A DNA stretch of 37,313 bases from Candidatus Cloacimonadota bacterium (lineage in GTDB: Bacteria; Cloacimonadota; Cloacimonadia; Cloacimonadales; JAMOQM01), in the NCBI GenBank assembly GCA_027064005.1, contig JAMOQM010000056.1, positions 1-37,313 on the forward strand. The letters are read 5' to 3'. The notes under the pieces were generated by a model. That model searched no databases. It was not told where the DNA came from and worked only from the letters and a program-made list of their open reading frames with translations. This document shows, piece by piece, positions 1-37,313 of this stretch. The position numbers and the translations under genes are program-made. Every line of letters starts with the position of its first letter. Positions within the stretch are counted from its first letter, which is position 1.

Positions 1-195
1 GCATAAAAGATAATTTCTAACTTCTCTTTGTTTTATGATGAGTAATTGCTTTTCTTTTAGATAATTTAGAAATCTTTGTAAATGCAATTGATATGTTTTT
101 ATGGTTGGCTTGCTATATCCCTTTTCTTTCAACAATTCAATATAACCAAGTAAATGATTGTTCATATTAATCTTAATATCTTTGCTAATCATCAT
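1..195 (-). CDS. Tyrosine recombinase/integrase, N-terminal SAM-like core-binding domain (partial, runs off left edge)
   Basis: Manual reverse-strand translation from ATG at 195: MMISKDIKINMNNHLLGYIELLKEKGYSKPTIKTYQLHLQRFLNYLKEKQLLIIKQREVRNYLLC. XerC/D-like N-terminal pattern; SD AGGAGG at 206-211 on the minus strand. Confidence 0.75.
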   Translation of the reverse strand, partial: MMISKDIKINMNNHLLGYIELLKEKGYSKPTIKTYQLHLQRFLNYLKEKQLLIIKQREVRNYLLC

Positions 196-561
196 TTCCA
201 AAGCGCCTCCTAAAGTTCTTAAGCAAAGAATTATATTTTTGAAATATTTGTCAAATAAAAATTTATTAATAATGTTTCCCGAAACTTAATCTACATAAAT
301 TAACGCAACTTGCGATGGTTTTATTGTTGTCATCTTTTCCATTCTAAATAATTTTATGATTTTCTTTCTAAAATATCTGATTTGTCAGTATTTTAATTTT
401 TGAGATTTATAAAATTAGTGATCTTATATTTTAAATGTGTGAAGATATTCAAAATTTCAATCAGTTTATGAGTTACTTCACCTAAATATGGATGGAAATA
501 AAAACCGGTACAGTAATCTTGTCAAAAAAAATAAACAGGAGTTATTGTGATAGGAGTCAAA

Positions 562-879
562 ATGTATCATACAGTAGAAGTATTACGAAGAAAAGAAAAA
601 AGTATCAGGAAGATAGCTAAATTATTATCTATTTCTAAAACAACAGTTCAAAAGTATCTAAAACTTAATCATCAAGAAGCGATGGAGAAATTTTCTTCTC
701 CCATACGTAAAAGTGTTCTCTCTTCGTTTAAAAATGATTATACTAAAATAATAGAAAATAATCCTAAATTACGGGCAAGTAAGCTTTATCAAAAATTTAA
801 GAAAAGCCATCCCGACATGGTCAAGTCTTATTTTTTTGTAATTAACTCAATGTTAATTCCATATCCGGATATTCTTTAA
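562..879 (+). pseudogene. Truncated IS21-family transposase IstA-like N-terminus (HTH plus start of linker)
   Basis: YHTVEVLRRKEKSIRKIAKLLSISKTTVQKYLKL HTH followed by NPKLRASKLYQKFKKSHPDMVKSY, typical of the IstA N-terminal region. Stops after about 105 aa with no DDE domain or IstB. The ATG at 562 is preceded by AGGAG; the track start (GTG 547) is less likely. Confidence 0.65.
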
Positions 880-935
880 AGGAATTTTTTATTGTTGTAA
901 AACCGAATTTTATTCTATTTGTTAAAACGATTTTT

Positions 936-1928
936 TTATTTAGCATTAATCTCAAAAGATTCTTTAATTTTAACACCTGAATAAGCAAACCCGATTAAGC
1001 CAACTGAGATTAAAATTACAGCGGTAAAAATATGAGACCCCATCATTATTGCACTGACCATTGATTTGTCATAACCCATTCCGACCGAAAAAATCAAAAG
1101 CATTATCAACTCATTACTGCCAATTTGAGCAGGCGGTTGGGGAATAATATAAGACAAGTAAATCAGAGTATATCCAAAAAGTATCTGGAGATAATTTATC
1201 GGTTGTCCAAAAGACTTGAACATAAATAAGAAAAACATAGAATCAAAGAAAACTGCCGCAAAACTGTAAAATACGACTTTTGGGAAAAGACTGAAATGGT
1301 TTTTAAACAAAGCTGTTCCTTTCACAAAAAGCTCAATTTTATCCTTAATTTTGTCATAATATTTTTCCGGAAGAAAACTAAATAATTTTTTCAATAAAAG
1401 AACAATTTTCTCCTCGGATTTAACCGAATAAAAAATCACAAACAAACCAACCAGTAAAAGCAAAGAAATAGCAACTATCAGAGCGATGAGATATCCCGAT
1501 AATTTTATTTTCATAATGGGAATTAAAACGATGACAATCAAGATTGCCATTGAATCGAACATCTTATCTAAAAAGACCGAAGGCAAAGATTGGGAAATCG
1601 GAATATCGTCTGATTTCTTCAAAAAATATGAACGGATTATTTCTCCGGCTCGAATCGGAATCAGATAATTTAGAAAATTCCCTGACATCCAATACAGAAA
1701 TGCTCTAATTACCGAAATTTTCACAAAAGAAGATAGCAACGTCCTCCAACGTAATGAGCGAAAAACATAAGCAGTTAAGTAAAAAAAACCGGCTAAAATA
1801 AGAAAAGTTATATTGAGATTTTTGGCATAAGTAATAACCTGTTTTACATCAATTAATTTTATCCATAAAAACAGAAAACCAATTCCTAAAAGAAATCCAA
1901 TAATTATATTTGTTATTTTTTTATTCAA
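936..1928 (-). CDS. UPF0104 / lysylphosphatidylglycerol synthase TM-region family (flippase-like) membrane protein
   Basis: 330 aa, multiple TM segments, RSLRWRTLL and IPIRAGEIIRSYFL ... PPAQIGSNE motifs of the family. Confidence 0.8.
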   Translation of the reverse strand: MNKKITNIIIGFLLGIGFLFLWIKLIDVKQVITYAKNLNITFLILAGFFYLTAYVFRSLRWRTLLSSFVKISVIRAFLYWMSGNFLNYLIPIRAGEIIRSYFLKKSDDIPISQSLPSVFLDKMFDSMAILIVIVLIPIMKIKLSGYLIALIVAISLLLLVGLFVIFYSVKSEEKIVLLLKKLFSFLPEKYYDKIKDKIELFVKGTALFKNHFSLFPKVVFYSFAAVFFDSMFFLFMFKSFGQPINYLQILFGYTLIYLSYIIPQPPAQIGSNELIMLLIFSVGMGYDKSMVSAIMMGSHIFTAVILISVGLIGFAYSGVKIKESFEINAK

Positions 1929-1931
1929 ATG

Positions 1932-2780
1932 CTAATTTCCCCTAATAAAAATCATATATTGATGATGAGACCAAAATTTTTTGAAAAAATACGGAGCTCG
2001 TTTTTCCAATTCTGATAATTTGAGCATATTTGCTTTAAAATCCTTATCTTGTCCGCGATAATAATTCAAAATAGAAAGAATATCTTTATCTTTTTCTTTT
2101 TTAGGAAGAAATTGATTTAGAAAACCAAGATGAAATTTTTTTAGAAAATCTTCTTTAGCCATTCCAATATCCGGCCAAGGCGGACAATCTATAAATTTAT
2201 GATCAATTAAAACCCAGCCAAGTTCTTTCATTATTTGTTTTACATTTTTTGGAATTATATTCTTCTCAATCAAATATTTTTTCATATCTTCTCTTCCTGA
2301 ATATTTTTGAGTGAGATAGCCAATTCCGGATTGATTTGGCACTGATAAAAATATAACTTTATCAGTAACTCTGGTAAGTTCTTCTAAAAATAAATCTATG
2401 TTTTTTACAAACCACAAAGCTGAGAAATTCCAACTCATATCAAAATATCTATCTTCAAAATCCAATTTATCATAATCTTTTGAAAATAATATTTCAGGAT
2501 GCAAGTCAAAATCATTCCAAATATCTTTCACCATTTCGATTCTATTTTCATCGTGATCAATTAAAGTTAATTCATAATTTTCTAAAGCCAAGCCAAGACT
2601 ATTAATCCCGCTTAATCCGGTGAATCCAAAGATTGGAGCTTCTAAGATTTTTTTTACTTTGAATAATTTTGCCACTGAAAAAAGCTTTTCATTTAGCATA
2701 ATTCTTTCATAAGAGGAACCCATTCCTTCATCGGGATTTTCAAAATAATGCTTCCACATTTTTAATATCGGCACAGCCAT
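1932..2780 (-). CDS. Class I SAM-dependent methyltransferase-like protein
   Basis: ILEAPIFGFTGLSGINSLGLALENYELTLIDHDENRIEMVK (motif I region plus acidic post-I), DMSWNFSALWFV. SD GGAGAG upstream of the ATG. Confidence 0.6.
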   Translation of the reverse strand: MAVPILKMWKHYFENPDEGMGSSYERIMLNEKLFSVAKLFKVKKILEAPIFGFTGLSGINSLGLALENYELTLIDHDENRIEMVKDIWNDFDLHPEILFSKDYDKLDFEDRYFDMSWNFSALWFVKNIDLFLEELTRVTDKVIFLSVPNQSGIGYLTQKYSGREDMKKYLIEKNIIPKNVKQIMKELGWVLIDHKFIDCPPWPDIGMAKEDFLKKFHLGFLNQFLPKKEKDKDILSILNYYRGQDKDFKANMLKLSELEKRAPYFFKKFWSHHQYMIFIRGN

Positions 2781-2847
2781 AATTTACTCTCCAAGTTTTT
2801 TATACCATTTAATAACCATTTTTGATGACTAACTTAAATTCATAATC

Positions 2848-3828
2848 TCATTTTATTAATAAACTTTTATACCATTCAATAACCATTTTAAATGCCGGAA
2901 TTGTGTTAGAGGAATTCAAATCAAGTTCTTTAATTGATTTGGAAACATCATAATACCAGCTTCGCGAAATAAGTTGAAATCTGCTAATCCATAATTCGTT
3001 TTTTAAAAACTTAGCGATTCGTTCTCCGGTTCTAAAAAAAGATAGTGAAATTTCTCTGTTTTTGGGATATGGTTTATTCTTTAAATTTTGACTGATAAAA
3101 TTTACTAAATCTTTTAATTCTACCGGAGTTTTATCAGCAACAATAAAAGCAGTTCCGGATTTAATATTCTTATCGGAAGCTTTTAAGAAAGCATTGCTCA
3201 AAGTATTGATATTAGTCATATGAATTTTAACCGAACTTTTGGGATAAAACATTAAACCTTTATCAACGAGTTTTATCAAAGTATATGGAAATCCATAATC
3301 GCCTTCTCCATAAGTAATTGCCGGTCTAATAATCACTGCATCCAATCCGTAAAGAACATATTTTTGGATTAATTTTTCAGCCTGATTTTTTGTAAAATGA
3401 TAATAATTATCTTCATTCCTTTCCGTTAAATCATTCGCCGGTAACTCATTAGGAATTGCTCCAAAAACACCAACTGAAGAACAAAATATAAATTTACTCT
3501 TATTTTTTTGAGCGTTAATAATTAATTGTTCGGTTGCTTTTACATTTGCTGCGAAAAATTCCTCGTTGGTAAATTTTCGTCCACCTCGCAAAGCTCCGAT
3601 ATGAATTATTTGGTCAAAAGATTCATTATCCAAATATTGTTTCAATTTATGAGTATCGCCTAAATCAATTTCTACAAAATTAACTATTCCTTGAAATTCT
3701 TTTATCCTAATTGGATTTGTTTCCGGACGAATTATCGCCGTAATATCATATTTTCTTTTTATAAAATTATGAATAGTATTTCGACCGATAAAACCGGTGA
3801 TTCCGGTAAATAAAATTCTCTTTTTCAT
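2848..3828 (-). CDS. NAD-dependent epimerase/dehydratase (extended SDR)
   Basis: GITGFIGRNTIHNF Rossmann motif, YYHFTKNQAEKL (YxxxK), RPAITYGEGDYG. Confidence 0.85.
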   Translation of the reverse strand: MKKRILFTGITGFIGRNTIHNFIKRKYDITAIIRPETNPIRIKEFQGIVNFVEIDLGDTHKLKQYLDNESFDQIIHIGALRGGRKFTNEEFFAANVKATEQLIINAQKNKSKFIFCSSVGVFGAIPNELPANDLTERNEDNYYHFTKNQAEKLIQKYVLYGLDAVIIRPAITYGEGDYGFPYTLIKLVDKGLMFYPKSSVKIHMTNINTLSNAFLKASDKNIKSGTAFIVADKTPVELKDLVNFISQNLKNKPYPKNREISLSFFRTGERIAKFLKNELWISRFQLISRSWYYDVSKSIKELDLNSSNTIPAFKMVIEWYKSLLIK

Positions 3829-4604
3829 ATATTAAAAATTCTCTTTATTTTTGATATCAGATTATCTTTCGGAATAATTTTATCCACATAAAAAATCTGA
3901 ATATCTTCGTTATTTAACATTTTTGCAGGATTCACTTTTGAGAGCAAATCAGCAGAAAAAACATCAATATTGTTTTCAATTAACGCAACAGCATTGTGAA
4001 GTGAATAATTATCAGCATGAGCATGAAAATCACCGGCAATAAAATGACAATATCCTTTCTTCAACAATTTATTTACTGTTCTCCTAACTTTTCGTCCGTA
4101 AAGTCCGAAAAAACTTCCTGAATTTATTTGAAGCAAAATATTGCGATGCATTAATTCTTCAGCCAGTTCAATATTTTCCATAATACTCACATATCTTTCA
4201 GGATGAGCCAAAATCGGACGATAACCGTTTTTTAACAAACTATACATTGTTTCATCAAAAAATTCCGGAAATTTTTGGAAATGAGTTTCCACCAAAATAT
4301 AGTTTGTACCCGGAATATTAAGTTTATATTTTTCAATATCTTCTAAAATTGTCGGATAAAGTAAAACTTCTTTCGCTAAAACCAGTTTGATTTTAATATT
4401 TTCTTTTTTACAAGTATCTGAAAGAATCCGGAAATTTCTATCAATATCTTCGAAATAATCTAATGAATCTCGAATAAAATGAGGAGTTAAGACCAGAGTT
4501 TCCACTCCAACTTCTTCCATAAATTTAAGATATTTTATAGATGATTCTAAACCGGAAGAGCCGTCATCAACATTAGGGATTAGATGAGAATGAATATCAA
4601 TCAT
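3825..4604 (-). CDS. CpsB/YwqE-family PHP-type tyrosine-protein phosphatase
   Basis: MIDIHSHLIPNVDDGS, LTPHF, AHPERY, GDFHAH motifs. 4-nt overlap with the downstream epimerase start. Confidence 0.85.
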   Translation of the reverse strand: MIDIHSHLIPNVDDGSSGLESSIKYLKFMEEVGVETLVLTPHFIRDSLDYFEDIDRNFRILSDTCKKENIKIKLVLAKEVLLYPTILEDIEKYKLNIPGTNYILVETHFQKFPEFFDETMYSLLKNGYRPILAHPERYVSIMENIELAEELMHRNILLQINSGSFFGLYGRKVRRTVNKLLKKGYCHFIAGDFHAHADNYSLHNAVALIENNIDVFSADLLSKVNPAKMLNNEDIQIFYVDKIIPKDNLISKIKRIFNI

Positions 4605-5345
4605 TTAACTATTATGAATTGCCTCTGCAAATTCTCTGATTAATTTTTGATCAATCCCGTTTTCGTGAATAGTTCCGGTTACAACAATATCTGCGCCGGC
4701 TTGAGCAACTTTTCGAGCAGTTTCAGGATTTCGAATACCACCTCCGACAATTAGCGGAATAGTAATATTTTTCTTAACTTCAATAATTAATTTTTCAGGG
4801 ACATAATTTTTTGCACCGCTTCCCGCTTCTAAATAAATTGTTTTCATACCTAAAAATTCTGCTGCCAAAGCGTGAGCAACTGCGATATCAGGTTTGGTTC
4901 TTGGAATTGGAAGAGAATTGCTCATATATTGAACCGATGTTAACGAACCCGATTCAATCAACATATATCCGGTTCCGATAGATTCCAAATTGTATTTTTT
5001 GATTAGAGGAGCTGATCTAACTTGTTCGGAAATAAGCAAATCTGGATTTCTGGAACTAACCATGCTTAATAATAAAATAGCGTCGGCATATTTAGAAACA
5101 AAGTTGAATTTTCCGGGAAATATAATAACCGGTATTTTGACCTTTTCCTTGATTTGACGAATTGTTTCATCAAAGTTATCATTCAACATAATGCTACTTC
5201 CGACCAGAATGGCATCTGCCCCGTTATTTTCGAAAATACCTGCATTATCGGCAGAAATTTCAGGTGTTGATTTATCAGGATCAATTAGACAAAAATAACC
5301 TTTTCTATTTTTATATGATTTTATAATATCATAAATTTTCTTCAC
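4605..5345 (-). CDS. Geranylgeranylglyceryl phosphate synthase family protein (GGGPS/PcrB)
   Basis: CLIDPDKS, GADAILVGSS, YLEAGSGA, PLIVGGGIRNPETARKVAQAGADIVVTGT. GTG at 5345 is preceded by GAGG, so it is preferred to the TTG start of the track (5366). Confidence 0.88.
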   Translation of the reverse strand: MKKIYDIIKSYKNRKGYFCLIDPDKSTPEISADNAGIFENNGADAILVGSSIMLNDNFDETIRQIKEKVKIPVIIFPGKFNFVSKYADAILLLSMVSSRNPDLLISEQVRSAPLIKKYNLESIGTGYMLIESGSLTSVQYMSNSLPIPRTKPDIAVAHALAAEFLGMKTIYLEAGSGAKNYVPEKLIIEVKKNITIPLIVGGGIRNPETARKVAQAGADIVVTGTIHENGIDQKLIREFAEAIHNS

Positions 5346-5444
5346 TTTTACCTCATTTTGATGCAAGTATTTGCATATTTAATTTATATGTAAAATTTAA
5401 AAAAGAACTTATTTTGTCAATCTTACCAATTCTTAATCAAAAAA

Positions 5445-6164
5445 TTAATCATCTTTAATTAAATCATCCAACAAATCAAAGTTAAAAATATTTTCATTTT
5501 TGGGAGTAATTACTTTCTCTCTTTTTTCTTTTTCCTTCTTCTTTCTTAATTCTTCCAATTGCGGTTTGACATATTTTTCATAACAACTCGGACAAACACT
5601 GTGAGAAAATTTTGCTTCGGAGTGTCTTGAAACATAGGTTTCTATCTCATCCCAATAATTATCATCCGTTCTAACTCTTTTGCAATACGAACAGATCGGC
5701 AACAAACCTTGCAATTGTTTGATTTCATCAAGAGCATTTTTGAGCTTTTGTCTCTGCAATTCCAAACTTAATGCGGAACGCACCCGAGCAATTAATTCAA
5801 TTGGATTAATCGGTTTCGAGATAAAATCCATCGCACCGTTATCAAAACTTTTTTTCAACGGCTCAGAATTTTCCATTGAAGCGGCAGTAATCATTATGAT
5901 AGGGATATGTTTGAATTTTTCTTCAGATTTAATTTTTCGACACAATTCGTATCCATTGATATTCGGCATCATTATATCGGAAAGAATCAAATCCGGTATA
6001 TTATTCAATTCAAATATTTCATCAAGAAGGTCTTCTGCCGATGAGAAGACCTTGATATTTTTAAATTTAGATTCTTTTAATAATTCTTCGATCAACATTG
6101 TATTGAAAGATTCATTATCAACTGCAAATATTTTCATATTTATTACAGAATTATTTTTTTCCAT
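5445..6164 (-). CDS. Response regulator receiver with C-terminal Cys4-type zinc-ribbon-like tail
   Basis: REC: AVDNESFN, LILSDIMMPNINGYEL, IIMITAAS, ISKPINPIEL. Tail: LPICSYCKRVRTDDNYWDEIETYVSRHSEAKFSHSVCPSCYEKYVKP. Confidence 0.85.
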   Translation of the reverse strand: MEKNNSVINMKIFAVDNESFNTMLIEELLKESKFKNIKVFSSAEDLLDEIFELNNIPDLILSDIMMPNINGYELCRKIKSEEKFKHIPIIMITAASMENSEPLKKSFDNGAMDFISKPINPIELIARVRSALSLELQRQKLKNALDEIKQLQGLLPICSYCKRVRTDDNYWDEIETYVSRHSEAKFSHSVCPSCYEKYVKPQLEELRKKKEKEKREKVITPKNENIFNFDLLDDLIKDD

Positions 6165-7758
6165 TTTCTTTTTTACTCACTTCTTTTGCATATTTAAACA
6201 TTTCATCTAGATTTTTACATTTACTAAAGATGCTTACAGCTTTTTGAAGTTGTGAATCAATTTGGATAGATTTTTCATAAGAATCAAGTTCTCCGAATTT
6301 TCTTCCGATAACATTAGCTTCAATTCTATTTTGCAACCAATTGTAAGAGCTATCCACTGTTGCTTGCGTAAATGTTACACTATCTTTTTTTGCTAATTCT
6401 AAGAAATCATTAACAACTTTTTTGGAAGCAACAAAGTCTTTTCCATAATCTTTATGATTTAAATGATAATCAACGGAATATTCAAAAAAGAGGTTTTTTC
6501 TGCTTATCTCAATTTCAAAATTATTCATTTTTTCTTGAGGAATTTTAATATCCGGGGTAATACCGCCACCACCATAAACTATTCTTCCTTTAGAAGTTTT
6601 GAAAATATGAGATTTATTTTCTTTCTCAATTTTTTCTTTTTCGGCTTTTGTTACTTCTTTTCCGCGTAATATTTTATCATTAATATATTTATGAATACAT
6701 CTTCCCGAATTAATATAATAATGAGCAGTTGTGATTTTTATACCTCTTCCGCCTGATAATGGGAAAAGTTGTTGAACCGAACCTTTACCAAATGATGGCA
6801 TCCCGACAACCAAACCTTTATCATAATCTTGAAGTGAGCCTGAGAAAATTTCTGCAGCACTGGCTGTAGCTTGATTTATAAGAACAATAACCGGATATCC
6901 TGAACGCATTCTGTCATATTTAGTAAGATAATCTCTATTTGCTTGCGGAATTCTACCTTTTGTGAAAACAACCCGTTTGTCTTTACCGATAAATTCATTA
7001 ACCGTATCAACAGCTTCTGACAACAATCCGCCGGGATTAAATCGTAAATCAATCAACAAACCTTTAATTCCTTGCTTTTCAAGTTCATCTAATTTTGCTC
7101 GCAATTCGGTAGTTGTGTTTGCACTAAATTGTCTGATTCGAATATAACCAATATCGTTATCCATCTTAAAAGCATAAGGAATACTTTTTATGATAATTGT
7201 ATCGCGGATAATATCAAAATCGAGAAGTTTTTTAACACCCGGACGTTTGATAGTAATTACAACGTGAGTTCCTTTTTTACCTCTCATTAATTTTATTGTA
7301 TCGCTTGTTGGCATTCCGACAACATTTTTCCCGTCAACTTTAACAATCTTATCACCTGACAAAATACCCATTTTATAAGCAGGTGTTCCTTCTATTGGTG
7401 AAACAACAGTGATATAATCACCTTGTTTATCTATCGTAATTCCCAATCCGCCAAATTCACCTTTTGTTTCAGTAGTAAATTCTTTAAATTGTTCTTTAGT
7501 GAAAAAATTTGTATGAGGATCCAACTCACCGAGCATTCCTTTAATTGCTCCAATCATTAATTTGGAATTATCAACAGGATCAACATAATAGTTATTTAAT
7601 TTACTATAGACTTCATTAAAAAGACGTAAATATTCATAAACATTATTACTATTTTCTTCAGCGTGAATTTTAGCTATATGAAATGCCGAAAAACCGGTCA
7701 TTATCCAAATGATTAAAAAAGTTGTTAAAATTACTTTGGTAGATTTGTTAATTTTCAT
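6151..7758 (-). CDS. S41-family C-terminal processing protease with PDZ domain
   Basis: Sec signal MKINKSTKVILTTFLIIWIMTGFSAFHIAKIHA; GGLGITID, PAYKMGILSGDKIVKVDG (PDZ), LIDLRFNPGG, NQATASAAEIFSG (Ser), PSFGKGSVQ (Lys). ATG 7758 has SD GAGGA; track start 7770 is probably too early. Confidence 0.92.
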   Translation of the reverse strand: MKINKSTKVILTTFLIIWIMTGFSAFHIAKIHAEENSNNVYEYLRLFNEVYSKLNNYYVDPVDNSKLMIGAIKGMLGELDPHTNFFTKEQFKEFTTETKGEFGGLGITIDKQGDYITVVSPIEGTPAYKMGILSGDKIVKVDGKNVVGMPTSDTIKLMRGKKGTHVVITIKRPGVKKLLDFDIIRDTIIIKSIPYAFKMDNDIGYIRIRQFSANTTTELRAKLDELEKQGIKGLLIDLRFNPGGLLSEAVDTVNEFIGKDKRVVFTKGRIPQANRDYLTKYDRMRSGYPVIVLINQATASAAEIFSGSLQDYDKGLVVGMPSFGKGSVQQLFPLSGGRGIKITTAHYYINSGRCIHKYINDKILRGKEVTKAEKEKIEKENKSHIFKTSKGRIVYGGGGITPDIKIPQEKMNNFEIEISRKNLFFEYSVDYHLNHKDYGKDFVASKKVVNDFLELAKKDSVTFTQATVDSSYNWLQNRIEANVIGRKFGELDSYEKSIQIDSQLQKAVSIFSKCKNLDEMFKYAKEVSKKENGKK

Positions 7759-8371
7759 CAGTTTCCTCACTTATTATTTTTTTAATTATCAATGTATTTA
7801 TTTCTTCAATTGTTTTTTTTCCGTCAATCACAAAAAATCTTTTTTCCTTTTTAGACATTTCTAAAAAAGCATTTCTTACTTTTTGATGAAATTCGATATT
7901 TTCTTTTTCTAATCGATCTTTCTTTTCGTTAGGAATTCTGGAAAGCCCGATTTCAGGCGGTAAATCGATAATGAAAGTAATATCCGGCACCAAATTAAAA
8001 GTCGCAAACTTAGTTAAAAGTTTGATAAATTTATTGTCGCCTTTTCTTCCGGCTCCCTGATAGGCAATCGTCGAATCATAATAACGATCGCTTATGACAA
8101 ATTTATTTTCCTTTAAAGCAGGTAAAATCCACTCACCTGTGTGTTGAACTCGGCTCGCCATATATAAAAGTAATTCTGTTTCAGGTAACATTTCCATATT
8201 TTCGCTATCAAGAAGTATCTTTCGAATATCTTCCGATATTTTCGGACCACCCGGTTCACGCGTTAAAAGCACTTCATAATTATGTTCTTCAAAGTATTTT
8301 TTTAATAATTTTGATTGAGTACTTTTCCCGCACCCTTCAATTCCTTCAAATGTTATAAACAACGGTTTCAT
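7748..8371 (-). CDS. tmk: Thymidylate kinase
   Basis: ITFEGIEGCGKSTQ P-loop, TREPGG, ISDRYYDSTIAYQGAGR. Confidence 0.95.
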   Translation of the reverse strand: MKPLFITFEGIEGCGKSTQSKLLKKYFEEHNYEVLLTREPGGPKISEDIRKILLDSENMEMLPETELLLYMASRVQHTGEWILPALKENKFVISDRYYDSTIAYQGAGRKGDNKFIKLLTKFATFNLVPDITFIIDLPPEIGLSRIPNEKKDRLEKENIEFHQKVRNAFLEMSKKEKRFFVIDGKKTIEEINTLIIKKIISEETDEN

Positions 8372-9969
8372 TAAATTATAGTATCCTTTTTAAAATTCAA
8401 ATCGTCTCTATTGGGATAATCAATTACGGAATGAGATCCTCGACTTTCTTTTCTGGAAATTGCAGCTCTAATAATTAATTGAGCAACAATAGCGAGATTT
8501 CTTGTCTCGATAACTTCTTTTTTAACAGGATTATGTTGGTAGAAATTATTGATTTCCGTGTAAATATTATCAATTCTCTTCAAAGCGTATTTCAGCAATC
8601 TTCGAGACCGCGTAATCCCGACGTATCCGTTCATAATCGTCTTAATTATTTCATTATTATGAGAAATTATTACCCATTCATTTTCATTAAATTCTCCAAC
8701 ATCTTGCCATTCCATAATTGATGGAAATTCCACGTCTTGATCCATAGAAGGATGTTTAGAAGCCCGATAAGCAATAACTCCCGCTTCTAAAAGTGAATTT
8801 GAAGCTAAACGATTTGCACCGTGTAATCCGGTACAAGCAGATTCACCGGCAACAAACAGATTCTTAATATCAGTCAACCCATCAACTGTGGAAAGGACAC
8901 CGCCGCAAAAATAATGAGCAGCCGGAGCAATAGGAATCGGTTCTTTTGTAAAATCAATTCCCCGTTTGGTTAATTTGTAATCAATAAATTTAAAATGATT
9001 TTTTAATTTATCTCGATCAATACCCGTCGCATCCAAATATGCAAATTTCTCACCACGTTTTTTTATTTCTAATTCAATCGCTCTGGAAACAATATCTCGT
9101 GGTGCTAAACTTCCTAATTTATGATATTTCTCCATAAAAGTTTCACCATTTTGAAGACGCAAAATTGCCCCTTCTCCGCGAACAGCTTCACTAATTAAAA
9201 ACGTATCTCCGGTTGGAGAATAAAAAGCAGTTGGATGAAATTGCACAAATTCCATATTAGCCACTCTCGCACCAGCCAAATGAGCCATCGCATAACCATC
9301 GCCGGTTGCAACTTCAGGATTGGTTGTATGTGAATAAACTTGCGATCCCCCACCGGTTGCCAACATAGTTTTTTTAGCACGAAAAGCTGTTACTTTATTG
9401 TTCTCGGTGTTTAAAATATAAGCTCCCCAACATGTTCTCTGAGGAATGAATTCATCAGTTTCATAAACATGATGTTGAGTAATTAGGTCAACCGCCATCT
9501 GATTTTCATAAATATCAATATTTGCATTCTCCCTAACTCGGGCAATTAATGCTTTTTCTACTTCATGACCTGTTGAATCGGCGGCAAAAGCAATTCTTTT
9601 ATGAGAATGACCGCCTTCTCTTGTCAAAGCAATATTTTCGATAGATCTATCCAAACGAATATTTTCTTTATTGAAATCAGTACCGATTTTGATTAAATAA
9701 TCAATAAGATCCGGACCTTCTTCAATAATTTTCCGAATAACAGAAATTTTACCCAATTCCGCACCGGCGGTAAATGTGTCTTGAATATGATTTTCAAACG
9801 CATCCTCTTTATTAATTACAGCCGCAATTCCACCTTGAGCGTATTCAGTATTGCAAGTGCTTAGTTTTTCTTTTGAAACAATGGCAACCGCTCCTTTTTT
9901 AGAAGCTTCCAAAGCGAAAATTAACCCGCCGATACCACTTCCAATTACCAAATAATCATAATTTTTCAT
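8371..9969 (-). CDS. nadB: L-aspartate oxidase
   Basis: LVIGSGIGGLIFALEASKKG FAD motif, NTEYAQGGIAAV, REGGHSHKRIAFAADSTGHE, EFVQFHPTA, HGANRLASNSLLE. Confidence 0.93.
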   Translation of the reverse strand: MKNYDYLVIGSGIGGLIFALEASKKGAVAIVSKEKLSTCNTEYAQGGIAAVINKEDAFENHIQDTFTAGAELGKISVIRKIIEEGPDLIDYLIKIGTDFNKENIRLDRSIENIALTREGGHSHKRIAFAADSTGHEVEKALIARVRENANIDIYENQMAVDLITQHHVYETDEFIPQRTCWGAYILNTENNKVTAFRAKKTMLATGGGSQVYSHTTNPEVATGDGYAMAHLAGARVANMEFVQFHPTAFYSPTGDTFLISEAVRGEGAILRLQNGETFMEKYHKLGSLAPRDIVSRAIELEIKKRGEKFAYLDATGIDRDKLKNHFKFIDYKLTKRGIDFTKEPIPIAPAAHYFCGGVLSTVDGLTDIKNLFVAGESACTGLHGANRLASNSLLEAGVIAYRASKHPSMDQDVEFPSIMEWQDVGEFNENEWVIISHNNEIIKTIMNGYVGITRSRRLLKYALKRIDNIYTEINNFYQHNPVKKEVIETRNLAIVAQLIIRAAISRKESRGSHSVIDYPNRDDLNFKKDTII

Positions 9970-9977
9970 TATAGCCC

Positions 9978-10430
9978 CTAATTTCCATAAAAGGCACCCA
10001 TTTCAAAAGCGTCTTCGACAGGATCTTTATAATATTTTTTTCTAACTCTCAATTCTTTAAACCCTAATTTTTTATACAAGTTAATCGCCCCAATATTAGT
10101 TACGCGAACTTCTAGAAAAAATTTGGTTACTCCCTGTTTAATTTGTTCAGAAATTATTTCGGACAGGAAATATTGTCCCAAACCTTTTTTTCGATAAGGA
10201 AGATCAATAGCTACATTATTAATCAAATATTCATCAATAATTTTCCAACCGCAGATATAACCAATGATTTTGCTTTTAGAAGTATCAATTAGTACTTTGG
10301 AATCATGTTCTCGTATTTCAGAATAGAACATTTCTCTTTCCCAAGCATCAGGGAAAACACGTTTTTCAATTTGGATTATTTCATCCAAATCAGATTCCAG
10401 CATTTTTCTAATGATAAATTTATCCATCAA
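9978..10430 (-). CDS. rimI: GNAT acetyltransferase, ribosomal-protein-alanine N-acetyltransferase-like
   Basis: IIGYICGW, NNVAIDLPYRKKGLGQYFL, LEVRVTNIGAINLYKKLGFKELRVRKKYYKDPVEDAFEM. Confidence 0.85.
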   Translation of the reverse strand: MMDKFIIRKMLESDLDEIIQIEKRVFPDAWEREMFYSEIREHDSKVLIDTSKSKIIGYICGWKIIDEYLINNVAIDLPYRKKGLGQYFLSEIISEQIKQGVTKFFLEVRVTNIGAINLYKKLGFKELRVRKKYYKDPVEDAFEMGAFYGN

Positions 10431-11926
10431 TATCTAAGTTTTTGACCCGGGTAAATTGCGATAAAAGTCTTACCGTTTTTCTTTTTTATTCTTAAATTGT
10501 TTTTAGCAATCAGTGCTTTCGTAGTTACTCCTAATTTATGAGAAATCTTACTGATTGAATCCCCCGCTTTGACCTTATATATTTTGGAATTTTTCTTTTT
10601 GGAATAAGAGACATTTCCACCGAAAAGACGCAATTTCTGTCCGGGCTTTATAACGCTGCTATGAAGATTATTCGCAACTTTAATTTTATAAATCGTTGTA
10701 TGATATTTTTTAGCAATTCCATATAAAGTATCGCCTTTTTTTACAACATGATATCTATAATATCCCGAATTCTTTTTCAAAAATTGTTTTTCGACCAAAG
10801 CTAACTTTGCAGTATTTGGCACAGAATCTTTAGGAAGCAAAATATCAAATTCACCTTTTGGCAAAATAACATCATTAATTGGGGAATATTTCTTTCTTCT
10901 GCGTTTGTAAATTTTTATCCAGGGATTATTTTCCCAAACTTTACTTACAACAGTTCCCTGCATTTTTGCCCATTGATCTATTTTGTAATATCCGTTTAGT
11001 TTAAGATGAACTTTTCGGACATTGTCGCAAATATATGGATCACGTTTAAAAGTTTTACCGAATATTTTTTCCTCATTAAGAAAAATTGTTTTGATTGCAA
11101 TTGCTCTCCAAAGATATTTGTTAGTTTCGTCAACTCTCATAATCAAATCCGAGAAAGTCTTTCCACCTTGTTGCTTAACAATTTTAGAGATACTTCCAAC
11201 TCCGGCATTATAAGAACACATAGCTAAAAGCCAATCTTTTACGCCTCGTTTTCTTTCGAGATAGTGATAGCTGTTTTTAAGATATTTTGCCGCAGCTTTG
11301 GTTGATTTAAAAACATTTCGTCTTTCATCGATATATGAATTAACTTTTAAACCGTAACCTTTTCCGGTAGATCTCATAAATTGCCATATCCCTGCCGCAC
11401 CAACCGATGAGGTTGCCATTGGATTCAAAAAACTTTCCGCAACAGCTAAATATTTGGCATCAAGAGGAATATTTTCTTCAGTAAATATAGAATCAATTAA
11501 AGTAAAATATCTTCCACTTCTTGGAATAAATCTGTGAGCGTGTTTTAATTCACTATTAAAAATCTTCTTAAATTTAGTACGAATCCGATCATTTTTCAAA
11601 TAAAATTTTTGACCTGCAAAATAAACAGAATCAGGTATCTCAAAATTAGGATTTATGGTTAAACGGCTATTGGCATCGTCTAATGAAACTCTTAGAGAAT
11701 CAATAGTGTCATATAATGTATCCACCAAAGCTTGAAGAGAATCGATAACTTCACTTTGATTATCAATCATTTTAGTAAGAGTATCAACTTTGGTCAAAAC
11801 CACAATAGAGTCTTTTTCTAAAGCTATAGATTGCGGTTTCTTAATAGCATTTTTATGAAACAGATTAAAATCGTAACTACATCCAAATGAAGAAATTACA
11901 AGCAGTATTAGTAGTATTTTTTTCAT
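10427..11926 (-). CDS. MltD-like lytic murein transglycosylase lipoprotein with two LysM repeats
   Basis: Lipobox-like SSFGC; VAESFLNPMATSSVGAAGIWQFM SLT signature, MCSYNAGVGSI; LysM YHVVKKGDTLYGIAKKYHTTIYKIKVANNL and YKVKAGDSISKISHKLGVTTKALIAKNNL. Confidence 0.9.
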   Translation of the reverse strand: MKKILLILLVISSFGCSYDFNLFHKNAIKKPQSIALEKDSIVVLTKVDTLTKMIDNQSEVIDSLQALVDTLYDTIDSLRVSLDDANSRLTINPNFEIPDSVYFAGQKFYLKNDRIRTKFKKIFNSELKHAHRFIPRSGRYFTLIDSIFTEENIPLDAKYLAVAESFLNPMATSSVGAAGIWQFMRSTGKGYGLKVNSYIDERRNVFKSTKAAAKYLKNSYHYLERKRGVKDWLLAMCSYNAGVGSISKIVKQQGGKTFSDLIMRVDETNKYLWRAIAIKTIFLNEEKIFGKTFKRDPYICDNVRKVHLKLNGYYKIDQWAKMQGTVVSKVWENNPWIKIYKRRRKKYSPINDVILPKGEFDILLPKDSVPNTAKLALVEKQFLKKNSGYYRYHVVKKGDTLYGIAKKYHTTIYKIKVANNLHSSVIKPGQKLRLFGGNVSYSKKKNSKIYKVKAGDSISKISHKLGVTTKALIAKNNLRIKKKNGKTFIAIYPGQKLRY

Positions 11927-11934
11927 ATCATTTT

Positions 11935-12951
11935 TTATCTTTCAGAATATTGTTTACGATAATATTCAAGATATTCTCCATTTACAATATTTTCTGTCCA
12001 TTTTTTAAAATTAAGATACCATTCAACCGTATTATTAATTCCATCTTGAAATTCTACTTGCGGTTTCCATCCTAATTCTTCTCTAATTTTAGAAGAATCA
12101 ATAGCATATCTTCTATCGTGTCCGGGTCTATCTTTTACATAAGTTATTAAGTTTTCACTTTTACCTAATTTTTTCAATATCAATTTAATCAAATCGATAT
12201 TTGTCCATTCATTACTACTTCCGATATTATAAACTTCTCCGGGTTTTCCCTTGTGCAAAACAGCATCGATTGCTCGGCAATGATCTTCGACATAAATCCA
12301 ATCACGAACGTTCTTCCCATCACCATAAACAGGTAATTTTTTGTCATTAACGGCGTTGTTAATCATCAAAGGAATGAGTTTTTCCGGGAATTGATATGGG
12401 CCGTAGTTATTGCTACAACGCGTAATATTTACATTTTGACCGTAAGTTTTATAAGCAGCTCTAACCAATAAATCCGAAGAAGCTTTACTGGCGGCATAAG
12501 GGCTATTTGGCGAAATATTATTTTCTTCCGTAAAGAATCCTTCATTACCGAGAGATCCATAAACTTCATCAGTAGAAATATGAACAAATTTTTGAATGTT
12601 ATGTTCTCTGGAATAAGTTAGAAGGTTATTTGTTCCTAAAATATTTGTTTTAATAAATACTTCTGAATCCAAAATGCTTCTATCAACGTGAGATTCGGCG
12701 GCAAAATGGACAACGAAATCCGGATTATATTCTTCAAAGACATTTTTCACATCTTTAGAATTGGTGATATCGCCTTTAACAAAAGCGTAATTGGAATTAT
12801 CTTCAATTGATGACAAATTGCTTAAATTGCCTGCATAAGTCAAACTGTCAAAATTAATAATACTATATTCTTTATGATTTTTCAAAAAATACAGAATAAA
12901 ATTCGACCCAATAAAACCGGCTCCACCTGTTACCAAAATAATTTTACTCAT
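11935..12951 (-). CDS. rfbB: dTDP-glucose 4,6-dehydratase
   Basis: VTGGAGFIGSNFI, AAESHVDRSI, STDEVYGSLG, SPYAASKASSDLL, RCSNNYGPYQFPEKLIPL, GKNVRDWIYVEDH. Confidence 0.95.
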   Translation of the reverse strand: MSKIILVTGGAGFIGSNFILYFLKNHKEYSIINFDSLTYAGNLSNLSSIEDNSNYAFVKGDITNSKDVKNVFEEYNPDFVVHFAAESHVDRSILDSEVFIKTNILGTNNLLTYSREHNIQKFVHISTDEVYGSLGNEGFFTEENNISPNSPYAASKASSDLLVRAAYKTYGQNVNITRCSNNYGPYQFPEKLIPLMINNAVNDKKLPVYGDGKNVRDWIYVEDHCRAIDAVLHKGKPGEVYNIGSSNEWTNIDLIKLILKKLGKSENLITYVKDRPGHDRRYAIDSSKIREELGWKPQVEFQDGINNTVEWYLNFKKWTENIVNGEYLEYYRKQYSER

Positions 12952-13674
12952 TTATATCTCCTTCTTTAATTCGTATGCATGTTGGTTTGCTTTATGATAA
13001 GATGGAAAAGTACCGGCATCTGTCCACCAGCCTTTCAAAACATCATAACTTAATTCATCTAATTTAATATAATAATTGTTAACGTCTGTAATTTCTAATT
13101 CTCCGCGGTTGGAAGGTTTTAATTTTTTAATAAAATCAAAAACCTTGTTGTCATACATATAAATACCGGTTACACAAAAATTGCTTTTGGGATTTGCCGG
13201 TTTTTCTTCAATAGAAATAATTTTATTATTTGAAATATCGGCGACACCATAACGAGAAGGATCTTCAACTTCTTTAATAAGAATTTTTGCTCCGATTTTT
13301 TGTTTTTTAAAATTGCTCACATAATGTCCGATATTATCATTAAAAATATTATCACCCAAAATTACAACAACATAATCATTTCCAACAAAATTTTCCGCCA
13401 ATCCCAAAGCTTGAGCAATACCGCCCGGCTCATCTTGAACTTTATAAGTAAATTTACAGCCAAAATCTTTACCGCTTCCCAATAAATTTACAACTGCCCC
13501 CATATGTTCAATACCGGTAATAATGAGAATTTCATCAATTCCCGCATCCAATAATTTTTGAATTGGATGAAAAATCATCGGTTTTTCTCCCACCGGAAGA
13601 AGGTGTTTATTGGTAACTTTTGTCAAAGGGAACAATCTTGAACCTGTTCCGCCTGCTAAAACAACGCCTTTCAT
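12952..13674 (-). CDS. rfbA: Glucose-1-phosphate thymidylyltransferase (short form)
   Basis: MKGVVLAGGTGSRLFPLTKVTNKHLLPVGEKPMIFHPI, ILGDNIFND, GRELEITDVN-type motif, GWWTDAGTF. Confidence 0.88.
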   Translation of the reverse strand: MKGVVLAGGTGSRLFPLTKVTNKHLLPVGEKPMIFHPIQKLLDAGIDEILIITGIEHMGAVVNLLGSGKDFGCKFTYKVQDEPGGIAQALGLAENFVGNDYVVVILGDNIFNDNIGHYVSNFKKQKIGAKILIKEVEDPSRYGVADISNNKIISIEEKPANPKSNFCVTGIYMYDNKVFDFIKKLKPSNRGELEITDVNNYYIKLDELSYDVLKGWWTDAGTFPSYHKANQHAYELKKEI

Positions 13675-13686
13675 ATTTAAAAATCC

Positions 13687-14325
13687 TTACTTATCCAATA
13701 AGTTTGCTAATTCGTTTTTGTCTTCAATACTTGTTAATAACAAATCTTTTTTAGTTTTGTTACCGTTGATATTTAAAATATTTAGTTTTCCTGAACATTT
13801 ACTGATGTCATTCTTGAAATCACAATAAGCTCCAATCACAACAAGTTCGCCGGATTCAATTTTTTCAGAAAAATGTTTTACCGAAAAACTAACTTGGTAG
13901 TCGATATTTTGAATAATATTTTCAACTAAAGTTTTATTGTTTTTACCTTGATAAACTTGCTGAAAATTATCCAGTTCGGATTTAATCCCATCAGTTTCGT
14001 TTGAATAATCTGTAAAATAAGCTTTTACTGCTCCACAATCGGAATGACCAACAATTAATAAAATCGGAGTGTGTAAATGCAAAATTCCATATTCTACAGC
14101 TCCGATATTTGTGGTAACTTGATTTCCAAGATTTCTCACGACAAATATTTTATTAATTGATTCTTGAGCAAAAAAGCTATTTTGAACTCGACTGTCGGAA
14201 CAAGTTACAAGGGTAATATCAGGATTTTGCCCATTTGAAATCGACTTAAAATCATTTTCGCAATGTTTTTTTAAGAACTTTCTATTATCAGAAATCAGTG
14301 TATTCATTAGTTTGGATATTTTCAT
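13687..14325 (-). CDS. Beta-class carbonic anhydrase
   Basis: TLVTCSDSRVQNSFF, FVVRNLGNQVTTNIGAVEYGILHL, IVGHSDCGAVKAYF (Cys/Asp/His/Cys zinc-site motifs). Confidence 0.9.
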   Translation of the reverse strand: MKISKLMNTLISDNRKFLKKHCENDFKSISNGQNPDITLVTCSDSRVQNSFFAQESINKIFVVRNLGNQVTTNIGAVEYGILHLHTPILLIVGHSDCGAVKAYFTDYSNETDGIKSELDNFQQVYQGKNNKTLVENIIQNIDYQVSFSVKHFSEKIESGELVVIGAYCDFKNDISKCSGKLNILNINGNKTKKDLLLTSIEDKNELANLLDK

Positions 14326-14346
14326 TTAATTCTCCTAATAATTTCT

Positions 14347-14541
14347 TTATGATGTCGTAATAACATTCTTGAAAGAACACTTGAGAGTTTTACCAAATCT
14401 ATTTGACCGCAAAAATATCGGCGTTTGATAATTCTCTAATTTTCCGCTAAATTTAGTATTATCGCCAAAACAATATTTTTCTTGAACAATCTGATTGTAA
14501 TTGACGATACAATAAGGGATTCTATTCTTTTGGAACGTCAT
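14347..14541 (-). pseudogene. Truncated N-terminus of an AAA-ATPase_like protein (family often fused to PD-(D/E)XK nuclease)
   Basis: NRIPYCIVNYNQIVQEKYCFGDNTKFSGKLENYQTPIFLRSNRFGKTL resembles the family N-terminus (KIPYGIxxFxxIxxxxYYYVDKTxFIxxLE...FLRPRRFGKSL). It terminates right after the P-loop-like RFGKT. Confidence 0.6.
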
Positions 14542-14542
14542 A

Positions 14543-15703
14543 CTAAAAATATCGCCCCGGTAAAAGGAGGTTTTTAGCTTCTTCGTTAAAATATCGATCT
14601 GTCATTGTTGCGATAAAATCTCTTACTTTTTCAGCATCATTGAATTGATTCAGATAATTTTCATTTTTATGATTCAAAAAATGTTTAAATATTTTAGATT
14701 CGAAATTACAATTTTTTATATCATCTAAATATTTATCAAATAACAAATCCATCGATCGATAAATAACGCTATTTGCCTGCTTAACTTTTTTATTAGTATA
14801 TATTTTTTCATAATTAAATTTCTTTAATTTTAGAAGAGAATCCGAGGTTTCATTGTCAAATCCAACATAATCTTTTTCAAAACTTTCGATAGCCACGCTT
14901 TTAACCAATCTATCAATAATAGTGCTATTCCTATCTCCGAAAACTTCAACACAATCTTTAGGAAGTTCTTCACGCTTTAAAATATCATACCTGATAGCAT
15001 CTTCAATATCTTGTCCGATATAAGCAATTGTATCGGAAATTCTTACCACACAACCTTCCATTGTAAAAGGCATCCAACCGGGATTTTTACCTTCCATTTT
15101 TTCTGAGATATAAAGATCTATATCTTTTTCGGTTTTATGTAAATTTGGTTTTAACATTTGGTTATGAACTTCTCCATCATGAGAAATAATACCGTCTCTA
15201 ACTTGAAAAGTAAGATTTAAACCGCGACCTTGCCGAGAAATATTATCGACAATATGCATACTTTCGATATTATGATAAAATCGCCCAATCTCATGTTTTT
15301 CGCAACATTTACTCAAAGCTTTTTCTCCGTCATGTCCGAAAGGTGTATGTCCCAAATCATGACCTAAAGCAATCGCTTCAATTAACTCCAAATTTAAACC
15401 CAACATCTTACCAATTGTACGCGAGATTTGAGATACATAAGTTGTATGAATGCTCCGATTACTCATTTCCTCATCAATCATATTTGCAAAAGAAAATACT
15501 TGAGTTTTGCCTTGATAGCGTCGATAAGCACCACTATAAACTATTCTGTCGCGATCAACAGCAAAGGGAAATCTGACATCAAAATCTTTTTCTTCAATTT
15601 TTCGAAAAGCATCGTTGGAATGACAGGCAAATTTGCTCAAATTCATTTCATTTGTTTGAAGCATTCTCGCGGAAATTTCTCTTAATATTTTTTCATTTTT
15701 CAT
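14543..15703 (-). CDS. dgt: Deoxyguanosinetriphosphate triphosphohydrolase-like HD protein
   Basis: YSGAYRRYQGKTQVF, RSIHTTYVSQISRTIG, IALGHDLGHTPFGHDGEKAL (HD motif). Confidence 0.9.
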   Translation of the reverse strand: MKNEKILREISARMLQTNEMNLSKFACHSNDAFRKIEEKDFDVRFPFAVDRDRIVYSGAYRRYQGKTQVFSFANMIDEEMSNRSIHTTYVSQISRTIGKMLGLNLELIEAIALGHDLGHTPFGHDGEKALSKCCEKHEIGRFYHNIESMHIVDNISRQGRGLNLTFQVRDGIISHDGEVHNQMLKPNLHKTEKDIDLYISEKMEGKNPGWMPFTMEGCVVRISDTIAYIGQDIEDAIRYDILKREELPKDCVEVFGDRNSTIIDRLVKSVAIESFEKDYVGFDNETSDSLLKLKKFNYEKIYTNKKVKQANSVIYRSMDLLFDKYLDDIKNCNFESKIFKHFLNHKNENYLNQFNDAEKVRDFIATMTDRYFNEEAKNLLLPGRYF

Positions 15704-16325
15704 TTTGTCCTACCTTTTTATAAAACATAAAAGTTGGATGATAGCCTAATTCTGCCCATCTTTCTTCAAAATAAGTTGATATGTGATTCTGCGGTCTTTC
15801 CATTGAATAGCCATTTTCGAAAATTGAGTTAAAATCCGAACGAGAGTTGAAAATTTTTTGAATCCATTTTGCATATTCAGGATGATCGGTTGCAATTTGA
15901 ACTTCGCCGTTTATTTTTAAAATTTTATTTAGAGAATCCAAAAATTTATTTTGAATTAATCTATTTTTATGATGACGTCTTTTCGGCCAAGGATCCGGGT
16001 GTTGGATATAGATTATATCAAAAGAATCTTGCGGAATAAATTCGTTAATTTTTTCATCAACATATAGTTTTATAAGGCGAACATTCTTATTAATTTCCGG
16101 GTCAAGTTTTTTAGTAATTGTAACGATACGTTTTGGTTTTAATTCAATTCCAATAAAATTTACATCTTTTTCAATTGCTGATTTTTTAGCGATAAATTCA
16201 CCTTTACCGCTTCCAATTTCTAAATGAACAGGTTTATCATTCCCGAATATTTTATTAAAATTAAGAGGCAAATCCACTTCTTCAATATCTATAACAAAAA
16301 ATCTAAGTTTTTCTTCTATCGTCAT
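15693..16325 (-). CDS. trmB: tRNA (guanine-N7-)-methyltransferase
   Basis: PVHLEIGSGKGEFI, FIGIELKPKRI, YIQHPDPWPKRRHHKNRLIQ, ATDHPEYAKW. ATG 16325 (MTIEEKL) chosen over the track start 16355; start uncertain. Confidence 0.92.
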   Translation of the reverse strand: MTIEEKLRFFVIDIEEVDLPLNFNKIFGNDKPVHLEIGSGKGEFIAKKSAIEKDVNFIGIELKPKRIVTITKKLDPEINKNVRLIKLYVDEKINEFIPQDSFDIIYIQHPDPWPKRRHHKNRLIQNKFLDSLNKILKINGEVQIATDHPEYAKWIQKIFNSRSDFNSIFENGYSMERPQNHISTYFEERWAELGYHPTFMFYKKVGQNEK

Positions 16326-16427
16326 TACTATTAAGCTCCTTTTAAGTAAATCCAAAAAAAGTTAGCCTTAATGATTGTCAACTAAACATCTTATTTTAGA
16401 AATTAAATTTAAACAAATCCTGCTATT

Positions 16428-17180
16428 TTATAATATCGGTTTAGCTAATTCATTTAGGTTGCAATAAGTAAATTCCTCATTTTTAATTGTTGATTGAACT
16501 TTCAAACCAAAGGTTTTCAGAAATTTTAGAAAATCCAAATCATCGGAAATAAATAAATCTGATGACAAAGCTGCAACAAATAAATCTCGATAATTTTTAC
16601 GTGAAACGTGGATTTCTTCAGACGAATTTTTCAGTAGCAGATTAACCGAAAATAAGACTTGTTTCCCTATATTTTTTTGAATATTAATCATATTTTTATT
16701 AAAAAAAGGAGAAATAATTATTTTCTTAAGATATACAATAACCGGAAATTTCCCCAAACTTTGATTTTCTAAAATATTTATTTTAATCTTTTCATTAGAA
16801 TCTTTTTTAATTTTTAGAAAGAATATTAAATTATCCAAAAGGTTGCCTTCAGATTTTTGAATCTCAAAATTACCGCCAAAAGTTGACATATAAAGATGGC
16901 TATTCATTTTTTTATGAATTTTTTGATGGATTTTTTTTGAAAAATTTATGATAATACTTTCATTATCTATTTTTCGCAAATCAAAATTTTGTTGAATAAA
17001 GTTACAATCCAATAAAGAAAAAACAGAAAATAAATCGTCGTTTAAATAAAAATTAATTTGATTAAAAGAACTTCTAATTGAAATCAAATTTTGCAATATC
17101 AGGATGTTCTCATAAAAAGAATCTCCGCCGATTATTACTAAATTATTTTTTGAATTAAATATTTGGGAAAAGTTTATCAT
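16428..17180 (-). CDS. Hypothetical protein, possibly a divergent GT9 (heptosyltransferase-like) fold
   Basis: ATG 17180 (MINFSQIFNSKNNLVIIGGDS) has an AAGGAAAA SD; the track start 17243 would overlap the kinase gene more deeply. The N-terminus and SSDLFISDDLDFLKFLKTFGLKV segment resemble GT9 patterns by eye. Confidence 0.55.
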   Translation of the reverse strand: MINFSQIFNSKNNLVIIGGDSFYENILILQNLISIRSSFNQINFYLNDDLFSVFSLLDCNFIQQNFDLRKIDNESIIINFSKKIHQKIHKKMNSHLYMSTFGGNFEIQKSEGNLLDNLIFFLKIKKDSNEKIKINILENQSLGKFPVIVYLKKIIISPFFNKNMINIQKNIGKQVLFSVNLLLKNSSEEIHVSRKNYRDLFVAALSSDLFISDDLDFLKFLKTFGLKVQSTIKNEEFTYCNLNELAKPIL

Positions 17181-20100
17181 TAATTTTTTCCTTATTTTCA
17201 TTTTCAATGTAAGCAGGAATAGCAACAAAGAACGTTGTTCCAATATTTTCTTCGCTATTTACCCAGATTTTTCCTGAATGCAAATCAACTATTCGTTTCA
17301 CAATTGACAATCCCAATCCCAATCCGGATGAGTCATATTCTACAACCCCGGAAGAATGAGAATAAATATCTCTCAATTCATAAAAACTCGTGAATATAGC
17401 TTGAATCTCATCTTCGGGAATACCAATTCCTTCATCTTTTATAGTAACTACAATTGATTTTTTACCATTAATTTCTTCAGTTTGGAAAGCTGATTTACGG
17501 CATCCTATGGTAATTTTCCCAAAATCTTTGGAATATCTAATTGAATTTAAAACAAGATTATATATCATTAAATGGAATGCTTCCCAATTAATCTCGGCTT
17601 TAGGCAAATCGTCCTCAATTTCCAAACTGATATCCATATGTCTTTTTGAAGCTAAAATATTTGCCTCATCAAGAATTAAGTTAAAAATTTCTTCCAAACT
17701 TTGAACGGTTAAAACCAATTTTTCAGCTATTAAATATTTATTATAAGTCAAAATATCCGAAGTAACGTTAGAGAGTTTATCAACGGAATTTTTTAATTTT
17801 TTGATAGTTAAAGCTTTTTCTTCATCAGAGTTGAAATTATCGCGGCGAATTCTGGAAACAACTCCTTGTAAAGTAACAAGAGGCGTATTTAATTCATGAG
17901 AAACTATATTAACAAATTCTTTTTTTACACTATCAATTCTGGACAGGTCCCGATTTTTCCTGATTATTTTTTCAAACTGAATAGTGTTTTCCAGAGCAAT
18001 TGAGATTTGAACTTTTAAAATATCCATAAAAGCAGGATATACGTGCATCTCCGAATTTTCAGCCTGATAATCATCCAAATATATAAATCCGTAAAATTCA
18101 TTATTTGTAAAAATCGGAAGACAATAAATTGAGTGTAATTCATAATCCTGAACACTAATTGAATTTTTCAGCAAATTATCAACGATAGCATTATTTGTAT
18201 AAATTGGCAAATTGTTATTTCTTGCTTCCGAAAGAACTGTTTTACTGACTTTGCTTTCATCCGAAATAAATTGATTATCTGAATTTATCCCAACATTAAA
18301 AACATAATTTCCTGCTTTATCATGTTTGATAAAAAAACCACGATTAGCATTAGTTATTCTAATTGAAGAAATTACAATTTCTAATTCCAGTTTATCTAAT
18401 TTTGAGATTGAGAAAAATTTTTGGGAAATCTTAATAATCTCATTCATCATTCTCGTTTGATTATTTAAGCGGTTGTATTCTGTAATTCTTGATAATATGG
18501 ATGTTAAATGCAGTCTTAATTTATTTATCTTTGAAATTTCTCGAGCGGAAAATTCCATTTCTCCATTATCAGTTAAAACAAAAACACCGATTTTAGATGA
18601 TTTTATACCAAAAGTTAAAAACACAACATTTTTGCCGCGAATTTTTTTCTTTATAATCGTACTTTTTGAAAATACTGACTCAATTGCTGAAAAATATTCT
18701 TTAGAATAAATATCTTCTTTTAAGGAATCGCTGACAAAAAAAGGTGTTTCATGGGTCGCTAAATTATTTTGTAAAATAATTGCATACGAATAGGGAGCAA
18801 CCATATTGTTGATGATTCTATCAACAAAAAACATTATTCTGTTAGTATCTCTAATTGTTAATAACTCATATAAATCTTCCTCCCAATTCAATTTATCAAT
18901 TGTTCTAAGTTTTGCTAACGGAGAAAGAAGATGAGTTGGAGCGTTGCCATCACAATGATATTTTTTCATAAAGGAATCAATAAATTCCTGAGGAAGACCT
19001 TTGGTTATATCAATAGCTTTTTGTTTTGTTAGTTTGTAAAAAATACGTGAATTTTTATCTGATTTTAATAGAATAAAAATTTCTGTTCGAATTATTAATG
19101 ATTTGAATTCGAGTAAAAAATATTTCTTTTTTTTAATTTCGTCCAAAGATTCAACGACATTTCTCATTAATAGTCTAAGAGGAATAGAATTGTCCATAAG
19201 TTGGATTTGAACATGAAGTAATTTTAAATAAGATTTCCAATAGCCAAAATGAAATTTATCAACCAATTCTTTAGATTTATCGAAATATTGATGAATCTCC
19301 TTTACATTTTTAAGATAAATAGCGGTTTCTGTAAGTTTAATGTAGAAAATTGCCTGTGCATAAACTGATTTTCTCTTTAATGCATAATCTAAACCCATCT
19401 TAAAATTAGTCATAGCTTTTTTATATTCTTTATCTTCATAAGCGAGAATACCTTTTATTTGATAAAAAAATTCTTCTTCTTGAATCTCAAAAAAGTTGAT
19501 ATCTAAATTATCTAAGATTCGTTTTAATTTTTTATACTGCCCTAAATTTATCAAAAAATAAAAATATGATTTTATTAAAGGGTTTATTTCCGTTATTTTG
19601 TCGCTGTTTATTTCGTTTTCAATAAATTTATAATAATCGTAAAAGTTGTTAATTTTAGCATAAATCAGAGCTTTATTGAATTTTATTGAACTATTAAATC
19701 CTTTATCTTCCGTAGAACCTATTATTTTTTTTGAAGCGTTCAAATAAGAAAGAGCATTTTCAAAATCACCTTTTTTGATGTATGCTTCGCCAAAATTAAG
19801 ATAGGATAATGCCAATCCTCGCTTTTGATCAATTCTTAAACAAAGCTTATGTGATTTTTCAAAGTAATGGATTGCGGTTTCAATATCTCCTTTCCTTAAA
19901 GCTATATCTCCCATATTATTGTAAATTGTAGGCAAAGAACGATAATAATGAATACTTTCCCAAATACTTTGGGCATGTTCATAATTTATCTTAGCTTGAT
20001 CAATCATTTTCAAATTAGAATAAATATACGCCAAATTATTGTAAAGAGAACCAAGACGATAAAATAAGCCGATATCGTTTTTTTCTATAATAGTTGGAAT

Positions 20101-22641
20101 AAAATCTTCGATGAGATTAACAGCATTTAGAGAATTACCCAAAGCATCTAAGATAACGGCTTTTCTATCATAATAGGAAATTTTTAAATTCTCACTCATA
20201 TTTTTCGGATCTAATTCATCAATAATCCTCTTTGCTTTTTCAGGAGAATTTGTTTGTAAATAAATCCATGCCATTTCAATAGTGGAGATAATTATTTCCT
20301 TACCTGTAACTGCTTGAGAATGAGCTTTTTCATAATGACTCAACGCTTTTGAATATTCAAGAATCCCTTGATAAATTGTTCCCCACAAATAATTTGTCTC
20401 GAAAATATCCGGTAAACCTTTTATTTTAATAAGAAATTCATAGGATCTTTTAACAAAGCCATTGATAAATATTTTTTCTCTAAAAACACGCAAATCTTTT
20501 TTTATTTCAATTAGCCCGATGTCAATTTTCCCGCTAAAATCTATTTCAATAATATCTCTAATTGTATAATAACTTTTTTCCTGATCAAATTTATGATCAT
20601 ACAAATTTAATAATTTCTTTTTATACCTTCGAACTGATATGAGATCGTGAGCTAAATATGAAATATCAACCAGACTATTACAAACCGCAATTTCATTTAG
20701 CGGTTTATTAATATAATATTCCAGTATTTTTTTAGCAATTTCTTTCTTTTCTTCATTAGATAATTCATTAAATAATTTTTCCTTAATCGTTCTATAAGTA
20801 AAACTAAACCGACTTTCATGTTCTATATAAATTTCATTATTAATAACATTTTTTAAAAAGAAAAATGTTTCTTTTTCATCTAAAGAAAGAGCAAATGATA
20901 TTAGGTCTTTTCCAATCGGGAAATCTATAACAGACAATTTCCTTATATTTTGATAATCTTGATTTTCAAGATGTCCTAATTGGGTAAAAATTATTTTAGA
21001 AATAGCTTTAGGTAAAACATAATCATCAAAATCGTAAGATAAGTCTAACCTCCCATTAGACCAAATTAATTTTCTATTTGTCAAATCATAGAGAACATCT
21101 TGAATAAATTTTGGATTTCCATTAGTGATTTTTAAAATATTTCTCACAAAAGCTTCCGGTGGCTCAGTATTGATTAATTGCTTTATATATTTTGAAACTT
21201 CAAAAAAAGTTAGAGGTTGAATATTAATTTTGGAAGGATGAACCATTTTCTTTATCGCCAAGGGATTATTGACGCTAACAATCAGTAAAATTCGGTTCTT
21301 AATAATATCTTCAGAAATAAAATTAATGAATCCTACGGTTTGTTCCGTTAAAAATTCACCAGCTCTAATTATAAAAACAATTGGTCTAATTTTCGACAAT
21401 TCAATAATAACCTTCTTAGCAATTTCATAATCCAGTTTTAATTCTTTTTCCTGAATAGTTATTTTTTTATATTTATCGGAAGAATGGAAAACAAATTCTT
21501 TGAATTTTTTACTCATAGCTTCCAAATCTTTAGAAATGTGTTCATCTTGATTTAAATATGATAAATATTCCTTAATCAAAGCAAAGAATGGATCTGAATT
21601 ATCAAGACTGCAAACATAATCAAAAATAAAGAAATTATCATTCAGAATATGGTATCTGAATAAAGTTAAGATATTATTCTTTCCGGCTCCATAACCGGAT
21701 ATTAAGGTAATAATTTTCCCGTTTCCATCAATGATCAAAGGAACATACGATAAAAGTTCGTGAGAATAATCTTCCCTAACCAAATAACTGCTAAACTGGA
21801 TACTATTGATAATATTTTTCTTATCTGAATAAGGATATCTTTTTAATGAGAATTTATTAATGTATTCAATTATGGATTCCGGATTTGCTAAACGATTTTC
21901 AGGTTTTACTTCTAAAAGCTTTAAAATTAGTTTTTCTAAATTTACCGGAATATCCGGATTTATATCGCGAGGAAAACGTGGAAAGAGATTTTTTAATTTT
22001 CCGCTTTTAAAATCAATAATTTCGTTAGTTGTAAAAGGTAAAATCCCGGTTGTCAGTTTATAAAGAATAACACCTAAAGAATAAAAATCGGACATTTTAT
22101 CATATTTTTTTTTAGAAATAATTTCAGGTGCAATATATGGCAATGTACCGGTTATTGTTTGTTGATTTTCAGTAAAATCCGTGCGTAAAAGCCCATAATC
22201 CAAGACTTTCAAATCAACCGTTTTCCCCTTCAAAATATAAAGTATATTCTCCGGTTTTAAATCAAGATGCAAAATATTCTGATTATGAAGAGAATTTAAG
22301 GCATAACAAATTTTTACTATAATGTCGTAAATCATATCGATTCGATACGGTTTGAAATAGAAATGATTTAATGTTTTACCCGAATAAAATTCACTAATCA
22401 CATAGATATGTTTTTTCCAAACACCAAAATCATAAACTCGCACTAAATTCGGATGAATAATTTTGGTAACATGATGCATATCTTCAGCTGTAAAATTTTC
22501 ATAAAACTTATCCGTATTAATATTCTCAAAATACTTCAAAACCAATATTTTATTTGTTCGCATATCTTGAACCTGATATACTGCGGACCACAAACCGGAA
22601 CCTAATCTGGCAATAACTTCATATCTGGAATCAATAATCAT
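17155..22641 (-). CDS. Multidomain Ser/Thr protein kinase - AAA/STAND-like ATPase - TPR - GAF - histidine kinase fusion
   Basis: STK: RLGSGLWSAVYQ, LVLKYF, ILHLDLKPENIL, LDYGLL, GTLPYIAPE. Central ATPase-like segment GYGAGKNNI; TPR-rich middle; GAF-like ISIRIT...YCLPIFTNNEFYGFIYLDD; HisKA FVNIVSHELNTPL; HATPase LMIYNLVLNSIRYS, DEGIGIPEDEI, GLGLGLSIVKRIV. No receiver domain. Confidence 0.92.
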   Translation of the reverse strand: MIIDSRYEVIARLGSGLWSAVYQVQDMRTNKILVLKYFENINTDKFYENFTAEDMHHVTKIIHPNLVRVYDFGVWKKHIYVISEFYSGKTLNHFYFKPYRIDMIYDIIVKICYALNSLHNQNILHLDLKPENILYILKGKTVDLKVLDYGLLRTDFTENQQTITGTLPYIAPEIISKKKYDKMSDFYSLGVILYKLTTGILPFTTNEIIDFKSGKLKNLFPRFPRDINPDIPVNLEKLILKLLEVKPENRLANPESIIEYINKFSLKRYPYSDKKNIINSIQFSSYLVREDYSHELLSYVPLIIDGNGKIITLISGYGAGKNNILTLFRYHILNDNFFIFDYVCSLDNSDPFFALIKEYLSYLNQDEHISKDLEAMSKKFKEFVFHSSDKYKKITIQEKELKLDYEIAKKVIIELSKIRPIVFIIRAGEFLTEQTVGFINFISEDIIKNRILLIVSVNNPLAIKKMVHPSKINIQPLTFFEVSKYIKQLINTEPPEAFVRNILKITNGNPKFIQDVLYDLTNRKLIWSNGRLDLSYDFDDYVLPKAISKIIFTQLGHLENQDYQNIRKLSVIDFPIGKDLISFALSLDEKETFFFLKNVINNEIYIEHESRFSFTYRTIKEKLFNELSNEEKKEIAKKILEYYINKPLNEIAVCNSLVDISYLAHDLISVRRYKKKLLNLYDHKFDQEKSYYTIRDIIEIDFSGKIDIGLIEIKKDLRVFREKIFINGFVKRSYEFLIKIKGLPDIFETNYLWGTIYQGILEYSKALSHYEKAHSQAVTGKEIIISTIEMAWIYLQTNSPEKAKRIIDELDPKNMSENLKISYYDRKAVILDALGNSLNAVNLIEDFIPTIIEKNDIGLFYRLGSLYNNLAYIYSNLKMIDQAKINYEHAQSIWESIHYYRSLPTIYNNMGDIALRKGDIETAIHYFEKSHKLCLRIDQKRGLALSYLNFGEAYIKKGDFENALSYLNASKKIIGSTEDKGFNSSIKFNKALIYAKINNFYDYYKFIENEINSDKITEINPLIKSYFYFLINLGQYKKLKRILDNLDINFFEIQEEEFFYQIKGILAYEDKEYKKAMTNFKMGLDYALKRKSVYAQAIFYIKLTETAIYLKNVKEIHQYFDKSKELVDKFHFGYWKSYLKLLHVQIQLMDNSIPLRLLMRNVVESLDEIKKKKYFLLEFKSLIIRTEIFILLKSDKNSRIFYKLTKQKAIDITKGLPQEFIDSFMKKYHCDGNAPTHLLSPLAKLRTIDKLNWEEDLYELLTIRDTNRIMFFVDRIINNMVAPYSYAIILQNNLATHETPFFVSDSLKEDIYSKEYFSAIESVFSKSTIIKKKIRGKNVVFLTFGIKSSKIGVFVLTDNGEMEFSAREISKINKLRLHLTSILSRITEYNRLNNQTRMMNEIIKISQKFFSISKLDKLELEIVISSIRITNANRGFFIKHDKAGNYVFNVGINSDNQFISDESKVSKTVLSEARNNNLPIYTNNAIVDNLLKNSISVQDYELHSIYCLPIFTNNEFYGFIYLDDYQAENSEMHVYPAFMDILKVQISIALENTIQFEKIIRKNRDLSRIDSVKKEFVNIVSHELNTPLVTLQGVVSRIRRDNFNSDEEKALTIKKLKNSVDKLSNVTSDILTYNKYLIAEKLVLTVQSLEEIFNLILDEANILASKRHMDISLEIEDDLPKAEINWEAFHLMIYNLVLNSIRYSKDFGKITIGCRKSAFQTEEINGKKSIVVTIKDEGIGIPEDEIQAIFTSFYELRDIYSHSSGVVEYDSSGLGLGLSIVKRIVDLHSGKIWVNSEENIGTTFFVAIPAYIENENKEKINDKLFPNI

Positions 22642-22754
22642 ATTTTACCTCTCATTATCAAATCATCTTTATAAATTTAAAAATACTGTCAAGAATCATA
22701 AAGTTAACGTCTTCGGGAAATTCTAATTTCAAAATTAATTTTAATTTGAGCACA

Positions 22755-23768
22755 TTATTCCAAATTAAGGATATCTCTTTCAAACATTAGTTTAAACTTA
22801 CTTAGCAAAAATGAGGGGTTTATTGATGTCATACATTCAAAACTACCCTTTTTACAATATTTCCCGCCGTGCAAAGAACATGGTTGACATTTTATATTTG
22901 ACTGTAAAACAATTGCCTTTTTATTCAAAGGTCTAAAACCCAAACTTGTATGAGTGGCTCCAAAAATTGCAATTTGGGGTAAATTTAAAGCTGCAGCGAT
23001 ATGCATTGACCCACTATCATTTGAGATAACTCCATCCATTTGGGATAAAACCGCCGGTAACAATTCCAAATCAGTTGCTCCGCAAATCTCAATCAAATTA
23101 CCCCCAACCATTCTTTTCAAATTTAGCCCAAGCTCTTTTTCTTTATAAGACCCCATAATTATGAATTGGCAATTCCAACTTTTGGGAACGAGTGAAATAA
23201 ATTTTGCAAGATAATTTAATGGATACATTTTTGTAGAATGCGTTGCTCCGGGAAAAACAGCAATTTTATACTTTGAAAAATTAAGATTATAATTTGTTAG
23301 CAATTCAATAGCCTTGGCAATTGATTGTAGCGAAACGGAAATTTTCGGATAAGAATATTTATCATTAATATTGATTTTCTTCAAAGCAGAGCTATACAAA
23401 TCCAAAGTACTGTTTATCGACTTTTTAGTTAATTTTTTAACAATCAACCATCTTAAAAAATGTTTTTTATCATAAGAAACAAATTTTTTATAATTAGAAT
23501 AAAAACGAACCATTCTCGTGCTTAATTTTTTATGTAAATCAATAATCAAATCATACGATTCTTTTTTTAAAACAGCTTTAGTAAGTTGTATCCCGTCCCA
23601 TTCAATAATCTTATCCACACCGGGAAAAGTTGTTACAATAGGTGCAAATATTTTTTTTGTCAGGTACGATATTTCACTTTCCGGATATCTATTCTTTAGA
23701 ATTTTTATAATCGGCTGAGTTAATACAACATCACCGAGCGAACTTAATCTTATAATAAGAATCTTCAC
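22755..23768 (-). CDS. GT9 glycosyltransferase (ADP-heptose:LPS heptosyltransferase-like)
   Basis: MKILIIRLSSLGDVVLTQPIIKILKNRYPESEI, FPGATHSTKMYPLNYLAKFI, ISNDSGSMHIAAALNLPQIAIFGATH, CQPCSLHGGKYC. Confidence 0.9.
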   Translation of the reverse strand: MKILIIRLSSLGDVVLTQPIIKILKNRYPESEISYLTKKIFAPIVTTFPGVDKIIEWDGIQLTKAVLKKESYDLIIDLHKKLSTRMVRFYSNYKKFVSYDKKHFLRWLIVKKLTKKSINSTLDLYSSALKKININDKYSYPKISVSLQSIAKAIELLTNYNLNFSKYKIAVFPGATHSTKMYPLNYLAKFISLVPKSWNCQFIIMGSYKEKELGLNLKRMVGGNLIEICGATDLELLPAVLSQMDGVISNDSGSMHIAAALNLPQIAIFGATHTSLGFRPLNKKAIVLQSNIKCQPCSLHGGKYCKKGSFECMTSINPSFLLSKFKLMFERDILNLE

Positions 23769-23828
23769 ATTACTTCCTCATTTTTTTTTCATTTGCTAAA
23801 ATGTCCCAATTCGGTCAACAAATAATTA

Positions 23829-23856
23829 TTGACAGCAAAATACATTCTTTTAAAAT
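23829..23856 (+). promoter_or_regulatory. Sigma70-type promoter candidate upstream of the lipoprotein gene
   Basis: TTGACA (23829-23834), 16-nt spacer, TAAAAT (23851-23856), followed by an AAAGGAGG SD before ATG 23897. Confidence 0.6.
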
Positions 23857-23896
23857 TAAATTAGTTTTTATTTAATTAACAAAAAAGGAGGAAATT

Positions 23897-25138
23897 ATGA
23901 AAACTAAAATTTTATTTTTACTCGCTATTATGTTGTTATTATTTGCTTGCTCCAATAAAGCAACTTCACCAAAAACCAATGATCTGCTTTCTATTAATAA
24001 TGATTCCGATCAATTGTCAGGACGAATTATTCATAAAAATCAAGTAATCGATTTGCATTCTATTGATGGAAAACGTGTAGTAAATAGTAGAGATTATACT
24101 TTTACACTTATTGGAGAATTACAACCCCCGACAACAGTTGCCGGCGTAGATTTACGAGCTACTCATATTTTTATTAACGGCAATTATGCATATGTAACAT
24201 ATAATAAAGAAGGCGATGTTTTTGCCGGTGGAATCGATATGATAAATATTACTTTTCCGGATATGCCATATGTTGTATCTGAAGGATTATCTGATTTTAT
24301 TGACATCTCAAGTGTTACCGCAGATTATCAAACAAATAAAATTTACCTCGGAGCTGCAATTAATCCTGATTTGTATCCCCAAGTCAACACTCCGGCAGCT
24401 ATTTTAGAAATCCCAATTTATAGCTGGTCAATGACAGATGTTACCAATGTTACCGATTTACCAAGTTGGTGTACAAATAGCATTATTGGTGCTCAAGGTT
24501 ACGTTTTTGCGACTACAGGTAATGCTTTTGGAAACGGTGAAGTTGGAGGAGTTTTTGCTCTTTCTACAGATCCTGCTAATTATATGCAAATAATTGATTC
24601 AGATAGATTCAATAATGCTCAATATCTTGATGTTGAAGGAATTAGAGTTGCCGCTATTGAAGGTGGTGCCAATGCAAAACTACATCTTTATAACATTGGT
24701 GATGATGATACGGATTCCGAACCACAAATAAATTTAGGAAGTATTGAACCTGTTGACGGTAAAAATACAGTTAAAATTAAAAATGGTATTGCTTATGTTG
24801 CTTTAGGTGAAAATGGAATGAAAGCATTTGACGCTTATAATGTTAGTGACACCCCAATTTATTCTTTACCAAAACCAACAGTTCCTGAAGGTGGGGTTTC
24901 TACCGATTACATCACAAATGCAGTTTCGGCTGATAATGATTTTGTTTATTTAGCCAATGGAGCCGGCGGATTATACGTTGCTCAAATTCCTGACAATACT
25001 AATGACAATCTTACGATTTTAGGAACAATGGAATTTGGTTCTTCAGCTAACTATGTTCAAGCGTGTGAAAATCTTATTTTTGTAGCAAGCGGAACAGGTG
25101 GAATTAAAATTATTCAACGCTGTCCTCGAAAAAAATAA
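23897..25138 (+). CDS. LVIVD-repeat-type beta-propeller lipoprotein
   Basis: Signal and lipobox MKTKILFLLAIMLLLFACS; repeated IFINGNYAYVTY..., IKNGIAYVALGENGMKAFD, DNDFVYLANGAGGLYVAQI, NLIFVASGTGGIKII blade motifs. Confidence 0.75.
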   Translation: MKTKILFLLAIMLLLFACSNKATSPKTNDLLSINNDSDQLSGRIIHKNQVIDLHSIDGKRVVNSRDYTFTLIGELQPPTTVAGVDLRATHIFINGNYAYVTYNKEGDVFAGGIDMINITFPDMPYVVSEGLSDFIDISSVTADYQTNKIYLGAAINPDLYPQVNTPAAILEIPIYSWSMTDVTNVTDLPSWCTNSIIGAQGYVFATTGNAFGNGEVGGVFALSTDPANYMQIIDSDRFNNAQYLDVEGIRVAAIEGGANAKLHLYNIGDDDTDSEPQINLGSIEPVDGKNTVKIKNGIAYVALGENGMKAFDAYNVSDTPIYSLPKPTVPEGGVSTDYITNAVSADNDFVYLANGAGGLYVAQIPDNTNDNLTILGTMEFGSSANYVQACENLIFVASGTGGIKIIQRCPRKK

Positions 25139-25146
25139 TTTAAAAA

Positions 25147-25944
25147 TTGTCACGATACAAAAAAATTCTTTCTTTTATTAGAAATAACAGAATTGAAGAA
25201 TACAAAGCTATTCTAACCAAAGCTCTTTCTTTAAAATATTCTGTTATTTCTTTAAAAGATTACCTAACATTTCAACCTGAAAAAGCATTTATTTTAAGAC
25301 ACGATATAGATTACAAATCCAAAGCAACTTCTATGATGTTCAATATTGAAAGAGATTTAGGCGTTACCGCCAGTTATTATTTTAGGAAATCCACTTTTAA
25401 CCTTCCATTAATGAAGGAAATAGAAAATTATGGAAGCGAAGCATCTTTACATTTTGAAACCGTTTCGGACTTTGCAAAAGCCAAATCTGTTTATTCCAAA
25501 AAAGAGTTAAATAATTTCAAATGGAAAGAGATTTGTTTAAATAACCTCAAAGCCGACATTGATAATTTGAGAAATAATTATGGATTAAAATGCTCAACAA
25601 TTGCCTCTCATGGTGATCCCCGAAATAATCTAATTGAAACAGCAAACTATTTTCTAACCTGGGAAGAAAATGCATATAAAAAATTGGATATTCAATTAGA
25701 AGTTTACAATAAAAATTTTATTAGTTCTTTAGATGCCTATATTTCTGATGACAGCCCTGAAATAAATAATGGCTACCATTACAATAATAATCCGTTTGAC
25801 GAAATGAAAAAAGGATACTCAAAAATTTTATTTTTGACACATCCTAATCATTGGCATTGGAATTATATTTCAAAGTTAAAAAAAATAACCAAATTAGTTC
25901 TTAACGGCGAAACTCAAAAAGATATTGATTTCGATTTATTCTAA
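25147..25944 (+). CDS. Polysaccharide deacetylase-like protein (TTG start)
   Basis: FILRHDIDYKSKATSMMFNIERDLGVTASYYFR, EASLHFE, ASHGDPRN, FLTHPNHWHW motifs of NodB-like/WbmS-like proteins. Confidence 0.6.
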   Translation: MSRYKKILSFIRNNRIEEYKAILTKALSLKYSVISLKDYLTFQPEKAFILRHDIDYKSKATSMMFNIERDLGVTASYYFRKSTFNLPLMKEIENYGSEASLHFETVSDFAKAKSVYSKKELNNFKWKEICLNNLKADIDNLRNNYGLKCSTIASHGDPRNNLIETANYFLTWEENAYKKLDIQLEVYNKNFISSLDAYISDDSPEINNGYHYNNNPFDEMKKGYSKILFLTHPNHWHWNYISKLKKITKLVLNGETQKDIDFDLF

Positions 25945-25949
25945 ATTCA

Positions 25950-27404
25950 TTAGTTTTCGAAATCCGGATATTCAAGTTGAAACTTCTTCTTTTCTTCATC
26001 TTTATTGATATTATATTTTTTTATTTTCTTATATAAGGTTGTTCTTTCCAAATCAATCTCATTTGCTGTTTTAGTCATTTTCCAATTATTTTTATTTAGT
26101 CGATGAATCAAATATTTTTTTTCAAATAACTCAATAGCATCTTTCATTTTTAATTTATAATACTTATTTAAATCTTCAAAGATAGGGATTTTACGATAAT
26201 AATATTTATTTATTTTTCTTTTAAAATGTTTAAGGATAACATTATTATATATTCTTGGTTCACTTGCAGAAATTTTACTGCAAAAATTCTGCAATTCCCT
26301 AACATTTCCAGGCCAATTATAAGTGAGTAACATATCTTGAATTTTATCTAATTTCAAATAAACCATATTATTGTATTTTTCTTGATTTACTTTGATAAAA
26401 TATTCAATTAATAAACTAATATCATTTTCTCTTTTTATGACCGGCGGTAAATATATTGAATGTCGTTCAATTCTATAAAACAAATCTGCTCTAAATTTAT
26501 TTTGAGATACTAGCTCTTCTAAGTCCTCATTTGACGAAAATATTAATCTGACATTCACTTTTTTTACATCACCGCCAACAACTTGAATTTCTTTATTTTC
26601 AATTGTTCTTAAAAGTTTAGCCTGAGCTATAGGATTCAAACTGTTAACTTCATCTAAAAAAAGTATTCCCCCTCTGGCTCTTTCAAAAGCTCCACTATGA
26701 TAAGCACTTGCCCCGGTAAAAGCTCCCTTGGTATGACCGAATAATTCTGAGTCTATCAATGTTTCAGAGAAAGCCGAACAGTTAATAGCCAAAAATCTCT
26801 TATTAACTCTATCGGACATTTGATATAGACGGTTTGCAACAATTTCCTTTCCTGTCCCTGTTGCACCTGTAATAAGAATATTATCATTAGTTTGAGATAA
26901 TTCTTTTATTTGTTCCTTAACATTTTGAATCGCAGTTGATTCTCCAATAAGCGGAAATTCTTTTATTAATTGTTTTCTTAAAGAAACATTTTCAATTTCT
27001 AATTTTAAGGACGAATCTTCAAATTGTTTTAAATCTAAAGCATTTCTGACAGTTACAATAACGCTGTTTGTGTTGAAATTTGCCCCTTTTTCAATAAACG
27101 AATAAGCACCTAATTTTAGGGCTCGATTAAGATTTTTACTATTTCTTTCTCCGGAAATAATGATAATTTTAGCATTCAATGAATTTGTAGTTTGAAGAAT
27201 TTTTATAATTTCCAAACCATCATAAAGACTATTCCCTAATTTGATATCTACAAGCACTAATTCAGGATTAAATGTATCTACCTCATCAATAAATTTTTTA
27301 TATGATGTAGCTATTTTTACTTCATATTTCAATGGTTCCAGTACATTTTTAATTTCTTCCGCAATTTCAATTTCATCATCTAATATCAAAATTCTTTCTT
27401 TCAT
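25950..27404 (-). CDS. Sigma-54-dependent response regulator, NtrC family (REC-AAA+-Fis HTH)
   Basis: REC ILILDDEIEIAEEI ... LVLVDIKLG; ITGATGTGKEIVANRLY; GAFTGA; GGILFLDEVNSL; LTYNWPGNVRELQNF; Fis-type HTH NWKMTKTANEIDLERTTLYKKIKKY. Confidence 0.93.
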   Translation of the reverse strand: MKERILILDDEIEIAEEIKNVLEPLKYEVKIATSYKKFIDEVDTFNPELVLVDIKLGNSLYDGLEIIKILQTTNSLNAKIIIISGERNSKNLNRALKLGAYSFIEKGANFNTNSVIVTVRNALDLKQFEDSSLKLEIENVSLRKQLIKEFPLIGESTAIQNVKEQIKELSQTNDNILITGATGTGKEIVANRLYQMSDRVNKRFLAINCSAFSETLIDSELFGHTKGAFTGASAYHSGAFERARGGILFLDEVNSLNPIAQAKLLRTIENKEIQVVGGDVKKVNVRLIFSSNEDLEELVSQNKFRADLFYRIERHSIYLPPVIKRENDISLLIEYFIKVNQEKYNNMVYLKLDKIQDMLLTYNWPGNVRELQNFCSKISASEPRIYNNVILKHFKRKINKYYYRKIPIFEDLNKYYKLKMKDAIELFEKKYLIHRLNKNNWKMTKTANEIDLERTTLYKKIKKYNINKDEEKKKFQLEYPDFEN

Positions 27405-27565
27405 TATTTCCCCAATTTACTTTTTTGTAAATATTATTTATTCTTAAGATGTGTCAACATATAATTTTTTTAAATATCTAACGGAATCAGATTGTCTGAA
27501 TTGTTTTAATATAAAAAAAGCTTGATTAAATAAACAACTCGGTTTTCATAGATTTGGAGGATAAA

Positions 27566-28384
27566 ATGCAAAATAAGAAAGTTTTTATCTCGTTTGATTT
27601 TGAAGGAATCGCTGGTGTAACTTCATGGGAAGAAGTAAATAACAATCAACGATTTAATGAAGTTGCAACGCAACAATTGAATTTTTTCCTACAAGGCTTT
27701 TATGAATCCAATCCGCATGGAAAAGTGGTTATTGCAGACTCCCATTCAACAGGACATAATATTATTTGGGAAAAATTAATCGGGAATACCGAATTGATAT
27801 CAGGATTTCCAAGAAATAATTATATGGTTGAAGGACTAGATGCTTCTTTCGACAGTATAGTTTTTTTTGGATACCATGCACCTATTGGTTATCGAGGAGT
27901 AATGGATCATACCTATTCTTCATCTTCGATTTATAGTATGAAAATTAACGGGATAGTTGTTGATGAAGCATACATTAACGCCTTATTTGCTTCCTACTAT
28001 AATGTTCCTTTAAAATTTGTTTACGGAGATGACGTCATTGTGAATCGGATTAAATCTAAATTGTCGATGAAAATATGCACTCTTGCTTCCAAAAAAGCAA
28101 TTTCAAGATACGCTGCTCAATCAAAAGCTTTTGAAATAATTAAAGATTCTCTAATTGAATACGGAAGAATATTTTCCGATACGGAGGGTTATCTTTGCAG
28201 TTTGCAAAAATCATACACTTGTGAAATCCAATTTGTCTCCACAAACACCGCTTATGTTATTTTAAATTTACCAAATATAGAAAAAATTGACGACCGGAAC
28301 ATTAGATTTTTAGCAACATCTCCAATTGAAATTTATCATACCTTAATGTCTATAGTTCTATTAGCAAAATCAATAGGAAATTAG
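27566..28384 (+). CDS. M55 family D-aminopeptidase (DppA-like)
   Basis: KVFISFDFEGIAGVTSWEEV, ADSHSTGHNI, GYHAPIGYRGVMDHTYSSSSI, GDD. ATG 27566 has SD GGAGG, preferred over TTG 27554. Confidence 0.88.
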   Translation: MQNKKVFISFDFEGIAGVTSWEEVNNNQRFNEVATQQLNFFLQGFYESNPHGKVVIADSHSTGHNIIWEKLIGNTELISGFPRNNYMVEGLDASFDSIVFFGYHAPIGYRGVMDHTYSSSSIYSMKINGIVVDEAYINALFASYYNVPLKFVYGDDVIVNRIKSKLSMKICTLASKKAISRYAAQSKAFEIIKDSLIEYGRIFSDTEGYLCSLQKSYTCEIQFVSTNTAYVILNLPNIEKIDDRNIRFLATSPIEIYHTLMSIVLLAKSIGN

Positions 28385-28394
28385 GAGTCCTTTA

Positions 28395-31300
28395 ATGAAA
28401 TCTATCTCACTAACCGCAATATTAATTTTATCAATTAATATTTTATTCTCATTCACCCCACATTTTATGTCAGATCCGGCAATTTCTCCAGATGGAAATA
28501 AAGTGTGCTTTGTCTATCAAAATGACCTTTGGAGCGTAAACTTTGAGGGTGGAATCGCTCAAAGATTAACCGCAACCGATGCTAATGAGTCCGGACCGGT
28601 ATATTCTCCGGACGGAAAATTTATTGCTTATTCCTCAAATAAATCCGGAGTTTACGGTATTTATATAATTCCCAAAGATGGTGGGAAAGCAAAATTTATT
28701 ACTAATGAATCCGGAAGTTTGGTGTCCTGGTATCCAAATGGAAAGTCCTTGTTACTAACCAAACATACCCCCGGTGAACCTACTTTTTTCATCAAAATAA
28801 ATATTGATAATTTAAAAATAAGCGAAGTTGCCGGAATTGGAGATTTTTATGGAGATATTTCCAAAGATGCTCAACACATAATTTACAATAAGCACGGATA
28901 TCCATATCGTGAAAAATACAAAGGAACTCTTAATGGTGATTTATGGGAAATCAATTTAAAAAATAATTCTTACACTCAATTGACAAACACGCTTTTTTCC
29001 GAACGTTATCCAAAATATTCATATTCTCAAAAGGATGTAATATATTTTTGCCAACCAATAAAAGATGTTTTTCAACTTATGAAAGTAACTAACCACGATT
29101 TTTTACATCCTGAACAATTGACATCATTTAAAACCTGGTCTGCTCGTGATATCGATGTCGCCAATAAAAATGACAGAATTGTTTTTGAGCACTTTGATAA
29201 GATTTGGAAATATAATCCCCTCACAAAGAAATCTTCCGAATTAAAAATCAGGATTAATGAAGATTGTTCCAATAACCCTATCGTACATAAAAATCTGAAA
29301 AACAATGCTGATAATTATGCTGTATCACCAGATGGAAAATGGATTGCTTTTTCATACAAATATGATTTATTCGCAGTTCCAACAAATGGAGGAGAAGTTA
29401 AACAACTTACTTTTTCTCAGAATGGTATTGATGAAATTACGATTATGAATGATAATAAAACGGTTTATTTTACATCTTACCTAAAAGGAAATACTGAACT
29501 TTTTTCTCTATCAATTACTAATCCTGAAGAAATTAAACATTACGGTTGGAAAAATACTTTTATTAATAGATTGGAACACAGTATAAATGACAAACTTTAT
29601 CTTTCAATTTCAACAAAAAACAAATCATCGAGACTGGCAGTTTTTAATCCGGAAAATGGTAATTATAGAATTTTGGCAAAGAATAAAGTTGTTTGGACAA
29701 ATTTTGTTGTTAGCCCTGATTCTACTTACGCATTATATGCCGAAACAAAATCGGAAACTTTCGATAGAATTTTGTATTTATATGATTTTAAATCCGGAAA
29801 ATCCAAACAGATTTATCAAAACTATGGTTGGATCGGCAATATTTTTTGGGGCAAAGATGGAACTTCCGCATTTTTCAATCAAAGTAAAAATATTGTAAGA
29901 TTGGATTTATTTGCAAAAAAAGATTTTGAAAATGAAAAAGATAATTGGAAAAAAATATTTGAGCCAAAAAAGAAAACCGAAAAGAAAAAGAAAATCACTA
30001 CAAAAATTGACTTTAAGAATATCGATTCCAGAATAACATCAATCATTAATAAAGACGGTTGGAATTATATCGTAGCTGTTCCGAATGACTCTACAATTTA
30101 CTATTGCCATTCTTTTAAAGATAAAAAAGATATTAGATCCATTTCCTACTTTGGCAAAAATGATAAATTATTAAAATCGCTCGGAAACTCAAGCTCAAAT
30201 ATCTCTTATAATTCCAAAACTAAACTACTCTTTGCAATTTCTAACGGCAAATTATTTAAAAGTAAAATTTCAGGAATGGAAAACCCCAAACCAATTGGTT
30301 ATGAATTTAGCTATGATTATAATAAAAACAAGCTCAATGTAAATGTTTTCTATCAAGCATGGAAAGCTTTTGGAAACGGTTTCTATGATTCAAAAATGCA
30401 AGGTGTTAATTGGAATAAAATAGGTAAAAAATATTCTAAGTTCTCAGAATATTTAACCAATACTTCAACTCTCGGAATGGTTGTTGATGAAATGATTGGA
30501 GAAGTAAATGCCTCACATACAGGATTTTACGAAAGAGATGAATCTAAAATTAAAAATCTGCCAATTGCTTATCTTGGAGCAGAATTTGATTATAATAATA
30601 TCCCTCAAAAAGGAATTAAATTTAAAAAAATTTATTTGGGAGCCAAACTGAATCAACCCTTTAATCTTAAAGAAAACGATATTTTATTGGCAGTTGACGG
30701 AATTAATATTGATCGGAAACATACTTTAAATTCTCTTTTAACAGATAAGATTAATAAAAAAATAAAATTAAAAATATCACAAAAAGGAAAGATAATTAAT
30801 GTTGAAATTAAAGGTTTATCCTATTCTCAACAATCAAGATTGCGATATGATAATTGGGTTAATGAAAGAGAAAATATGGTAAATAAATGGTCAAATGGAA
30901 AAATAGGATATTTACACATAAAATCGATGGATCAACCAAGTTTAGCAAAATTCAGACAGGATTTATACGCTAAAAATTATGATAAAAAAGCACTTATTAT
31001 AGATGTTAGAAATAATGGTGGTGGGAGAATTCATAATGATTTGATTGAAGAATTAACTAAAAAACCTTATGGAATTTTAGCAAGAAGATATATGGACGGG
31101 AAAAAAGTTCAAACCCCGGCAAATGTTGATTCAATGCCAAAAGTTGTATTGATAAACCAGAACTCATTTTCCGATGCAGAAATTTTTCCACACTTAATAA
31201 AAGAGCTCAAACTTGCAACTATAATCGGTGTTGCCACAAGTGGCTCGGTTATCGGCACAAGTCCTCACAAATTAATGGACGGTTCTTCAATGAGAATGCC

Positions 31301-31454
31301 TTCAAACGGGTGGTGGTTGTTAGATAATACAAATATGGAATCAAATGGTTGTCAACCGGATATAGAGGTTAAAATGTCACCGGAAAATATCATCAATGAT
31401 AATGATTTACAGCTTAAAAAAGCTGTCGAAGAATTACAAAAACAAATTAAATAA
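28395..31454 (+). CDS. Tricorn-type S41 protease with N-terminal WD40-like beta-propellers, predicted exported
   Basis: Signal peptide; SPDGNKVCFVYQNDLWSV, YSPDGKFIAYSSNKSG; VNASHTGFYER; PDZ-like segment; IDVRNNGGGRIHNDLIEEL; INQNSFSDAEIFPHLIKELKLATIIGVATSGSVIGT; GCQPDIEV. Confidence 0.92.
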   Translation: MKSISLTAILILSINILFSFTPHFMSDPAISPDGNKVCFVYQNDLWSVNFEGGIAQRLTATDANESGPVYSPDGKFIAYSSNKSGVYGIYIIPKDGGKAKFITNESGSLVSWYPNGKSLLLTKHTPGEPTFFIKINIDNLKISEVAGIGDFYGDISKDAQHIIYNKHGYPYREKYKGTLNGDLWEINLKNNSYTQLTNTLFSERYPKYSYSQKDVIYFCQPIKDVFQLMKVTNHDFLHPEQLTSFKTWSARDIDVANKNDRIVFEHFDKIWKYNPLTKKSSELKIRINEDCSNNPIVHKNLKNNADNYAVSPDGKWIAFSYKYDLFAVPTNGGEVKQLTFSQNGIDEITIMNDNKTVYFTSYLKGNTELFSLSITNPEEIKHYGWKNTFINRLEHSINDKLYLSISTKNKSSRLAVFNPENGNYRILAKNKVVWTNFVVSPDSTYALYAETKSETFDRILYLYDFKSGKSKQIYQNYGWIGNIFWGKDGTSAFFNQSKNIVRLDLFAKKDFENEKDNWKKIFEPKKKTEKKKKITTKIDFKNIDSRITSIINKDGWNYIVAVPNDSTIYYCHSFKDKKDIRSISYFGKNDKLLKSLGNSSSNISYNSKTKLLFAISNGKLFKSKISGMENPKPIGYEFSYDYNKNKLNVNVFYQAWKAFGNGFYDSKMQGVNWNKIGKKYSKFSEYLTNTSTLGMVVDEMIGEVNASHTGFYERDESKIKNLPIAYLGAEFDYNNIPQKGIKFKKIYLGAKLNQPFNLKENDILLAVDGINIDRKHTLNSLLTDKINKKIKLKISQKGKIINVEIKGLSYSQQSRLRYDNWVNERENMVNKWSNGKIGYLHIKSMDQPSLAKFRQDLYAKNYDKKALIIDVRNNGGGRIHNDLIEELTKKPYGILARRYMDGKKVQTPANVDSMPKVVLINQNSFSDAEIFPHLIKELKLATIIGVATSGSVIGTSPHKLMDGSSMRMPSNGWWLLDNTNMESNGCQPDIEVKMSPENIINDNDLQLKKAVEELQKQIK

Positions 31455-31472
31455 ATTGAATAAAAACCGATT

Positions 31473-31499
31473 AAGACGCATTAATTTGCGTCTTTTTTT
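31473..31499 (+). terminator. Intrinsic terminator downstream of the tricorn gene
   Basis: AAGACGCA-TTAATT-TGCGTCTT perfect 8-bp stem followed by a T tract. Confidence 0.85.
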
Positions 31500-31595
31500 G
31501 TAGATTTTTGGGGAAAATAATATCCTTGATCATTTCTTTTGAACTCATTAGTTCATCTTTTTCTCAAAATTAATAATTAAATTTACATCTCAAAG

Positions 31596-31623
31596 TTGAC
31601 ATCAAATATTTAAAAATTAGATT
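31596..31623 (+). promoter_or_regulatory. Sigma70-type promoter candidate for mutL-miaA-PPIase-deoB
   Basis: TTGACA (31596-31601), 16-nt spacer, TAGATT (31618-31623); mutL ATG at 31641. Confidence 0.45.
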
Positions 31624-31640
31624 GTCTTTTGAGGTAATAA

Positions 31641-33512
31641 ATGGCTAAAATTAAGATACTATCAGAAGAAGTTGCAAACCGAATTGCTGCGGGTGAAGTT
31701 ATTGAACGTCCGGCATCTGTTGTTAAAGAATTAGTTGAAAATGCAATTGATTCCGGTGCGGATAAAATTATTGTAACAATTGAAAAAGGCGGCAAAAAGT
31801 TTATCAACGTTACAGATAATGGCTCAGGTATGTCTCGCGATGATGCAATATTAGCATTCGAAAGCCATGCCACAAGCAAGATTAGTTCTGTTGATGATAT
31901 TTTCCATATTTCATCTTTTGGCTTTAGAGGTGAGGCATTGCCTAGTATTGCATCTGTCAGCAGATTAACTTTAACAACAAAGTTAAGTAATGATACTTTA
32001 GCCACAAAAGTTATTTTTGAAAGTGGCAAATTAAAAAATATTTCAAAGGTTGCCGGTTTGAATGGAACATCCATATCTGTTGAAAAATTGTTTTCCAATA
32101 TTCCTGCTCGAAAAAAATTTCTTAAATCTGACCAAGTTGAATTTAAACACATTTTGAATTATCTTCATTACCAATCGGTTGTTCATCCTGAAATTCATTT
32201 AAAACTCATTTCTAATGACCGAGAGCGTTTAAATTACCCGGTTGTTAAAACTATGGAAGAAAGATTTAATTCAATATTCGGTTCGGAATTCTACAAAAAT
32301 GATTTCATCAAGATTAATAAGACTTTTGAAAGTATAACTGTTTTTGGATATATTTCCGGTTTGGAAGAAAAAGGACAATTTTTAAACGATGTCCATTACA
32401 TTTTCATTAATGGAAGATTTATTAAAGATAAGATTATTTATCACGCTATCAAGACAGCTTACGAACCTTTTATAAAAAAAACTTTTACTTATAAATCAGG
32501 GAAACTTCCTCCCTACATTTTATTTCTTAAAATTGATCCGGAATCCATCGACTTCAATGTCCATCCTCAAAAATTAGAAATTAGATTTAGAGATACAAAC
32601 CTAGTTCACAATTTTGTTAAAGATGTAATTTCAGAATCTTTAACGAATTACGAAGATCAAAAATTTTCTTTAACTGTTTCTAAATTCAAAAATGTCGGAA
32701 ATTCTAATAAAATCACATCTTATGAAGCCAGAGTTTTCCAAGAAAAAAATGATACACCTCAAACTTATGAAACCGAAATCGGTAAAGTTTATCAACCTGA
32801 TATTTTCTCAAACAGTTTTTCAGACAAATCTCAAGATGAATCTGAAAATAATTCTGCAAATATTGACCAGCCTTCCTTTGTTAAACCAACAACTTCTTTC
32901 ACAAAAGAAAATAATAATTTTCATGAAGAAGAATTGGTCAATCCTTGGCAATTGCACCAAAGCTATATTATTATTGAAGTTGAAGATGGCTTAATGCTTA
33001 TCGACCAACATGCAGCTCACGAAAGAATTCTTTATGAAAAATTGGTCGAACGAATTAGATCCGAGAAAGTTGAATCTCAAAAATTACTCTTCCCTATTGT
33101 GATAGATTTACCTTCTTATTTGGCTCCAATGATATTTGATTTAGTTACAGAAAAAATTGAGATGTTTAATAAGGTTGGATTCTTCATAAAAACATTTAGC
33201 GGAAATTCAATTATTATTGATGAAATTCCTCCTGAATTAAATGAATTGGAAAGTGATGAAATTTTTATCGAAATATTAAAACAACTCCAAATTGAATTTG
33301 AACAAACGGAGAACTTTAGAGAAAGTTTGGCAAAATCAATTTCCTGTAAAGCTGCCATAAAAGCCGGTCAAAAAATGTCTAAAAAAGAAATGCTTTATCT
33401 TATTAATGATTTGTTTGCCTGCAAAGTTCCTTATTTTTGTCCTCACGGAAGACCTCTAATGTTCAAATTATCTCTAAATGAAATTGAAAAAAGATTTAAA
33501 AGAATAGAATGA
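31641..33512 (+). CDS. mutL: DNA mismatch repair protein MutL, endonuclease type
   Basis: RIAAGEVIERPASVVKELVENAIDSGA, DNGSGM, ATSKI, GFRGEALPSIASV; C-terminal LIDQHAAHERILYEKL and CPHGRP. Confidence 0.96.
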   Translation: MAKIKILSEEVANRIAAGEVIERPASVVKELVENAIDSGADKIIVTIEKGGKKFINVTDNGSGMSRDDAILAFESHATSKISSVDDIFHISSFGFRGEALPSIASVSRLTLTTKLSNDTLATKVIFESGKLKNISKVAGLNGTSISVEKLFSNIPARKKFLKSDQVEFKHILNYLHYQSVVHPEIHLKLISNDRERLNYPVVKTMEERFNSIFGSEFYKNDFIKINKTFESITVFGYISGLEEKGQFLNDVHYIFINGRFIKDKIIYHAIKTAYEPFIKKTFTYKSGKLPPYILFLKIDPESIDFNVHPQKLEIRFRDTNLVHNFVKDVISESLTNYEDQKFSLTVSKFKNVGNSNKITSYEARVFQEKNDTPQTYETEIGKVYQPDIFSNSFSDKSQDESENNSANIDQPSFVKPTTSFTKENNNFHEEELVNPWQLHQSYIIIEVEDGLMLIDQHAAHERILYEKLVERIRSEKVESQKLLFPIVIDLPSYLAPMIFDLVTEKIEMFNKVGFFIKTFSGNSIIIDEIPPELNELESDEIFIEILKQLQIEFEQTENFRESLAKSISCKAAIKAGQKMSKKEMLYLINDLFACKVPYFCPHGRPLMFKLSLNEIEKRFKRIE

Positions 33513-34438
33513 TACCGATAATTACAATTCAAGGACCGACAGCGGTTGGTAAAAGTTCATTAGCAATTAAATTAGCGAAAGAATTAAATACAGAGATAAT
33601 TTCTGCTGATTCCCGTCAAATCTATCGATTTACAAATATCGGAACCGCAAAACCAAGTCCGGCCGAAATGGCAGAGGTTAAACATCATCTAATAAACATA
33701 AAAAATCCTGATGAAAAATACAACGCCGGAGATTTTGTAAAGGATGCTGATAAAATTATCAATGATTTGCATTCCAAAAATAAAATTCCAATTATAGTTG
33801 GCGGAACTGCTTTTTACATCAAATCTTTAATTTTCGGTCTTTTTAAATCTCAAGAAATTCCTCAAAAAATTAAAGATGATATTAACAAACTTTTGATTGA
33901 AAAAGGCAATGATTATCTTTATGAAATTCTTAAAGAAAAAGATCCTGAATCAGCTGATAGAATTCATAAAAATGACACATATCGTTTAGTTAGATCTTTG
34001 GAAATATATGAAGCGACAGGGAAAAAAATAAATGAACATTGGAAAGAACAAAAAAAGGCAATTCGTTATGATAGTTTCAATATTTTGGTTGTTGATGATA
34101 GAGAACGCCTTTATGAAAGAATAAATAACCGCATTGACTTCATGATTCAAAACGGACTTTTAAACGAAGTTGATAATCTGTTAAAACTTGGTTTTCACTT
34201 CTCTGATCCCGGCTTAAATTCAGTTGGTTATATTGAATGGAAGTCCTTTTTTAATAAAATAACAAGTATAGAAGAATGCATTGATAAAATTAAACAAAAT
34301 TCTAGACATTATGCAAAACGTCAGCTAACTTGGTATCGTAAAGTAGATTTTGATTTGACATTAACATCAAATCAGATTATTCTTTCAGAGATTTTGACAA
34401 AAATTAAAGCAAAAAATAACTTTGGTGGTAATAAATGA
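33509..34438 (+). CDS. miaA: tRNA dimethylallyltransferase
   Basis: ITIQGPTAVGKSSLAIKLAKEL, ISADSRQIYRFTNIGTAKPSPAE, VGGTAFYIKSLIFGL, RHYAKRQLTWYRK. Confidence 0.96.
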   Translation: MIPIITIQGPTAVGKSSLAIKLAKELNTEIISADSRQIYRFTNIGTAKPSPAEMAEVKHHLINIKNPDEKYNAGDFVKDADKIINDLHSKNKIPIIVGGTAFYIKSLIFGLFKSQEIPQKIKDDINKLLIEKGNDYLYEILKEKDPESADRIHKNDTYRLVRSLEIYEATGKKINEHWKEQKKAIRYDSFNILVVDDRERLYERINNRIDFMIQNGLLNEVDNLLKLGFHFSDPGLNSVGYIEWKSFFNKITSIEECIDKIKQNSRHYAKRQLTWYRKVDFDLTLTSNQIILSEILTKIKAKNNFGGNK

Positions 34439-35289
34439 TAGTTGCAAAAATTAATGATTATGAAATTTTAGATACTGATGTCCAACACGAGATAATCTGC
34501 CTTTTAGCTCATTCAATGATTAAAGAAATCACGAAAGATGTTAAAAGAAAAATTATCGAACGAATTATAGATGAACACTTATTGATAGAAGAAGCTACAC
34601 GTTGCCATACTGAAGTAGATCCAACCGAGGTCGAAATGAGCTATATTGATAATGTTATGCTTTTTGAATCAGAGGAAGATTTTAATAATTTATTAAAAAA
34701 AATGAATATGGATATTCCGGCTATCAAACAAAGATTTTATAATAAAATTTTAATTAAAAAATATATCGCCAATCTTTGTAAAAATACCCCGGGATGTACT
34801 GCTGAATTTATTGCCAAATTTTATTCCGAAAACAAAAACTATTTTCTCACCGAACCGCAGGTTAATGTTTTAAATTTTGTTATTCCAAACACAATTGAAA
34901 ATTCAGAGAACATTATCTTTGATATTAGAAGTAAAATCCGAACCATTGAAGATTTTCTTAAAATTACAAAAGATTTATGTGCAAGTAATAAAAAATATTA
35001 TTTCTCTGAATTAGGATTTATCTCACGCGGAGAAATGGTTAAAGATTTCGAAGATGTTGCTTTTTCATTAAAAATTAATCAAATTTCCGTTCCTTTTAAA
35101 ACTATTCTCGGCCAACATATTATCGCTGTAATTGATAAAAAAGAGCCTTGTATTACAAAAGTAAATATTCTTCAAGATTCTTTGACCAAAAGAGTTAAAG
35201 AAATAGAATCGGAATTAGCAATAATCAAACACATAAAAAAATTAAGAGAAAATGCTGATATTATAATTTATGAGGAGTTCCTTTCATGA
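34435..35289 (+). CDS. Parvulin-type/SurA-like peptidyl-prolyl isomerase without signal peptide
   Basis: N-terminal helical chaperone-like region; parvulin-like PQVNVLNFVIPN ... YYFSELGFISRGEMVKDFEDVAFSLKINQISVPFKTILGQHIIAVIDKKE. Confidence 0.75.
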   Translation: MIVAKINDYEILDTDVQHEIICLLAHSMIKEITKDVKRKIIERIIDEHLLIEEATRCHTEVDPTEVEMSYIDNVMLFESEEDFNNLLKKMNMDIPAIKQRFYNKILIKKYIANLCKNTPGCTAEFIAKFYSENKNYFLTEPQVNVLNFVIPNTIENSENIIFDIRSKIRTIEDFLKITKDLCASNKKYYFSELGFISRGEMVKDFEDVAFSLKINQISVPFKTILGQHIIAVIDKKEPCITKVNILQDSLTKRVKEIESELAIIKHIKKLRENADIIIYEEFLS

Positions 35290-36461
35290 AAAGATTTATC
35301 GTCATCGTTTTAGACGGTGTTGGAGCAGGTGAATTACCGGATGCAAAAGAATTTGGTGATTCAGGAGCATTTACACTTCTTCATGTTTTTCAAACAAATC
35401 CAAAAATAAAATTACCAAATCTACAAAAAGCCGGTATTGGAAATCTAATAAAATCAAAGATTATCCCCGAAACTAAAACGCCTACTTTTGCAATAGGGAA
35501 ATTAGCAGAAAAAGCAAAAGGTAAGGATTCTACAACCGGTCATTGGGAAATCTCAGGATTGGATGTAAAAACGCAATTTCCAACATATCCAAATGGCTTC
35601 CCAAAATCAATATTGGATAAATTTATTAAACTCACCGGTGTTCCCGGAATTTTAGTTAATTCAACTTATTCAGGAACTGAAGTTTTAAAAGATTATGGAG
35701 AGGAACATCTTAGAACCAAAAAGCCGATTATTTACACTTCCGCTGATAGCGTTTTTCAAATAGCTTGCCATGAAGAAATTTATCCAATTGATGAACTATA
35801 CAAAATGTGCGAAATTGCAAGATTCAAAGTCTTTAATGATGAACAAAATATTGGAAGAGTTATCGCCAGACCATTTTTAGGTAAATCTTCAAAAGACTTT
35901 TATAGAACGACTCACAGAAAAGATTTTTCAGTAACTCCGAATTATGGCACAATCATGGATATTTTGACTAAACATAAAATCACAGTTGCAGGCGTTGGAA
36001 AAATAGAAGATCTTTTCGCTAATCGAGGATTGACTCTTTCAAATCATACTCCAACCAATGTTGAAGGTATTGAGCAAACTATTGATTTCCTAAAAGAAAT
36101 TGAAAATGGATTTATCTTTACTAATCTTGTTGATTTTGATTCAACTTGGGGGCATCGCAGAAATTCAAAAGGTTTTGCAAAAGGATTAGAATACTTTGAT
36201 CAAAAACTGCCGGAAATTCAAGCTGTTATGAAAGATGACGATATTCTCATATTAACTGCCGATCATGGTTGCGATCCTACTTTTAAAGGAACTGACCACA
36301 CTCGAGAGTACATCCCACTTTTGGTTTATGGAAAAAATATCAAACCTGTTGATTTAGGAATTCGAAATACTTTTGCAGACATTGCAGCTACAATTTCCGA
36401 TTTTTTCAAAGTAGAAAAACCGGAAATAGGTACGAGCTTTTTGAATAATATAAGTGGCTAA
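35286..36461 (+). CDS. deoB: Phosphopentomutase
   Basis: FIVIVLDGVGAGELPDAKEFGDSGAFTL, KDSTTGHWEISGL, YTSADSVFQIACHE, TADHGCDPTFKGTDHTREYIPLLVYG. Confidence 0.96.
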   Translation: MKRFIVIVLDGVGAGELPDAKEFGDSGAFTLLHVFQTNPKIKLPNLQKAGIGNLIKSKIIPETKTPTFAIGKLAEKAKGKDSTTGHWEISGLDVKTQFPTYPNGFPKSILDKFIKLTGVPGILVNSTYSGTEVLKDYGEEHLRTKKPIIYTSADSVFQIACHEEIYPIDELYKMCEIARFKVFNDEQNIGRVIARPFLGKSSKDFYRTTHRKDFSVTPNYGTIMDILTKHKITVAGVGKIEDLFANRGLTLSNHTPTNVEGIEQTIDFLKEIENGFIFTNLVDFDSTWGHRRNSKGFAKGLEYFDQKLPEIQAVMKDDDILILTADHGCDPTFKGTDHTREYIPLLVYGKNIKPVDLGIRNTFADIAATISDFFKVEKPEIGTSFLNNISG

Positions 36462-36472
36462 AAAAATTTCCG

Positions 36473-36495
36473 ATTATTAATAATTAATAATTTTC
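36473..36495 (+). terminator. Weak AT-only hairpin after deoB
   Basis: ATTATTA-ATAAT-TAATAAT followed by TTTCTT; all A:T stem. Confidence 0.25.
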
Positions 36496-36659
36496 TTGAT
36501 ATGTTTGAGAGCATTATTTTAAATTGTATTGCAAAAGACTCGGATGTAATTGTCGAAAGGATGAATTTAAGAAAATAAGAGTTCAAGGTATTGTTAAGAT
36601 TTGTTAAATTGTTTCAAAACTAATATTTATAATAATTCTTAAAATGGAGAAATAACCTT

Positions 36660-37313
36660 ATGAGTGAAACACGAGAAAGATATATTAACCTCTTTACCGA
36701 CTACGGTTTTAAGAGAGTTTTTGGAACTGAAATGAACAAGGACCTTCTAATTGATTTTTTAAATGAACTTTTAAAAGGTAAAGAGAAAAAAATTGTAAGT
36801 CTAAACTATTTGCCTTCAGAACAAATAAGCAGAACCGAAATCGACAGGAAAGCCATTTATGACCTCTATTGTGAAAACGAAGACGGCGAAAAATTTATCG
36901 TGGAATTACAAAAAGCAAAACAGAAGTTTTTTAAAGACAGATCTATCTATTACTCCACATTCCCAATTCAACATCAAGCAGAAAAAGGTGATTGGAATTA
37001 TGAGCTAAAAGCTGTTTATACTGTTGGCATTTTGGATTTTATTTTTAGTGAAGATGAAAAACATATTGATGATATAAAAGAAAAACATATAGAAAATGTT
37101 GAAGATGACATAGTTACAATTGTAAGATTAATTAATGAAAAAACGGGAAAAGTTTTTTATAATAAGTTAACCTATGTTTATTTAGAGATTCCTAAATTTA
37201 ATAAAAAATTAGAAGAAATAGAAACCCATTTTGAAAAGTGGCTTTATATTTTTAGATATCTTCATAGATTACAAAAAAGACCAATCGCTCTGCAAGAAAA
37301 AATATTTAACAAA
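36660..37313 (+). CDS. Rpn-family PD-(D/E)XK nuclease / putative transposase (partial, runs off right edge)
   Basis: Manual translation: MSETRERYINLFTDYGFKRVFGTEMNKDLLIDFLNELLKG...ISRTEIDRKAIYDLYCENEDGEKFIVELQKAKQKFFKDRSIYYSTFPIQHQAEKGDWNYELKAVYTVGILDF... 218 codons open to the window end. Confidence 0.85.
   Translation, partial: MSETRERYINLFTDYGFKRVFGTEMNKDLLIDFLNELLKGKEKKIVSLNYLPSEQISRTEIDRKAIYDLYCENEDGEKFIVELQKAKQKFFKDRSIYYSTFPIQHQAEKGDWNYELKAVYTVGILDFIFSEDEKHIDDIKEKHIENVEDDIVTIVRLINEKTGKVFYNKLTYVYLEIPKFNKKLEEIETHFEKWLYIFRYLHRLQKRPIALQEKIFNK

Follow-up and report, generated by a model that had tools for sequence, protein, structure and literature searches.

A phylum-wide, probable sensor kinase of the Cloacimonadota with a central ATPase segment degenerate at both predicted Mg2+-ligand positions

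The window analyzed here is a 37,313-nucleotide stretch of DNA from a Candidatus Cloacimonadota bacterium (contig JAMOQM010000056.1). Positions 17155–22641 are filled by a single unbroken open reading frame (ORF) of 1828 codons on the minus strand, with the ATG at 22641 and the stop at 17155; the plus strand across the same interval contains many stops. The 1828-aa protein that had originally been proposed at this location is thus encoded in one piece. Its domains, together with the gene that overlaps its 3' end, are as follows.

17155..22641, minus strand: 1828-aa STK-STAND-TPR-GAF-HK protein (P0001), delineated by the ORF, Pfam matches, and orthologues in the phylum
21883..22623, minus strand: Ser/Thr kinase (STK) domain, residues 7-253, with K36, HLDLKPEN (125-132), DYG (148-150), and APE; Pkinase, 2.2e-45 (Pfam), and column counts
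20842..21840, minus strand: STAND/AAA_16-like ATPase segment, residues 268-600; identified by profile-profile alignment with canonical paralogues and by AAA_16 in relatives
21673..21696, minus strand: Walker A GYGAGKNN, residues 316-323, with Asn322 at the Ser/Thr position; column counts and profile-profile alignment
21352..21378, minus strand: Walker B position VFIIRAGEF, residues 422-430, with Arg426 at the Asp position; column counts and profile-profile alignment
19312..20364, minus strand: TPR repeat region, residues ~760-1110; Pfam TPR_12/TPR_2/TPR_8
18067..18360, minus strand: GAF domain core, residues 1428-1525; GAF matched in 22/22 relatives, best 3.5e-10
17737..17925, minus strand: HisKA, residues 1573-1635, with phospho-acceptor His1582; Pfam 2e-11, H in 77/77
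17212..17580, minus strand: HATPase_c, residues 1688-1810, with the N, G1, and G2 boxes intact; Pfam 1e-22 and column counts
16428..17180, minus strand: downstream partner gene of 250 aa when read from MINFSQ, with a 26-bp overlap with the kinase 3' end; conserved next to the kinase in many relatives

The protein combines an N-terminal Hanks-type kinase, which carries the catalytic residues K36, D127, N132, and D148, with a C-terminal histidine kinase (HK) that retains the H, N, G1, and G2 boxes, as had been expected from the motifs; the HLDLKPEN motif has Leu at the HRD Arg position. A GAF domain lies between the two kinases, sub-threshold by itself in the window protein (E 0.02, Pfam) and recognizable in all the relatives searched. 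Pfam detected no C-terminal receiver domain. The kinase shows no hydropathy of transmembrane grade (the best 19-residue mean is 1.59), and we regard it as probably soluble. Full-length orthologues with 26-42% identity show the same motif state, which rules out a chance or frameshift artefact.

This layout is, as originally stated, already known. The cyanobacterial dual kinases of the cbSTKIII group (HstK/Alr2258, Alr0709, Alr0710, and others) likewise have an N-terminal STK, an intervening GAF, and a C-terminal HisKA and HATPase (PMC2176072), but filamentous cyanobacteria carry many shuffled paralogues of them, whereas the Cloacimonadota kinase is almost always present in a single copy and apparently inherited vertically. 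The fungal S_TKc-AAA_16-GAF-HK hybrids (Candida Chk1; Schizosaccharomyces pombe Mak2 and Mak3) have the identical domain order (PMC9069115) but are eukaryotic and contain an extra receiver domain. Within the phylum itself, HK-less paralogues of ~1150 aa (L074-L076) share the STK, STAND, TPR order, with roughly 23-28% identity in the region they have in common, and differ by the lack of an HK and by having canonical motifs at Walker A (GIGKS) and Walker B (ICIDDLQWADE).

An orthologue of the kinase was found in 111 of the 125 genomes of the phylum, including 69 of the 71 good ones, nearly always in a single copy, and in 37 of 40 relatives. The clades of the tree follow the taxonomic families, which indicates vertical descent; to judge from this distribution, the kinase is an old, maintained design of the phylum rather than an oddity of one gene. 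The HK-less paralogues (L073-L076) occur in a few genomes of the phylum. A pattern-based scan of genome contigs and plasmids, which finds close relatives only, yielded no full-length relative outside the phylum. A literature search on kinases of this phylum returned nothing relevant and no description of this protein; as far as these searches show, the phylum-wide core status and the ancient, persistent absence of Mg2+ ligands from the ATPase are new.

Residues 268-600 of the window protein, taken alone, gave no relevant Pfam match. AAA_16 was matched by 23 of 27 family members (best 1.1e-9), and the family profile aligned over 312 columns with that of the HK-less paralogues at 99.8% probability (E 7e-29, hhalign). 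These paralogues (L073-L076) contain clear AAA_16 domains, and in three of the four the motifs are fully canonical. In the profile-profile alignment, GYGAGKNN falls on the paralogue GESGIGKSK, with Asn322 opposite the Walker A Ser, and VFIIRAGEF on VICIDDLQW, with Arg426 opposite the first Asp of Walker B, so that the original placement of both motifs is borne out. The segment shows STAND/AAA_16 homology in its P-loop domain and the downstream STAND region (GNPxF motif, with GN at 508-509 conserved), and departs from this class in its motifs, where the Walker A of the window protein ends in GKN in place of GK[ST] and the hhhhD[DE] pattern of Walker B is interrupted by Arg. A canonical Walker B elsewhere, the alternative that the original prediction had allowed for, was not found: residues ~360-480 of the window protein contain no other hydrophobic run followed by [DE][DE], and a scan of 82 family sequences produced one match only, by chance. 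A PDB profile search with the ATPase segment recovered no relative (best E 0.75, P-loops of ABC transporters), and the single-sequence AlphaFold model of residues 260-613 has a pLDDT of 38, so that pocket geometry is not readable from it.

Column counts for the ATPase were taken over 82 family sequences. Gly318 and Gly320 are present in all of them and Lys321 in 80, and the GxGK triple is a conservation outlier (14 of 200,000 random column triples reach its level; domain mean 0.54), which is compatible with retained phosphate or nucleotide binding. The residue that follows GK is D in 33 sequences, N in 13, T in 10, S in 9, G in 6, K in 5, A in 3, R in 2, and E in 1, that is, Ser or Thr in 19/82 and Asp or Asn in 46/82. 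At the Walker B Asp position, we found R in 68 sequences, T and S in 5 each, Q in 2, H and I in 1 each, and D or E in none. These counts support the conclusion that both Mg2+-ligand positions of the ATPase have degenerated and that the loss is old and kept phylum-wide: the Walker B Asp was gone before the sampled families split, and the Walker A Ser/Thr is mostly lost, with the phosphate loop retained.

From established P-loop chemistry, loss of hydrolysis is predicted, and the segment most likely does no more than bind nucleotide, with no Mg2+-dependent hydrolysis; in the 19 sequences with Ser or Thr after GK, a weak site could remain. Some P-loop proteins with altered motifs still hydrolyze, and an active STAND switch could in principle operate through non-canonical residues, for example, Glu358 and Asp404, both invariant (82/82), the latter not common to the canonical paralogues. 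However, neither residue is positioned where the Walker B strand ends, Glu at 358 is found in three of the four paralogues as well, and no P-loop NTPase of this class is known to us to function with Arg in place of the Walker B Asp; we consider such a switch very unlikely.

Alternatively, the GxGK loop might act together with the Arg of the Walker B position to bind ADP or ATP directly, independently of Mg2+, with occupancy switching the HK. The conservation of GxGK well above the domain average, the prevalence of Arg, and the frequent Asp or Asn at the neighboring Walker A position, a possible charge swap, would all fit a sensor of this kind, but in f13, the other large family of the class, Thr or Ser takes the place of Arg, and two orthologues (L071 and L072, from genomes G053 and G054), placed on a long branch of the tree, have lost the P-loop Lys (GMGASE/GIGAGE) along with the STK HRD Asp and yet retain the whole protein with an intact HK. 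Given that these two lack even the P-loop Lys, nucleotide binding does not seem to be needed everywhere, and we view the Mg2+-independent sensor as rather unlikely. The hydrolysis-dead nucleotide sensor suggested originally thus fares unevenly: the degeneracy of both Mg2+-ligand positions and the retained GxGK agree with it, whereas the Lys-less orthologues speak against a sensor as the general rule. The more specific proposition that the STAND module of a phylum-wide core HK, with Arg replacing the Walker B Asp, senses nucleotide occupancy using neither Mg2+ nor hydrolysis, and so acts as an equilibrium sensor of energy charge, is doubtful, and we offer it as conjecture. A works-like comparison only is provided by the plant helper NB-LRR ADR1-L2, a STAND-type protein with one function independent of an intact P-loop, although its native P-loop is intact and needed for other functions, and its outputs are unrelated (PMC3636237).

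The two kinase domains differ in how strictly their catalytic residues are kept. In the 77 sequences counted for the HK, the residues H, E, P, N, DxGxG, and GLGLG are invariant. In the STK (78–79 sequences), Lys36 is present in 76/78 and the DFG Asp in 78/79, but the HRD Asp in 66/79, its loss in 13 sequences being scattered over ~10 separate branches of the tree. The STK of the window protein looks competent, and STK catalysis appears dispensable in several relatives. Because the HK residues are invariant while the STK catalytic Asp has repeatedly been lost, the conserved output is likely to be the HK, and the conserved role of the STK is probably regulatory; the STK and the ATPase most likely serve for input or as scaffolds. 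A true dual kinase, in which the STK phosphorylates the HK or the TPR part and the STAND segment is a passive linker, would accord with the window protein's intact STK catalytic residues (Lys, Asp, Asn, and DYG) and with the STK being among the most conserved parts (51/267 columns conserved at 90% or more, compared with 43/268 in the HK). Nevertheless, the protein has been retained in the ~10 lineages that lost the catalytic Asp, and the expected helix-C Glu position is variable, in a region of uncertain alignment; we therefore judge a dual kinase unlikely. With the STK Asp gone in these lineages and the HK never touched, two active kinases do not seem to be required, which weakens the original suggestion that the ATPase links two kinase activities.

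The genes flanking the kinase in the window are not conserved beside it in most relatives. The small downstream gene is very divergent and fast-evolving, with counterparts of 250-350 aa that often follow the kinase in relatives; the TTG-start ORF listed for it (to 17243) probably extends too far, the relatives pointing to the MINFSQ start. One of 23 relatives of the small protein matched Glyco_transf_9 (5e-6, Pfam), so that it may derive from glycosyltransferase family 9, perhaps in decayed form. At 14 loci, a TPR protein of ~950 aa with an apparent signal sequence lies directly after the kinase or the small gene (for example, L067 9909-12791, L078 4477-7410, and L080 14556-17468), and next to come is a ~490-aa protein that matches nothing in Pfam; one query did not find the TPR protein in the genome of the window. 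These neighbors give a hint of an envelope-related role. At the end of the window, an ORF at 36660-37313 (plus strand) runs off the edge and, by eye, resembles a PD-(D/E)XK nuclease/transposase-family protein.

We also looked for a cognate response regulator and found none among the NtrC-type and PorX-like candidates examined. An NtrC-type regulator (receiver, sigma-54 activation domain, HTH_8) is encoded at 25950-27404 on the minus strand, 3.3 kb upstream of the kinase; similar regulators within ~6 kb of the kinase were seen at just two further loci, where they sit on different sides, and we did not accept it as a partner also because G117, the smallest genome checked, keeps the kinase, while its three receiver proteins are a stand-alone receiver, one PorX-like protein, and one protein of REC-PAS-GGDEF architecture. 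The PorX-like candidate, a protein of ~530 aa (receiver and alkaline-phosphatase-like domain, recognized by eye), was present, by size match, in all seven genomes checked (loci include L126, L129, L130, L131, L135, and L136) and was not accepted either, another HK lying ~5 kb from it in two of the seven.

We favor, with somewhat better than even confidence, a sensor HK in which the N-terminal STK, STAND, TPR, and GAF parts form an input and assembly module. The output would be autophosphorylation of His1582 followed by transfer to a putative response regulator. The STAND segment, with GxGK kept and both Mg2+-coordinating residues lost, would most likely not hydrolyze ATP; its fold would persist as a rigid hub that might hold a nucleotide or phosphate in the absence of Mg2+. 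In Candida Chk1, with the same layout, deletion of S_TKc and AAA_16 impairs function even though the HK part remains (PMC9069115), which by analogy we count as support for an input module.

The kinase is a near-universal signaling protein of a largely uncultured phylum. A STAND module that seems catalytically gutted, yet is strongly maintained between two kinases, is a natural case in which to ask whether hydrolysis, or even nucleotide, is required by STAND switches, and the repeated catalytic loss in the STK, against the untouched HK, would indicate which kinase activity is the real output.
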